Source: Mycolicibacterium boenickei
GTDB lineage: Bacteria; Actinomycetota; Actinomycetes; Mycobacteriales; Mycobacteriaceae
DNA length: 64,000 nt
Direction of reading: 5' to 3'
NCBI RefSeq assembly: GCF_010731295.1
Contig: NZ_AP022579.1
Coordinates: forward strand, 4,216,001-4,280,000
Shown piece by piece: positions 1 through 64,000 of the stretch (its first letter is position 1; every line of letters begins with the position of its first letter). Under the pieces are notes generated by a model. That model saw nothing but the letters and a program-made list of their open reading frames with translations. It did no database searches and was not told the DNA's origin. Both the position numbers and the translations under genes were made by a program.

Positions 1-57
1 ACATGCTCGGTGGCAGCCGGCGGTATCGCGATAGCAGGCCCGGCATACCGGTGCCCG

Positions 58-957
58 TCACAGGTGGGCGGCCCGCGCCGCGGGTGAGCTCGCCAGGTAG
101 GCGACCGCCTGGGCCGTCGACCCCATCTCCTCGGGAGAGAAGCCGGGCCGGCAGTAGGCCAGGGTGTTGGAACCGAACATCCGGGAGAACTTCGGCAGCA
201 GTCCCAGCTTGGAATCACGCATACGCATCTTGTTCATGCGCCACCAGCCGATGTCGAGGGTCGGGTCACTCTTGACCATCGCCCAGCAGCCGCGCTGGAA
301 GAACAGGTACACCGCGGTCGCGGCGATCGACATCGCCCGCACCCGGCTGAAATAGCTGTCCTGGAAGTACACCGCGACATCGTGGGCGACGCTGCGGTGC
401 TCGACCTCCTCGGCGCCGTGCCAGCGGAACAGGTCGGTCATCGTCGCGTCGGCGTCGTGGTCCTCCCACGCGCAGTTCAGCACGAAGTCGCCCAGCACCG
501 CCGTGTAGTGCTCGATCGCGGCGATGAGCCACAACCGGTCGCACAGGTTGGCCAGCCTGCGGCGCGGATCGGGGGAGTCCGACGGTGCCAGCGTCTTGGT
601 GAACACGTGCTCCACCAGAGACAGCACCGGCTGGTAATCCACCCCGTGGTTGGTCAGGAACTCGTCGAGCACCTGATCGTGGGTCTCGGCGTGGGTGGCC
701 TCCTGGCCGATGAAGCCACGCATGTCGTCGGCGAGCTTGGGATCGCGCACGTACGGCAGCGCTTCGTTGAACGTCGCGACGAACCAGTGCTCGGCCACCG
801 GCAGGACCACGTTGAACAGGTTCACCATCGACGAGGCCACGGGATGGCCGGGGATCCAGTGCAACGGGATGTCGTCGAGATCGAAGTGCACCTTCCGGGC
901 CTGGATCTGTACCGGGCCCGGGTCGATCTCATGGTCGAACCGCAACGGACGCAACAT
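58..957 (-). CDS. PF10118-type predicted metal-dependent hydrolase
   Basis: A 299-residue protein of the uncharacterised PF10118 family, which is annotated as metal-dependent hydrolase and looks like a ferritin-type diiron helical bundle. What shows this: histidine/glutamate motifs typical of diiron sites are spread through the chain, EATHAETHD around residue 88, AIEHY around 150 and GAEEVEHR around 180. There is no signal peptide. The start is ATG with GGGAGG upstream, and a TACACT element on the same strand at 992-997 could be the -10. The substrate is unknown; oxygen-dependent lipid chemistry would fit the fold but is only inference. The 57 bases between its stop codon and the window edge show nothing recognisable. 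Confidence 0.75.
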   Translation of the reverse strand: MLRPLRFDHEIDPGPVQIQARKVHFDLDDIPLHWIPGHPVASSMVNLFNVVLPVAEHWFVATFNEALPYVRDPKLADDMRGFIGQEATHAETHDQVLDEFLTNHGVDYQPVLSLVEHVFTKTLAPSDSPDPRRRLANLCDRLWLIAAIEHYTAVLGDFVLNCAWEDHDADATMTDLFRWHGAEEVEHRSVAHDVAVYFQDSYFSRVRAMSIAATAVYLFFQRGCWAMVKSDPTLDIGWWRMNKMRMRDSKLGLLPKFSRMFGSNTLAYCRPGFSPEEMGSTAQAVAYLASSPAARAAHL

Positions 958-1053
958 CGAGAGCCTCCCTGGGATGAGTGGACTCTCAGCAGTGTACGGA
1001 TTTAGGTGGGAACGGCGGTACCGGGTGGCCCCTTTCGGGGCGCCCGCTTCGGG

Positions 1054-1464
1054 TCAGGCCGGCGGCGGCGTGCCCGCGCCAGGTGCCCCGGCGATCGGGA
1101 CCACCGGGGTCGGCGTCACCGTGGTCACCCCGTTGCTGCCGACCCTCGGGCCGCCCGGGACCGCTGATTCGGCGCCCTGTTCGGCGGCTGCCTCGCTGCA
1201 ATCCAGCATCAGGATCATCTTGCCGCTGGAGTTGACCTTCTGAGAGTCCACCAGGCACTCCGCCTGCGGCAGGGCGCTACCGAACGAGCCACCGAAGGTG
1301 GCCTTGATGCCCTGGCTCTTCAGGATCGCCAGCGCCTTCATATAAGGCTCCCCGACGACGTTGACCGAGGCTGCGCTCGGCTGCGAGGTGGCCGTGCCTG
1401 CGGCCAACATGGCGATCGAACCGGCGGCAAGCAGGCCACCGCCGAGCGCAACAAGCTTCTTCAC
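1054..1464 (-). CDS. Small secreted protein with PASTA-like segment
   Basis: A 136-residue exported protein. Residues 1-28 form a classic signal peptide (lysine pair, hydrophobic core, Ala-rich end). The mature part starts with a stretch shaped like a PASTA repeat (VVGEPYMKALAILKSQGI followed by a cysteine-bearing strand) and ends in a Pro/Gly/Ala-rich tail. Two cysteines (in AECLVD and LDCSE) could form a disulphide bond. Start codon is GTG with GGAG a few bases upstream. Mycobacteria carry many such small secreted proteins without known function; a PASTA-like fold suggests cell-wall contact, but one degenerate repeat is weak evidence. Confidence 0.7.
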   Translation of the reverse strand: MKKLVALGGGLLAAGSIAMLAAGTATSQPSAASVNVVGEPYMKALAILKSQGIKATFGGSFGSALPQAECLVDSQKVNSSGKMILMLDCSEAAAEQGAESAVPGGPRVGSNGVTTVTPTPVVPIAGAPGAGTPPPA

Positions 1465-1543
1465 GTGAACTCCGTCAGTCGGGTGCGGTTGCGAACATAT
1501 CGCAGCAGTGACGAATGTGAAACCGGAGAAGACGCCTTGCGCG

Positions 1544-3679
1544 TTACATCCCGGTCCGGCCCGGGTGGCCGGTGATCGTCGACATCACGTCGCACAACGC
1601 CGCCGCCCGCGGGTCGGTGAACACGTCCTCGACGAGTAGCCGCCTGCCGTCCGGACCGGCCAGTGGTATCCGCCAATTCGGGTATTCGTCGGTGGTGCCG
1701 GGCTGATTCTGGGTGCGCATGTCGCCGACCGCGTCGGCCAGCGACAGCGCCAGCAGTCTCGACGGGGTGCGGCCCAGATAGCGGTACAGCGCCGCCACGA
1801 CCTGATCGGTGTCCGCATCGGCTCCGAGCAGTCCGACCCGGCGCAACTCGTCGAGCCAGGCGGCCTGGGCGGTGCGGTCCGCCGCCAGTTCCTGGTCCAC
1901 CGGCCGGGTGAGCAAGCCCAGTTGCTCGCGCAACCGGACGTGCTCACCGGCGAGATAGCCGGAAGTTGGCGGCAGGTCGTGCGTGGTCACCGAGGACAGG
2001 CAGTACTCGCGCCACCGTTCGGCTTGCAGCGGCCCACCGGACTCATCGGACTCGAACCACAGGATCGAGGTGCCGAACAGGCCCCGCTCGTGCAGGTAGT
2101 CACGCACCCACGGCTCGACCGTGCCGAGGTCCTCGCCGACCACGAGGGCGCCGGCGCGGTACGCCTCGAGCGCGATGATGCCGATCATCGCGTCGTGGTC
2201 GTAGCGCACATAGGTGCCCTCGGTGGGTGCGGCCCCCTTCGGGATCCACCACAGCCGGAACATCCCGATGATGTGGTCGATGCGTACCCCGCCGGAATGC
2301 CGCAGCGCCATGTTGACCACGGCCCGGAACGGTTCGTAGGCCTGCTCGACGAGACGGTCCGGCCGCCATGGCGGCTGGGACCAGTCCTGGCCGAGCTGAT
2401 TGAACTCGTCCGGCGGTGCGCCCGCGGTGACGCCGAGCGCCAGCACATCCTGCAGCGCCCAGGCGTCGGCACCGTCGGGATCGACGCCGACCGCCAGGTC
2501 ACTCATGACGCCCAGTTCCATCCCGGCCTGCACCGCGGTGGCCTGGGCGACGGTGAGTTGCTCGTCGAGCAGCCACTGCAACCACCGATGGAAGTCGACC
2601 GCGGGGGCATTGGCCGCCGCGAATGCGGCCACCTCCGGGTTCGCCGGATGCTGCAGCGCGTGGGGCCAGCCGTGCCAGTCCGCGCCGTACTGTTCGGCCA
2701 GCGCGCACCAGATCGCGAAATCGTCGAGGCTGCGACCCTGCCGGTCCCGGTAGGCGGCGTAGGCCACCTCGCGTCCGGCCGAGCGTTCGACCCGGTACAC
2801 CTGCTCGAGCGCGGCGCGTTTGGCCTGCCACGCCCCGTCGCGGTCAATCGTCGGGTTGCGGTCGGCGCGCTTGTTGAGGGCGGTGCGCAGGCCCCGGATC
2901 CGGCCGCGGTGCCGCACCGAGGCGAACTCCGGGATGGCCTCCACCCGCAGGTACAGCGGACTGCCGAAGCGCCGGGAGGTGGGCAGATACGGCGAGGGCT
3001 CCATCGGTGCGGTCGGAGCGGCCGCGTGCAGCGGATTGACCAGGATGAAGGCGGCCCCGTGCTCGGCCGCCGACCACACCGCCAGATCGGTCAGATCGGT
3101 GAGATCTCCTGTGCCCCAAGAGTGTTGCGAACGAACGCTGTAGAGCTGGGCGGCCAGGCCCCAGGCCCGCCGCCGTCCCAGCCGGGTGGGCAGGTCCAAT
3201 GTGGCAGGGGAGATCACCACCGGGGTCTCGGTATCGGACCCGTCGAGCCGCAACCGGTGATAGCCCAGTGGCAGGTCCGCGGGCAGCTCGAACGTGGCCT
3301 CACCCACCAGCCGGTCCCCGAGATCGTATGGCGGCCGGTTGTTCTCCAGCTGCCGCAGGCCGCTGCGTTCGGTGCCGTCTTCGAGGAGCACCGTCAGGTC
3401 CACCGGATCGCCATGGGTGACGTGCACCCAGAAACTCGACGCCACGCCCGCTCGGCCCAGCACGATGGGCGGCAGGGATCGCTGCCAGTATTGGCGGTCG
3501 TGGGCCGCCAATGCGTCGGCCCGCTCCTGTTCGGTGCCTGCCGGTACGCCGAGCGCTTCCAGTACCGCCACCAGCGTCGACTCCGCGACAGCGGTACGCA
3601 GGCCGGTCCAGTCGTCGAACTCGGCGGCCACGCCGTAGCGGCGGGCCAACTCCAGCAGGGCCGATGACGAAGTGGTCAT
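1544..3679 (-). CDS. malQ: 4-alpha-glucanotransferase (amylomaltase)
   Basis: A 711-residue GH77 enzyme that transfers 4-alpha-glucan segments between malto-oligosaccharides in the cytoplasm, part of glycogen/maltodextrin turnover. The GH77 active-site signatures are present in order: the nucleophile in GGVRIDHIIG (about residue 467), the acid/base in VGEDLGTVE (about 516) and the transition-state stabiliser in TTHDLPP (about 566). The extended N-terminal region of about 150 residues before the barrel matches the long actinobacterial MalQ form. The neighbouring lysA-like gene lies 33 bp upstream on the same strand, so co-transcription is possible, without an obvious functional link. Confidence 0.93.
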   Translation of the reverse strand: MTTSSSALLELARRYGVAAEFDDWTGLRTAVAESTLVAVLEALGVPAGTEQERADALAAHDRQYWQRSLPPIVLGRAGVASSFWVHVTHGDPVDLTVLLEDGTERSGLRQLENNRPPYDLGDRLVGEATFELPADLPLGYHRLRLDGSDTETPVVISPATLDLPTRLGRRRAWGLAAQLYSVRSQHSWGTGDLTDLTDLAVWSAAEHGAAFILVNPLHAAAPTAPMEPSPYLPTSRRFGSPLYLRVEAIPEFASVRHRGRIRGLRTALNKRADRNPTIDRDGAWQAKRAALEQVYRVERSAGREVAYAAYRDRQGRSLDDFAIWCALAEQYGADWHGWPHALQHPANPEVAAFAAANAPAVDFHRWLQWLLDEQLTVAQATAVQAGMELGVMSDLAVGVDPDGADAWALQDVLALGVTAGAPPDEFNQLGQDWSQPPWRPDRLVEQAYEPFRAVVNMALRHSGGVRIDHIIGMFRLWWIPKGAAPTEGTYVRYDHDAMIGIIALEAYRAGALVVGEDLGTVEPWVRDYLHERGLFGTSILWFESDESGGPLQAERWREYCLSSVTTHDLPPTSGYLAGEHVRLREQLGLLTRPVDQELAADRTAQAAWLDELRRVGLLGADADTDQVVAALYRYLGRTPSRLLALSLADAVGDMRTQNQPGTTDEYPNWRIPLAGPDGRRLLVEDVFTDPRAAALCDVMSTITGHPGRTGM

Positions 3680-3712
3680 GACACCAATCTTGGTGCCCAG
3701 AGCGCGATCGTG

Positions 3713-4987
3713 TCAGTCGACATCGCGGGCCAGCAGGTCCTCCCAGGTGTCCCGGCGGACCACCAGCCGAGCAGTTCCGTTGTGCGCGAACACAACCGGA
3801 ACGCGACGTGCCCCGTTGTACTGGTTGGACATGGTGTAGCAGTAGGCCCCCGTGACCGGTACCGCCAGCAGGTCACCGACCTTGGGTTCACGTAGGGCCA
3901 CCGCATCGATGAGTTGATCGCCGGATTCGCAATGCCTGCCGACGACGCTGACGGTCTCGCCGCCGCCGACGCGGTTCGCGATGGTCGCCTCGAACCGCTG
4001 CGCCGTCAGCGACACCTCGAGGTTGTCGCCCATCCCGCCGTCCACCGCCACATGGGTGATCAGCCCGCGTTTGACGGTGGTGACGCGGTACAGCGTGCAG
4101 GCGGTGGTCGCGACCATGCTGCGACCGGGCTCGACGATGATGCGGCTGTCCGGCGGCAATAGCGCGCGGGCCTGAGCCACCATCGCCTCGGCGTAGTCAT
4201 CCAGACCCGGCGGGTGTTCGTCATACGTGTAACGCACGCCGAGCCCGCCGCCGAGGTCGTACACGTCGAACGTGCCCAGCGCGGCGATCGGCGCCACCGC
4301 AGCGGCCAGCTGATCGACGTTGAGCAGCTGCGATCCGACGTGGGTGTGCACGCCGTCCAGGCGTAGCCGCGGGCTGGCCTCGATGCGGGCGATCGCCGCC
4401 CGGGCGTCGTCGGGCATCAGGCCGAACTTCGACCCCGCATGTCCGGTGGCCTGCGAGGCGTGCGTGGCGGCGTCGACGCCCGGAATCACCCGCACCAGAC
4501 ATGCTTGCCGGTGGCCGGCTGGCACGATCCGCTCCAGCCGGTCGATGTCGTCGAAGTTGTCGACCACGATCAGCCCGACGCCGCGCCCGACGGCCAGGGT
4601 CAGCTCTTCGTCGGTCTTGGCGTTGCCGTGCAGCACCAGCCGGGCCGGGTCGGCACCGGCCTTGAGCGCGGACAGGATCTCGCCGCCGCCCGCGACATCG
4701 AGGTGCAGGCCTTCGGCCGCCATCACACGTTGAACGGCAGTGCACGGGAAGGACTTCGACGCGAACGCGACATCGCTGCGCGGCCAGCGGTCGCGGAATG
4801 CCGCGAGGTAGTCGGCGGCCCGCTGACGTAAGGCGCCCTCGTCCACCACGATCGCCGGAGTGCCGAACTGCTCGGCGATGGCGTCCAGCCGGCAGCCGCC
4901 CACCATCAGGGTGCCGTCGGAGTCCTGTTGTGTTCCCGGTGGAAACAGGCCGATCAGGTCGTCGGCGGCGGTCTTGCTGATCGTCAC
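3713..4987 (-). CDS. Second diaminopimelate decarboxylase-like PLP enzyme
   Basis: A 424-residue group IV PLP decarboxylase of the LysA family, which would convert meso-diaminopimelate to lysine or act on a related D-amino acid. Visible motifs: PLP-binding lysine K78 in FASKSF, HTHVGSQ, the glycine-rich loop YDLGGGLGVRY, EPGRS, and CESGD with the active-site cysteine contributed across the dimer, followed by GAYCYTMSNQYN. Start codon GTG at 4987. The essential mycobacterial lysA sits beside thrA/hom elsewhere, so this is probably a paralogue. It faces a TetR regulator across a 78-bp gap containing a palindrome, so it may be induced by an unknown signal. Substrate specificity cannot be read from sequence. 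Confidence 0.8.
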   Translation of the reverse strand: MTISKTAADDLIGLFPPGTQQDSDGTLMVGGCRLDAIAEQFGTPAIVVDEGALRQRAADYLAAFRDRWPRSDVAFASKSFPCTAVQRVMAAEGLHLDVAGGGEILSALKAGADPARLVLHGNAKTDEELTLAVGRGVGLIVVDNFDDIDRLERIVPAGHRQACLVRVIPGVDAATHASQATGHAGSKFGLMPDDARAAIARIEASPRLRLDGVHTHVGSQLLNVDQLAAAVAPIAALGTFDVYDLGGGLGVRYTYDEHPPGLDDYAEAMVAQARALLPPDSRIIVEPGRSMVATTACTLYRVTTVKRGLITHVAVDGGMGDNLEVSLTAQRFEATIANRVGGGETVSVVGRHCESGDQLIDAVALREPKVGDLLAVPVTGAYCYTMSNQYNGARRVPVVFAHNGTARLVVRRDTWEDLLARDVD

Positions 4988-5034
4988 CGGTTCAGCGTGC
5001 CACTGGCCGGGCGCGCTCGGGTGCTGTTAGTCTG

Positions 5035-5054
5035 TCTGTAACGATCCTTACAGA
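5035..5054. promoter_or_regulatory. TetR-type operator palindrome between divergent genes
   Basis: The 20-bp dyad TCTGTAACGATCCTTACAGA has 7-bp perfect arms (5035-5041 and 5048-5054), and its centre GATC is also symmetric, leaving one mismatched pair. It sits 11 bp before the GTG start of the TetR gene and 47 bp before the lysA-like gene. Position and symmetry fit the operator of that TetR protein, which would autoregulate and control the divergent gene. Confidence 0.7.
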
Positions 5055-5065
5055 GGTAGGTTCAA

Positions 5066-5674
5066 GTGACGCCCGCATCGACCAGGCGACAACAGCAGGG
5101 CGCGGATTCCCGCGAACAGATCCTCGACGCCACCGAGCGGCTCATGGCCACGCGCGGCTACGCCGCCACCTCGATCAGCGACATCCGCAAAGCCTGCGGA
5201 CTCCCGGCCAGCTCGATCTACTGGCATTTCGGGTCCAAGGACGGCGTGCTCGCCGCGGTGATGGAACGCGGCGCCGACCGCTTCTTCGCGGCCATCCCCA
5301 GCGGCGCGAGCATCGATGACCAGCTGGCCGTCCTGGCGGACCTGCAGTCACAGCGCCCCGAGTTCCTCCGCATCCTCTACCTGCTGTCGCTGGAACGTAG
5401 CGATGACCCCACGGTGACCGCGGTGGTGCGCCGGGTGCGCGACACTGCCGTTTCCCGGTTCTCCGCCGCCGTCCGCAGCCAGTTGCCCGCCGCCGTGCCA
5501 CCGTCTCGTGCCCAGCGGGTGGTTGCCGAACTCACCGCGTTCGCCGTCGCGCAATCCGACGGCGTGTTCTTCGCCGGGCACCTCGAGCCCGACAGCGTCG
5601 ACGTGGCCCGCATGTACCAGCGGCTGTGGCAGGCCGTCACGGCCCTCATCCCGATTCTCCTGGAGGAAAAGTGA
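5066..5674 (+). CDS. TetR/AcrR family transcriptional regulator
   Basis: A 202-residue TetR regulator. The N-terminal helix-turn-helix is clear (REQILDATERLMATRGYAA, then SISDIRKACGLPASSIYWHF). The C-terminal ligand domain gives no hint of inducer. Start is GTG at 5066, 12 bases after the operator palindrome at 5035-5054. It overlaps the downstream SDR gene by 4 bp (GTGA), so the two are translationally coupled, and the SDR is the likeliest regulated partner along with the divergent lysA-like gene. Confidence 0.88.
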   Translation: MTPASTRRQQQGADSREQILDATERLMATRGYAATSISDIRKACGLPASSIYWHFGSKDGVLAAVMERGADRFFAAIPSGASIDDQLAVLADLQSQRPEFLRILYLLSLERSDDPTVTAVVRRVRDTAVSRFSAAVRSQLPAAVPPSRAQRVVAELTAFAVAQSDGVFFAGHLEPDSVDVARMYQRLWQAVTALIPILLEEK

Positions 5675-6579
5675 CCGGCAACACCGCGATCATCACCGGC
5701 GCGAACACCGGGCTGGGATTCGAATGCGCCCGCGCGCTCCTGGAATCCGATCGGGGATGGCATGTGGTGCTGGCGGTACGCGACACCGCGCGGGGCTCCG
5801 ACGCGGCAGCGCGGCTCGGCAGTGCCGGACGCACCACCGTCGCAGAACTGGACCTGGCGTCGTTGCGGTCGGTGCGCGATTTCGCCGACACCGTGGCGCG
5901 GCTGGACGTTCCGCCGGTGACCGCCGTGGTGTGCAACGCCGGCCTGCAGCTCGTCGCGGGCACCCAGACCACGGTGGACGGTTACGAGATGACCTGGGGC
6001 GTCAACCATCTCGGCCACTTCGCCCTGGTGCGGCAGATGCTCGACACGTTGACGGCCCCGGCGCGGATCGTGGTGGTCAGCAGCGGCACCCACGACCCGG
6101 ATAGGTTCACGGGTATGCCTGCGCCGCAATACAACTCGGCCGAAACCCTGCTGTACCCGCCGGCGCACGGCCTGACCGGCGAAGAGGGCAGGCGGCGCTA
6201 CACCACCTCCAAGCTGTGCAACATGCTCTTCAGCTATGAGTTGGACCGGCGGCTCGGCCACGGGGCCCGCGGAATCACGGTCAACGCGTTCGACCCGGGC
6301 CTGATGCCGGGATCGGGTCTGGCCAGGGACTACGGGAGCGTCCAGCGGCTGGCCTGGCGCCTGCTCATGCCCGCCCTGCGACTGCTGCCCAATGTGAACA
6401 GCACCAGACGGTCGGGAACCAACCTTGCCGCGCTCGTCGCCGATCCCGCCCTCGAGGGCGTCACCGGGGCGTATTTCGAGGGTGCCCGCCGGATCCGGTC
6501 CTCGCGCGATTCGTACGACGAGGCCAAGGCCTCCGACCTGTGGCAGGTCAGCGAGCGGCTGGTGTCGGCGGTCGGCTAG
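5671..6579 (+). CDS. Short-chain dehydrogenase/reductase
   Basis: A 302-residue classical SDR related to the protochlorophyllide-reductase/retinol-dehydrogenase-like branch. Visible features: Rossmann motif TGANTGLG near the N-terminus, VCNAG, and catalytic Tyr-x3-Lys in YTTSKLCN around residue 186. The chosen start is the GTG at 5671 that overlaps the TetR stop; a longer reading would begin 15 codons upstream inside the TetR gene and before the Rossmann strand, so it is unlikely. It probably reduces or oxidises a lipid-like alcohol/ketone with NADP(H); the actual substrate is unknown. Confidence 0.87.
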   Translation: MTGNTAIITGANTGLGFECARALLESDRGWHVVLAVRDTARGSDAAARLGSAGRTTVAELDLASLRSVRDFADTVARLDVPPVTAVVCNAGLQLVAGTQTTVDGYEMTWGVNHLGHFALVRQMLDTLTAPARIVVVSSGTHDPDRFTGMPAPQYNSAETLLYPPAHGLTGEEGRRRYTTSKLCNMLFSYELDRRLGHGARGITVNAFDPGLMPGSGLARDYGSVQRLAWRLLMPALRLLPNVNSTRRSGTNLAALVADPALEGVTGAYFEGARRIRSSRDSYDEAKASDLWQVSERLVSAVG

Positions 6580-6594
6580 CTTCCCGGATCGCAG

Positions 6595-6600
6595 TAGTGT
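6595..6600 (+). promoter_or_regulatory. -10 element (TAGTGT) for a leaderless MFS mRNA
   Basis: TAGTGT ends 7 nt before the GTG start at 6608, the TANNNT-N6/7-start arrangement of mycobacterial leaderless transcripts. There is no ribosome-binding site in that gap. It lies just after the SDR stop codon. Confidence 0.5.
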
Positions 6601-6607
6601 CGCCTCA

Positions 6608-7852
6608 GTGACATCCGGATCGGTCTCGGCGCAACGCGACATCGTCACGCTGCGCCGAGCCCGGATCGCGGTGGGCGCGCTGTTCCTGACCAACGGGGCG
6701 ATCTTCGCCAATCTGCTGCCGCGCTATCCGGAGATCAAGGCCGATCTACACCTGAGCAACGCGGTGTACGGCGCCGCCGTCGCCGCGTTCTCCGGCGGCG
6801 CACTGGTCGCGGGACTGACCGCGGCGACGCTGATCCGACGTTTCCGCAGTGCCCGCGTGGCGGTCGTCGGCACCGTCGCGCTGGCCGCGTTCGTCGTCGC
6901 AGCCGGCGTCGCGGGCACCCCACTGCTGTTCGCCGCGGCCCTGTTCCTGGCCGGGGCGTGCGATTCCGTCGTCGACGTCGCACAGAACGCGCACGGGCTG
7001 CGGGTGCAACGTGCCCTCGGCCGTTCGATCATCAACTCGCTGCATGCGGTGTGGGCCGCGGGCGCCATCCTCGGCGGGCTCACCGGTGCCGGGACGATCG
7101 CGCTGGGCATCCCGCGCGGCATCCATCTGTCGGCGGTGGCCGTGTTGTTGAGCGCGGTGGCGCTGATCGCCTACCGCTACCTGCTGCCCGGCCCCGACCA
7201 CGACGACCATCCGGCCGCGCACGCCGCGACGCGGACCAGAGCCGGACCGCGGGTGTACCTGATCCTGCTCGCCCTGGTGCTGATCGCGATCGCGGGCGCC
7301 ACGGTCGAGGACGCCGGAAGCTCGTGGGCCACCCTGTATCTGCGCGACTGGCTGCATGCGCCGCCGGCGCTCGCGGTCTTCGGCTACATCGCACTGGTCG
7401 GGTTCATGTTCGTCGGCCGGCTGACCGGCGACCGGCTGGTCGACCGGTTCGGCGAGGCCGCGGTGGCGCGCGCGGGCGGGTTGATCGCCGCCGCCGGCAT
7501 GGGGGCCGCGCTGGCGGTCCCGACCATCACCACCACGATCGCCGGATTCGCGCTGGCGGGCCTCGGGGTGGCCACCCTGGTGCCGGCCGCCATGCATGCC
7601 GCCGATCAGTTGCCCGGGCTGCGGCCGGGCACCGGCCTGACCGTGGTCACCTGGCTCATGCGGGTCGGCTTCTTCGGGGCGCCGCTGCTGGTCGGATTCG
7701 TCGCCGATGCCGCCGGGTTGCGGGCCGGTCTGCTGGCCGTGCCTGCGGCCGGGGTGGTGGCGGTGCTGCTGGCCGGGGTGCTGCCGCGGAAGGGGTCAGT
7801 GCGTGGGCCCGACGCCGGCGAGCTCGATCGTGAACACACCCGACACGATTAG
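6608..7852 (+). CDS. Major facilitator superfamily transporter
   Basis: A 414-residue, roughly 12-helix MFS permease. The segment NLLPRYPEIKADLHLSN after helix 1 resembles the sugar/efflux type members annotated as YbjJ-like. Hydrophobic segments run regularly through the protein with a polar central loop near residue 200. Start is GTG 6608: it gives a normal N-terminus before helix 1 and is preceded at the right distance by a -10 box, whereas the longer open frame would run backwards inside the SDR gene. The last 57 bp overlap, tail to tail, the end of the SMR gene on the other strand. The cargo is unknown. Confidence 0.85.
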   Translation: MTSGSVSAQRDIVTLRRARIAVGALFLTNGAIFANLLPRYPEIKADLHLSNAVYGAAVAAFSGGALVAGLTAATLIRRFRSARVAVVGTVALAAFVVAAGVAGTPLLFAAALFLAGACDSVVDVAQNAHGLRVQRALGRSIINSLHAVWAAGAILGGLTGAGTIALGIPRGIHLSAVAVLLSAVALIAYRYLLPGPDHDDHPAAHAATRTRAGPRVYLILLALVLIAIAGATVEDAGSSWATLYLRDWLHAPPALAVFGYIALVGFMFVGRLTGDRLVDRFGEAAVARAGGLIAAAGMGAALAVPTITTTIAGFALAGLGVATLVPAAMHAADQLPGLRPGTGLTVVTWLMRVGFFGAPLLVGFVADAAGLRAGLLAVPAAGVVAVLLAGVLPRKGSVRGPDAGELDREHTRHD

Positions 7853-8128
7853 TGCGATGCCGAGCATCATCACCGGGGTCAGCGGCTCCTTGAACAGGAA
7901 CCTGGCGATGACCGCGACCAGGGCGACCCCGCACGCGGTCCAGATTCCGTAGGCGATCCCCACCGGCACGCCCAACGACAGCGCCAGCCACAGCAGATAG
8001 AACGACATCACGTAGCCGGCGACCACCGGGGCGATCCACGCCTTGCGACGGAACCCGTCCGAGGCCCGCAGCGCGAGCGTGGCGAACACCTCGACCAGAA
8101 TGGCCCCGGCCAGCGCCAGCCACATCAT
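7796..8128 (-). CDS. SMR-family efflux subunit (second of pair)
   Basis: A 110-residue, four-helix small multidrug resistance protein. It has the conserved membrane glutamate in helix 1 (ALAGAILVEVFATLALRASDG), the GVPVGIAYGIWTACG motif of helix 3 and a hydrophobic helix 4. The ATG start overlaps the stop codon of the preceding SMR gene (ATGA), as in heterodimeric pairs such as EbrAB and YkkCD, so the two products probably form one antiparallel transporter. It overlaps the 3' end of the MFS gene on the opposite strand. Confidence 0.88.
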   Translation of the reverse strand: MMWLALAGAILVEVFATLALRASDGFRRKAWIAPVVAGYVMSFYLLWLALSLGVPVGIAYGIWTACGVALVAVIARFLFKEPLTPVMMLGIALIVSGVFTIELAGVGPTH

Positions 8129-8460
8129 GATTCGGCCTGCCGCGGGTGCGACCCGAGTTCGACCAGCAGCACGCCGGCGATGATCAGACCGATGCCGGCC
8201 ACGATCGGCCAGGTGAACGGATCGCCGAACAGCGCCGCGGCCAGCACGGCCGTCGCGGCGGTGCCCAGCGCACCCCAGATGCCGTACGCGACGCCGACGG
8301 GCATCCCGGCGCGCAACACCAGGGTCAACAGCACGAACGCGGCCAGATAGCCGGTCACCACCAGCACCAGCCATGCCGGGTGGTCCTGGGACGCGCGCAG
8401 CGACAGCGTGGCGCTGACTTCGGTGGCGACGGCCGCCATCAACAACGCCCAGGTCCGCAC
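8125..8460 (-). CDS. SMR-family efflux subunit (first of pair)
   Basis: A 111-residue four-helix SMR protein. It has the helix-1 glutamate (MAAVATEVSATLSLRASQD), the GMPVGVAYGIWGALG motif and an Ala/Val-rich helix 4. Start is GTG 8460; TAAGTT on the same strand (8467-8472) lies 6 nt upstream, predicting a leaderless mRNA. It is the first gene of a two-gene SMR operon. Paired SMR proteins usually differ in loop charge to fix opposite orientations, which fits two non-identical neighbours. Likely substrates are cationic drugs or guanidinium-type compounds; sequence alone does not decide. Confidence 0.88.
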   Translation of the reverse strand: MRTWALLMAAVATEVSATLSLRASQDHPAWLVLVVTGYLAAFVLLTLVLRAGMPVGVAYGIWGALGTAATAVLAAALFGDPFTWPIVAGIGLIIAGVLLVELGSHPRQAES

Positions 8461-8466
8461 CCGACC

Positions 8467-8472
8467 AACTTA
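8467..8472 (-). promoter_or_regulatory. -10 element (TAAGTT) of the SMR operon
   Basis: On the minus strand TAAGTT ends 6 nt before the GTG start at 8460, giving a predicted leaderless transcript for both SMR genes. Confidence 0.5.
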
Positions 8473-8477
8473 TCCGA

Positions 8478-9728
8478 TCACAGCACCAGCCCCAGCCGCG
8501 GCGGCCGGGTGCCGTGCAGCGTGTGGTTGCCCAGGTGCACGTACTTCCAGCGGGCCGGATCGTGCAGGGAATGCGTGCGCACGTTGCGCCAGTGCCGGTC
8601 GAGATTCGCCGCCGAGTCGGTCCCCGAGGTGCCGGTCAATTCGAAGATGGCACTGGCGATTTCGACTGCGTACTCCTGGGCCAGCGCCTTGGCCCCGGCA
8701 ACTTGCAGCGACGCGCGAGCCGCCGTGTCGCGGGACAGTTCGGCCTCGGCCAGCCCCTCGTCGACCAGCGCCGTGCCGTGGGCCAGCAGGGCCTCCAGCG
8801 CATACAGCCGGGCGGTGAGCTCACCGAACCGGCGAACCACGTGGGGCTCCTCGTCGGCGCGGGTCACCCCGGCCAGCACGGCCTCCTTCCACGGCCGCGA
8901 CCGGGTGCGGACGAACTCGGCGCCGTCTTCGAGCGCGGCACGGGCGATGCCGATGTCCACCGCGGCGTGCAGGGCCTGGTCGTATGCGCCGAGCACACTG
9001 GGCGGCCCGGTGACCGGATCCGGTGCGGCGCCCTCCTCGATCACCAGCTCCCCGTCGACGACGACGTCGGTCAGCCGCACCTCACCGCTGGCGGTACCGC
9101 GCTGGCCGAACGCCGACCACTGCTCCAGATCCAGCGTGACGCCGTCCTGGTCCGGCCGGACGAACACCGTGGCGGTCTCGCCGTCCCGGCCGGCGATGAC
9201 GGCGGCCACCGCGATCCACTTCGCGCCGAGCGCGCCCGTCGCGTAGTACTTCGTGCCGTTGAGCACCCACGTTCGGTCACCCCGCGGGGTCACGGTGGTG
9301 TGCCGGTCCAACCCGGTCGGGGTGCCGCGTTCGGCGGAGGCATTACCCAGCTGCGCACCGGCCAGGATGTCCGCGTAGATGCGCGGCGCCGGCTGCGTTC
9401 GGCCGAGGCCCGAAATCACCTGTCCGATCACGAAATGCGACAGCAGCAGCTGGCCGATGGCGCTGTCGCCGCGGGACAGCCGGCGCAACACCTCGACCTT
9501 GACGGCCGCCGACAGGCCCGGCCCGCCGTGCTCGGCCGGCACCACGACGCTCAGCAGGCCCGACTCGGCAACCTGTCGCAACTGGGGCAGCAGCGATGCC
9601 CGGGAGTGTTCCCGCTCGGCGCTGCCGGCGGCCAGTTCGGCGGCGAGTGCGTCGGCAGCGGCCAGGGCCTGCTGCGCCGTGCTCAGAACTGTGGGCGTGG
9701 TGGTCGGATCGACGTCGGTGAGGGTCAT
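8478..9728 (-). CDS. Acyl-CoA dehydrogenase-like flavin monooxygenase (SfnB/DszC type)
   Basis: A 416-residue protein with the acyl-CoA dehydrogenase fold: helical N-domain, middle beta-domain (VLNGTKYYATGALGAKWIAVAA) and C-terminal helical bundle. The sequence is closest in character to the SfnB/DszC/XiaF group, which use reduced flavin and oxygen to attack sulfur or aromatic compounds rather than oxidise acyl-CoA: note HGGPGLSAAVKVEVLRRL and the C-terminal TLHGTRPPRLGLVL. The catalytic Glu of true acyl-CoA dehydrogenases is not evident. Start chosen at ATG 9728 because the longer open frame upstream is antisense to the esterase gene. A role in sulfur scavenging is inference. Confidence 0.82.
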   Translation of the reverse strand: MTLTDVDPTTTPTVLSTAQQALAAADALAAELAAGSAEREHSRASLLPQLRQVAESGLLSVVVPAEHGGPGLSAAVKVEVLRRLSRGDSAIGQLLLSHFVIGQVISGLGRTQPAPRIYADILAGAQLGNASAERGTPTGLDRHTTVTPRGDRTWVLNGTKYYATGALGAKWIAVAAVIAGRDGETATVFVRPDQDGVTLDLEQWSAFGQRGTASGEVRLTDVVVDGELVIEEGAAPDPVTGPPSVLGAYDQALHAAVDIGIARAALEDGAEFVRTRSRPWKEAVLAGVTRADEEPHVVRRFGELTARLYALEALLAHGTALVDEGLAEAELSRDTAARASLQVAGAKALAQEYAVEIASAIFELTGTSGTDSAANLDRHWRNVRTHSLHDPARWKYVHLGNHTLHGTRPPRLGLVL

Positions 9729-9851
9729 GGCGGCCGACGCTACGACGGGTGCGGCGCGGCGCCGAGGTTTGCAACCAGCAGGAATCTTTTCCGGCCCCAC
9801 CAGGCCGGTGAGTACCGTGGGGGAGTTCGCCAGATTTACCGAGGAGCCCGC

Positions 9852-11432
9852 ATGACCGATCCGACACCCGTCTGTACCAGCGGCGGTCCGGTCGTCGACA
9901 CCGGGTACGGCCCGGTGCGTGGGTCCGACGACGGAACCGTCAAACGGTGGCTCGGTATCCGCTACGCCGCCGCGCCGGTCGGTGAGTTGCGTTGGCGGGC
10001 ACCGCAACCGCCCGCACGCCGGCAGGAGATCGTCGACGCGACCGTGGCCGGGCCGGTGTGCCCGCAGATCACCGATCCGAGGCTCCCGCTCGACCTCGGC
10101 GGGCGCCAGGGCGAGGACAGCCTGGTGCTCAACGTGTGGGCGCCCAGCGGAACCGAGGCCGGCGACGGCAAACCGGTGATGGTGTGGGTGCACGGCGGGG
10201 CCTACGTCCTGGGCTCGGGCAGTCAGCCGCTGTACGACGGGTCGGTGCTGGCCGCCGAAGGTGATGCCGTAGTGGTCACGCTCAACTACCGGCTCGGCCC
10301 GTTCGGCTTCCTGGACCTGTCCCAGTTCAACGGACAGCCCGGTGCGCGCGGACTGCGTTTCGACACCAACCTCGGCCTGCGGGATGTGCTGCTCGCACTC
10401 CACTGGGTCCGCGACAACATCGCCGCCTTCGGTGGCGATCCGCGACGGGTGACCCTGTTCGGCGAATCGGCAGGCGGCGGGATCGTCACCACCCTGTTGG
10501 CCAGCCCGGCCGCCGAGGGCCTGTTCAGCGCGGCGATCGCGCAGAGTTCGCCGGCGACATCGGTGTACGACGCCGAGCGATCACGGGCCGTGGCCGGCCA
10601 GTTCCTCGAGCGTCTCGGCATCTCGGGCGACGAGATCGGGCGATTGTCCGGCGTGCCGGTGCCCAGCATCCTGTCCGCGGCCAAAGACGTGTTCGATGCG
10701 GTCCCGACGCAGACACCGGGCTTGCTGGCCTTCGCGCCCGTCGTCGACGGCGACGTGGTGCCGGATTACCCGGTGGCGGCGGCCAGGGCGGGGCGCACGC
10801 ACCCGGTACCGCTGATGATCGGGACCAACGCGCACGAGGCCACGGTGTTCCGCTGGATGAAGTCACCGCTCATGCCGATCACCCCTGGCGCGCTGCGGTC
10901 CATGTTCGCGGCGATCACCGCCGAGCAGCCCGGCTTACAACTGCCGACCGAAGCCCAGATCACCTCGGCCTACGCGGGTTTGCGGCCCAAGGCGATCGGA
11001 TTGGGCATGGCGCGTGACATCGGGTTCCGGATGCCGACGCTGTGGTTCGCCGAGGGGCACAGCGCGCTCGCCCCGGTCCACCTGTACCGCTTCGACTTCA
11101 CCACCCCGATGCTGCGGCTGCTGCGGCTCGGCGCCGCCCACGCCACCGAGCTGCCCTACGTCTGGGGCAATCTGGTTGCCGGCTCGAAAGATCCGACGTT
11201 CAAGCTGGGCGGGCTCAAGCACGGACGTGCGGTGTCGCAGCGGGTGCGTCGGCGCTGGGTCAACTTCGCCGCCACCGGGCAACCCACGGGCGCCGTCGGC
11301 GAACCCGTGTGGCGGCCGTACCGCCGCGAGGACCGGGCCGCCCTGGTGATCGACAAGCAGGACAAGACCGTCGCCGACCTGGACCGCGATCTGCACGCGG
11401 CCTGGGGGAGCCAGATCCTCAACTTCCGCTGA
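9852..11432 (+). CDS. Type B carboxylesterase/lipase
   Basis: A 526-residue alpha/beta-hydrolase of the carboxylesterase type B family. The N-terminus contains the family opening GIRYAAAPVGELRWR, the oxyanion-hole motif VWVHGGAYVLGSGS, and the nucleophile Ser206 in FGESAGGG. The C-terminal catalytic His is probably in the ATELPYVWG region or shortly before it. No signal peptide. Start at ATG 9852 follows GAGGAG by 6 nt. The in-frame opening upstream is antisense to the monooxygenase and is discarded. The sterol-desaturase-like gene follows 27 bp later on the same strand, so the two may act on related hydrophobic esters. Confidence 0.88.
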   Translation: MTDPTPVCTSGGPVVDTGYGPVRGSDDGTVKRWLGIRYAAAPVGELRWRAPQPPARRQEIVDATVAGPVCPQITDPRLPLDLGGRQGEDSLVLNVWAPSGTEAGDGKPVMVWVHGGAYVLGSGSQPLYDGSVLAAEGDAVVVTLNYRLGPFGFLDLSQFNGQPGARGLRFDTNLGLRDVLLALHWVRDNIAAFGGDPRRVTLFGESAGGGIVTTLLASPAAEGLFSAAIAQSSPATSVYDAERSRAVAGQFLERLGISGDEIGRLSGVPVPSILSAAKDVFDAVPTQTPGLLAFAPVVDGDVVPDYPVAAARAGRTHPVPLMIGTNAHEATVFRWMKSPLMPITPGALRSMFAAITAEQPGLQLPTEAQITSAYAGLRPKAIGLGMARDIGFRMPTLWFAEGHSALAPVHLYRFDFTTPMLRLLRLGAAHATELPYVWGNLVAGSKDPTFKLGGLKHGRAVSQRVRRRWVNFAATGQPTGAVGEPVWRPYRREDRAALVIDKQDKTVADLDRDLHAAWGSQILNFR

Positions 11433-11459
11433 AGGATCCGCTGAGATGAAGACACCGAC

Positions 11460-12371
11460 ATGGACATGATCAGGTCCGTCCTGGACTTTCTGCCTCCGCC
11501 GATGCGCGACCCCGTGTTCTTCGCGATCCCGTTCTTCCTGGTGCTGCTGACCGTCGAGTGGGTGGCGGCCCGCCGCCTGGAGCACCTCGAATCCGACCGG
11601 GCGCCTGCCGGCGCGTTCCAGACGCGCGACGCGTGGGCGAGCATCTCGATGGGGCTGGTGTCGATCCTCACGACCGCCGGATGGAAGTTGCTGGCGCTGT
11701 TGGGCTATGCGGCGATCTACGCCTATCTGGCACCGTGGCACCTGCCCGGAAACCGGTGGTACACCTGGGTGATCGCGATCGTCGGCGTGGATCTGCTGTT
11801 CTACGCGTACCACCGCGTGGCCCATCGGGTGCGGTTGATCTGGGCGACGCACCAGGCCCATCACTCGAGCGAGTACTACAACTTCGCCACCGCGCTGCGG
11901 CAGAAATGGAACAACAGTGGCGAGATCCTGGCCTGGATTCCGTTGCCGCTGCTCGGTATCCCACCTTGGCTGGTGTTCGCCAGCTTCTCGGTCAACCTGG
12001 TCTACCAGTTCTGGGTGCACACCGAGCGGGTCGGAAAACTCTGGCGGCCAATCGAATTCATCTTCAACACGCCCTCGCACCATCGCGTGCACCACGGACG
12101 CGACCAGCTGTACCTGGACCGCAACTACGGCGGCATCCTGATCATCTGGGATCGGATGTTCGGCACCTTCCAGCCGGAGGTGTTCCGGCCGCACTACGGG
12201 CTGACCAAGCCGGTGGACACCTTCAACATCTGGAAGCTGCAGACCCACGAGTACGTGGCGATCGCTCACGACGTGCGGCGGGCCGGCCGATTGCGGGACC
12301 GGCTGGGCTACATCTTCGGCCCGCCGGGCTGGCAGCCCGCCGAAGTCTCCGAACCCCAGTCGGTCGGGTAA
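11460..12371 (+). CDS. Sterol desaturase / fatty acid hydroxylase family protein
   Basis: A 303-residue integral-membrane diiron enzyme. Three to four hydrophobic segments surround the histidine clusters that bind the iron pair: YHRVAHRVRL, THQAHHSSEYYN and SHHRVHHGRDQ. Such enzymes hydroxylate or desaturate sterols, fatty acids or ether lipids. The second Met two codons in is an alternative start. It is followed 6 nt after its stop by a strong hairpin, so the esterase-desaturase unit ends here. Confidence 0.85.
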   Translation: MDMIRSVLDFLPPPMRDPVFFAIPFFLVLLTVEWVAARRLEHLESDRAPAGAFQTRDAWASISMGLVSILTTAGWKLLALLGYAAIYAYLAPWHLPGNRWYTWVIAIVGVDLLFYAYHRVAHRVRLIWATHQAHHSSEYYNFATALRQKWNNSGEILAWIPLPLLGIPPWLVFASFSVNLVYQFWVHTERVGKLWRPIEFIFNTPSHHRVHHGRDQLYLDRNYGGILIIWDRMFGTFQPEVFRPHYGLTKPVDTFNIWKLQTHEYVAIAHDVRRAGRLRDRLGYIFGPPGWQPAEVSEPQSVG

Positions 12372-12376
12372 CGCCT

Positions 12377-12398
12377 CCGCCCGGCCCGACCCGGGCGG
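12377..12398 (+). terminator. Hairpin terminator after the desaturase gene
   Basis: CCGCCCGG (12377-12384) and CCGGGCGG (12391-12398) form a perfect 8-bp stem with a 6-nt loop, starting 5 nt after the TAA/stop of the desaturase gene. There is no U-tract, as is usual for mycobacterial terminators. Confidence 0.6.
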
Positions 12399-12411
12399 TC
12401 GAGCTGACCCG

Positions 12412-12439
12412 TGGTCACCGTGGTCTGGTCACCGTGGTC
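12412..12439. repeat. Two perfect tandem copies of a 14-bp unit
   Basis: TGGTCACCGTGGTC occurs at 12412-12425 and again immediately at 12426-12439 with no mismatch. It lies in the intergenic region about 200 bp upstream of the predicted lectin promoter. Confidence 0.8.
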
Positions 12440-12686
12440 CGGAACCGCCACAACCATTGGCCGACACAAGAATTGACGTCAGCCACTATTCGGGAAAGGT
12501 GTCGATTCGCGACACGCCGCGCCGGGGCGATCCGGGTCCGCCGACGTCGAAAATCCCAGTGTTCCCCAGTGTTTGTGTGACGTTTGAATTCGGGCCGAGC
12601 CGAATAGCACCAAAGCAAACCTCGAATCAGTAAGGTCGACTGAACCGGGTGAACAACCCGGATCACGGTCCAGAAAGGGGCAATGC

Positions 12687-13301
12687 GTGGGAGACACACT
12701 GACCGAAGGACAGAAGCTGGAGAAGGGGGGGTCGCTCACCTCCAACAACGGCGCTTACACGCTGACGTTGCAGGACGATGGCAACCTCGTGTTGGAGGCA
12801 CGTGGCCAAGCGGTCTGGTCGACTTCCACCAACGGCCAGGACGTGCAGCGGGCGGAGGTGCAGACCGACGGTAACTTCGTGCTCTACACCTCCGAGAAGC
12901 CGGTCTGGCACACCGACACCAAGGGCAAGAAGGACGTCAAGCTGGTTCTCCAGGACGACCGCAACCTGGTGCTGTACGCCGCGGACGGCCCGGCCTGGTC
13001 TTCCAAGACCGAGACCTCCGAGCCGCCGCCACCGGCCCCCGAGGCCGCCGCGCCCGAGCCCGAGGTGGCACCTGCCGCTGTGGAAGAGCCCGCACCGGCC
13101 GCCGCACCCGAGCCGGCCGCACCGCCGCCACCCCCGCCCGCACCCGAGCCGCGGACCTACACCGTGGTGTCCGGTGACACCCTGTGGGCGATCGCCGAGC
13201 GGTTCTACGGCGACGGCAACCGGTACCAGCAGATCGCCGATGCCAGCGGCATCGCCAACCCTGACCTGATTCACCCGGGCCAGGTTCTGACGATTCCCTG
13301 A
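12687..13301 (+). CDS. LysM domain, bulb-type (B-lectin) mannose-binding protein
   Basis: A 204-residue protein with an N-terminal bulb-type lectin domain (residues 1-110), a Pro/Ala/Glu-rich linker (about 112-153) and a C-terminal LysM domain (YTVVSGDTLWAIAERFYGDG onward). The lectin domain shows three mannose-site motifs of the QxDxNxVxY kind: QDDGNLVLE, QTDGNFVLY and QDDRNLVLY; the first has E in place of the Tyr. LysM binds peptidoglycan, so the protein could bridge wall and mannosylated glycans. The M. smegmatis relative is known as a mannose-binding lectin. Oddly there is no signal peptide. Start GTG 12687 follows AAAGGGG by 6 nt. A run of seven G at about 12724 sits early in the gene but the frame is intact. 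Confidence 0.9.
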   Translation: MGDTLTEGQKLEKGGSLTSNNGAYTLTLQDDGNLVLEARGQAVWSTSTNGQDVQRAEVQTDGNFVLYTSEKPVWHTDTKGKKDVKLVLQDDRNLVLYAADGPAWSSKTETSEPPPPAPEAAAPEPEVAPAAVEEPAPAAAPEPAAPPPPPPAPEPRTYTVVSGDTLWAIAERFYGDGNRYQQIADASGIANPDLIHPGQVLTIP

Positions 13302-13317
13302 CCTGTGAACAGACGCG

Positions 13318-13354
13318 CGGCCCGGACCATACGGTCCGGGCCGTCGTCGTTTTC
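13318..13354 (+). terminator. Intrinsic terminator after the lectin gene
   Basis: CGGCCCGGACC (13318-13328) pairs perfectly with GGTCCGGGCCG (13333-13343) around an ATAC loop, followed by TCGTCGTTTT. An 11-bp GC stem with a partial U-tract is a strong rho-independent terminator. Confidence 0.85.
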
Positions 13355-13456
13355 GGCTCGTCGTTACGGGTACCCCCGGTAACGAAGTTGCCGCCGGACC
13401 GATATTGATGTCGGTAGGGTGACGTTCACCACGTCCGAAAACGAGGGAGGCCGGCC

Positions 13457-14155
13457 GTGAACAGTTGGCTTGGTGGGGTGATGCGGGCGATGGCGGGGGT
13501 TCCGGTGGCAGGGCTGCTGGTATGTCCAATCCCCACGGCCGCCGCGGCGGGTTCGCTGGTGTACCCCGGGATGGAGATCCGTCAGGGCACCAATCTGTGC
13601 ACGCTGGGCTTCGTGGATCCGGCCACCCGGGTCGGATTCACCGCGGGGCACTGCCGTGGCGGTGGGCCGGTGAACGACCGGGACGGTAATTTCATCGGGC
13701 ACATGGGGTCATTCCGGGACAACACACCCGACGGTGCCACGGTCGACACCAATCACATGATCTCCGACTGGGAGACCATCCAACTCGCCGGCGACGTCGT
13801 GGTGAACAACGTCCTGCCGGGCGGGCGGATGCTCGTGGAGGATCCCGCCGTGGTGCCGACGCCCGGGGCCCCGGTCTGCCATTTCGGGGTGGTGACCGGG
13901 GAGACCTGCGGCACCGTCGAGGCCGTCAACAACGGCTGGTTCACCATGGCCAATGGGGTGGTCAGCCAGAAGGGCGACTCCGGTGGCCCGGTGTACGTGG
14001 TCACACCGGATGGTCGGGCTGCCATCGTGGGGATGTTCAACAGCACGTGGGGCAACTACCCGGCCGCCGTATCGTGGCAGAACGCCAGCGGCCAGGCCCG
14101 CAGCGACGGCGCTCCGCTCGCCGGCGAGGTGTCGAATCTCGTCGGCCAGCCCTGA
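13457..14155 (+). CDS. Secreted trypsin-like serine protease (Rv1815-like)
   Basis: A 232-residue exported chymotrypsin-fold protein. Residues 1-31 form a signal peptide ending in TAAAAG. The catalytic His is H65 in FTAGHC with C48 and C66 likely disulphide-bonded; the nucleophile is S175 in KGDSGGP; D97 in ATVDTNH is the likely Asp. A second cysteine pair (PVCHF, ETCGT) lies between. Gene order with the flavoprotein downstream matches Rv1815-Rv1817 of M. tuberculosis. Start is GTG 13457 after GAGGGAGG; TAGGGT at 13415-13420 is a possible -10. It ends in a hairpin. Substrate unknown. Confidence 0.82.
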
Positions 14156-14183
14156 CCGGTACCGATCTGACGCTCGGTGCCGG
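14156..14183 (+). terminator. Hairpin terminator directly after the protease stop codon
   Basis: CCGGTACCGA (14156-14165) pairs with TCGGTGCCGG (14174-14183), a 10-bp stem with one G-U pair and an 8-nt loop, beginning at the first base after the TGA. There is no U-tract. It separates the protease from the KstR-controlled pair downstream. Confidence 0.65.
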
Positions 14184-14207
14184 ACTCGGGCACCGCGAAT
14201 CACAGAA

Positions 14208-14223
14208 CTAGAACACGTTCTAG
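14208..14223. promoter_or_regulatory. KstR-type operator
   Basis: CTAGAACACGTTCTAG is a 16-bp perfect palindrome around a 2-bp centre and contains the KstR core TnnAACnnGTTnnA. KstR is the TetR repressor of cholesterol-degradation genes in mycobacteria and rhodococci. The site overlaps the expected -35 of the promoter whose -10 is at 14244-14249, a repressing position. Confidence 0.8.
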
Positions 14224-14243
14224 CTTTCGTGCCGAGTGGGCGA

Positions 14244-14249
14244 TATTCT
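14244..14249 (+). promoter_or_regulatory. -10 element (TATTCT) of the VOC-flavoprotein operon
   Basis: TATTCT ends 7 nt before the ATG at 14257, predicting a leaderless transcript and deciding that start over the in-frame GTG at 14236 and ATG at 14251. The KstR-type box lies about 20 bp upstream. Confidence 0.55.
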
Positions 14250-14256
14250 CATGGCG

Positions 14257-14751
14257 ATGCTTGATCAGACACCTGTCCAGATCGCCTGGGTTACCGCCGA
14301 TCTGGATGCCACCGAACGGGCGCTGACCACCCTGCTGGGGGCGCGCCGGTGGGTGCGTATGCCCGCGGTGCACTTCGGCCCCGAAACCTGCAGCTACCGC
14401 GGCGAACCCGCCGATTTCGTCGCCGACATCTCACTCAGCTACGCCGGCGACACCCAACTGGAGCTCATCGCCCCCGTGCGCGGCGAGAGTGTCTACACCG
14501 AGTTCCTGGACCGGCACGGATCGGGCCTGCACCACATCTGCGTCGAAGCGGCCGACGAGCCCGCATTCGACGCCAAACTGCGGGACGCCGAGGCCGACGG
14601 GGCGCCCGTTGTCTGCCAGGGCGTCATGCCCGGAGGCATGAGATTCGCCTACCTGTCGGCCGTCGCGGCCGGGGTGCCGTATCTGGAGATCGCTTACATT
14701 CCGCCCGAGATCCGGGCGTTCTTCGACTATGTGAAACAGGAGCAGCAGTGA
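14257..14751 (+). CDS. VOC (glyoxalase-fold) protein in a KstR-type operon
   Basis: A 164-residue vicinal-oxygen-chelate protein with the two beta-alpha-beta repeats of the glyoxalase/dioxygenase superfamily: IAWVTADLDATERALTTLLG at the start, then LELIAPVRGESVYTEFLD and GLHHICVEA. Metal ligands are plausible (the His of HHICVE and the Glu of YLEIAYI) but not proven. The start is the ATG at 14257, chosen from the leaderless promoter spacing. Its TGA overlaps the GTG of the flavoprotein by 4 bp, so both are made together. Given the KstR-type box, a role in steroid or steroid-like compound breakdown is likely, for example isomerisation, hydration or ring-cleavage-type chemistry; the reaction is unknown. 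Confidence 0.8.
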   Translation: MLDQTPVQIAWVTADLDATERALTTLLGARRWVRMPAVHFGPETCSYRGEPADFVADISLSYAGDTQLELIAPVRGESVYTEFLDRHGSGLHHICVEAADEPAFDAKLRDAEADGAPVVCQGVMPGGMRFAYLSAVAAGVPYLEIAYIPPEIRAFFDYVKQEQQ

Positions 14752-16232
14752 AGGAAATCCCCGCGGTCCTAGAGGCCTCCGAGGTCGTCGCCGCCGAAGC
14801 CTGGTCCGACGAGTTCGACGTCGTGGTGCTCGGTTTCGGCATCGCCGGAGGTTGCGCGGCGGTCAGCGCCGCGGCGCAGGGCGCCCGCGTGCTGGTACTG
14901 GAGAAGGCTGCCGCGGCCGGCGGCACCACCTCGATGGCCGGCGGGCACTTCTATCTCGGCGGCGGCACCGCCGTGCAGGAGGCGACCGGGCACCCCGACA
15001 CCGCCGACGAGATGTACAAGTACCTCGTCGCCGTGTCCCGCGAGCCCGATCTGGAGAAGATCCGCGCCTACTGCGACGGCAGCGTCGAGCACTTCAATTG
15101 GCTTGAGGCGCTGGGCTTCCAGTTCGAGCGCAGCTTCTACCCGGGCAAGGTCGTCGTGCCGCCCGGCACCGAGGGGCTGTCCTACACCGGCAACGAGAAG
15201 GTGTGGCCGTTCACCGAGCAGGCCAAGCCGGCTCCGCGCGGACACTCGGTGCCGGTGCCGGGGGAGCTGGGCGGCGCCGCGATGGTGATCGATCTCCTGC
15301 TGAAACGCGCTGAGACGCTGGGCGTGGCGATCCGCTACGAGACCGGGGCCACAAACCTGATCGTCGACGACGGGGCGGTCGTCGGGGTGAAGTGGAAGCA
15401 CTTCGGCGAAACCGGTTGTGTCAAAGCGAAATCGGTCATCATCACGGCCGGCGGATTCGCGATGAACCCCGAGATGGTCGCCGAGTACACCCCGGCACTG
15501 GGCAAGAAGCGCCGCACCAAGCATCACGGTGAGGTGGAGCCGTACATCCTGGGCAACCCCAACGACGACGGGCTGGGCATCCGGATGGGTGTCGCGGCAG
15601 GCGGCGTCGCCAACGGTATGGATCAGCTGTTCATCACCGCTGCGGCCTACCCGCCCGAGATCCTGTTGACCGGCGTCATCGTCAACAACCAGGGTCAGCG
15701 GTTCGTCGCCGAGGACTCCTACCACTCGCGCACCTCGGCATTCGTTCTGGAGCAGCCCGATCAGCAGGCGTACCTCATCGTGGACGAGGCGCACATGGAG
15801 ATGCCGGCGATGCCGCTGATCCAGTTCATCGACGGCTACGAGACCATTGCCGAAGTCGAAGAGGCACTGGGGATTCCGGCCGGCAACCTGGCCGCCACGC
15901 TGGAGCGGTACAACAAGAACGCGGCAGGCGGCGAGGATCCCGACTTCCACAAGCAGCCCGACTACATCGCCGCGCAGGACACGGGTCCGTACGCGGCCTT
16001 CGATCTGTCACTCGGCGTCGCCATGTACTCGGGCTTCACCATGGGTGGGCTGACGGTGTCGATCGACGGCGAGGTGCTGCGAGAGGACGGCAGCGTCATC
16101 GCCGGCCTGTACGCGGCAGGCGCCTGCGCGTCCAACATCGCTCAGGACGGCAAGGGATACGCCAGCGGTGTGCAACTCGGCGAAGGATCGTTCTTCGGGC
16201 GCCGCGCCGGAACACACGCGGCCGGCCGCTAA
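14748..16232 (+). CDS. FAD-binding flavoprotein, ketosteroid-dehydrogenase/fumarate-reductase family (Rv1817-like)
   Basis: A 494-residue flavoprotein of the fumarate reductase/3-ketosteroid-dehydrogenase superfamily. It has the FAD Rossmann motif [16 protein letters not shown] at residues 24-39, [15 protein letters not shown] after it, the capping domain with FYPGKVV and AYPPEILL, and the C-terminal FAD motif [20 protein letters not shown]. It would oxidise or reduce a carbon-carbon double bond, plausibly in a steroid ring. It is translationally coupled to the VOC gene. The stop codon overlaps the end of the BacA-like gene on the other strand by 4 bp. It corresponds by position to Rv1817, whose substrate is unknown. 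KstR-type control is the best clue. Confidence 0.85.
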
Positions 16233-18142
16233 GCGGGCTCGCCGACCGGCACGAGGTTCCACCGACCGTCGCCGAGCAGTTCCAGGCGACGGTCGTGGAG
16301 CCGGTTGACGCTGTCGCGGTGGCTGATACTGACCACGATGCAGTCGGGCAACTCGGTGCGCAGCGTCGTGTACAGCGCGTACTGCTGACCGGCGTCGAGC
16401 GCCGAGGTGGCTTCGTCGAGGAACACCGCCGACGGCTTGGCCAACAGAACCCGGGCGAACGCGATCCGCTGCTGTTCGCCCGGGGACAGCACCTTGCCCC
16501 AGTCGGCGTCCTCGTCCAGCCGCGAGGCCAGATTTCCCAGGGCGACCGCGTCGAGCGCGGCCCGGATCTCGTCGTCGCTGTAGGTCCCGGTCGGTGAGGG
16601 ATAACAGGCCACCGTCCGCAGATCGCCCAGCGGGGCATAGGGGAGCTGCGACAGGAACATGACCTCGCCCTGCCCCGGATAGCGCACCGTGCCCGAACCG
16701 TACGGCCACAGCCGCGCCAGGCTGCGCAGCAGTGTCGTCTTCCCGGTGCCGGACGGTCCGGTGATGACCAGTGAATCGCCCGGTGCGAGTTGCATGTCGA
16801 GGTCGTGCAGCAGCAGATCGCCGTTGGGCGACCGCACTTCGACATCCTCGAGCTCGACCCCGCCGTTGGCGCTCACCCCGGTGTCCAATCTCGGTAGCGC
16901 CCTTGCCTGTTCGTTCGCGGTGACGAGGCCGTCGAGGCGGATGATCGCGGCCCGGTAACCGGCGAAGGCGTCGTATACCGAGCGGAAGAAGCTCAACGAG
17001 CTCTGCACGTTGTTGAACGCACTCGCCGACTGCAGGACATCGCCGTAAGTGAGCTGACCCGCGAACAACCGGGGCGCCTGGATGATCAGCGGCAGCGGAT
17101 CGATGATCTGGTTGATGGACCGATTCCAGCCGAGGAACGCGACACCGCGCAGCACGAGCCTGCGGTAGTTCGCGATCACCTTGGCGAATCGGTCTGCCAG
17201 CGTGCCGCGTTCGGTGCGCTCGCCGTGATAGAAGCCGACCGCCTCGGCGCCGTCGCGGACGCGCACGAGCGCGTACCGGAACGCCGCGTTGGTGAGGGAG
17301 TTGCGGAACGTCAACCGGATCATCGGCCTACCGATCCAGATCGCCACCACCGTCGTGACCGCCACCCACAGCAGTGCGATCCAGAACAACGCCTTGGGCA
17401 CGGTGACACCGAACAGGGTCAGCGGGCCGGCGAGGTTCCACAGGATCGGCGTGAACGCGACGACCGAGACGATCGAGTACACCGATCCGAACACCAGCGT
17501 CTGCGCGGTGGCGACGGTCGGGGTGTTGGTCTCGGGGCCGGTGCCGGTGGTGAAGACATCGATGTCCTGCTGGATGCGCTGATCCGGGTTGTCGATCGGG
17601 GTTCCGCCGAAACCGCCGATGAAACGGCCGCGATAGTAGGCACGCTGGTCCAGCCAGTCGCCGGTGAGCCGGTCGGTCAGCCAGACCCGCCAGCGAATGA
17701 TGAAGTACTGCATCAGGTACAGGTCGAGCAAGGTGCGGGTGATGTCGGCCGTGACCAACATCGCGAAGATCAGGATCGAGTGCCAGAATCCGTCGATTCC
17801 CGACCGGCGCACCGCCTCGTTGCCAGAACCGGTGCCGGAGAACGCCACCTGCAGGGCAGTGGTCTGGTCGTTCACGTAGTAGCTGAAGAGCACGTCCATC
17901 CGGACCGAGAGCATCACCGAGAAGAGCAGCACACCCAGCAGTGCCCACACCGGAACGCTCTGGCGCCCAAGGAAATAGCCACCGGTGACCCGCCAGAACT
18001 GACGGCCCCACGTGGTGACACGAGCCAGGAGGGCGGCGACCGCGACCAGCGCCACCGCGCCGATCGCCCACGCCTTGAGGACCCAGACCAGCGACCCGAG
18101 GATCTCGTTGCCCCAGTCCAGTGACTGGGTGAACATCTCCAT
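16229..18142 (-). CDS. BacA/SbmA-type ABC transporter (Rv1819c family), copy 2
   Basis: A 637-residue fused half-transporter: an N-terminal membrane domain of the SbmA/BacA type with about six helices (residues 1-370) and a C-terminal ATPase. ATPase motifs: Walker [12 protein letters not shown] (about 461), signature [12 protein letters not shown], Walker [12 protein letters not shown] and the H-loop in SISHRDS. As a homodimer, Rv1819c imports vitamin B12 and other bulky hydrophilic molecules such as bleomycin through a large cavity. It follows the paralogue at 18175-20106 after 32 bp, on the same strand, so both are probably co-transcribed. Both begin MEMFT and share DWGNE, evidence of tandem duplication. 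Confidence 0.9.
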
Positions 18143-18174
18143 ACCCCGGGAAGTTACCGGGAACTACCGCCCGA

Positions 18175-20106
18175 TCAGGGTTGCTTGACCAGGCCGGCCG
18201 CGTCGTCCTCGATCCGGCCGAGCCGCCATTCACCGTCACCGAGCAGCTCGAGTTCGTGGGTGTGGTGCTGCTCGACCGTGGTGCGGTGGCTGACGCTGAC
18301 CAGGATGGTGTTCGGCAGTTCGGTGCGCACCCGCTGGTACAGCATGTACTCCAGGCCTTCGTCGAGAGCCGAGGTCGACTCGTCGAGGAACACCACCTTG
18401 GGCTTGACGAGCAGGATCCGCGCGAACGCAATCCGTTGCTGCTCACCGGGAGACAACACCTTGGCCCAGTCCTGGACCTCGTCGAGCCGGTTGACCAGAT
18501 GCGCCAGGGCCACCTCGTCGAGGGTCCGCTTGAGCGTCTCGTCGTCGACGACGCCTTCCTCACCCGGATAGGTCACCACCGCGCGCAGGTCACCGAGCGG
18601 CACATACGGCAACTGCGAGAGGAACATGGTCTCGTTGGGCCCGCACGGACGGGTCAGGGTGCCCGACGTGAACGGCCACAGTTCGGCGAGGCTGCGAAGC
18701 AGCGTGGTCTTGCCGCTGCCGGACGGCCCGGTGATCACCAACGTGTCACCCACCTGCAGGTGCAGGTCGAGCGGGTTGATGAGTTGCCTGCCGTCGGGCG
18801 TGCGGACCTCGATGTCGGTGAGCTTCACCGTGCCGTCCACACACGGGGTGGTGGTCACCTCCGGCAGCTCCCGGGCCTCTTCGTTCGAGACGACCAGGCC
18901 GTACAGACGGATGATCGCGGCCCGGTAACCGGCGAAGTTGTCGTAGGCGCCGCGGAAGAACGACAGGCCGTCGAGCAGGCTGCGGAACGCGCTCGCCGTC
19001 TGCGACAGCGCGCCGAGAGTGATCTCGCCGCTGTAGAACCGAGGGAACTGCACGACGTACGGGATGAGTTCCTGGGCCTGGTCGATCGTCAGGTTCCAGC
19101 CGAGGAACTTCGTCATCCGGTTGACGTAGTGCTTGTAGTTGGTCACGACCGGTTCGAAGAGACGGCGCAGGCCGGTGCGCTCGGCGATCTCGCCGCGGTA
19201 GAACGCCACCGCTTCCGACGCGTCGCGCAGGCGCACCAGGGCGTACCGGAACGCAGCGTTGAACTTCTCGTTGTTGAACGACAGCGTGATGATGGGCCGG
19301 CCGATCCAGAACGCCACCACCGTGGCGAACAGCACGTAGATGATGCCGATCCAGAAGATCGCCCGTGGCAGCTCGATGCCGACGAAGGGCAAGGTGATCT
19401 CGCCCGAGAGGTTCCACAGAATCGCGGTGAACGAAATCATCGAGGCGATCGCGTTGATCGCCCCGAACAACAGGGTCGCGGTCGAGGTGTTGTTCGGCCG
19501 GTTCGGCAGGGAGTCCGTGCTGCCCGTGAACGTATCGATGTCGGTCTGGATGCGCTGGTCGGGGTTGTCGATCGTGGCGTCGATGAAGCGGGCCCGGTAG
19601 TAGGCCTTCCCGTGCAGCCAGTCGGCGGTGAGCCGATCGGTGAGCCACGCGCGCCACCGCAGCATGAAGCGCTGGGTCATATAGAGGTCGAGCATGATCC
19701 GCGCGACGTTGAGCGTCGCCAGGATGGCGAAGACGGTCATCGACATCCAGAAGCCGTCTTTACCCGACTGCTTCACGGCCTCGTTGCCACTGGAGATGCC
19801 GCCCGCGATGACCTGGAAACTGGTCATCAGGTCGTTGCCGTAATAGCTGAACAGCACGGTCAGGCGCACGCTGGTGATCACCGAGAGCAGCAGCGCGGCC
19901 AGCCAGGCCCACACGATCACGCTGTCCCGGCCGGTGAAGTATCCGCGGGTGATCCGCCAGTACTGGCGGCCCCAGGTGGTGAACCTGGCGAGCAGGACCA
20001 GGATCACCAGGGTGCACACCGCCGCGATCAGCCAGCCCTTGGCGATCCACACCAGCGATGTCCCGAGCTCGTTGCCCCAGTCCAGTGTCGGGGTGAACAT
20101 CTCCAT
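18175..20106 (-). CDS. BacA/SbmA-type ABC transporter (Rv1819c family), copy 1
   Basis: A 643-residue paralogue of the next gene with the same layout: SbmA/BacA membrane domain, then an ATPase with Walker [12 protein letters not shown] (about 457), [16 protein letters not shown], Walker [12 protein letters not shown] and SVSHRTT. The membrane domain differs more than the ATPase, for example in the [14 protein letters not shown] region, where copy 2 carries an extra glycine-rich insertion (FGGTPIDN). This suggests different cargo or a heterodimer. It is the first gene of the pair and is divergent from secA2 across 109 bp. M. tuberculosis has a single Rv1819c here. Which copy is the functional orthologue cannot be decided by eye. 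Confidence 0.9.
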
Positions 20107-20203
20107 GCGGGCAAAGTACCCCCATCAGCTGGCATGAGCCCGGTCGGACGGCTCCAGGCGTGGCTGCGCCGATCCGGTTTCCGGGACACTCGGCGCGCCC
20201 GCG

Positions 20204-20209
20204 TACCGT
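20204..20209 (+). promoter_or_regulatory. -10 element (TACCGT) for leaderless secA2
   Basis: TACCGT ends exactly 6 nt before the GTG at 20216, with no ribosome-binding site between, so the secA2 mRNA is predicted to begin at its start codon. Confidence 0.5.
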
Positions 20210-20215
20210 GAACAT

Positions 20216-22573
20216 GTGCCGAAGACGTCCAGCGCCAAACCGGGCCGTGTGAGCAGCAAGTTCTGGAAGCTATTGGGTGCCAGTACCGAGCGGAATCAGG
20301 CCCGTTCGCTCTCAGAGGTCAAGGGAGCAGCCGCCTTCGAGGACAAGGCTGCCAAACTCGACGACGAGCAGCTCACCAAGGCCGCCAAGCTGCTCGAACT
20401 GCAGGACCTGGCGGCATCGGCGGACATGCCGCAATTCCTGGCGCTGGCCCGGGAGGCCGCCGAGCGGACCACCGGCCTGCGACCGTTCGACGTGCAGTTG
20501 CTCGCCGCGCTGCGCATGCTCGCCGGCGACGTCGTCGAGATGGCCACCGGTGAGGGCAAGACCCTGGCCGGCGCGATCGCGGCGGCCGGCTACGCGATCG
20601 GTGGCAGGCACGTGCATGTCATCACCATCAACGACTACCTGGCGCGTCGTGACGCCGAGTGGATGACCCCGCTGCTGGAGGCGCTGGGGCTCACGGTCGG
20701 CTGGATCACCGCCGACTCCACCGCCGAGCAGCGCCGCGTTGCCTACGAGTGCGACATCACCTACGCCTCGGTCAACGAGATCGGCTTCGACGTGCTGCGC
20801 GATCAGCTGGTCACCGACGTCGCCGACCTGGTGTCCCCGAATCCCGATGTGGCGCTCATCGACGAGGCGGACTCGGTGCTCGTCGACGAGGCCCTGGTGC
20901 CGCTGGTGCTGGCCGGCACCAGCCACCGCGAACAGCCGCGCGTCGAGATCATCCGGATGGTCGGCGACCTGATCACCGGAACCGACTCCGACGAGAACTT
21001 CGCGACCGACGACGACAACCGCAACGTGCACCTCACCGAGGCCGGGGCCCGCAAGCTCGAGGCCCGGCTCGGCAATATCGACCTGTACTCCGAGGAGCAC
21101 GTCGCCACCACGCTCACCGAGGTCAACGTCGCACTGCACGCCCACGTGCTGCTCCAGCGCGACGTGCACTACATCGTCCGCGACGGAGCGGTCCACCTGA
21201 TCAACGCGTCTCGCGGACGCATCGCATCGCTGCAGCGGTGGCCGGACGGCCTGCAGGCCGCCGTCGAGGCCAAGGAAGGCATCGAGACCACCGAGACCGG
21301 TGAGGTGCTCGACACCATCACGGTGCAGGCGCTGGTCAACCGCTACCCGACGGTGTGCGGCATGACCGGCACCGCGCTGGCCGCCGGTGAGCAGCTGCGC
21401 CAGTTCTACAAGCTCGGCGTGTCACCGATTCCGCCGAACAAGCCCAACATCCGCGAGGACGAGACCGACCGGGTGTACCTCACCGAGGCGGCCAAGAACC
21501 ACGCCATCGTCGAACACATCGCCGAGGTGCACGCGACCGGTCAGCCGGTGCTGGTCGGCACCCACGACGTCGCCGAATCCGAAGACCTGCACCGCAGGCT
21601 GGTCAAGGCGGGCGTACCCGCCGTGGTGCTCAACGCCAAGAACGATGCCGAAGAGGCGGCCGTGATCGCCGAGGCCGGCAAGCTGGGCTCGGTCACCGTG
21701 TCCACCCAGATGGCCGGTCGCGGCACCGACATCCGGCTGGGCGGATCCGACGCCGCCGACGATTCCGAGGACAAGGAGAAGGTGGCCGAGCTCGGCGGGC
21801 TGCACGTCGTCGGTACCGGCCGCCACCACACCGAACGACTGGACAACCAGCTGCGCGGGCGCGCCGGGCGTCAGGGCGATCCCGGCTCGACGGTGTTCTT
21901 CTCCAGCTGGGAGGACGAGGTCGTGGCCTCCCACCTCGACGACACCAAGCTGCCCACCGAAACCGACGAGGACGGTCGCGTCACCGCGCCCAAGGCAGCG
22001 GGTCTGCTCGACCACGCGCAGCGAGTCGCCGAGGGCAGACTGCTCGACGTGCACGCCAACACATGGCGCTACAACCAGCTGATCGCGCAGCAGCGCGCCA
22101 TCATCGTGGATCGTCGCGAAACCCTGCTGCGCACCGACACCGCACGCCAGGAGCTCAAAGAGCGGTCACCCGAGCGCTACGCCAAGCTGGCCGAGGAGCT
22201 GGGGGAGGACGGCGAGGAGAAGCTGGAGAAGATCTGCCGGCTGATCATGCTCTACCACCTGGACCGCGGCTGGTGTGACCACCTGGCCTTCCTCGCCGAC
22301 ATCCGGGAGAGCATCCACCTCCGCGCGTTGGGCCGGCAGAATCCGCTCGACGAATTCCACCGGATGGCCGTCGACGCGTTCGCCTCGCTGGCCGCCGATG
22401 CGATCGAGGCTGCCCAGCAGACGTTCGACACGGCCGAGGAGATCGAGGACGAACCCGGCATCGACCTGTCGAAGCTCGCGCGGCCGACCTCGACGTGGAC
22501 GTACATGGTCCACGACAATCCGCTCAACGACGACACCATGTCGGCGCTGAGCCTGCCGGGTGTGTTCCGCTAG
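20216..22573 (+). CDS. secA2: Accessory Sec translocase ATPase SecA2
   Basis: A 785-residue SecA-type motor, shorter than SecA1 and without the C-terminal zinc-binding tail. Motifs: Walker A ATGEGKT with K115, [11 protein letters not shown] (motif II), [11 protein letters not shown] and [11 protein letters not shown]. SecA2 works with SecYEG to export a small set of proteins, including some without classical signal peptides and certain lipoproteins. Start GTG 20216 fits a leaderless promoter. It heads a same-strand run secA2, pgsA2, DUF881, sbp, DUF881, gcvH. The ilvG gene that precedes secA2 in M. tuberculosis is not here. Confidence 0.95.
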
Positions 22574-22582
22574 GTTTTAGCC

Positions 22583-23212
22583 ATGGACCATGCGCCTGCT
22601 CCCGAGGGCAGGAGCGCCACGCGTCGGGATGGCCCACCCGCGTCGGATCGGGTATTGACCGTGCCCAACGCGCTCAGTGTGCTGCGCCTGGTACTGGTAC
22701 CGGTGTTCCTTTGGCTGCTGTTCGGTGCGCACGCGAACGGGTGGGCTGTCGCGGTCCTGATGTTCAGCGGCTTCTCCGACTGGGCTGACGGGAAGATCGC
22801 CCGCCTGGTCGACAACCAGTCCTCGCGGCTCGGCGCGCTGCTCGACCCACTCGTCGACCGCATCTACATGGTCACCGTCCCGGTCGCCCTCGCGCTGTAC
22901 GGCGTGGTGCCGTGGTGGCTGGTGCTGACCCTGCTGGGACGCGATCTGCTGCTGGCGGCGACCCTGCCGCTGCTGCGCAGCCGCGGACTGACCGCGCTGC
23001 CGGTGACATACCTGGGCAAGGCCGCCACCTTCGCGCTGATGTCGGGCTTCCCGTGGGTGCTGCTCGGCCAGTGGGACGCGACGTGGAGCCGCGTCGCCCT
23101 GGCCTGCGGATGGGCCTTCCTGCTGTGGGGCGTGGCGCTGTACCTGTGGTCGGCGGTGCTCTACCTGATCCAGGTGACGATGGTGGTGCGACAACTCCCA
23201 GCCCGATCATGA
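22583..23212 (+). CDS. pgsA2: CDP-alcohol phosphatidyltransferase
   Basis: A 209-residue membrane enzyme that joins a CDP-diacylglycerol phosphatidyl group to an alcohol (phosphatidylglycerophosphate or cardiolipin synthase activity is the usual annotation). The family signature DG-x2-AR-x8/9-G-x3-D-x3-D is clear: SDWADGKIARL then RLGALLDPLVD, near residues 65-93. Several hydrophobic helices follow. It starts 9 bp after secA2 and overlaps the DUF881 gene by 4 bp, so it is in the same operon. The alcohol acceptor is not proven by sequence. Confidence 0.88.
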   Translation: MDHAPAPEGRSATRRDGPPASDRVLTVPNALSVLRLVLVPVFLWLLFGAHANGWAVAVLMFSGFSDWADGKIARLVDNQSSRLGALLDPLVDRIYMVTVPVALALYGVVPWWLVLTLLGRDLLLAATLPLLRSRGLTALPVTYLGKAATFALMSGFPWVLLGQWDATWSRVALACGWAFLLWGVALYLWSAVLYLIQVTMVVRQLPARS

Positions 23213-24108
23213 GCACCCTGGGCGGCTTCGAGTCCGGGGCCGGACTCAACCACCATGAGGCCAACGCCCCCAAGCGCATTCCGCTGCCCTCACTGCTGCG
23301 GTCGTTGCTCTCGGAGCATCTGGACCCCGGGTATGCCGCGGCCGCCGCGGCCCGGGAGTCCGGCGACCGGCCACGCCGGCGGGTCACCGACATCGCATGG
23401 CTTCTGGTGGGCGCGGGCGTGATCGCCACGGTGTTCGCCGTCGCCGCAGGCCAGGCACAGACAGCGGCGCCGGCCGCGCGGGAAGCCCAGCACACCCTGG
23501 CCGGGCGGGTTCGCGCGGCCCAGATCGGTGCCGACCAGGCCAGTGCCGAGCGCGATGCCCTCGTCGATCAGCTGGACGCCGAACGACGCAGCAGGCTCGG
23601 AATGGACGAGAACGGCCAGCACCTGCTCGGCAGTCTGGACACCGCCAACATCGAGGCCGCCGCCATTCCGATGATCGGCCCCGGGCTGACCGTCACCGTC
23701 ACCGATCCCGGGCTGTCGAAGGATCTCAGCGACGTGTCCAAGCAGCGGGTCGCCGGTGGTCAGCAGATCATCCTCGACCGGGACCTGCAGCTGGTGGTGA
23801 ACTCGCTGTGGGCCAGTGGGGCAGAGGCGGTTTCGGTGGGCGGCGTGCGGGTCGGCGCCGGTGTCACGATCCGCCAGGCCGGCGGCGGAATTCTGGTCGA
23901 CAACCAGCCGATCACGAGTCCGTATGTCATTGTGGCCATCGGACCGCCGAAGGGGATGGCCGATACTTTCGATCGCACTCCGGGTCTGCAGCGACTGCGG
24001 TTGCTGGAGACTTCCTACGGGGTCGGGGTGAACGTGAGCTCGGGCGACGGTCTGAGCGTGCCCGCGGTGTCGGTACGGGATGTCAACTTCGCCAAACAGA
24101 TTGGATAG
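23209..24108 (+). CDS. DUF881 membrane-anchored protein (Rv1823-like)
   Basis: A 299-residue protein of the DUF881 family, with one transmembrane helix near residue 70 (IAWLLVGAGVIATVFAVAAG), an extracytoplasmic coiled-coil of about 45 residues (REAQHTLAGRVRAAQIGADQ on) and the globular DUF881 domain. Start ATG 23209 overlaps the pgsA2 stop. DUF881 proteins flank the small basic protein gene in most actinobacteria and also occur near Firmicute cell-division genes. Function unknown; the layout recalls envelope scaffold proteins. Confidence 0.88.
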   Translation: MSTLGGFESGAGLNHHEANAPKRIPLPSLLRSLLSEHLDPGYAAAAAARESGDRPRRRVTDIAWLLVGAGVIATVFAVAAGQAQTAAPAAREAQHTLAGRVRAAQIGADQASAERDALVDQLDAERRSRLGMDENGQHLLGSLDTANIEAAAIPMIGPGLTVTVTDPGLSKDLSDVSKQRVAGGQQIILDRDLQLVVNSLWASGAEAVSVGGVRVGAGVTIRQAGGGILVDNQPITSPYVIVAIGPPKGMADTFDRTPGLQRLRLLETSYGVGVNVSSGDGLSVPAVSVRDVNFAKQIG

Positions 24109-24136
24109 GCCTGACGTGCACAGGATTGACCGTTAG

Positions 24137-24469
24137 ATGATCGGGATCGTCGCACTGGTCGTCGGAATCGTGCTCGGATTGGTGTTCCACCCGAGCGTTC
24201 CCGACTTCGTCGAGCCGTACCTGCCGATCGCCGTGGTGGCCGCACTGGATGCGGTCTTCGGCGGGTTGCGGGCCTATCTGGAGCGGATATTCGACGCCAA
24301 GGTGTTCGTGGTGTCGTTCGTGTTCAACGTTTTGGTGGCGGCGCTGATCGTGTATGTCGGCGATCAGCTGGGTGTCGGGACCCAGTTGTCGACGGCGATC
24401 ATCGTGGTGCTCGGTATCCGGATCTTCGGCAATGCCGCCGCATTGCGGCGCAGGTTGTTCGGCGCCTGA
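24137..24469 (+). CDS. sbp: Small basic protein Sbp, DUF1290 (Rv1824-like)
   Basis: A 110-residue membrane protein with three hydrophobic helices (IGIVALVVGIVLGLVFHP, LPIAVVAALDAVFGGLRAYL, VFVVSFVFNVLVAALIVYVG). The central helix and following loop (FGGLRAYLERIFD) are the family hallmark. It lies between two DUF881 genes, a fixed trio across actinobacteria. The function is unknown; co-occurrence suggests it forms a membrane complex with the DUF881 proteins. Confidence 0.88.
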   Translation: MIGIVALVVGIVLGLVFHPSVPDFVEPYLPIAVVAALDAVFGGLRAYLERIFDAKVFVVSFVFNVLVAALIVYVGDQLGVGTQLSTAIIVVLGIRIFGNAAALRRRLFGA

Positions 24470-24470
24470 C

Positions 24471-25385
24471 ATGAACGAACCCGAGTCCAATCCCCAGGAA
24501 GAACCGGCCGAGCCGGACGCGACGGCACCTACCGCCGAGCCGGACCGGCCCGAGGCCCCGCCGGAAGCTCGGCCTGAGGCCGCAGCCGAGGACAAGCCCG
24601 AACATCATGCCGAGCACCACGGGCGCCACGAGATGCCCGCGGATGTCTCGCCGCGCCGATTCCGGAACCTGCGGATCGTGCGCCGCAGCCGCACTCAGCT
24701 CGTGTTCGGCGGCCTCGGGGTGCTGCTGTGCATTCTGCTCGGCATGGCGATCGTCACCCAGGTTCGCCAGAACGAGTCAGGGGATTCGCTGGAGACCGCG
24801 CGGCCTGCGGATCTGCTGGTGCTGCTCGACTCCCTGCAGCAACGTGAGGGCTCGCTCAACACCGAGGTGGCCGATCTGCAACGGACCCTGCAGCAGCTGC
24901 AGGCCTCGGGCAGCAGCGACCAGGCAGCGATCGAGAACGCCCAGGCTCGGCTGGAGGCGCTGTCCATCCAGATCGGCACGGTGGCCGCGACCGGTCCGGG
25001 AGTGACGCTCACCATAGAGGACAACGCGCCCGGGGTGCCCGCGGAGACGATGCTCGACGTGATCAACGAGCTGCGTGCGGCAGGCGCCGAGGCCATCGAG
25101 ATCCGCGGCGGCGATCAGCAAACCGCTGTGCGGGTGGGCCTCGACACCTGGATCATCGGCCCGCCTGGGGAACTCAAGGTCGACGACGCGACCCTGCGGC
25201 CGCCGTATTCGGTTCTGGCGATAGGGGATCCGCCGACATTGGCGGCCGCGATGAACATTCCCGGCGGGGCAATGGACAGTGTGAAGCGCGTCGGCGGCAC
25301 GATGGTGGTACAACAGGCCGAGCGCGTCGACGTCACCGCCTTGCGGCAACCGAAACCACGCCAATACGCTCAGCCCGTCAAGTGA
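24471..25385 (+). CDS. DUF881 membrane-anchored protein (Rv1825-like)
   Basis: A 304-residue second DUF881 protein. The N-terminal 70 residues are acidic and Pro/Glu/His-rich and likely cytoplasmic; one transmembrane helix follows (LVFGGLGVLLCILLGMAIV, about 78-96), then a coiled coil (LLVLLDSLQQREGSLNTEVA on) and the DUF881 domain. Start ATG 24471 is 1 nt after the sbp stop. The extended acidic N-terminus distinguishes it from its neighbour at 23209. Confidence 0.88.
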   Translation: MNEPESNPQEEPAEPDATAPTAEPDRPEAPPEARPEAAAEDKPEHHAEHHGRHEMPADVSPRRFRNLRIVRRSRTQLVFGGLGVLLCILLGMAIVTQVRQNESGDSLETARPADLLVLLDSLQQREGSLNTEVADLQRTLQQLQASGSSDQAAIENAQARLEALSIQIGTVAATGPGVTLTIEDNAPGVPAETMLDVINELRAAGAEAIEIRGGDQQTAVRVGLDTWIIGPPGELKVDDATLRPPYSVLAIGDPPTLAAAMNIPGGAMDSVKRVGGTMVVQQAERVDVTALRQPKPRQYAQPVK

Positions 25386-25430
25386 GCTTCAAATGAGCAA
25401 AGCAACCAACTCCACGAACTAAGGAGCGCC

Positions 25431-25826
25431 GTGAGCGAGATCCCTGCCGACCTGTACTACACCTCGGAACACGAGTGGGTATTGCGTACCGGTGATGACA
25501 CGGTGCGCGTCGGCATCACCGATTACGCGCAGTCCGCACTCGGCGATGTGGTGTTCGTCCAACTGCCCGACGTCGGGGCCCAGCTGGCCGCCGGTGACGC
25601 GTTCGGCGAGGTCGAGTCCACCAAGTCGGTGTCGGACCTGTACGCCCCGGTGGCGGCGAAAGTCGTTGCGGTCAATGGTGATCTGGACGGCAGCCCGCAG
25701 CTGGTCAACTCCGACCCCTACGGCGAAGGCTGGCTGGTCGATCTGCGGCTCGAGGAGGGCACGCTGGAGGACGCCCTGGCCGGTTTGCTCGACGCGGACG
25801 GCTACCGCGCCGCCGTGACCGAGTAA
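25431..25826 (+). CDS. gcvH: Glycine cleavage system H protein
   Basis: A 131-residue lipoyl carrier of the glycine cleavage complex, shuttling the aminomethyl intermediate between P, T and L proteins. The lipoylated lysine is K65 in [17 protein letters not shown]. Start GTG 25431 follows AAGGAG by 6 nt. It sits 45 bp after the second DUF881 gene. Unlike gcvP, no riboswitch is visible upstream. Confidence 0.95.
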
Positions 25827-26015
25827 GGAATTGTTAGGGTTTCGAGGGCCGGTCGCCAAGACCGGTTGGGCCGTACCCGGCGCGCAGATATCTTCCCCAT
25901 CGGATCCGGCGGTGGTGGACCCAATGATGCCTGATGCGCGGTACGGTCGACGTGAGACCGACGATGGGCTGGGGCCACGCCGGGCAACGCCACAGCAGCC
26001 AGTGAGGAGCAGCGG

Positions 26016-26495
26016 GTGACGGACAAGGACAGCAATTTGGGGGCCGACCAGTCGGAAGACGTGACGGTGGAGACCACATCGGTTTTCCGTGCGGATTTTC
26101 TGAACGAACTGGATGCGCCCGCAACGGCCGGTACCGAAGGCGCCGTTTCCGGTGTCGAGGGCCTGCCCGCGGGCTCGGCATTGCTCGTCGTCAAGCGCGG
26201 ACCGAATGCGGGATCGCGTTTTCTGCTCGATCAGCCGACGACCTCGGCGGGGCGCCACCCGGACAGCGACATTTTCCTCGATGATGTGACGGTGAGCCGT
26301 CGCCATGCCGAGTTCCGGTTGGAGAGCGGAGAGTTCCAGGTTGTCGACGTCGGCAGCCTCAACGGAACGTACGTGAATCGCGAGCCGGTCGATTCGGCCG
26401 TCCTCGCGAACGGCGACGAAGTGCAGATCGGGAAGTTCCGCCTGGTGTTCCTCACGGGCCCCCGGTCTGACGACGACAGCGGCCAGACCAGCTAG
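26016..26495 (+). CDS. garA: FHA-domain metabolic regulator GarA
   Basis: A 159-residue regulator that, unphosphorylated, inhibits 2-oxoglutarate dehydrogenase (KGD) and NAD-glutamate dehydrogenase and activates glutamate synthase. The N-terminal tail carries the kinase motif ETTSVFR with adjacent T20 and T21 (PknG and PknB/A sites in the family). The FHA domain covers about 60-150, with phosphothreonine-binding residues in TSAGRHPDSDI, VSRRHAEF and GSLNGTYVN. Phosphorylation of the tail closes it on the FHA domain. Start GTG 26016 follows GAGGAG. The MerR gene begins 3 nt after its stop. Confidence 0.96.
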   Translation: MTDKDSNLGADQSEDVTVETTSVFRADFLNELDAPATAGTEGAVSGVEGLPAGSALLVVKRGPNAGSRFLLDQPTTSAGRHPDSDIFLDDVTVSRRHAEFRLESGEFQVVDVGSLNGTYVNREPVDSAVLANGDEVQIGKFRLVFLTGPRSDDDSGQTS

Positions 26496-26498
26496 CCG

Positions 26499-27239
26499 AT
26501 GACTGCCCCCGACAGACCTGCACTGGCCGGGATGTCGATCGGTGCAGTGCTCGACCTGCTCCGGGGCGACTTTCCGGACGTAAGCATCTCGAAGATCCGG
26601 TTCCTCGAGGCCGAGGGGCTGGTGACGCCGCAGCGGACCGCATCGGGGTACCGGCGGTTCACGGCGTACGACTGTGCGCGGCTGCGGTTCATCCTGACCG
26701 CACAGCGGGACCAGTACCTGCCGCTGAAGGTGATCAAGGCGCAGCTGGACGCGCAGCCCGACGGGGAGTTGCCGCAGGCGGGCTCCACGTACGGGGTGCC
26801 GCGTCTCGTGCCGGTGTCAGAGGGCGGGGACGGCGCTGCCGCCGGCGTTTCGGCGGTGGCGCCGACCCAGGTCCGGCTGTCCCGTGAAGACCTGTTGGCC
26901 CGGTCGGGTATCGACGACGAGACGCTGGGGGCGCTGGTGCGCAACGGCATCATCACCGCCGGGCCCGCCGGGTTTTTCGATGAACATTCCGTGGTGATCG
27001 CCCAGTGCGCGCGGGCCCTGGGTGACTACGGTGTCGAGCCGAGGCACCTCCGGGCGTTCCGCTCCGCGGCCGACCGGCAATCAGATCTGATCGCCCAGAT
27101 CGCAGGCCCGGTGGGCAAGGCGGGCAAGGCCGGAGCCCGCGACCGCGCCGACGATCTGGCCCGTGAAGTGGCCGCTTTGGCGATCACGCTGCACACGTCT
27201 CTCATCAAGTCCGCCGTACGCGACGTTCTGGATCGCTGA
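26499..27239 (+). CDS. MerR-family regulator (Rv1828-like)
   Basis: A 246-residue MerR-type protein. The winged helix is at the N-terminus ([20 protein letters not shown], then [20 protein letters not shown]) and the rest is a long alpha-helical C-domain without metal-binding cysteines. It is co-transcribed with garA. The M. tuberculosis homologue Rv1828 is a conserved DNA-binding protein; its regulon cannot be read here. Confidence 0.9.
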
Positions 27240-27334
27240 GGACTAGACTCGTTTTGACGGCCAGTTCGTCTAGCGGACGGTGCGACGGACGAAGATTCGA
27301 CGAGATGGCACGGCGGTGCGGAGGGCAGGCACAG

Positions 27335-27829
27335 ATGGCTGAGGTTCGCGTGGTCGGCATTCGGGTGGAACAACCGCAGAACCAACCCGTGTTGCTTTTG
27401 CGGGAATCCAACGGTGACCGTTACCTGCCGATCTGGATCGGGCAGTCGGAGGCCGCCGCGATCGCACTGGAACAGCAGGGTGTCGAACCCACCCGGCCCC
27501 TCACTCACGACCTGATCCGAGATGTCATTGCCGCCCTTGGCCATTCGCTCAAGGAGGTCCGGATCGTCGACCTGCAGGAAGGCACGTTCTACGCCGACCT
27601 GATCTTCGACCGCGACATCAAGGTCTCGGCCAGGCCGTCGGACTCGGTGGCCATCGCGCTGCGCGTCGGTGTCCCGATCTATGTGGAGGAAGCGGTGCTG
27701 GCCGAGGCCGGTCTGCTCATCCCCGACGAGAACGACGAAGAGGCCGCGGGCACCGTCCGTGAGGACGAAGTGGAGAAGTTCAAGGAGTTCCTGGACAGCG
27801 TGTCGCCGGACGACTTCAAGGCGACATGA
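27335..27829 (+). CDS. DUF151 bifunctional nuclease (Rv1829-like)
   Basis: A 164-residue DUF151 protein. The core motif is visible (NGDRYLPIWIGQSEAAAIAL, then LIFDRDIKVSARPSDSVAIAL), with an acidic C-terminal tail. DUF151 members have DNase/RNase activity in plants and bacteria. ATG 27335 is chosen because it gives the conserved MAEVRVVGIRVEQ start; an in-frame opening 27 codons earlier is not typical of the family. It lies between two MerR genes, an order conserved with M. tuberculosis. Confidence 0.88.
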   Translation: MAEVRVVGIRVEQPQNQPVLLLRESNGDRYLPIWIGQSEAAAIALEQQGVEPTRPLTHDLIRDVIAALGHSLKEVRIVDLQEGTFYADLIFDRDIKVSARPSDSVAIALRVGVPIYVEEAVLAEAGLLIPDENDEEAAGTVREDEVEKFKEFLDSVSPDDFKAT

Positions 27830-28084
27830 TCGTCGCGCGCGCCGCTGCTCAGTCGCAGATCACGGGTACGTCTCAAGTGGGTATACCGGTGTCGACACGC
27901 GGCGCGGGAGACAATCGGGCGCGATTTCGGGCGCCATACTTTCTTCGCAGCGGGCAATCAGGGCCCGGCGGGGAGCGTATGCTCGACACATTCGAGCTCG
28001 CAGCAAACCGTCGCGGCAGAGAACGCCGCACTGCAGGACATAGCAGTACGGTGCGGGCGAGTTCGATCGGCGAGAGGATTCACA

Positions 28085-28705
28085 GTGGGTGACACGCCAC
28101 GGCAGGAAGAGCTGGATCTGACCACGCGGAGCGGTGCGGAGCCGCCCGTCAGGCCGACTGGCGAACCCGTCCAGGGTGGCCTGTTCCCTGACGATTCGGT
28201 GCCCGATGAACTGGTCGGTTACCGCGGTCCCAGCGCATGCCAGATCGCCGGTATCACCTACCGGCAGCTCGATTACTGGGCCCGCACCTCCCTGGTGGTT
28301 CCCTCCATCCGGGGCGCGGCCGGATCGGGCAGCCAGCGCCTCTACTCGTTCAAGGACGTCCTGGTCCTCAAGATCGTCAAGCGCCTGCTGGACACCGGCA
28401 TCTCGCTGCACAACATCCGCGTCGCGGTCGACCACCTGCGTCAGCGCGGCGTGCAGGATCTGGCCAACATCACCCTGTTCTCGGACGGCACCACGGTCTA
28501 CGAATGCACCTCGGCCGAGGAGGTCGTCGACCTGCTGCAGGGCGGTCAGGGCGTTTTCGGCATCGCGGTATCCGGCGCCATGCGCGAGCTGACCGGCACC
28601 ATCGCCGACTTCCCGGGCGAGCGGGCCGACGGCGGCGAGTCCATCGCATCACCCGAGGATGAGCTGGCGTCGCGGCGCAAAAGCCGCGACCGCAAGATCG
28701 GCTGA
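28085..28705 (+). CDS. MerR-family regulator (Rv1830-like)
   Basis: A 206-residue MerR-type regulator with an N-terminal disordered tail of about 45 residues, then YRGPSACQIAGITYRQLDYW (helix-turn-helix) and RLLDTGISLHNIRVAVDHL, followed by an acidic C-terminus. Its M. tuberculosis homologue (ResR/McdR) is linked to growth, division and antibiotic resilience. Start is GTG 28085 after GAGAGG. A terminator hairpin follows the stop. The 255 bp upstream contain no gene and presumably its promoter. Confidence 0.9.
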   Translation: MGDTPRQEELDLTTRSGAEPPVRPTGEPVQGGLFPDDSVPDELVGYRGPSACQIAGITYRQLDYWARTSLVVPSIRGAAGSGSQRLYSFKDVLVLKIVKRLLDTGISLHNIRVAVDHLRQRGVQDLANITLFSDGTTVYECTSAEEVVDLLQGGQGVFGIAVSGAMRELTGTIADFPGERADGGESIASPEDELASRRKSRDRKIG

Positions 28706-28730
28706 TTCCCCTTCCCGAACGGACACGTAG

Positions 28731-28760
28731 GTACCCCGCATCCGGCGATGTGGGGTACTT
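28731..28760 (+). terminator. Hairpin terminator between the MerR gene and gcvP leader
   Basis: GTACCCCGCAT (28731-28741) pairs with ATGTGGGGTAC (28748-28758) around a 6-nt loop, with one G-U pair, followed by TTGGCTGTGTGT. It lies 26 nt after the MerR stop and before the gcvP promoter. Confidence 0.65.
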
Positions 28761-28804
28761 GGCTGTGTGTCCCCGGGAATGCGGGGTTGCCGGTAGAAGC
28801 CCGG

Positions 28805-28810
28805 TAGAAT
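28805..28810 (+). promoter_or_regulatory. -10 element (TAGAAT) of the gcvP transcript
   Basis: TAGAAT is a strong mycobacterial SigA -10 match, about 20 nt before the first glycine aptamer, so the predicted start site is near 28817. No good -35 is visible, as is common in mycobacteria. Confidence 0.55.
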
Positions 28811-28827
28811 GAGCGGCGCATCGCCCT

Positions 28828-29030
28828 CGTGCGGGAGAGTTTCGTGACAGCCAGCCACGGACGCCGAAGGAGCAATACCTCTCCGTCAACCTCTCAGGCA
28901 CCCAGGACCGCGCCAGGCCCCGATGCCTCTGGAAAGTGGTACCCGCTGGGTACCCGCCCATGGGGAAAAGTCCTGTTCCGGGGCTGAATCTCTCAGGCGC
29001 CCGGACCGGGTCGACGACAGAGGGAGAGGG
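28828..29030 (+). ncRNA. Tandem glycine riboswitch
   Basis: Two consecutive glycine aptamers precede gcvP. Aptamer I has GCGGGAGAG at 28831, CGCCGAAGGAGCAA at about 28862 and CTCTCAGGCACC at about 28891, and closes with CCGC at 28908-28911 pairing with GCGG at 28831-28834. Aptamer II opens with CCTCTG (28926-28931), contains CTGAATCTCTCAGGCGCC (from 28984) and closes with CAGAGG (29018-29023). These are the conserved cores of the class. Glycine binding is expected to switch on gcvP expression. The intact tandem fits cooperative or interaction-stabilised sensing. Aptamer II lacks a clear GCCGAAGG element. Confidence 0.92.
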
Positions 29031-29073
29031 ACTGCTACGACGTCTGAGCACGTCTGCGCCTCAGGAGAGTGTC

Positions 29074-31908
<2,835 letters not shown>

Positions 31909-31945
31909 CGCGCCGAACGGCCGCGGCGGTTCACCTGGTGCGTCC

Positions 31946-32006
31946 GCCGTTTCTACCCCAGGGCTGTGCTCGCTCGGTGCGAGCGACCCTGGGGTAGAAA
32001 AGCGGC
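31946..32006. terminator. Long bidirectional hairpin between gcvP and the VWA gene
   Basis: TTTCTACCCCAGGG (31950-31963) pairs perfectly with CCCTGGGGTAGAAA (31987-32000). An inner arm GCTCGC/GCGAGC (31968-31973 with 31979-31984) caps it, and GCCG/CGGC (31946-31949 with 32003-32006) extends it past a 2-nt bulge. Because the stem carries A and T runs at its base, it can terminate both converging transcripts. It is about 61 bp, unusually long for a terminator. Confidence 0.8.
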
Positions 32007-32040
32007 GCGTCAGGGCGCCACGGCGTAGCGCTGAGGCGTG

Positions 32041-34317
32041 TCAGCCCAGCATGGTGTTGACGGCGGTGGTCAGTTCGGGCGAGGTCGAGCTCGAGACATG
32101 CTGGTACGTGCCGCTACTCGCTTGGGCGACGCCTTCCCAGGTGCTGCGGTCCGAGCCGCTGCCGAAATCGATCACGTTGACCGCGATCGGCCGGGCGGGA
32201 TCGAATGCGCCGCGGATGAACTCCTGCAGCCCGGCCCCGTCGAGGCTCTGATCGGTGTGTGGGCCGGTCGTGATGACCAGGATCGAATTGGTCTGGCCTT
32301 CACGATATTTCGACAACGCCTCGTTGTAGAGCATCCGCAGCGTGGTGAACGACACCGCACCGCCTCCCGAAGCGGTCTGTTCGTCCAACGTCGAGGTCAG
32401 TGCATCGGAACGACGCTGACCGGTCACCGGCTCGGCCAACGGCCCGGTCGAGACCTCTGAGCGGCCCTCGGTGCCGTCGAAGGTCCACAGACCGACCGCG
32501 GCAGTGTCCGGCAGCGCCTTGAGCCGGCTGTTGAGCGCGGCCACCACGTTGGCCAATCGGGACTTGCCGCCTTCCTCGGTCGGCATCGACTGGTCGAGCA
32601 TGATGGTCACCGCGGGGCTGCCCGTCGGTGCGGACGTGGCGTTCGCCAGCGTCACGCGCATGGCGTTGTCGCCCACCGACAACGGCGCGGCCAGTTGGCT
32701 GAAGTTGGTGACATCGCTGGACGGCGGTGTCGTCCCCTCGGCCCGGAACCCGGCTTTGGCGAGCTCGGCGAGCTGTTCGGGCTTGCGCAGATAGCGGGCG
32801 AATTCGCTGGCCGCGGTGACCTGTTCCTTCTCCAGCCAGTCGCCGGCCAGCAGGACCGTCGGGTAATCGGCCATCGCGGTCGGACCGGGCGGCACCCAGC
32901 CGGCCAGGGACGACTTGGCGTCGTCCAGCGAGGTACCCCGCTGGAAGATCTGCTGTTCGGTGGTGGCCACCGCATGCACCGGCGCGGTGGCCGGATCGGA
33001 GGCGTTCAGCAGCGCATCGAGAGCGGTTCCCAGCTCGGCGTCATCGAGCTTGGGCTGCCCACGCAACAGGCTGTTGGCAGCGCTCATGCCTGAAGTCGCC
33101 GGCGCGCCGGACGGGGCGGAGGCCGAGGCGACGGCCTCGGCGGCCAGCGAGGCCGCATCGCCGTTGCTGTGGGTCGGCAGGGCGAGTTTGAGGGTGCCCC
33201 AACCAGGTAGCTTGAGCGCGTTCATCGCGGCCGGGCTGCTCTGCAATTGCGGCAGGGTGGCCCAGGTCTGTTGTGCCAGCACGTCTTTGAGTTGCGGACG
33301 GACCGCGAGCAGAACCGGTGTGGTGACCAGGGAACGGCTGTCGCTGACGGTCTTGGCGCCCGCGGTCGCCTCCAGCCGGGCCTCGGCGATGCCGCTGGCC
33401 GGAATCCACAGTGCCGGGCGGTCGCCGAGCTCGCTCGGCCAGGCGTTGGCGAAACCGCCCACCACCCGGTCGGATTCGGCGGACTGCACCCGTACCTTCA
33501 CGCAGCGGTCACCCACCGGGCTGACCGACTCGTTGTATTTGTTGGCCAGTCCCTCGATGTGCGTAGAGATGGTCGGGTCGGCGATCACCGCGACCCCGAG
33601 CTCGCCGTCCACGCAGCGCGCGGCCGCGGCGTCGCTGCGGCCGGCGAGGACGTCACCGAAGAACTTCCACAGGATCATCGCGCCGACCACGGCCACCACG
33701 GTGACCAGGGCGACGATCACGCCGACACTGACCCCGCGGCGCCCGGACTCGACGGCGCGATGGCTGCCGGTCCACTCACCGCCGTCCCAGTCGCCGCGCT
33801 GTCGGCTCGTCGGGGTGGACGGCGGTGGCGGCTCGGAAACCGCACCGAACTGCGCGGTCGGCTGATCGTCGGCGTAATCGTCGGCGCCGTACTCGTCGGA
33901 GTACTGGGTGTCGTACTCCGGCTCGTAGCCATCGGCGTCGTCGGCATACTTGCCGCGGTAACCGTCGATGTACTCGTCGTCGTAACCGTCGTCCTCGACG
34001 TAGTCCGCTTCGTCGTAGTCGGCGTACTCGGAATCGCGATAGTCCGACTCGTAGTCGTCGTCGCCGTCGGCGTACTGGGGCGCACGGTAATCAGGCTCGG
34101 CCCGGTAGCCCCGGTCGTCCCGATAGTCGGGCTCGGGTCGGTACCCGGGCGCGTCCCGGTACCCGCGATCGGCCTGATGCCCGGGCGCGTCGAAATCGTC
34201 GCCGGCGCGCCGTGACTGCTCGCGGCGGGGAGGCTCGTAGTCGTCGGAATACCCGGACTCGCCGACGTGCGGCTCGTCCGGGGCATCCTCAGGGTCGGGA
34301 ATGCTGTGCCTGCCCAT
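32041..34317 (-). CDS. Membrane-anchored substrate-binding/VWA protein (Rv1836c-like)
   Basis: A 758-residue protein. The N-terminal 150 residues are an extreme Asp/Tyr/Arg-rich disordered segment with repeats such as PDYRDDRGYRAEPDYR and a run of DYxxxDY units. Near residues 195-215 a single transmembrane helix follows (VGVIVALVTVVAVVGAMILW). The extracytoplasmic part has a periplasmic-binding-like domain (250-540) and a C-terminal von Willebrand A domain: the MIDAS-like DQSMPTEEGGKSRL near residue 583 and LVITTGPHTDQS near 690. The first MIDAS motif is DxSxx(S/T)-like but degenerate. This matches the Rv1836c layout. Function is unknown; a tethered adhesion or assembly factor would fit. Confidence 0.85.
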   Translation of the reverse strand: MGRHSIPDPEDAPDEPHVGESGYSDDYEPPRREQSRRAGDDFDAPGHQADRGYRDAPGYRPEPDYRDDRGYRAEPDYRAPQYADGDDDYESDYRDSEYADYDEADYVEDDGYDDEYIDGYRGKYADDADGYEPEYDTQYSDEYGADDYADDQPTAQFGAVSEPPPPSTPTSRQRGDWDGGEWTGSHRAVESGRRGVSVGVIVALVTVVAVVGAMILWKFFGDVLAGRSDAAAARCVDGELGVAVIADPTISTHIEGLANKYNESVSPVGDRCVKVRVQSAESDRVVGGFANAWPSELGDRPALWIPASGIAEARLEATAGAKTVSDSRSLVTTPVLLAVRPQLKDVLAQQTWATLPQLQSSPAAMNALKLPGWGTLKLALPTHSNGDAASLAAEAVASASAPSGAPATSGMSAANSLLRGQPKLDDAELGTALDALLNASDPATAPVHAVATTEQQIFQRGTSLDDAKSSLAGWVPPGPTAMADYPTVLLAGDWLEKEQVTAASEFARYLRKPEQLAELAKAGFRAEGTTPPSSDVTNFSQLAAPLSVGDNAMRVTLANATSAPTGSPAVTIMLDQSMPTEEGGKSRLANVVAALNSRLKALPDTAAVGLWTFDGTEGRSEVSTGPLAEPVTGQRRSDALTSTLDEQTASGGGAVSFTTLRMLYNEALSKYREGQTNSILVITTGPHTDQSLDGAGLQEFIRGAFDPARPIAVNVIDFGSGSDRSTWEGVAQASSGTYQHVSSSTSPELTTAVNTMLG

Positions 34318-34372
34318 TCCTAACCCCTGTATGTCTCGCGCCGACTAGTCATCCGGACCCGCCGAAGTCTAA

Positions 34373-36571
34373 TCACTTCCCGGCGATGCTCGCTTTGAAC
34401 TCGCGGCGGCGTCGGTGCAGGATCGGCTCGGTGTAGCCGTTGGGCTGCGCCGCCCCGGACAGGATCAACTCCTGCGCCGCGCCGAACGCGATGCTGTCAT
34501 CCGGGTTGGGGGCCATCGCCAGGTAGTCGGGATCCCCGGCGTTCTGCTCGTCGACGACCGCGGCCATCCGGCGCAGGCTGGCCTTGACGTCCTCCTCGGT
34601 GATGATGCCGTGGCGCAGCCAGTTCGCCAGCAGCTGGCTCGAGATCCGCAGGGTGGCGCGGTCTTCCATCAGCGCCACATTGTGGATGTCGGGCACCTTC
34701 GAGCAGCCGACGCCGGCGTCGATCCAGCGGACCACGTAGCCCAGGATCGACTGGCAGTTGTTGTCCACCTCTTCGTGGATCTCCTCGGGCGACCACGTCA
34801 GTGAGGAGTCCGCCAGCGGGATGGTCAGCAGCTCTTCGATGGTGCTGCGCTTCTTGCCGGCCAGTTCCTTCTGCACCGCCTCGACGTCCACCTGGTGGTA
34901 GTGCATCGCGTGCAGGGTGGCAGCGGTCGGCGACGGCACCCACGCGGTGGTGGCGCCGGCCTTCGGCTGGCCGATCTTCTGCTCGACCATGTCGGCCATC
35001 AGATCGGTCATGGCCCACATGCCCTTGCCGATCTGCGCCTTGCCTGCCAGACCGGTGGCCAGGCCGACGTCGACGTTGTTGTCCTCGTAGGCCTTGATCC
35101 AGGGCTGGCTCTTCATGGCGCCCTTGCGGATCATCGGGCCGGCCTCCATCGAGGTGTGGATCTCGTCGCCCGTGCGATCCAGGAAGCCGGTGTTGATGAA
35201 CACCACGCGGTCGGCCGCGGCCTTGATGCAGGCCTTCAGGTTGACCGTGGTGCGGCGCTCCTCGTCCATGATGCCGACCTTGAGGGTCCCGCCCGGCAGG
35301 CCGAGCACGTCCTCGACGCGGCCGAACAGTTCGCAGGCGAAGGCCACCTCGTCGGGGCCGTGCATCTTGGGCTTGACGATGTACACCGACCCGGTGCGGC
35401 TGTTGGTCAGCTCACCGTTCTCGTCGGTCGACTTCAGCCCGTGCATGGCGATCAGGCCGGTGAACAGCGCGTCCTGGATGCCCTCGGGGATCTCGTTACC
35501 TTCGGCGTCGACGATCGCGTCGTTGGTCATCAGGTGCCCGACGTTGCGCACGAACAGCAGGCTGCGGCCGGGCAGGGTCAGCTCACCCTCGCCGTCCGGG
35601 GTGGTGAAGGTGCGGTCGGGGTTGAGCACGCGGGTGAAGGTCTTGCCGCCCTTGCTGACCTCTTCGGCCAGATCGCCCTTGTTCAGGCCCAGCCAGTTGC
35701 GGTAGCCGAGCACCTTGTCGTCGGCGTCGACGGCGGCCACGGAGTCCTCGAAGTCCATGATCGTGGTGATCGCGGACTCCAGCACGACATCCTTGATGCC
35801 CGCGGCGTCGGTGGAGCCGATCGGGGAGTCGGGGTCGACGAGGATCTCGATGTGCAGGCCGTGGTTCTTGAGCAGGACCGACCACTGCGGCTGGCCCAGC
35901 TCACCGGTGTAGCCGACGAACTGCTCGGGCGTGGCCAGGCCACTCGACAGGTCATCGCCGTAGGTGACCAGCAGCTGGCCGTCGTCGATCTTGAGACCCT
36001 TGGCCTCGGCCCAGGTGCCCGCGGCCAGCGGCACGGCCTCGTCCAGGAAGTTGCGGGCGTAGGCGATGACCTTGTCGCCGCGCACCTGGTTGTAACCCTT
36101 GCCCTTCTCGGCGCCGTCCTCTTCGCTGATCACGTCCGTGCCATACAGCGCGTCGTACAGCGAACCCCAGCGCGCGTTGGCGGCGTTGAGCGCGAAGCGG
36201 GCGTTGAGGATCGGCACCACGAGCTGCGGACCGGCCGTCGAGGTGATCTCGTCGTCCACGCCGGAGGTGGTGATGGTGAAGTCGGCGGGCTCGGGCAGCA
36301 GGTAGCCGATATCGGTGAGGAACTGCTTGTAGGCCTCGGGATCGACGGGCTCCAGCACGTGCGAGCGGTGCCACTTGTCGATCTGCGCCTGCAGATCGTC
36401 GCGACGGGCCAGGAGTTCCTGGTTCTTCGGGGTGAGGTCAGCGACGACCTTGTCCACGCCGGACCAGAAGCTGTCCGGGTCGACGCCGGTGCCCGGCAGT
36501 GCCTCTTTCGTGATGAAGTCGTGCAGCACCTGCGCGACACGCAGGTTTCCGACAGTCACGCGATTGGTCAT
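34373..36571 (-). CDS. glcB: Malate synthase G
   Basis: A 732-residue single-chain malate synthase condensing acetyl-CoA with glyoxylate in the glyoxylate shunt. Visible family segments: the beta-barrel region [19 protein letters not shown] with its acidic pair, [52 protein letters not shown] and the C-terminal [13 protein letters not shown]. Start ATG 36571 follows GGGAGGAAA by 6 nt. A palindrome in its promoter (36626-36639) could be an operator. Overall length is close to the M. tuberculosis protein. Confidence 0.97.
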
Positions 36572-36625
36572 GCGCGTTTCCTCCCTCGGCTCCAGGCACC
36601 GTGCGATGCCTGCCGTTTATCCAGC

Positions 36626-36639
36626 TTACCCATTGGTAA
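36626..36639. promoter_or_regulatory. Palindrome in the glcB promoter region
   Basis: TTACCCATTGGTAA, arms TTACC and GGTAA with a 4-nt centre, lies 55-68 bp upstream of the glcB start. The context suggests an operator for a carbon-source regulator. No known factor was matched. Confidence 0.4.
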
Positions 36640-36649
36640 CGTCGGCCTT

Positions 36650-37576
36650 TCAGCCGTCCAGCCTGCTGAGCAACAGCTCACACCGGTTTGCCAGAGTGAC
36701 CCGCAACGGAGCCGCCCGCTCGGCGATGCGCTGTTGGGCCCTGACGTATTCGGCACGCCCGGCCGGTGTTTCGATGGCGATCGGCTCGAAACCATACTGC
36801 GTCAAGTCGTATGGGCTGGCACACATATCGACCGCCCGCGCGTCGGCCGCCAGATCGAGCGCGTCCATCACCAACTCCGACGGCACCAGCGGCCCGAGTT
36901 TGTAGGCCCACTTGTAGGTGTCCATGGCGGCATGGATGCAACCGGGCTGCTCGGTGTCGATCTGCTGCTCCCGGCTCAGTTGCCGGTCGTTGCGGGGCAC
37001 GGCGTCGTCGGTGAAGAAGCGGAAGGCGTCGAAGTGGGTGCACCGCAACGGCATCGACTCGACGACGGCGTCGGTTCCGGTGGCGCCGAGGCGCAGTGGA
37101 ACCTGGTCGTGGCGTAGCTGGGGAGCCCGGTAGACCATGGCCCATTCATGGAGTCCGAAGCAGTTCATCCGGGGTGTTCGCATCGCGGTCGCACGCATCA
37201 GCCGCGCGACGAATCGGACCGTCTCGGCGCGTGAGCGCAGGTAGTCGTCACCGACCGCGACACCGTGCGGGTGGGGTCCGTAGCCGGTGCGTCGCAGGTA
37301 CTCGTCGGCGCCCTCGCCGGTGAGCACCACCCCGTACCCGGGATGCCATCGACGTAGCTGTCGGGGCCGGAGGCTGTAGTAGGTGAACAGGAAATCCCAC
37401 ACCGGATGGGGCTCACCGGCGTGTTGGCGGCGCAGGTGCGGTGTGAGGAAGTCGTCGGCGCGTCGCCGGTGTGATTCCGCCCGGGCCGCCCAGTCCGGGG
37501 CCGCCAAGACCTCCTCGGTTTCGGCGACACCCGGAAGGGTCAGTCCAGCCGCGCCGGATCCAGCGCGTCCTTCCAT
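36650..37576 (-). CDS. Conserved mycobacterial protein annotated as 3-methyladenine DNA glycosylase
   Basis: A 308-residue protein conserved in actinobacteria and usually labelled 3-methyladenine DNA glycosylase. I see no helix-hairpin-helix, MPG or TAG motif that supports this. Conserved-looking blocks are HPVWDFLFTYYSLRPRQLRRW near residue 55, NCFGLHEWAMVYR near 138, CTHFDAFRFFTDDA near 178 and the Cys/His segment EQQIDTEQPGCIHAAMDTYK near 207, which could hold a metal. Start ATG 37576 follows GGTGGAGGAG. It is transcribed with glcB downstream, 78 bp away. Function unproven. Confidence 0.7.
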   Translation of the reverse strand: MEGRAGSGAAGLTLPGVAETEEVLAAPDWAARAESHRRRADDFLTPHLRRQHAGEPHPVWDFLFTYYSLRPRQLRRWHPGYGVVLTGEGADEYLRRTGYGPHPHGVAVGDDYLRSRAETVRFVARLMRATAMRTPRMNCFGLHEWAMVYRAPQLRHDQVPLRLGATGTDAVVESMPLRCTHFDAFRFFTDDAVPRNDRQLSREQQIDTEQPGCIHAAMDTYKWAYKLGPLVPSELVMDALDLAADARAVDMCASPYDLTQYGFEPIAIETPAGRAEYVRAQQRIAERAAPLRVTLANRCELLLSRLDG

Positions 37577-37639
37577 GTCTCCTCCACCAGGTGGCCCGCT
37601 GCCGCCGTTCGGCTCGAGCCTACCTGGGGAGATGCGGGC

Positions 37640-38713
37640 TCAGTCGTGCGCGCCGGTGGTGACCACCAGTCGGCCCGTGGTCTGCCGGGCCTGCATGCGC
37701 TCCAGTTGGGCCGGCAGGTCCGACCACGCCACCTCGGCACCGATGACCGTCCGGATGGCTCCGGTGCGCAGCATTTCGAGCAGCTTGACGTGGGCGTCCA
37801 GGCCTTCGGACCGTGCGGGCCAGTTGAAACCGAGAGTGCGACGGACCGCGAGCGGGTCGGTGACATAGACCAGGCAGACCCCGCAGACGTCGAAGTTGCC
37901 GTACGCGATGGGACGCGGCGAGAGGTAGTCGCCGTCCTCCAGCGCGATGTCCTCGGCGAACCCGGCCATCAGGTGGCGGCCGTGCAGGCCCATGCAGCGG
38001 AAGGTGTCGGTGGTCACGCTGCCGCCGACCGCGTCGAAGGCGACGTCGACCCCGCGGCCGTAGGTGAGGTCCATGACCTGCTCCACCCAGTCGCCGTTGC
38101 GGTAGTTGATGGCGTGGTCGGCGCCGAGCTGCTTGCAGAATTCGACCTTCTCGTCGCTGCCTGCGGTGGCGATCACGCGGGCACCGAGCGCCTTGCCGAG
38201 TATCAGCGCACCCGATCCGGTCCCACCGGCGGCCGCGTGCACCAGCAGCGTCTCGCCGGGCTTGAGCCGGCCCCGCTCGTACAGCGCGAACCAGCCGAGG
38301 TGGAAGGGGTAGTGCAGCGCGGCGCCGTCGGCGTCACTGATCCAGGCGGGCAGTTCCAGGGCGGTTGCCGCGTCGACGATGGCGTACGACGCGTATCCGC
38401 CGAAGGCCATCGACGGGATACCGACGATGCGCCGGCCCACCAGGTGCTCGGCGCCGAGCCCGGCGCTCTCCACCACGCCGACGGCTTCCATGCCGGGAAT
38501 GAACGGCGGCTGCAGGGGCATGGTGGTGTATCGGCCCTGGATGACGTCGATGTCGTTGAAGTTCAGGCAGAAGGCGCGCACCGCGACCCGGACTTCACCG
38601 GGTCCGGGCGCGCGGACCTCGACGGTTTGGCGTTCGAGGACCTTCGCCGGGTCACCGAGGGCGGTGGCCACCCACGCTTCGGCCGAAATCGGCTTGGCTG
38701 CAACATTATTCAC
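37640..38713 (-). CDS. Zinc-independent MDR-family quinone/enoyl oxidoreductase
   Basis: A 357-residue medium-chain oxidoreductase of the quinone reductase/enoyl reductase branch, using NADPH. Motifs: the N-terminal barrel (GPGEVRVAVRAFCLNFNDIDV), the dinucleotide site VHAAAGGTGSGALILGKALG around residue 160, and VAFDAVGG. Catalytic zinc ligands of true alcohol dehydrogenases are absent. Start is GTG 38713. It is divergent from the TetR gene at 38851 across a palindrome-bearing 137-bp region, so that regulator probably controls it. Substrate unknown; likely an electrophilic enone or quinone. Confidence 0.85.
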   Translation of the reverse strand: MNNVAAKPISAEAWVATALGDPAKVLERQTVEVRAPGPGEVRVAVRAFCLNFNDIDVIQGRYTTMPLQPPFIPGMEAVGVVESAGLGAEHLVGRRIVGIPSMAFGGYASYAIVDAATALELPAWISDADGAALHYPFHLGWFALYERGRLKPGETLLVHAAAGGTGSGALILGKALGARVIATAGSDEKVEFCKQLGADHAINYRNGDWVEQVMDLTYGRGVDVAFDAVGGSVTTDTFRCMGLHGRHLMAGFAEDIALEDGDYLSPRPIAYGNFDVCGVCLVYVTDPLAVRRTLGFNWPARSEGLDAHVKLLEMLRTGAIRTVIGAEVAWSDLPAQLERMQARQTTGRLVVTTGAHD

Positions 38714-38736
38714 TGGTCAAAACCTCCATGGCGCAT

Positions 38737-38761
38737 TTGTCATTACACGATGTAACAACAA
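38737..38761. promoter_or_regulatory. TetR-type operator between oxidoreductase and TetR genes
   Basis: TTACA (38743-38747) and TGTAA (38751-38755) flank a CGA centre; outside these, TTGT (38737-38740) and ACAA (38758-38761) also match, so the 25-bp element is symmetric apart from a 2-bp mismatch in each arm. It lies 24 bp before the oxidoreductase start and about 90 bp before the TetR start. Confidence 0.6.
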
Positions 38762-38850
38762 ATGTGACACCATGGCAATGGTGAGTTCCGGTAGGCGGCC
38801 ATCGTTGTGCCAAACTTCGGCTGATCGGCCCGGCGATGTGAGGAGACAGC

Positions 38851-39468
38851 GTGGAGTCGCGTTCGGCCGGCACGCGCCACCGGCGGCAGGGGTCACGGCC
38901 CGACCCGTCGATCGACGAGGCCGTATTGAGCGCCACGCGCCGGTTGCTGGTGCAGCGTGGCTACGCGGCGACGTCCATCGACCTGATCGCCGGCACGGCC
39001 GGAGTCAGCCGCCCGACCATCTACCGCAGGTGGAAGTCCAAGGCGCTGCTCGTCCATGAAGCCGTCTTCCCGGATCTGGACCCGGCCGCACCGAGCGACG
39101 ACGTAGCCACCGAGATCACCCGGCTGTGTCGCGGTGCGTACCTGCTGTTCCGCGATCCCGCTGTGCGGGAATCGATCCCGGGCCTGTTGACCGACCTGCG
39201 GGCCGACTCCGACATCCGCAGGCTCATGACGGAGCGCCTCGACGCTGCCGCGCGCACCCAGCTGGCGTCCCTCGTGAACGACGCCGCCTCACAGGGGCAG
39301 GCCCGTCGGCAGGTCGATATCGACACCGTCATGGATGCGATCGGCGGCGCCGCGATGTACGCCGTGTGTGTCCGGGGCATCGACGACTCGGATCAGGCCG
39401 TCGAGCGTGCGTCGACCGATCTGGCCGACCTGATCCTGCGTGGGTTGCTCGCTCGACCCGGGGGATAG
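38851..39468 (+). CDS. TetR/AcrR family transcriptional regulator
   Basis: A 205-residue TetR protein with the N-terminal helix-turn-helix (VQRGYAATSIDLIAGTAGVS, then RPTIYRRWKSKALLV) and a C-terminal domain of the TetR_C_11-like kind. Start is GTG 38851 after GAGGAGA. It is transcribed away from the MDR oxidoreductase and likely represses it through the palindrome at 38737-38761. It ends 9 bp from the converging CorC-like gene. Confidence 0.87.
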   Translation: MESRSAGTRHRRQGSRPDPSIDEAVLSATRRLLVQRGYAATSIDLIAGTAGVSRPTIYRRWKSKALLVHEAVFPDLDPAAPSDDVATEITRLCRGAYLLFRDPAVRESIPGLLTDLRADSDIRRLMTERLDAAARTQLASLVNDAASQGQARRQVDIDTVMDAIGGAAMYAVCVRGIDDSDQAVERASTDLADLILRGLLARPGG

Positions 39469-39477
39469 GCCTGCGGC

Positions 39478-40575
39478 TCAGATGCGGTGGGTACCGTCGC
39501 GCACTGTGCCGACCAGGTCCTCGACCAGGTCCTCCAGCGCCACCATCGCGATGACGGTGTCGTCCGGGCCTTGATCATGCTCTTCGCGCGCATGCTCTTC
39601 GCGCGAGCGCTCATCGACGACCAGCGCGAGGTGACTGTTGCTCCGCCGCATCCGCGACAGCGCGTCGGGCAGCGGTGTCGAGGCCGGGATCCGGGGCAGC
39701 GGTCGCACCATCGACACATCGAGCACCGCATCGGGATCGTTGATCTGGGGCAGCACATCTTTGATGTGTAGGTATCCGATGAACTCCCCGAAGGCATCGG
39801 CCACCGGGAACCGCGAGTACCCGGTTTCGGTGAGCGCCCGCTCCACGTCGCCCACCGTCGGCCCCGAGCCCGGTGCGGCGACCCGGATCGCATGAATCTC
39901 GTTCAGCGGCATCGCCACGTCGTTGACCGTGCGGCTGCGGGTCTGCAGCGCCCGGGTCAACCGACCGTGCTCCTCGGTGTCGAGCAGTCCCTCCGACACC
40001 GATTCGGCGATCATCTCGGACAGTTCGACGGTCGACACGGCCGATTCCAGTTCGTCCTTCGGCTCGACGCGGAATGCCCGGAGAGTGACGTTGGCGCACC
40101 AGTTGTAGAACGCGATGAACGGCCGGGCCGCCCGGATGTAGACCAGGTACGGCGGGATCAGCAGCATCGCCGCGGTCTCGGGACCCGCGATGGCGATGTT
40201 CTTCGGGACCATCTCACCGAGCAGCACATGCAGGATCACCACGATGGCCAGCGCGACGAAGAACGAGACCGTGTGCAGCACGGCATCGGACACCCCGACC
40301 AACGCGAACGGTTTCTCCAGCAGGTGTGCGACGGCCGGTTCACCGACCCGGCCCAGCAGGATCGAGCAGATCGTGATGCCCAGCTGAGAGCCTGCCAGCA
40401 TCAGTGACAGGTGCTCGCCGGCCCGAATGACGGTGACGGCGCTGCGTTTACCCTGTTCGGCCAAGGCCTGCAGCCGATCCCGGCGGGCCGAGATCAGCGC
40501 GAATTCCGCGGCCACGAAGAACGCGTTGGCCGCCAGCAGCAGCACGGTCAACAGCACACCGAGAATGTCACCCAT
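39478..40575 (-). CDS. CorC/HlyC-family membrane protein, short form (Rv1841c-like)
   Basis: A 365-residue protein with an N-terminal DUF21/CNNM domain of three to four helices ([20 protein letters not shown] onward) and a CBS-domain pair (about 205-345). Unlike its neighbour at 40568 it lacks the C-terminal CorC_HlyC domain, ending soon after the CBS pair in a charged tail ([18 protein letters not shown], rich in Glu/Arg). The CNNM family is linked to Mg2+ or Co2+ transport. It overlaps the upstream gene by 8 bp, so both are co-translated and may form a hetero-oligomer. Confidence 0.88.
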
Positions 40576-41935
40576 CGCTGTTCTCCCGGTGGCCGAGGCT
40601 GGTCAGCTCGAGCAGGTCGATCCGGCGGCCGTCCATCCGCACCACGGTGGCCAGCCAGTGCGTCGGCTTGTCGGGATCTCCGTCGGGATCGAACGCGGTG
40701 AGCTCCACGGACTCGCCGGTCTCCGGTATGTGTCCGAGTTCCTGCAGGACCAGCCCGCCGATGGTCTCGTATTCGCCTTCCAGCGCCCGGAATCCGGTGC
40801 TCGCCGCCACCTCGTCGATACGAAGCAGCCCGGACACCTGCCACCCTTCTCCGGCCGGCACCACGTCGGGAGTGGCGTCGTCGTGCTCGTCACGCACGTC
40901 GCCGACGATCTCCTCGATCAGATCCTCGACCGTCACCATGCCCGCGGTGCCGCCGTATTCGTCGACGACGAGCGCGGTCTGCAATCCGTTGGCGCGGATC
41001 TGAGTCATCACGGCGTCGCCGTCGAGGGTGGACGGCACGGTGGCCACCGGCAGCGCCAGGGCGGCCAGCCGGGTCTTGTCCCGGTCTTCGCGTGGAATCG
41101 TGAACACCTGCTTGATGTGGACGACGCCGATGGTCTCGTCGAGGTCGCCCTCGACGATCGGGAACCGGGAGTAGCCGGTGCGGATCGCGGCGTTCATCAG
41201 GTCGGCGACGGAATCGCCCGCGTCGAGGACCTCGATCTTGGAGCGCGGGGTCATCAGTTCCTCGGCGGAGCGCTCGCCGAACTGCAGTGAGCGGTGCACC
41301 AGCAACGCGGTGGACGGGTCGAGCGACCCGCTGCGGGCGGAGTTGCGCACCAGTGATGCCAATTCCTGGGCCGAGCGTGCCGACCGCAGTTCCTCTGCCG
41401 GTTCGATGCCCAGGCGCCGCAGGATCCAGTTCGCGGTGCCGTTGGTCAGCCGGATGACCGGGGTGAACAACATCGAGAACAGCAGTTGGAACGGCGCGGC
41501 CGCCCGGGCTGTCGGGACCGGGCGGGCGACCGCCAGGTTCTTGGGGACCAGCTCGCCGAACACCATCGACAGCGATGTCGCGATGAGCACCGCCAGGAAC
41601 AGGGAAAGTCCACCGGCGAATCTGGCGGGGATCCCGAGCGCGTCGAGGCCGGGGCGGATCAACTCGCCGACGACGGGTTCGGCGAGATAACCGGTGGCCA
41701 GCGTGGTGATCGAGATGCCGACCTGGGCTCCGGAGAGCTGAAAGGACAGCGTGCGGTGGGCGCGGCGGACCAGTTGGTCGCGGCGGTCGCCGGTGCGGGC
41801 GTTGGCCTCGACCGTGCTGCGCTCCAGTGCGGTCAGAGAGAACTCGGCGGCCACGAAAACCGCGGTGCCGAAGGTGAGCAGGACGATCGCCAGGATCGAC
41901 AGCAACGACATGATCACGTCGGTTGAGCTGCCCAT
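40568..41935 (-). CDS. CorC/HlyC-family membrane protein, long form (Rv1842c-like)
   Basis: A 455-residue protein: DUF21/CNNM domain with about four helices (residues 1-200), CBS pair (about 215-345) and CorC_HlyC domain (about 360-440). The family is associated with cation (Mg2+/Co2+) efflux and regulation. First of a two-gene operon. Its 238-bp upstream region may contain a regulatory leader. Confidence 0.88.
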
Positions 41936-42173
41936 CAGATGCTCATCAGTGCTGCGCCGGGCCCGGGGCCCGGCCGACTAGGAGAGGGGTCGTCAGCTTC
42001 CGCGCTGAGAAGTGACTGCTGTTCCACCCCGAAGGCCGGTTCAGAACCGGAGGCCTCGGTGGGTGCCTGCGGCACGTGAACCCTTTCGTTCGATCTGACC
42101 GAGCGGACGAATGGGCGATGCGCCACCGTCCGCGCGGTATCCAGGAACCCCAATAGTATCGCGACTCGCCGGA
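41936..42173 (-). other. Gene-free leader region of the CorC operon
   Basis: No convincing gene. On the minus strand a -10-like TACTAT (complement of 42153-42158) could start a leader of roughly 210 nt before the CorC start at 41935. A 72-codon TTG-started frame (to 41935) lies here, but its TTG is only 1 nt from the -10 and its composition gives no support, so I did not call it. Confidence 0.35.
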
Positions 42174-43631
<1,458 letters not shown>

Positions 43632-43635
43632 CTAC

Positions 43636-45090
43636 TCAGGCGGGAACTTCGCTGCGGTCTCCGCTCCACAGCGTGTGGAACTTCTGGCCGGGCTCGGCGT
43701 CGGTGCGCCCGTAGGTGTGCGCGCCGAAGAAATCACGCAGGCCCTGGGTCAGTGCGGCGGGCAGCCGCTCGGTGCGCAGCGCGTCGTAGTAGGACAGCGA
43801 CGACGAGAAGCCGGGAATCGGGATGCCCAGCTCCGTGGCCGTCACGACCACGCGGCGCCAGCTGTCGATGGCCGATTCGACCGCACTGCGGAAGTACGGC
43901 GCGGCGATCAGCGTGGCCAGGTCCGGATCGGCGTCGAACGCCTCCTTGATCCGGTTGAGGAACTTGGCGCGGATGATGCAGCCGCCGCGCCAGATGGTGG
44001 CCAGGTCACCCGGGGTGAGGTTCCAGTCGTATTCGGCGCTGCCGGCCTGGATCTGGTTGAAGCCCTGGGCGTAGGCAATGATCTTGGACGCGTACAGCGC
44101 CTGGCGCACGTCCTCGGTGAATTGCTCTGCGTCACTGGGCTTTGCGCCGAGATCGCCGGAGGCCAGGCCGGTCGTGGCCTTGCGCTGGGGGACCGAACCC
44201 GACAGGGCGCGCGCGAACACGGCCTCGGCGATACCGGTGACCGGCACGCCCAGGTCGAGCGCGGATTTGACCGTCCAGCGGCCGGTGCCCTTCTGCTCGG
44301 CCTCGTCCACGATGACGTCGACCAGCGGCTTGCCGGTCTTGGCGTCCACCTGGCGCAGCACCTCGGCGGTGATCTCCACCAGGTAGCTGTCCAGCTCGCC
44401 CTTGTTCCACTCGGCGAACACGTCGGCGATCTCGGGGGCGGTCAGGCCCAGCGCGTCGCGCAGTAGTTGGTAGGCCTCGCCGATGAGCTGCATGTCCGAG
44501 TACTCGATGCCGTTGTGCACCATCTTCACGAAGTGTCCGGCACCGTCCGGGCCGATGTGGGTGCAGCACGGCACCCCGTCGACGTGAGCCGAGATCTCCT
44601 CGAGCAGCGGGCCGAGGGACTTGTAGGACTCGGCGGGGCCGCCGGGCATGATCGACGGCCCGTTGAGCGCGCCTTCCTCCCCGCCGGAGATGCCCGCGCC
44701 GACGAAGTGCAGGCCGCGCTCGCGGATCGCCTTCTCCCGGCGGATGGTGTCGGTGTAGAGGGCGTTGCCGCCGTCGATGATGATGTCGCCGGGCTCCATG
44801 GCGTCCGCCAGCTCGTTGATCACGGCATCGGTCGGGTCGCCCGCCTTGACCATGATGATGACCCGGCGTGGCTTCTCCAGGGCGTCGAGGAATTCCTCGA
44901 TCGTCTCGCTGCGCACGAACTTGCCCTCGGAGCCGTGCTCGGCCAGCAGCGCATCGGTTTTGGCGATCGACCGGTTGTGCAGCGCAACGGTATAGCCGTG
45001 GTGGGCGAAGTTACGTGCGAGGTTGGAGCCCATCACGGCCAGGCCGGTGACTCCGATCTGTGCCGTACCGGAAGTGCTGGTCTTGCTCAT
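43636..45090 (-). CDS. gnd1: 6-phosphogluconate dehydrogenase (decarboxylating)
   Basis: A 484-residue enzyme of the long, non-F420 gnd type, oxidising 6-phosphogluconate to ribulose 5-phosphate with NADP. N-terminal Rossmann motif GLAVMGSNLARNFAHHG and NRS, then VGAGISGGEEGALNGPS and the catalytic segment HFVKMVHNGIEYSDMQLI. It is followed on the same strand by guaB1 25 bp later; supply of ribose phosphate and purine salvage are adjacent. Confidence 0.95.
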   Translation of the reverse strand: MSKTSTSGTAQIGVTGLAVMGSNLARNFAHHGYTVALHNRSIAKTDALLAEHGSEGKFVRSETIEEFLDALEKPRRVIIMVKAGDPTDAVINELADAMEPGDIIIDGGNALYTDTIRREKAIRERGLHFVGAGISGGEEGALNGPSIMPGGPAESYKSLGPLLEEISAHVDGVPCCTHIGPDGAGHFVKMVHNGIEYSDMQLIGEAYQLLRDALGLTAPEIADVFAEWNKGELDSYLVEITAEVLRQVDAKTGKPLVDVIVDEAEQKGTGRWTVKSALDLGVPVTGIAEAVFARALSGSVPQRKATTGLASGDLGAKPSDAEQFTEDVRQALYASKIIAYAQGFNQIQAGSAEYDWNLTPGDLATIWRGGCIIRAKFLNRIKEAFDADPDLATLIAAPYFRSAVESAIDSWRRVVVTATELGIPIPGFSSSLSYYDALRTERLPAALTQGLRDFFGAHTYGRTDAEPGQKFHTLWSGDRSEVPA

Positions 45091-45141
45091 GCAGCAGCCT
45101 TTCGTTGTTTTGTTGTGTCAGAACGCCTGTCGGACAGGGGT

Positions 45142-46113
45142 TTATCCAAGTCCGGCGAACAGGCGGTGAAGCTCGGTGAGCCAGGGGACGGCGACGGCCA
45201 CGGTCGGCACCACCAGCACGGCCGCGGCGGTCAGGTACGCGGTGACGGCCATGGCCACACTGTTGGGCTTGCCGCCCAGCCGGCGCACCCGGATCACGGT
45301 GGTCGGCCCGCCCGCGGCCAGTGCACCCGATGGGGTGCGGCCGTTCGCGCAGGCGACCAGCGCCCGGGCCAGGGGAGTGGGGCCCGCGGTGCGTACCGCG
45401 GCGTCGTCGGCGAGCAACTCGATCAGCAGCCGGACCGCGTTCAGGGCGTTGGCGCTGCGGACGAACCGGGGGAAGGCGGCGTGGACCGCGGTGAACATCT
45501 CCAGCACCAGGTCGTGGCGGGCCCGCAGGTGGGCCCGCTCATGGGTGAGGATCGCGGCGACTTCGTTGTCGGACAACGTGGTCAGCGTTCCCTCGCTGAC
45601 CACGACGCGACTGCGGACGCCGGGCAGGCAGTAGGCGAGCGGCTGCTCCACGTCGAGGATGCGGAGCTCGTCGCCGGCAAGCGGGCGGTGGGCCGTACAC
45701 AGATGGGCCGGGACCGCGTCACGGGACTTGCTGAGCAGGTCGACCATCATGCGGTGGTGGGCGCGGCGGCGGCGGGTGGCCACCGCCACCTGGATCACGG
45801 CCACGCACAGCCGTCCCCCGATGAACAGGGTCAGGGTGAAGACCACGACCAGGAGTACCCACAACGGCCAACCGAGGGCGTCGATTTCGCTGGTGATGGT
45901 TGCGGTCGGCCGGCCATCGGGCCCCGGTACGAACAGGCGGCTGGCGATCGCGATACCGGCTGAGAAGGCCGAGAGCACCGCGGCCAAGGCGATCGACTGC
46001 CACAGCACGATTGCCGCGCGTGGGGCACGCAAGGGCCACGCCGCACGGGCCAGCACCGCGGGCACCGGTCCCACCAGGGCCAGTGCGACGAGGGTGAAGG
46101 CCAGCGCGGACAC
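45142..46113 (-). CDS. M56-family (BlaR1-like) membrane metallopeptidase (Rv1845c-like)
   Basis: A 323-residue membrane peptidase with helices near 1-20, 35-58, 82-110 and a C-terminal one near 285-310. The zinc-binding HERAH is at residues 191-195, with a likely third ligand in the ELLADDAA segment near residue 232. It lacks the penicillin-binding sensor domain of true BlaR1, so it senses something else or works with a separate sensor. It follows blaI by 14 bp and probably cleaves it. In M. tuberculosis this pair controls beta-lactam response and other genes. Confidence 0.88.
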   Translation of the reverse strand: MSALAFTLVALALVGPVPAVLARAAWPLRAPRAAIVLWQSIALAAVLSAFSAGIAIASRLFVPGPDGRPTATITSEIDALGWPLWVLLVVVFTLTLFIGGRLCVAVIQVAVATRRRRAHHRMMVDLLSKSRDAVPAHLCTAHRPLAGDELRILDVEQPLAYCLPGVRSRVVVSEGTLTTLSDNEVAAILTHERAHLRARHDLVLEMFTAVHAAFPRFVRSANALNAVRLLIELLADDAAVRTAGPTPLARALVACANGRTPSGALAAGGPTTVIRVRRLGGKPNSVAMAVTAYLTAAAVLVVPTVAVAVPWLTELHRLFAGLG

Positions 46114-46127
46114 GCCGTAAGTCTCTC

Positions 46128-46544
46128 TCAGGCAGTACCCGAATTACCAGCCGGTGGGGGCAGCTGGTGCTTGCTCTCCAGTTCGGCGAGTGCCCGGCGC
46201 AGGGCTCGGGCTTCGTCGATACCGACTTTCTCCACGAAATGAACCAGCGCAGCCTGGCGGCTGCCGGAGTCCGAGGCCTGGTCGAGGGCATCGACCATCA
46301 GGCCCGCAACCAGCTCGTCGCGCCCATGGGTGGGCGCGTAGCGGTGCGCGCGGTCATCGCGGTGCTGCACGACGAGGTTCTTCTTCGCCAGTCGTTGCAG
46401 CACGGTCATGATCGTGGTGTAGGCCAAGTCGCGGCGGGCGGCCAGCGCCTCATGGACTTGGCGCACTGTTTGGGGTTCGGGCGCGGACCACAGGTGATCC
46501 ATCACCTCGCGCTCAAGTTCCCCGAGACGCGTCAATTTGGCCAT
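46128..46544 (-). CDS. blaI: BlaI-type transcriptional repressor
   Basis: A 138-residue winged-helix repressor (LGELEREVMDHLWSAPEPQT, then RRDLAYTTIMTVLQRLAKKN), with a C-terminal dimerisation helix. BlaI represses its own operon and target genes until cleaved in response to cell-wall stress. Start ATG 46544 follows AGGAGAG. It is upstream of the M56 peptidase gene. A dyad resembling its operator lies at 46588-46604. Confidence 0.93.
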   Translation of the reverse strand: MAKLTRLGELEREVMDHLWSAPEPQTVRQVHEALAARRDLAYTTIMTVLQRLAKKNLVVQHRDDRAHRYAPTHGRDELVAGLMVDALDQASDSGSRQAALVHFVEKVGIDEARALRRALAELESKHQLPPPAGNSGTA

Positions 46545-46587
46545 GTTCCGTTCTCTCCTGAGCAGTAAAGCCAGCGTACTACGGGTT

Positions 46588-46604
46588 TACTACCGCGCGT
46601 CGTA
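46588..46604. promoter_or_regulatory. BlaI-type operator
   Basis: TACTAC (46588-46593) and GTCGTA (46599-46604) form a 17-bp dyad with a CGCGC centre and one mismatch, and a third half-site TACTAC lies at 46577-46582. They are 33 to 60 bp upstream of blaI. Known BlaI boxes are TACTAC/GTAGTA-type palindromes, so autoregulation is likely. Confidence 0.6.
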
Positions 46605-46721
46605 TGCATTTGGCGATGGCGCGCAGACCGGCCTCCGCAGTCGTTTAGGGCAAGGTCAGCGCCATATGTCGGGTCGTTTGTGAATCGAGTCACAGGGGGT
46701 AGCTCTCATCCTTCACGTGAC

Positions 46722-46740
46722 TATAGTAAGGCTAACCTAA
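46722..46740. promoter_or_regulatory. IdeR-type iron box
   Basis: The 19-bp site TATAGTAAGGCTAACCTAA matches the IdeR consensus TTAGGTTAGGCTAACCTAA at 15 of 19 positions; the right half is identical. It starts with TATAGT, a good -10, so IdeR-Fe2+ would block the promoter 27-45 bp before the ATG at 46767. Confidence 0.8.
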
Positions 46741-46766
46741 GTCAAACTGGAGCCTTCGGAGGTGAC

Positions 46767-47537
46767 ATGACGGTCTTGATCGAAGATCCGCTGATCGCGG
46801 GTATGGCTATCGAGCGGACGCTGCCGCTGCACGAGTCGAGTCGGCGTTTACGTGAGCTGTATCCGGAGTGTCCGCGGGTCTACGGCGTGGCCGTGGTGGG
46901 CGACTTGTCCCGTAGGCGCTGGTGGCCGTTGGCCGAGGCGCTGTCCGCCGACCGGCTGCAGGGCATGTTCGACGCGGCGATGGCCGAGACGGGCAACCGG
47001 GCCGCGGTCGCCCAGCAACTGGCCGCCACGTTCATCCATGTGGTGATCGGCCGGGTGGTGCCGCTGCTGGTGCTGGAGGGGCGCGCCTGGGACACCGGCC
47101 TGGAGAACCTGTGGGTCCACGTCGACTCCGAGGGTGCGATCGACTGGGTCGGTGTCGTCGATCCGACCCTGCGCGGGCTGCCTGAGGATCCCTATTACTG
47201 CGGCCGGGCCGCCCGGTTGGCCAACGCCTGCCACGACGGCATCGTCGCGCTGCCCAGTGAGGCCGCACTGACCACGTGGGTGGCGCATCGCAGTCATCGC
47301 GCGCTGGAGCCGCTGTTCGCCCGGTTGGTGGAGATCAGTGACGGCGCCATGTCGATCGCGGCCATGTGGCACATGGTGGGGGCGGCGGTGGTCGGTGCGG
47401 CCACCCAGGTCCCGCTGCTGGCCGGCTCCAGCGAGGTGGTGAGCATGCGGCGCGGCCAGGCAGTGCTGGATGCCCTGGTGGGCTTCGGTCTGCCGGTTCG
47501 CGGTTGCGGCCGGGCGGGGAAGGTCTTGTTAAATTAG
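46767..47537 (+). CDS. IdeR-box-controlled protein, possibly FhuF-like iron reductase
   Basis: A 256-residue protein of uncertain function. The overall character (helical, SDGAMSIAAMWHMVGAAVVGAATQV near residue 205) is reminiscent of the FhuF/IucA-IucC-type ferric siderophore reductase group. However, the C-terminal CC-x10-C-x2-C iron-sulfur motif of FhuF is missing; only single cysteines occur (ECP, YYCG, NACHD, RGCGR). Start ATG 46767 follows CGGAGG at 6 nt. The IdeR box upstream indicates low-iron induction, so a part in siderophore iron uptake or release is the best inference. No such gene lies between blaI and the thioesterase in M. tuberculosis. Confidence 0.75.
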   Translation: MTVLIEDPLIAGMAIERTLPLHESSRRLRELYPECPRVYGVAVVGDLSRRRWWPLAEALSADRLQGMFDAAMAETGNRAAVAQQLAATFIHVVIGRVVPLLVLEGRAWDTGLENLWVHVDSEGAIDWVGVVDPTLRGLPEDPYYCGRAARLANACHDGIVALPSEAALTTWVAHRSHRALEPLFARLVEISDGAMSIAAMWHMVGAAVVGAATQVPLLAGSSEVVSMRRGQAVLDALVGFGLPVRGCGRAGKVLLN

Positions 47538-47555
47538 GGCAGCCTTGCCTATTAT
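47527..47555 (+). promoter_or_regulatory. Promoter of the MrsI-like sRNA
   Basis: TTGTTA (47527-47532), a 17-bp spacer and TATTAT (47550-47555) form a strong SigA promoter overlapping the stop codon of the IdeR-controlled gene. The predicted start is near 47562. Confidence 0.7.
47534..47552. promoter_or_regulatory. Second IdeR-type iron box, inside the sRNA promoter
   Basis: TTAGGGCAGCCTTGCCTAT matches the IdeR consensus at 13 of 19 positions, with both outer arms good. It fills the spacer between -35 and -10, so it would repress transcription when iron is plentiful. Confidence 0.65.
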
Positions 47556-47561
47556 GTAGAT

Positions 47562-47663
47562 ACGAGGCTAACGGACCGAGCCGGAGTCCTGAGGGCTGCA
47601 GAGACCCCCGGTCCACTCGAGGGCGGGTCCCGCGTTTCACACGCGGGACCCGCCCGCATCTTT
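47562..47663 (+). ncRNA. mrsI: Putative iron-responsive sRNA (MrsI-like)
   Basis: A ~100-nt non-coding region between an IdeR-controlled promoter and a strong terminator. GGACCG (47573-47578) and CGGTCC (47609-47614) can close a hairpin with a G/A-rich interior; the 3' end is the terminator at 47621-47655. In M. tuberculosis the iron-sparing sRNA MrsI (ncRv11846) lies between Rv1846c and Rv1847 and is IdeR-repressed. The equivalent location (blaI to thioesterase), IdeR box, size and terminator all fit. It would repress non-essential iron proteins during iron starvation. Identity rests on context; sequence conservation was not tested. Confidence 0.75.
47621..47655 (+). terminator. Intrinsic terminator of the sRNA
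   Basis: GGGCGGGTCCCGCGT (47621-47635) and ACGCGGGACCCGCCC (47641-47655) form a perfect 15-bp stem with a TTCAC loop, followed by GCATCTTTG. Confidence 0.88.
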
Positions 47664-47693
47664 GTGGCGATACGGCGTGTAGACACAAGCACT

Positions 47694-48095
47694 GTGACCA
47701 CTGATATCCCCGAAGGTCTGGGCAAGGGGTTCGACACCGAACTGGGCCTGACCTATCTCGAGCTCACCCCCGACGGCGGCCGCGCACAGCTGACGATCCA
47801 TGACAAGCTGCTGCAGCCCTGGGGCATCGTGCACGGTGGCGTGTACTGCTCGATCGTCGAAAGCCTGGCCAGTGTGTCCGGCCACATCTGGCTGTCGGCG
47901 AACGGCGGCGGCACCGTGGTCGGCGTCAACAACAACACCGATTTCCTGCGTGCGATCGGATCTGGCACTGTCACAGCGGTTTCCGAACCGATCCACCGCG
48001 GCCGCCGCCAGCAGCTCTGGCTGATCACCATCACCGACGAGGCCGGCAAGCTCGTGGCCCGAGGCCAGGTGCGGCTGCAGAACATTCCCGAGTAA
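47694..48095 (+). CDS. PaaI-type acyl-CoA thioesterase (Rv1847-like)
   Basis: A 133-residue hot-dog-fold thioesterase. The core motif LLQPWGIVHGGVYCSIVESLAS contains the HGG of the family, and VVGVNNNTDFLRAI and EPIHRGRRQQLWLI match the actinobacterial subgroup. GTG 47694 is chosen because the preceding 10 codons sit against the terminator and lack family character. Substrate is probably an aromatic or acyl-CoA ester. Urease genes follow on the same strand 60 bp later. Confidence 0.85.
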   Translation: MTTDIPEGLGKGFDTELGLTYLELTPDGGRAQLTIHDKLLQPWGIVHGGVYCSIVESLASVSGHIWLSANGGGTVVGVNNNTDFLRAIGSGTVTAVSEPIHRGRRQQLWLITITDEAGKLVARGQVRLQNIPE

Positions 48096-48155
48096 CGCCT
48101 CCGGTGCGGCCGCGAGCGCTGCCGAACCCCGCCGGCCGTGGCAGGATCGCGCACT

Positions 48156-48458
48156 ATGCGTTTGACCCCGCATGAGCAGGATCGTCTGCTCATCTCATAT
48201 GCCGCGGACCTGGCGCGGCGCAGGCAGGCTCGCGGCTTGTTGCTCAACCATCCCGAGGCCGTCGCGGTGATCACTGATCACCTGCTGGAAGGCGCCCGCG
48301 ACGGTCGGACGGTCGCGGAGTTGATGGTGAGTGGTCGCGATGTGCTGACTCGCGACCAGGTCATGGAGGGAGTGCCCGAGATGCTGGACGACGTGCAGGT
48401 CGAGGCCACTTTTCCGGACGGCACCAAGCTGGTCACCGTTCACCACCCGATTGTCTGA
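48156..48458 (+). CDS. ureA: Urease gamma subunit
   Basis: A 100-residue urease gamma subunit ([18 protein letters not shown], then [20 protein letters not shown] and [19 protein letters not shown] in its last third; Q replaces E in some of these positions). Start ATG 48156; a frame 6 codons longer exists but lacks support. No clear ribosome-binding site precedes it. First gene of ureABCFGD. Confidence 0.95.
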
Positions 48459-48461
48459 GCG

Positions 48462-48809
48462 ATGACCAGCGAGGAGCCGAAGGCGGATCGCGCATCGGTC
48501 GTGCCCGGCGAAATCGTCTACGGCGACGGTGCGATCGCACTCAATCCCGATGCGCCACGGCTGATTCTGGACATCGTCAACACCGGTGACCGACCGGTAC
48601 AGGTCGGCAGTCACGTGCACCTACCACAGGCGAACTCGGCGCTGGACTTCGACCGGGACGCCGCCCGCGGGCACCGCCTCGACGTTCCGGCCGGTACCGC
48701 GATTCGATTCGAACCCGGTGTGGCCCAGCGTGTTTCGCTGGTGCCACTGGGCGGCACACGTGAGGTCCACGGCATCAGCCTCGACCCGCCCGGGCGATTG
48801 GGGGCGTGA
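48462..48809 (+). CDS. ureB: Urease beta subunit
   Basis: A 115-residue urease beta subunit ([17 protein letters not shown], then [20 protein letters not shown] and [19 protein letters not shown]). It begins 3 bp after the ureA stop. Actinobacterial ureases keep A, B and C as separate chains; C-terminal tail is short. Confidence 0.95.
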
Positions 48810-48840
48810 TGAGCGCTTGCGAGAAGAACCGAGGACACCG

Positions 48841-50562
<1,722 letters not shown>

Positions 50563-51198
50563 ATGAGCAACCTGGCAACGCTTCTGACCCTGGCCGACTC
50601 CCGTTTGCCGACCGGCGGTCACGTGCATTCCGGCGGCGTCGAGGAGGCGGTCACCAGCGGCCTGCTCACCGATGTCGCCACCTTGCGGGCCTTACTGGTC
50701 CGGCGGATCCGGACCAGTGGTGTGGTGGCGGCATCGATCGCGGTGGCGGTGCACACCGGGACCCTGGACCCCGGGGCCGCCGATGCTGAAACCGATGCCC
50801 GCACACCGGCACCGGCGGCCCGTGAGGCGTCGCGGGCCCAGGGGCGGGGATTGGTCCGGCTGGCCCGGCGGGTGTGGCCGCGACAGGCCTGGGACACGCT
50901 CGGGTCTCGGCCGCACCTGCCGGTGGCTGCCGGGACCGTCGCGGCAGCCGCCGATCTGGATCCGGGCCAGACCGCGCTGTCGGTGGTGTACACCACCATG
51001 ACCGGGTCGGCCACTGCCGCACAACGGTTGCTCGCCCTGGACCCCGCCGATGTCGCGGCGCTGACCTTCGAGCTGTCCGGGTTGTGCGATGAGGTGGCAG
51101 CCAAGGCGCTCACCGGGCTGGCCGACCTGTCCGATCCCTTGCTCGACGTCCTGGCGCAACGGCACACCGAACGTGACCGGCCGTTGTTCGTCTCGTAG
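50563..51198 (+). CDS. ureF: Urease accessory protein UreF
   Basis: A 211-residue helical chaperone that binds UreD and UreG and gates nickel insertion. Recognised by [24 protein letters not shown] and the rest of the UreF fold. Start ATG directly abuts the ureC stop codon. Shorter than many UreF proteins, as in other mycobacteria. Confidence 0.9.
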
Positions 51199-51230
51199 AT
51201 CTCCTCAGTACAGCTCTCGAAAGGTCCACC

Positions 51231-51917
51231 ATGCCACCACATCTCATCGACGGCGAGCCCCACACGCATGTCGAGCGGCCCAAACGGGATCGCAAGCCGG
51301 GCGAGCCGTTGCGCATCGGTGTCGGCGGGCCGGTCGGATCCGGCAAGACCGCCCTGGTGGCCGCCCTGAGCAGGCAGCTGCGTGACGAGCTGTCGTTGGC
51401 CGTGTTGACCAACGACATCTACACCACAGAGGACGCCGACTTCCTGCGCAGGCACGCGGTCCTGCCCGACGAGCGGATCGCCGCGGTCCAGACCGGGGGA
51501 TGTCCGCACACCGCGATCCGCGACGACATCACCGCCAACCTCGATGCGATCGACGACCTGATCGAGGCAAACCCACCCTTGGACCTGATCCTCGTCGAGT
51601 CCGGTGGTGACAACCTCACCGCGACGTTCTCGTCGGGCCTGGTCGACGTGCAGATCTTCGTCGTCGACGTGGCCGGGGGCGACAAGGTGCCGCGCAAGGG
51701 TGGGCCCGGCGTGACCTACTCGGACCTGTTGGTGATCAACAAGACTGATCTGGCGTCGTTGGTGGGGGCCGATCTCGACGTGATGCGGCGCGACGCGGCC
51801 AAGGCTCGGCAGGACAGGCCCACGGCGCTGATCTCACTGACCGAGGATCCGACGGCGGGACCGGTGCTGGCCTGGGTGCGCGAGCAGTTGAAAGTCGCCC
51901 AGGCGTCGCCCGCGTAA
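51231..51917 (+). CDS. ureG: Urease accessory GTPase UreG
   Basis: A 228-residue SIMIBI GTPase that delivers nickel to urease. P-loop [19 protein letters not shown], then [15 protein letters not shown], the CPH metal motif in [11 protein letters not shown], and NKTDLA. The N-terminus holds a short histidine segment ([16 protein letters not shown]), which may bind nickel; there is no ureE in this cluster, so this stretch could substitute. Confidence 0.95.
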
Positions 51918-52564
51918 TGCACGCGCATGTCGTGATTGCGGCTTCGCCGGGGCGGTTGCCGCGGATCGAGGCGCGCGGCGGGCTGGCCGGGCGGTGCACC
52001 GAACCCGACACGGTGCATCTGATCTCCACCGCCGCCACCCCACTCGGCGGCGACACCTTGACGGTGCGGTTGGTGGTGGAGGCCGGGGCCCGGCTGCGGA
52101 TCCGCACCGCCGCGGCGACGATGGTGCTCCCCGGCGGACATACGAGGCAATCGGGCGCGCAATGGGAACTCGAAGTGGCCGGGCAGCTGGACCTCGATCC
52201 GGAGCCCACCGTGGTGGCCGGTGGTTCTGGGCATCGGGTGACCACGCGCCTGGCAATCGCGGAGTCGGCGCAGGTGCGCATTCGGGAGCGGGTACAGATC
52301 GGCAGATCCGGTGAGTGGGAAGGATTCTGGTCGTCGGCATTGCACGCCGACGTCGGATCGACGCCACTGCTGCGTCATCGCATCGAACTCGGCTGCGGGG
52401 CAGTGGGTGACGACATCCTGACCGCGCCCCGGGCATGCGTCAGCGAACTGCGTTATCCCGCACCCGCATTCGAGGCACCCGGAACCGTGCTGGAGTTGGC
52501 CCGCGGCGGCAGCCTGGCCACCTGGCAGGGGGACCGGCTGCCGCCCGAGACGACAGTGGGCTAG
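51917..52564 (+). CDS. ureD: Urease accessory protein UreD
   Basis: A 215-residue UreD/UreH protein that forms the apo-urease activation complex. Family signatures: STAATPLGGDTLTVRLVVE, TAAATMVLPGGH and a conserved AG-rich N-terminus. It overlaps ureG by 1 nt (TAATG) and ends overlapping ndh tail to tail by 4 bp. Start ATG 51917. Confidence 0.92.
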   Translation: MHAHVVIAASPGRLPRIEARGGLAGRCTEPDTVHLISTAATPLGGDTLTVRLVVEAGARLRIRTAAATMVLPGGHTRQSGAQWELEVAGQLDLDPEPTVVAGGSGHRVTTRLAIAESAQVRIRERVQIGRSGEWEGFWSSALHADVGSTPLLRHRIELGCGAVGDDILTAPRACVSELRYPAPAFEAPGTVLELARGGSLATWQGDRLPPETTVG

Positions 52565-53934
52565 GAGGCCGCTTTCTCGGTTTCCTGGACGGAAGCCGCG
52601 ATCTCCTCGAGTTCCTCGATCCTGGTGCGGGCGTAGGCCTGCTGCTCGGTGATGGTGAGCTGCCCGCGCTTGGTGCTCAGGAACGTCACGCCCCAGGACA
52701 GCACCGTGACCAGCCGGCTCTTGAACCCGACGATGTACACCAGGTGCAGCACCAGCCAGCACACCCAGGCGAAGAACCCGGAGAACTCGACTGGGCCGAC
52801 CTTGGCGACCGCGGAGAATCGCGACACCGTCGCCATCGAGCCCTTGTCGAAATACTCGAACGGGGCCCGGATCTTCGGGCTGGTGCCTGCGACCTCACGC
52901 TTGATCAGCTTGGCGGCGTAGCGGCCGCCCTGGATCGCGCCCTGGGCGACGCCGGGCACGCCTTCGACGGCGGCCATGTCGCCGACCACGAACACGTTGG
53001 GGTGACCCGGGATCGTCAGGTCGGGCTCCACCTTGACGCGGCCGGCCCGGTCCAGTTCGACCCCGGCCTGCTCGGCCAGATCCTTGCCGAGTGGGCTGGC
53101 CGAGACACCGGCCGACCACACCTTGCAGGCCGATTCGATGCGGCGCAACGTGCCGTCTGAATCCTTGACGGTCAGACCATTGCGGTCGACGTCGGTCACC
53201 ATGGCGCCGAGCTGAACCTCGACCCCCATCTTCTCCAGCCGGGCCTGGGCCCGCTTGCCCAGCTTCTCGCCCATGGGCGGCAGCACGGCCGGTGCGGCAT
53301 CGAGCAGGATCACCCGAGCCTCGGTGGGATCGATGTGCCGGAAACTGCCGCGCAGGGTCTGGTCCGCCAATTCGGCGATCTGCCCGGCCATTTCGACACC
53401 GGTCGGGCCGGCGCCCACCACGGTGAAGGTCAGCAGCTTGGCCCGGCGCACCGGATCGCTGGAACGCTCGGCCTGTTCGAACGCACCGAGGATGCGGCCG
53501 CGGAGCTCCAGCGCATCGTCGATCGACTTCATGCCGGGGGCGAACTCGGCGAAATGGTCGTTGCCGAAGTAGGACTGCCCGGCGCCCGCGGCGATGATGA
53601 GGCTGTCGTACGGGGTGGAGTAGGTGTGCCCGAGTAGCACCGAATCCACCGTCTGGTTCTCCAGATCGATGTGGGTGACGTCGCCCAACAGCACCTGGGC
53701 GTTCTTCTGCTTGCGCAGGATCACGCGGGTGGCCGGCGCGATCTCGCCCTCGGAGATGATGCCGGTGGCCACCTGGTACAGCAGCGGCTGGAACAGGTGG
53801 TGGGTGGTGCGGGCGATCAGCTTGACGTCGACGTCGGCACGTTTGAGGGTCTTGGCGGCGGTGAGGCCACCGAAACCCGATCCGATGATGACTACCTTAT
53901 GCCGATCCGATGCCGTAGCTCCGGGATGGCTCAT
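52561..53934 (-). CDS. ndh: Type II NADH dehydrogenase
   Basis: A 457-residue membrane-associated flavoprotein that feeds electrons from NADH to menaquinone without proton pumping. FAD site IIGSGFGGLTAAKTLK near the N-terminus, NADH site VVGAGPTGVEMAGQIAEL near 175, FVVGDMAAVEGVPGVAQ, and a C-terminal hydrophobic membrane anchor (FFAWVCWLVLHLVYIVGF) of about 22 residues near 385. Start ATG 53934 follows GAGGAG. Type II dehydrogenases are the main NADH oxidases of mycobacteria. Confidence 0.95.
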   Translation of the reverse strand: MSHPGATASDRHKVVIIGSGFGGLTAAKTLKRADVDVKLIARTTHHLFQPLLYQVATGIISEGEIAPATRVILRKQKNAQVLLGDVTHIDLENQTVDSVLLGHTYSTPYDSLIIAAGAGQSYFGNDHFAEFAPGMKSIDDALELRGRILGAFEQAERSSDPVRRAKLLTFTVVGAGPTGVEMAGQIAELADQTLRGSFRHIDPTEARVILLDAAPAVLPPMGEKLGKRAQARLEKMGVEVQLGAMVTDVDRNGLTVKDSDGTLRRIESACKVWSAGVSASPLGKDLAEQAGVELDRAGRVKVEPDLTIPGHPNVFVVGDMAAVEGVPGVAQGAIQGGRYAAKLIKREVAGTSPKIRAPFEYFDKGSMATVSRFSAVAKVGPVEFSGFFAWVCWLVLHLVYIVGFKSRLVTVLSWGVTFLSTKRGQLTITEQQAYARTRIEELEEIAASVQETEKAAS

Positions 53935-54032
53935 TGCTGCTCCTCGCGGACGTGTTTGCCACTCGTAATAACCGTAAGGTTAGTCGGCGCGATTCCCGCC
54001 TGTGCGGTGAGATACCCAACCGAACCGAATGT

Positions 54033-54959
54033 TTACCCGGATATCAGTGGTTTCAATGCCTCGGCAGCGGCGGTGATACCGCCGGGCACGTAGCCGCCCA
54101 TGGTGACCGGGCTGAGGATCACCCCGTTCACGCCGGCATCGAAGAGCTTGGTCTTGAGCTGTTCGGCGATCTGCTCAGCGCTGCCGAACACCGCACGATT
54201 CTGGAAGTCGGGCGGGATGGCATCTGCGGTGAACTGCTCACCGATCAACGCGATCACCAGCATGCTGGTCTCCAGGGTGGCCGGATCCCGGTCGATCCGC
54301 TCGCACTCCTGACGGATCACATCGAGCTTGCGGGGCAACTCGTCGAAGTTCGCGATGATGTTGAGGTGGTCGAAGTGCCGGGCCGCCAGCGGGATGGTCT
54401 TCTTTTCGCCGCTGCCGCCGATCATCAGCGGAATGTGGTCGCGGAAGCGAGGATTGGCCATCGCCTCGACCGTGCGGTAGTACTTGCCGCTGAACGTCGG
54501 GCGCTCACCGGCGAGCATCGGAAGGATGATCTGCAGTGCCTCGCCGAGCTTGTTGAAGCGGTCGGTGAAGGTGCCGAACTCGTATCCGAGCTGGTCATGC
54601 TCGAGTTCGAACCAGCCGGTGCCGATACCGAGGATGGCGCGGCCCTGGCTGATCACGTCGAGCGTGGTGATGGCCTTGGCCAGCAGCGTCGGGTTGCGGT
54701 ACGTGTTGCCGGTGACCAGGGTGCCCAGCTGAACCTTTTGAGTCGCGGTCGCCAGTGCGCCGAGTGCGGTGTAGGCCTCAAGCATCGGCTGGTCTGGAGT
54801 GCCGAGACCAGGCAGCTGATAGAAGTGGTCCATCACGAAGACGGAGTCGAAGCCGGCAGCCTCGGCTTCCTGAGCCTGCGCGATGACGGTCGGGAAGAGT
54901 TCGGAAACGCCGGTGCCGTAGGAGAAGTTCGGGATCTGGAGTCCGAGTCGGATTGTCAC
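54033..54959 (-). CDS. LLM-class F420-dependent oxidoreductase (Rv1855c-like)
   Basis: A 308-residue luciferase-like monooxygenase/F420 protein: PNFSYGTGVSELFPTV, LGIGTGWFELEHDQLGYEFG, and IPLMIGGSGEKKTIPLAARH near 185. These enzymes use reduced F420 or FMN. Start GTG 54959; TAAGGT on the same strand is 7 nt upstream, predicting a leaderless mRNA. It follows an SDR gene on the same strand, an arrangement conserved with M. tuberculosis. Substrate unknown. Confidence 0.88.
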   Translation of the reverse strand: MTIRLGLQIPNFSYGTGVSELFPTVIAQAQEAEAAGFDSVFVMDHFYQLPGLGTPDQPMLEAYTALGALATATQKVQLGTLVTGNTYRNPTLLAKAITTLDVISQGRAILGIGTGWFELEHDQLGYEFGTFTDRFNKLGEALQIILPMLAGERPTFSGKYYRTVEAMANPRFRDHIPLMIGGSGEKKTIPLAARHFDHLNIIANFDELPRKLDVIRQECERIDRDPATLETSMLVIALIGEQFTADAIPPDFQNRAVFGSAEQIAEQLKTKLFDAGVNGVILSPVTMGGYVPGGITAAAEALKPLISG

Positions 54960-54966
54960 TTCTCCG

Positions 54967-54972
54967 ACCTTA
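54967..54972 (-). promoter_or_regulatory. -10 element (TAAGGT) of the LLM oxidoreductase gene
   Basis: On the minus strand TAAGGT ends 7 nt before the GTG at 54959. The GGAGAA in between is too close to the start to work as a ribosome-binding site, supporting leaderless initiation. Confidence 0.45.
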
Positions 54973-54977
54973 GCGCG

Positions 54978-55652
54978 CTATCCCAGGGTGGCGAGCGTAC
55001 CGCGGCTGACGTGCATGGTCTGGCCGGTGATGTGGCGAGCTGCCGGCGTGCTCAAAAACACTGCAAGACGGGCGAACTCGTCGGCAACCGACGGCGGCGT
55101 GGTGCCGAGGCCGTCGTAGCCGGGCTCGGCGGACAGGCCTGGGGCGATGGCGTTGACGGTGATGCCGCGGGTGCCGAAGTAGGCGGCCTGGCCTGCGGTC
55201 CAATCGCCGAGGGCGGCCTTGACCGCGGCTTCGGCGCTGCCCTCACGAGGGCTCGCGGGCACGACGTTGATGATGGAACCGCCCGAGCGCAGGTGGTCGC
55301 CGACGATCTGCACGGTCAGCACCGCCGAGACCACGGTGGCGTCCAGCGCGTTGCGCCAGGCGGTGGCCAGGTCGCTCAGTGTGAAGGTGCGGGGGTCCTT
55401 GGACTCGAACAGCGGAGCCGGGACGTTGACCAGCGTGTCGAGGTGATGGGGGAACAGCGAGCGGGCGTTCTCGAGGCTGGCGGGATCGGTGTTGTCGAAC
55501 ACGATCGACGCGACGTCGAGCTGCTTGGCGGCCAGCTCCAGATCCTCGCGGCGGGCGCCGGCGATGACCACGTTGTGGCCTGCGTCGAGGAAGCCTGCCG
55601 CAATGGTGCGGCCGAGTTCAGTGTCGCCGCCGGTGACCAGCACCTCCGCCAT
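54978..55652 (-). CDS. Short-chain dehydrogenase (Rv1856c-like)
   Basis: A 224-residue compact SDR-type protein: VTGGDTELGRTIAAGF (NAD site), FDNTDPASLENARS, and IAPGLSAEPGYDG. The usual Tyr-x3-Lys appears as AAYFGTRG, where Lys is replaced, so catalysis may be altered or lost. Start ATG 55652 follows GGAGGTACATC; longer frames have no family match. A palindrome lies in its promoter. Confidence 0.78.
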   Translation of the reverse strand: MAEVLVTGGDTELGRTIAAGFLDAGHNVVIAGARREDLELAAKQLDVASIVFDNTDPASLENARSLFPHHLDTLVNVPAPLFESKDPRTFTLSDLATAWRNALDATVVSAVLTVQIVGDHLRSGGSIINVVPASPREGSAEAAVKAALGDWTAGQAAYFGTRGITVNAIAPGLSAEPGYDGLGTTPPSVADEFARLAVFLSTPAARHITGQTMHVSRGTLATLG

Positions 55653-55712
55653 GATGTACCTCCATGTACCCGGGGATCGCCGCGCCGGACGGGGGCGACC
55701 AACGGACAATGT

Positions 55713-55724
55713 TACTGGACAGTA
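55713..55724. promoter_or_regulatory. Palindrome in the Rv1856c-like promoter
   Basis: TACTGGACAGTA, a perfect 12-bp inverted repeat, overlaps a possible minus-strand -10 (TAACAT, complement of 55709-55714) about 50 bp upstream of the start. Unidentified regulator. Confidence 0.4.
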
Positions 55725-55764
55725 GCTAGGACACGAAACTCGGCGCGCCAAATGTCGGCTCGCA

Positions 55765-55770
55765 TATGGT
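55765..55770 (+). promoter_or_regulatory. -10 element (TATGGT) of the modB operon
   Basis: TATGGT ends 7 nt before an ATG at 55778, giving a leaderless mRNA that begins with an 18-codon ORF ahead of modB. Confidence 0.4.
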
Positions 55771-55777
55771 TGCGGGG

Positions 55778-55834
55778 ATGATCCGACCCAGCGCTCTCAC
55801 CTGCGTCGACATTGTCGGCGCGGCGGTCTCGTGA
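55778..55834 (+). CDS. Leaderless 18-codon small ORF coupled to modB
   Basis: ATG at 55778 is preceded by a -10 at leaderless spacing. The frame ([18 protein letters not shown]) stops with TGA overlapping the GTG start of modB (GTGA), so modB, which has no ribosome-binding site, could be translated by coupling. The peptide contains one cysteine. It may be a regulatory leader peptide or what remains of a lost modA gene. This is a hypothesis from sequence layout. Confidence 0.45.
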
Positions 55835-56625
55835 CGAATCCGCCACGGCTGCCGCGCTGGATATATCTTCCTGCCGCCGCCGGCGCGATCTTCGTGGTGC
55901 TGCCCCTGGTCGCGATGGTGGCGAAGGTGGACTGGCCGCGGTTCGGGTCGCTGATCTCCAGCCCGTCGTCCACCGCGGCGTTGAAGCTCAGCCTGGAGAC
56001 CTCGCTGGCCAGCACGGTGTTGTGTGTGCTGTTCGGGGTTCCGCTGGCGCTGGTGCTGGCCCGCACCGACGGGCTTGTCACCCGGATCGTCCGGCCGCTG
56101 ATCCTGTTGCCGTTGGTGCTGCCGCCGGTGGTGGGCGGCATCGCGCTGCTGTATGCCTTCGGCCGGCTCGGGCTGGTCGGCCGGTACCTGGAGAGCGTGG
56201 GCGTGCAGATCGCGTTCACCACCGTGGCCGTCGTGTTGGCGCAGACGTTCGTGTCGTTGCCATTCCTGGTCATCTCACTGGAAGGGGCGGCCCGGACCGC
56301 GGGTGCCGACTTCGAGGTGGTGGCAGCGACGCTGGGCGCCTCGCCGGCGACGGTGTGGTGGCGGGTCACGCTGCCGCTGCTGGGCCCCGGTCTGATCTCG
56401 GGAGCCGTGCTGGCCTTCGCGCGCTCCCTCGGGGAGTTCGGCGCCACGTTGACGTTCGCGGGCTCGCGCCAGGGCGTCACCCGCACCCTGCCCTTGGAGA
56501 TCTACCTGCAGCGCGAGAGCGATGCCGACGCCGCGGTGGCGCTGTCGGTGCTGCTGGTCGTAGTGGCCGCGGTGGTGGTCGTCGGGCTGGGTGGCCGACG
56601 GCTGCGGGCCGGTGGTTGGACGTGA
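55831..56625 (+). CDS. modB: Molybdate-type ABC transporter permease
   Basis: A 264-residue inner-membrane permease with six helices. Binding-protein-dependent permease motif: [20 protein letters not shown]. Helices such as [18 protein letters not shown] and [20 protein letters not shown] are clear. Start GTG 55831. modC follows with a 4-bp overlap. No binding protein modA adjoins it, unlike M. tuberculosis (Rv1857), so the partner must be elsewhere or lost. Transport of sulfate cannot be excluded. Confidence 0.88.
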
Positions 56626-57725
56626 CGTCGGGCTTGGCGCTGCACGTGCGCGCGGTCGTCGAGAACCGGGGCCTGGACCTGGAATTCGGTGTGCCGGCAG
56701 GGGAGGTGCTGGCGGTTCTGGGCCCCAACGGCGCGGGCAAGTCGACGACGCTGCATGCGATCGCGGGACTGGTCGGTCTGGACGCCGGGCGCGTCCAGGT
56801 GGGTGATCGGGTGCTGACCGATCCGGTCGCCGGTGTGCAGGTGCCGACCCATGCCCGTCGCGTCGGGTTGTTGTTGCAGGACTCTCTGTTGTTTCCGCAT
56901 TTGAGTGTGGCGGCCAACGTGGCATTCGGGGCCCGCAGTGGGCGCAGGTTGGGGCATCGCGCCGCACGTGAGAGCGCGCACCGGTGGTTGGCCGAGGTCG
57001 ACGCCACGGACCTGGCGCACCGGCGCCCTCGCCGGTTGTCGGGAGGGCAGGCCCAGCGGGTGGCGCTGGCGCGGGCATTGGCCGCCGATCCCGAGGTGCT
57101 GTTGCTCGACGAACCGTTGGCGGGTTTGGACGTGGCGGTGGCGGCGTCGATGCGCAAGGTGCTGCGGCGCGTGCTGGCGACCAGTGGCCGGTGCGCGGTG
57201 CTGATCACCCATGACCTGCTCGACGTGCTGACCCTGGCCGACCGGGTGATCGTGGTGGAGGCCGGGCGGATCATCGAAAGTGGTTCCGCCGCAGAGGTGT
57301 TGGCGACCCCCAAGAGTCACTTCGGGGCCCGGTTCGCCGGGGTGAACCTGATCGGCGGCACGGCAGGCGCCGACGGGGTCGTGACCACTGCGTGGGGTGG
57401 GAAATGGCACGGCACGCCGTCGGCCGACGTGGCACCCGGGGTGCCGGTGGTGGCGGTGTTCTCGCCGGCGTCGGTCGCGGTGTACCGCGAGGAACCGCAC
57501 GGTAGTCCGCGCAACACGGTCGCGGTGACGGTCGCCGAGCTCGACAGCCGCGGGCCCGGGATCCGGGTCCGGGCCGATGAGCAGCCCGACGGTGCACCCG
57601 GCCTGGCCGCTGACATCACCGCCGAGTCGGCCGCCGAGCTGCGACTGGCCCCGGGGGATACGGTCTATTTCTCGGTGAAGGCGCAGGAGGTTGCGATTCA
57701 CGCGGCGGGCGCCGGAAGTAAGTGA
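56622..57725 (+). CDS. modC: Molybdate ABC transporter ATPase with TOBE domain
   Basis: A 367-residue ATPase: Walker [11 protein letters not shown] near residue 35, Q-loop, signature [17 protein letters not shown], Walker [15 protein letters not shown] and H-loop ITHDLLD. The C-terminal TOBE-type region (about 290-360) binds oxyanions in ModC proteins. Start GTG 56622 overlaps modB. It is transcribed toward apa. Confidence 0.88.
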
Positions 57726-57925
57726 TCCCCCCGACGTAACGCCGGTGTACGTACGTCCGAATCACGTGTTGAGGGCTCTGACATCGCGGGTGTCGGACGT
57801 GGGTTGCCAGGTTCGGCGTGGCGCCCCACACACCCGCGTGCCAGCAACTATGCCTACCGTGGCTCAGCTGGCTATATCCCATCTGTCGCAATCGCACTTT
57901 TTGGCACTCTAAGAGCAACTCACAC

Positions 57926-57953
57926 TTGCGTCACGGCCGTAACACGGTAGTTT
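57926..57953 (+). promoter_or_regulatory. Promoter of apa
   Basis: TTGCGT (57926-57931), a 16-bp spacer and TAGTTT (57948-57953) lie directly before the apa start; ATG 57961 is 7 nt after the -10, so apa is predicted leaderless. GTCAC-N4-GTAAC (57930-57943) sits in the spacer. Confidence 0.55.
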
Positions 57954-57960
57954 CTTCCCC

Positions 57961-58983
57961 ATGGACGAGTCGGATGCGATGTCACATCGGCGCAGAGGTC
58001 TGTCGAACAAGCTGGCGCTGGTCGCGATGACCGGCGCGACCGCAGCGGCCGTTGCGCTGCCTGCGGTGGCGTATGCGGATCCCGTGCCGGCACCTCCGGC
58101 GCCGGCGCCTGCCCCAGCTGTGCCCGGTGCGCCTGCACCCGCCGCTCCCGCTCCCGCGCCCGGAGCGCCGGCTCCTGCTCCCGGTGCCCCGGCACCGGCA
58201 CCGGCGGCGCCCGTCGATCCCAATGCCCCGGCTCCTGCCCCCGCGCCGGCTCCGGCCGACCCGAACGCGCCCGCGCCTGCCCCTGCCGACCCGAACGCCC
58301 CCGCCCCGGCTCCCGCGCCGGAGCCCGGCCGGGTCGACAACGCCGCCGGCGGGTTCAGCTACGTCGTTCCCGGTGGCTGGAAGGTCTCCGACGCGACCCA
58401 GTTGTCTTACGGACAGGCGTTGTTGACCAAGATCCCGCCGGAGGGCACGCCTGAACCGCCGAACGACACGAGCGTGCTGCTCGGGCGCCTGGACCTGAAG
58501 TTGTTCGCCGGTGCCGAGGCCGACAACGCCAAGGCGGCCGTTCGCCTGGCCTCTGACATGGGTGAGTTCTTCATGCCGTTCCCCGGGACCCGGGTGAATC
58601 AGGAGACCGTGCCGCTCGATGCGAACGGGCTCTCCGGCGTCGCGTCGTACTACGAGGTGAAGTTCACCGACACGAACAAGCCCAACGGGCAGATCTGGGC
58701 CGGTGTCGTCGGCGCGCCGCCCCCCCCAGGGACCCCGCGCGGCCAGCGCGCGCCCGAACGCTGGTTCGTGGTGTGGCTGGGGTCGGCCAGCCATCCGGTC
58801 GACAAGGCTGCTGCCGTGACACTGGCCAACTCGATCCGGCCGTGGACACCGCCGGCGGCCCCGGCAGGGGACCCCAACGCGGCGCCGCCGCCGGCCGACC
58901 CGAACGCTCCGCCTGCCCGCCCGGGCGTCGGGGTGCCGGTGCCCGTCACCAACGCTCCGCCGGAGATGCAGCCGCCGGCCTGA
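57961..58983 (+). CDS. apa: Alanine/proline-rich secreted glycoprotein (Apa/ModD)
   Basis: A 340-residue exported protein. A signal peptide (about 1-39) ends in VAYAD; then an Ala/Pro repeat of about 75 residues (APAP/DPNAP units) that would be O-mannosylated; a globular middle ([20 protein letters not shown] to LANSIRPW) conserved with M. tuberculosis Apa; and a second Pro/Ala tail. Apa binds fibronectin and is an abundant secreted antigen. Start ATG 57961 fits the leaderless promoter. A run of eight C at about 58720 sits in the repeat-flanking part, but the frame is intact. Confidence 0.93.
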
Positions 58984-59133
58984 TGTCGGGGCTGCCGGTA
59001 CGCCGAGAATCGGGCACGCCGAACGCTGATCGTTCCCAATTAGCCAACCGAATCGTTACGTTCGGGAGGTACACCTGGGTTTGAGGCTCAGCGAGCCCGC
59101 TGGGCGTTGCCCGTGACAGGCAGGAGACCTGCA

Positions 59134-59436
59134 ATGGACGTAATGGCGGCTACCGAAATCCTGGCTCGTTCCTCCACACTGACCAGCGTCGGCTGGATCG
59201 GCTACATCATCATCGGCGCGATCGCCGGATGGATCGCCGGCAAGATCGTCGACGGCGGTGGCCAGGGCATTCTGATGAACATCGTGATCGGTGTGATCGG
59301 CGCGCTCGTCGGTGGATTCCTGCTCAGCTTCTTCCTCGACACCGCGTCCGGCGGGTGGTGGTTCACCCTGTTCACCGCGATCCTCGGATCGGTGATCCTG
59401 CTCTGGCTCGTCGGACTGGTGCGTAAGCGCGGCTGA
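59134..59436 (+). CDS. GlsB/YeaQ/YmgE-family membrane protein (Rv1861-like)
   Basis: A 100-residue transglycosylase-associated family membrane protein with three helices (SVGWIGYIIIGAIAGWIAGK; ILMNIVIGVIGALVGGFLL; WFTLFTAILGSVILLWLVGL) and a basic C-terminus (VRKRG). Family members are stress-linked. ATG 59134 follows CAGGAG at 9 nt; a longer frame (27 nt) gives a less typical N-terminus. adhA follows 12 bp later. Confidence 0.85.
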   Translation: MDVMAATEILARSSTLTSVGWIGYIIIGAIAGWIAGKIVDGGGQGILMNIVIGVIGALVGGFLLSFFLDTASGGWWFTLFTAILGSVILLWLVGLVRKRG

Positions 59437-59448
59437 CCGGAGACGGTG

Positions 59449-60465
59449 ATGGCCACGGGGATCATGACGGCCTGGCAGGTCGTCACCCCGGGGCCGGTGA
59501 GTTCGCATCCGCTGCAGCGGGCCGGCGTGCCCGTCCCGCGGCCCGGGCCTGACGAACTGCTCGTCAAGGTTCTGGCTTGTGGGGTGTGCCGCACCGATCT
59601 GCATGTGGCGGAAGGAGATCTGGCGGTACACCGGCCACAGGTGATACCCGGGCACGAGGTCGTCGGCGAGGTGGTTGCCGTCGGCGCCGAGTCCGGCGGT
59701 GGGTTCGCTCCCGGCGACCGGGTCGGTGTGGCGTGGCTGCGATACACGTGCGGGCAGTGTGTCTATTGCCTGCGAGGTCGGGAGAACCTCTGCCCCGCGT
59801 CGAGGTACACGGGCTGGGATGCCGACGGCGGCTATGCCGAATTCACCACCGTCCCCGCCGCATTCGCGCTCCGGTTGCCGGACGGGTACTCCGACGTCGA
59901 GCTGGCGCCGCTGTTGTGCGCGGGGATCATCGGGTATCGGTCGCTGTTGCGCACCGACCTTCCCCCGGGCGGGCGGCTCGGGATCTATGGATTCGGTGGG
60001 AGTGCGCACCTGACGGCGCAGGTGGCGTTGGCGCAGGGCGCCCGTGTGCACGTGATGACCCGTGGCGAGCGCGCCCGCGAACTGGCCCTGGAGCTGGGCG
60101 CGTCGTCGGTGCAGGGCAGCGCCGACATGCCGCCTGAGCCACTGGATGCGGCGATCCTGTTCGCCCCGGTCGGGGATCTGGTGTTGCCGGCGATGGCGGC
60201 GCTCGACCGGGGCGGTGTGCTGGCGATCGCGGGTATCCACCTCAGCGACATCCCGCCCTTGAACTATCAGCGCCACCTGTTCCAGGAACGCGAGATCCGG
60301 TCGGTCACTGCCAACACCCGTGCCGATGCCCGTGATTTCCTGGCGTTCGCCGGTGACCACCGGATTGCGGTCAGCACCCCGGTGTACGGCTTGGACCGTG
60401 CGGACGAGGCATTGGCCGATCTGAGTGCCGGCCGCGTCGCGGGTGCCGCGGTGCTGCGGGTGTAA
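59449..60465 (+). CDS. adhA: Zinc-containing alcohol dehydrogenase
   Basis: A 338-residue medium-chain NAD(P) alcohol dehydrogenase. Zinc ligands: catalytic Cys in [11 protein letters not shown] and the His of GHEVVGE; structural Cys cluster [15 protein letters not shown]. The Rossmann motif [16 protein letters not shown] is present. ATG 59449 is favoured over the in-frame GTG at 59446 because of distance to the ribosome-binding site. Corresponds by order to Rv1862. Confidence 0.9.
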
Positions 60466-60466
60466 C

Positions 60467-60940
60467 TCAGAGCGCGGCGAGGGCAGCGCCCAACCGGCCG
60501 TCGAGGTCACCGTGGCCGAACGCGTACATCGGTCCGAGGCCGTCGTTGAGCACCCGAGTGAGCCGTGCCATCCCGCGCGCGTCCACCGGCAGCGGTGAGT
60601 GCAGGCGCAGGGCGATTGCGTCGATCGTGTCTTCCGCTGCGGCAATGTTCTTCCGATGCAACGGAATTCGCGATGTCCACAGGATGGAGTCGGTGGCGGC
60701 CTCGCGCAGGCAACGGCGCAGCGCACGGGCGATGGCCTCCCGCTCGGCGGTCGACGTCAGCCGGGCCGCGCGCGCGGCGATGGCACTGCCCGGGGGAGTC
60801 GGCGCGCCGACGGCCAGCATGGCGTCGAGGCGGCCCGACCGGATGCGTGCGGTCAGGCGGGCCCGGATCGAGTGGCGACAGGGGGCGGGGGCACGGTGGG
60901 CGGTGGACGCTGGTGTCGCGGAAATTCGGTTGTCGTTCAT
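60467..60940 (-). CDS. Hypothetical protein
   Basis: A 157-residue protein I do not recognise. It is Arg/Ala-rich and largely helical: ARLTARIRSGRLDAMLAV and TSTAEREAIARALRRCLREA. There is no transmembrane segment, signal peptide or known motif. It converges with adhA (1 nt between stops), and it is transcribed divergently from the CGNR regulator across a 119-bp region. The minus-strand start has a GAGG 9 nt upstream. Confidence 0.55.
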   Translation of the reverse strand: MNDNRISATPASTAHRAPAPCRHSIRARLTARIRSGRLDAMLAVGAPTPPGSAIAARAARLTSTAEREAIARALRRCLREAATDSILWTSRIPLHRKNIAAAEDTIDAIALRLHSPLPVDARGMARLTRVLNDGLGPMYAFGHGDLDGRLGAALAAL

Positions 60941-61047
60941 GGCGATACCTCGTAATTTTTCGTATGCCCAGCCCGGAAGGTCGTGACTATCTAAGACCGT
61001 ACGCTGGTCATCAATGACTAGTCAAGCCAATTTAGTGGTCACGGCGG

Positions 61048-61053
61048 TACGCT
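61048..61053 (+). promoter_or_regulatory. -10 element (TACGCT) of the CGNR gene
   Basis: TACGCT ends 6 nt before ATG 61060. An identical TACGCT occurs at 61000-61005, and a palindrome TGACTAGTCA (61015-61024) lies between, so a second promoter or an operator is possible. Confidence 0.5.
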
Positions 61054-61059
61054 GAAGTG

Positions 61060-61644
61060 ATGACGACGACGTGGGCCGGTGACACCGAGACCAAACCCGC
61101 GCCCGGCCCGCTGGCCCGGATCCAGGCTCTGGTCAACACGATCGAGTTGCCTGCCGGACCCGACCGGCTCGCGGACGTCGGCGACGCGGCGCCCTGGCTG
61201 GCCGCCAACGGGTTGCTCGCCTCAGGGGCAACTCCGACGGCAGCCGAACTGGACCTGGTACGCCGGGTGCGCGAAGCGTTGCGCGCGCTGCTCGTGCACA
61301 ACACCGGTGGTCCGCGCCCGGGCGCTGATCACCTGGCCGTCCTGCGGGGGCTCGCCGACGCGTCCACCGCGAGGGTCGATCTGGGTCCCGACGGTCAGGT
61401 GCGGTTGGCGGCCGCCGGAGACGGGGTGGGCGAGCGTCTGCTGGAACTGCTGCTGGTAATGCGCGACGCGCAGCGCGACGGCACGTGGGCACGGCTCAAG
61501 GCGTGTGGGAACGACGAATGTATGTGGGCGTTCTACGACCGGTCCCGCAATCACGGCGGTACCTGGTGCGACATGGCCAGCTGCGGGAACATGTTGAAGA
61601 ATCGGGAGTTCCGCGCGCGTCGCCGTGCCGGAGGCGCGAGTTAG
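61060..61644 (+). CDS. CGNR zinc-finger transcriptional regulator
   Basis: A 194-residue protein with the ABATE-like N-terminal domain and the C-terminal CGNR zinc finger: RLKACGNDECMWAFYDRS, then WCDMASCGNMLKNREFRARR. Start ATG 61060 fits a leaderless transcript; an in-frame GTG lies one codon earlier. The target genes are not known; the divergent hypothetical gene is a candidate. Confidence 0.9.
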   Translation: MTTTWAGDTETKPAPGPLARIQALVNTIELPAGPDRLADVGDAAPWLAANGLLASGATPTAAELDLVRRVREALRALLVHNTGGPRPGADHLAVLRGLADASTARVDLGPDGQVRLAAAGDGVGERLLELLLVMRDAQRDGTWARLKACGNDECMWAFYDRSRNHGGTWCDMASCGNMLKNREFRARRRAGGAS

Positions 61645-61670
61645 GCCCCGTGCCGGAGGCGCGAATCAGG

Positions 61671-62435
61671 TCAGGTAGACAGGTGCCACACCAGCGCGGC
61701 GGCCAGTGCGCCGACCCCGTTGAGTGACCAGTGCAGGGCGATCGGGGCGATCAGGCTGCCGCTGCGGCGCCGTAGCCAGGTGAACACGAAGCCCGCGATG
61801 CCGGTGGCGATCACGGCGAGGACCACGCCGGCGATCATGCCGAACACGCCGCCGCCGAACAGCCGGGTGAAGCCGACGTTCTCACTCGTCAATCCGAGCG
61901 AGCTGGCGATGTGCCACAGACCGAACAACAGCGAACCGCCCGCGGCGACGCCGCGAAAACCCCAGGCCCGGTTGAGTGCTCCGTGCAGCACGCCGCGAAA
62001 CGCCAGTTCTTCGGGGATCACGGTCTGCAGCGGGATGATCACCATCGACGCCAGAAGCGCACCCGAGATGGTCGCGTAGTTGTCGTTCATGAACATCGGC
62101 CGGGTCCACGGCAGCGCCAACCCGATCGCGATCACCGAGACGACGAGCGCGACGGCTCCCAGGGCGTACCCGACGCCGGAGCGCCAGTGTTCGCGGCCCA
62201 GTCCGAGCTCGGCCCAGCCCAGGCCGCGGGCCCGCACGAGCACCAGCAGGCCGACCGCGGCCGCCGGGACGGTGGCGATACTGGCCCACGGGGTGGTGAA
62301 GTGCGCGATCAGATTGGTCAGGGTGAGGATGACGACGACGATGCCGATGTCGGCGTAGATCCGGAAATGGTGCAATGCCGAGAGCTGGGCCACCAGGGGG
62401 TGGGGATGCGCGGCCACGGCGCTCTGATCAGACAT
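61671..62435 (-). CDS. CPBP-family (CAAX-type) intramembrane protease (Rv1863c-like)
   Basis: A 254-residue membrane protein with about 6-8 helices. The CPBP/Abi motifs are visible: EELAFRGVLHGALNRAWG (EExxxR) near residue 150 and SLLFGLWHIAS, and HWSLNGVGALAAAL near the C-terminus. It may cleave or process membrane proteins. Start ATG 62435; TACGAT 9 nt upstream on the minus strand may be its -10. Confidence 0.85.
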   Translation of the reverse strand: MSDQSAVAAHPHPLVAQLSALHHFRIYADIGIVVVILTLTNLIAHFTTPWASIATVPAAAVGLLVLVRARGLGWAELGLGREHWRSGVGYALGAVALVVSVIAIGLALPWTRPMFMNDNYATISGALLASMVIIPLQTVIPEELAFRGVLHGALNRAWGFRGVAAGGSLLFGLWHIASSLGLTSENVGFTRLFGGGVFGMIAGVVLAVIATGIAGFVFTWLRRRSGSLIAPIALHWSLNGVGALAAALVWHLST

Positions 62436-62473
62436 AACTTGCCAATCGTACCGGCGCGGCGCAATTACCCAGG

Positions 62474-64000
62474 TCACACCGTGGCCCAGGTCCAGTTGGC
62501 GATCGCCGGATCGTCCTCGCCGTGTTCGCGGGTGTAGCGCCGGGCGGCCAGTCGCGCGTCGACCATTTCCTGGCGGAGTCCCGCGGCGCTTGCCGACAGG
62601 CCGTCGACCCGGTCGATCACGTCCATGACCAAGTGGAACCGGTCGAGGTCGTTGAGCATCACCATGTCGAAGGGTGTGGTCGTGGTGCCCCGCTCCTTGA
62701 ACCCGCGCACGTGGAGTTGGGCGTGGTTGGTGTGCCGGTAGGCCAGCCGGTGAATCAGCCACGGGTAGCCGTGATAGGCGAAGATGATCGGCTTGTCCGT
62801 GGTGAAGATCGAATCGAACTCGCGCTCGGACAGCCCGTGGGGATGTTCGGACTCGGGTTGCAGGCGCATGATGTCGACGACGTTGACCACCCGCACCTTC
62901 AGCTCGGGCAGGCGGCGGCGCAGGATGTCGGCGGCGGCCAGGGTCTCCAGCGTCGGGATGTCCCCGGCGCAGGCCAGCACCACATCGGGCTCGCCCGTCG
63001 TCTTACTGGCCCACTCCCAGATCCCGAGCCCGCGGGTGCAGTGGGCGACGGCTTCGTCCATCGTGAGGTAGGTCAGCGCCGGCTGCTTGCCTGCCACGAT
63101 GACGTTGACGTACTGACGGCTGCGCAGGCAGTGGTCCGCGACCGACAGCAGGGTGTTGGCATCCGGCGGCAGGTAGACCCGCACCACTTCGGGCCGCTTG
63201 TTGGCGACATGATCGATGAAGCCCGGATCCTGATGCGAGGCGCCGTTGTGGTCCTGGCGCCACACATGGGAGGTCAGCAGATAGTTCAGCGACGCGATCG
63301 GCCGGCGCCAGGTCAGATGGGAACTGCTGAACAACCATTTGGCGTGCTGGTTGAGCATGGAGTCGACGATGTGGACGAACGCCTCGTAGCAGTTGAACAG
63401 CCCGTGCCGTCCGGTCAGCAGGTAACCCTCGAGCCAGCCCTGGCACAGGTGCTCGGAGAGGACTTCCATCACTCGGCCGTCGGGGGCCAGGTTCTCGTCG
63501 ACGGACAGGGTCTCGGCTTGCCAGGCCTTGTCGGTCTTCTCGAACACGGCGGCCAGCCGGTTCGAAGCGGTTTCGTCCGGTCCCATCAACCGGAAGCGGT
63601 CGGGGTTGCCTGCGATGACGTCACGCAGGAACGTGCCGAGCACGCGGGTGGCTTCGGCGGTCTCGGTGCCGGGGCTGTCCACGGTCACCGCGTAATCGGC
63701 GAAGTCGGGGAGGTCGAGGTCACGAAGCAGCAATCCGCCGTTGGCGTGCGGGTTGGCGCTCATCCGCCGGTTGCCCGACGGTGCCAGCGCTCGCAGGTCG
63801 GGCCGCAGCGCCCCGGTGGCGTCGAAAAGTTCCTCGGGCCGGTAGCTCCGCAGCCAGGTTTCCAGCTGCGCCATGTGGGACGGGTTGGTCCGGGTCTCGG
63901 AAAGTGGCACCTGATGGGAGCGCCAGGTGCCCTCGACCAGTTTTCCGTCCACTTCGTGCGGCCCGGTCCAGCCCTTGGGCGTGCGCAGGACGATCATGGG
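62474..64000 (-). CDS. xfp: Phosphoketolase (C-terminal part; gene cut by window end)
   Basis: The last ~508 residues of a thiamine-diphosphate phosphoketolase, which splits xylulose 5-phosphate or fructose 6-phosphate to acetyl phosphate and a shorter sugar phosphate. The gene enters from beyond 64000, so the N-terminal thiamine-binding half is missing; the codons at the edge are internal. Recognised by [50 protein letters not shown] and [12 protein letters not shown], and [20 protein letters not shown] C-terminal segment ([16 protein letters not shown] here). Confidence 0.92.

Follow-up and report, generated by a model that had tools for sequence, protein, structure and literature searches.

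The blaI-Thioesterase Locus

The window analysed here, 64,000 nucleotides long, comes from the 6.59-Mb genome of a mycobacterium. M. porcinum is a close relative, its locus (L031) being the nearest among the named ones (98.8% identity over 171 bases; thioesterase 98%). A gene for a BlaI-type repressor (PF03965) occupies positions 46131–46544 on the minus strand, and a gene for an Rv1847-type hotdog thioesterase (PF03061, TIGR00369) occupies 47664–48095 on the plus strand. The interval between them holds an FhuF-like gene (46767–47537, plus strand), termed 'iron reductase' in source names, and, directly downstream on the same strand, a candidate small RNA (sRNA) at 47562–47660. An earlier note on this DNA had placed such an RNA between blaI and the Rv1847-type gene, and the domain matches of both neighbours agree with this placement. 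The thioesterase start at 47664 was set mechanically, and translation may in fact begin at an in-frame GTG at 47694. Shortly 3′ of the sRNA terminator, at window positions 47677–47686, stands GTGTAGACAC, a word that recurs in many related loci; it may serve the thioesterase gene as an operator or promoter element, in which case 47694 would be the likelier start.

Predicted Promoter, IdeR Box, and RNA Structure

A promoter scan found the −35 hexamer TTGTTA (47526–47531, plus strand), which falls within the final codons of the FhuF-like gene, and the −10 hexamer TATTAT (47550–47555), which are separated by an 18-bp spacer and match the consensus at 9 of 12 bases. Between and partly over them lies TTAGGGCAGCCTTGCCTAT (47534–47552, plus strand), which has one mismatch to TTAGGNNAGNCTNNCCTAA, a sequence that we take to be the IdeR consensus, and which overlaps the −10 by 3 nt. 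A weaker IdeR-like box with three mismatches precedes the FhuF-like gene (46722–46740, plus strand). Boxes with three or fewer mismatches thus number two in the window against 0.20 expected, and two or more occurred in 1 of 100 shuffles, whereas the promoter scan is weak on its own, with one pair in the window against 0.3 in shuffles. The earlier note had described a consensus promoter with a 17-bp spacer containing an IdeR-type box. The pair of hexamers and the putative IdeR site over the −10 stand, but the spacer is 18 bp, and 'consensus promoter' is an overstatement since a 17-bp spacer requires a poorer −35.

The RNA is predicted to start about 7 nt past the −10 and to end past the terminator stem. 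Folding and alignment place a 5′ hairpin (GGACCG...CGGTCC) at 47573–47614, at whose top a 7-nt apical loop, AGGGCUG (47592–47598), is the proposed seed. It is followed by an intrinsic terminator stem-loop (47621–47655) with 15 pairs, a 5-nt loop, and the tail GCATCTTTGT, which is a weak T-tract. The fold of 47562–47663 reaches −56.0 kcal/mol (z = −4.5; none of 200 shuffles as low), a large share of which is contributed by the terminator helix. An RNA of about 100 nt with an internal hairpin and a 15-bp terminator, as had been proposed, is therefore what the fold and the terminator scan predict. Both the −35 and the T-tract are poor. It is conservation, rather than the single-sequence scans, that supports the case for an sRNA.

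Conservation and Covariation

The main comparison comprised 80 named loci, which were the best 80 of 104 relatives and were collected via the thioesterase rather than via the RNA. The AGGGCUG loop with its closing helix is present in 77 of these 80 loci (L065, L101, and L108 lack the hairpin), in all 29 unlabelled loci of the genus found by blastn, and in all 17 loci of other genera found by the covariance model R1. The word used for finding the loop itself contained the loop, so the evidence lies in these counts. The thioesterase gene lies downstream on the same strand in all 77 named loci with the loop, and blaI lies upstream on the opposite strand in 75 of them. The IdeR box has two or fewer mismatches in 75 of the 77, the exceptions being L072 and L082, the latter of which begins just upstream of the hairpin. 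At a fixed offset from the box, TANNNT is found in 76 of the 77 named, 29 of the 29 unlabelled, and 16 of the 17 other-genus loci. L065 has a stretch at 2506–2540 that matches the box region, with no sRNA hairpin found.

In an alignment of 29 chosen sequences (A1), the loop is identical in every row, and 96.2% of the 870 pair cells are standard, compared with just 33–51% in versions slid by one to three columns. Changes on both sides occur in 13 of the 30 pairs, and the covariation score was reached by none of 500 shuffles, which ignore the relatedness of the 29 sequences. The terminator accounts for 10 of these pairs (out of its 15) and the inner hairpin for 3; the outer hairpin helix has no pair with both sides changed in this alignment, and one inner hairpin pair is standard in just 5 of the 29 sequences. 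The loop stays constant although its closing helix varies, with both strands changing together; the forms are CUG/CAG (75 named, 27 unlabelled, and 12 other-genus loci), CAG/CUG (2 named and 2 unlabelled), and CCG/CGG (5 other-genus loci).

Distribution across Genomes

A covariance-model search, which the earlier note had suggested for this element, was carried out with R1. The model matches the window at 47557–47660 with 111.6 bits, the window being one of its building rows, and it matches 348 of 394 sampled genomes of the genus at E ≤ 0.001, a set that includes the window's own genome and some of the model rows. In a sample of 298 genomes drawn from the order, R1 matches 54. Of these, 33 belong to the genus and 17 to other genera of its family, and 4 are weak matches from outside the family. 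The weak matches outside the family (G038, G487, G574, and G615; E from 1e-4 to 9e-4) were set aside, the one inspected (G038, L174) having neither box nor loop.

The 17 loci from other genera of the family (L157–L173) are labelled as six genera and have a box with one to four mismatches and the thioesterase downstream; blaI lies upstream in 11 and the FhuF-like gene directly upstream in 9. Of the seven other-genus family genomes with no initial match to R1, three (G559, G643, and G651) revealed box and loop on closer look, which brings the predicted RNA to 20 of the 24 sampled genomes of other family genera. In the remaining four, all of one genus and 2.3–2.9 Mb in size, the thioesterase has no box or loop nearby. 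In two genomes of genus g23, the element sits some 3 kb away from the best thioesterase match, in divergent orientation (G559, C1:7234151–7234255; G651, C6:82463–82583). The FhuF-like protein at L162 is up to 94% identical to named Nocardia proteins, and Nocardia is among the genera that carry the predicted RNA. It is also carried by the 174-kb plasmid p174 of Gordonia polyisoprenivorans VH2 (L327, 4960–5093; 79.3 bits), with TTGACA and an IdeR-like box of three mismatches, in an interval that has no annotation. The order on p174 is GuaB1, gnd, M56 peptidase, BlaI, sRNA, PaaI thioesterase, aldolase/citrate lyase, and urease, which is that of the window (from the translations read) minus the FhuF-like gene and plus one gene.

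R1 has no match in 46 of the 394 genus genomes, of which 20 were searched again, including the thioesterase locus. In 16 of these 20, this locus has neither a box with three or fewer mismatches nor a box plus loop, while G182 (L267) retains an IdeR box with one mismatch, with no sRNA hairpin found. G127 is uninformative, as its contig starts just upstream of the thioesterase, and G135 has no thioesterase match. The 3.3-Mb genome G096 contains a decayed mrsI remnant beside a thioesterase remnant (L257, about 1472–1569), in which the loop is kept, the box degraded, and the terminator gone. Other R1 hits in these 20 genomes are weak (E of 0.008 and above). Five of the sRNA-less loci (L268, L272, L275, L278, and L282) have CGGAGCAAGCCTACCCTTA in common about 110–135 nt upstream of the thioesterase match; it is box-like with five mismatches and is perhaps a decayed IdeR box. 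G094 (L175), read at H37Rv coordinates, has no box or loop there and is not a named M. tuberculosis locus.

No copies were found among 50,697 phage records with a 111-nt query, or in IMG/VR with the exact pattern used. A 42-nt query at E ≤ 1 returned Halobacterium and Deinococcus plasmids and a Rhodobacter phage at E of 0.5–0.7, which were taken as chance.

The Nested FhuF-like Gene

The FhuF-like protein has no Pfam or NCBIfam match. Its homologues are named 'iron reductase' or 'Ferric iron reductase FhuF-like transporter' by the sources, and among 120 listed homologues of the Nocardia FhuF-like protein, 4 have a precomputed assignment to PF06276, which we take to be the FhuF family. The role of FhuF is the release of siderophore iron.

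The stop codon TAG of this gene (47535–47537) lies inside the IdeR box of the sRNA. Together with the weaker box that the gene has of its own, this bears out the view of the earlier note that the promoter overlaps the end of a second gene with an IdeR box. The arrangement is also conserved. The gene lies directly upstream in 75 of the 77 named loci with the loop (the sequences of the other two, L082 and L109, end short), and relative to the box its stop is at +1 in 63 of these 75, at −2 to −4 in 11, and at +45 in a single locus. Among the 29 unlabelled genus loci, 19 have the gene upstream (stop at +1 in 13), as do 9 of the 17 other-genus loci (stop at +1 in 2 and at −3 in 4). When the 200 nt that precede the gene are scanned for boxes, the best one shows two to three mismatches in each of the 75 named loci and two to four in the nine other-genus loci.

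The scan revealed no terminator-like site between the FhuF-like gene and the sRNA, so the FhuF-like mRNA should end at the sRNA terminator. Iron may regulate the gene and the sRNA together, and their transcripts may overlap.

An origin of the sRNA as the 3′ UTR of the FhuF-like gene was considered by means of a thioesterase tree of 78 rows and few columns, from which L025 and L029 were dropped for lack of a thioesterase match. The tree needs seven changes for the presence of the gene, and its starred branches force at least three. The tree does not fix a direction, the gene being absent from the branch that holds the Gordonia record and that is sister to the remaining rows with the sRNA.

Candidate Targets

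The leader of bfrA in the window's own genome contains CAGCCCTCA at −27 to −19, upstream of AGGAG. It is the exact 9-nt Watson-Crick complement of UGAGGGCUG, which consists of the loop and the two nucleotides that precede it, UG. Among 32 sRNA-bearing genomes of the genus, this 9-mer occurs at −26 or −27 of bfrA in 14 (the own genome included) and is absent in its exact form in 18; it occurs in none of 11 genus genomes without the RNA, a comparison confounded by shared descent because these 11 may be one clade. Three of the 32 (G004, G018, and G024) have two bfrA copies, one of which was read. In other genera, bfrA was over the cut-off in three genomes, none of which has the 9-mer and two of which have CAGCCC.

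CAGCCCTCA is not enriched genome-wide, occurring 31 times compared with 38 times for the reversed word, as a regulator with few targets would allow. Thirty of the 31 sites were inspected. One lies at −24 of a P450-like gene (name read from the sequence; L220, 1501–1509; C1:3221862–3221870), whose eight closest orthologues (L328–L335, 81–96% identical) have the exact 9-mer in two cases and CAGCCC in five. This is suggestive of a possible further target. Other sites near starts precede amidohydrolase-like, metallo-hydrolase-like, and flavoprotein-like genes, all named by eye. On the other hand, hypF gained no support as a target here: the own genome has no hypF match over the cut-off and hence nothing there to target, and CAGCCC near the start of the hypF match was found in just one of six relatives, at −86.

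Relation to MrsI and Proposed Function

In the published passages available to us, MrsI is described as an sRNA with an IdeR box that is induced by iron starvation and represses bfrA, fprA, and hypF (PMC8628891, PMC11188477, PMC7029489). It lies between blaI and rv1847, at positions 2096766–2096867 of H37Rv (PMC8628891), and its seed comprises 6–8 nt in a 7-nt single-stranded apical loop (PMC11188477); a further paper also covers MrsI (PMC10449499). Compared with these descriptions of MrsI (ncRv11846) from M. tuberculosis and M. smegmatis, rather than base by base with either RNA, the window sRNA appears alike in the blaI–Rv1847 interval, the IdeR box, the length of about 100 nt, the 7-nt apical loop, the terminator, and bfrA as a (predicted) target (PMC8628891, PMC11188477). 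The position and architecture of MrsI, which the earlier note had attributed to the element, accordingly agree with what the sources describe. The window differs from the described MrsI locus in the IdeR-boxed FhuF-like gene between blaI and the sRNA, with its stop in the box of the sRNA, and in the published target hypF, which has no match over the cut-off in this genome.

In our judgement, the element is very probably the MrsI orthologue of this mycobacterium and would act as an iron-sparing sRNA. Several results count against this reading: the exact bfrA 9-mer is absent in 18 of the 32 sRNA-bearing genomes and in the three other-genus genomes, it shows no genome-wide enrichment, hypF gives no support, the outer hairpin helix has no double-sided change, the element is displaced in G559 and G651, and the −35 and T-tract are poor. 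Iron-loaded IdeR is a repressor, and the position of the box over the −10 suggests occlusion. When iron is sufficient, Fe-IdeR on the box would block RNA polymerase; when iron falls, IdeR would leave and an RNA of about 100 nt would start near 47562 and end at the 15-bp terminator. The loop AGGGCUG and the preceding UG could then pair with CAGCCCTCA, located shortly before the ribosome-binding site of the bfrA mRNA, whereby bfrA translation would be blocked or the mRNA destabilised and iron would not be locked in bacterioferritin. The FhuF-like mRNA, from its own IdeR-like box, probably runs through the sRNA to the same terminator, so that the sRNA may exist in two forms, its own transcript and the 3′ end of the FhuF-like mRNA.

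It could be argued that the hairpin and terminator just belong to the FhuF-like mRNA, as its 3′ UTR and terminator, or else form a leader of the thioesterase, and that there is no independent sRNA. The lack of a terminator-like site between the FhuF-like gene and the hairpin would fit the former, as would their adjoining in nearly all named loci with the loop (75/77). However, box, TANNNT, and loop persist with no FhuF-like gene directly upstream in 10 of the 29 unlabelled genus loci and 8 of the 17 other-genus loci, and between the RNA and the thioesterase stands a terminator that is itself conserved; we regard this explanation as unlikely. Another possibility is a genuine sRNA under IdeR control that evolved independently at this locus and is no orthologue of MrsI, which would be in keeping with the fact that MrsI of M. 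tuberculosis was compared by description alone. Such an origin seems very improbable given that the interval, the length, the kind of operator, the 7-nt apical loop, and the bfrA target are all as described for MrsI in the sources, and that the predicted RNA is nearly genus-wide.

The element might also be conserved as DNA, an IdeR site plus a terminator, with no function of an RNA in trans. The concentration of double-sided changes in the terminator (10 of 13 pairs) is what this would lead one to expect, but it does not account for the constancy of an unpaired loop whose closing helix changes in step, or for a loop-region complement that occupies a set position before bfrA in 14 of the 32 genomes, and we give it almost no credence.

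A broader proposal can be made, to which we would give about an even chance: MrsI may be an old RNA family of a wider group (Mycobacterium, Nocardia, Gordonia, and more) with one unchanged 7-nt seed, which forms a nested iron module with the FhuF-like gene in Nocardia, many mycobacteria, and others, while the stand-alone form belongs to lineages without that gene. In the nested module, the FhuF-like stop would lie in, or abut, the IdeR operator of the sRNA and the mRNA would end in the sRNA, whereby one repressor site would couple the release of siderophore iron with iron sparing. MrsI as such is already known; what is new, beyond the papers found, is its predicted occurrence, with a single seed, in further genera and the conserved nesting of the operator at a stop codon. 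No report of MrsI outside mycobacteria was found in the open-licence literature (Rhodococcus, Nocardia, iron-sparing sRNA), most subscription papers lying beyond it, and a search of literature text with the hairpin letters gave no mycobacterial paper by title among the matches listed. The analysis would extend an iron-sparing sRNA to genera with no report found in that literature. It also offers testable predictions (the seed AGGGCUG, the bfrA target site, and the nested iron module) and a covariance model for an RNA with no matching family in Rfam 15.

Comparison with Other Regulatory RNAs

One known class of sRNAs overlaps the 3′ end of an mRNA and has its own promoter and a shared terminator. 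The window sRNA resembles it in having a putative promoter that overlaps the final codons of a gene and an apparently shared terminator, and differs in that some loci have the predicted RNA with no FhuF-like gene, read-through being probable rather than observed. RyhB of enterobacteria, on the other hand, is controlled by Fur. The window sRNA is like RyhB in its predicted action, which would be iron-responsive and would lower iron-using proteins, as RyhB is described in the part of the source consulted (PMC7029489), whereas its operator is of the IdeR type; it would be an analogue rather than a relative.

The Rfam 15 scan of the window gave no family matching the sRNA at the gathering threshold and two matches elsewhere, neither of which is RyhB. 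One is a glycine riboswitch aptamer (RF00504) at window positions 28822–28920 on the plus strand, with 54.6 bits. The other is RF02514 (5′ ureB sRNA) at 49003–49294 on the minus strand, with 74.9 bits, which lies opposite a frame read as the urease alpha subunit and perhaps reflects just conserved coding sequence.
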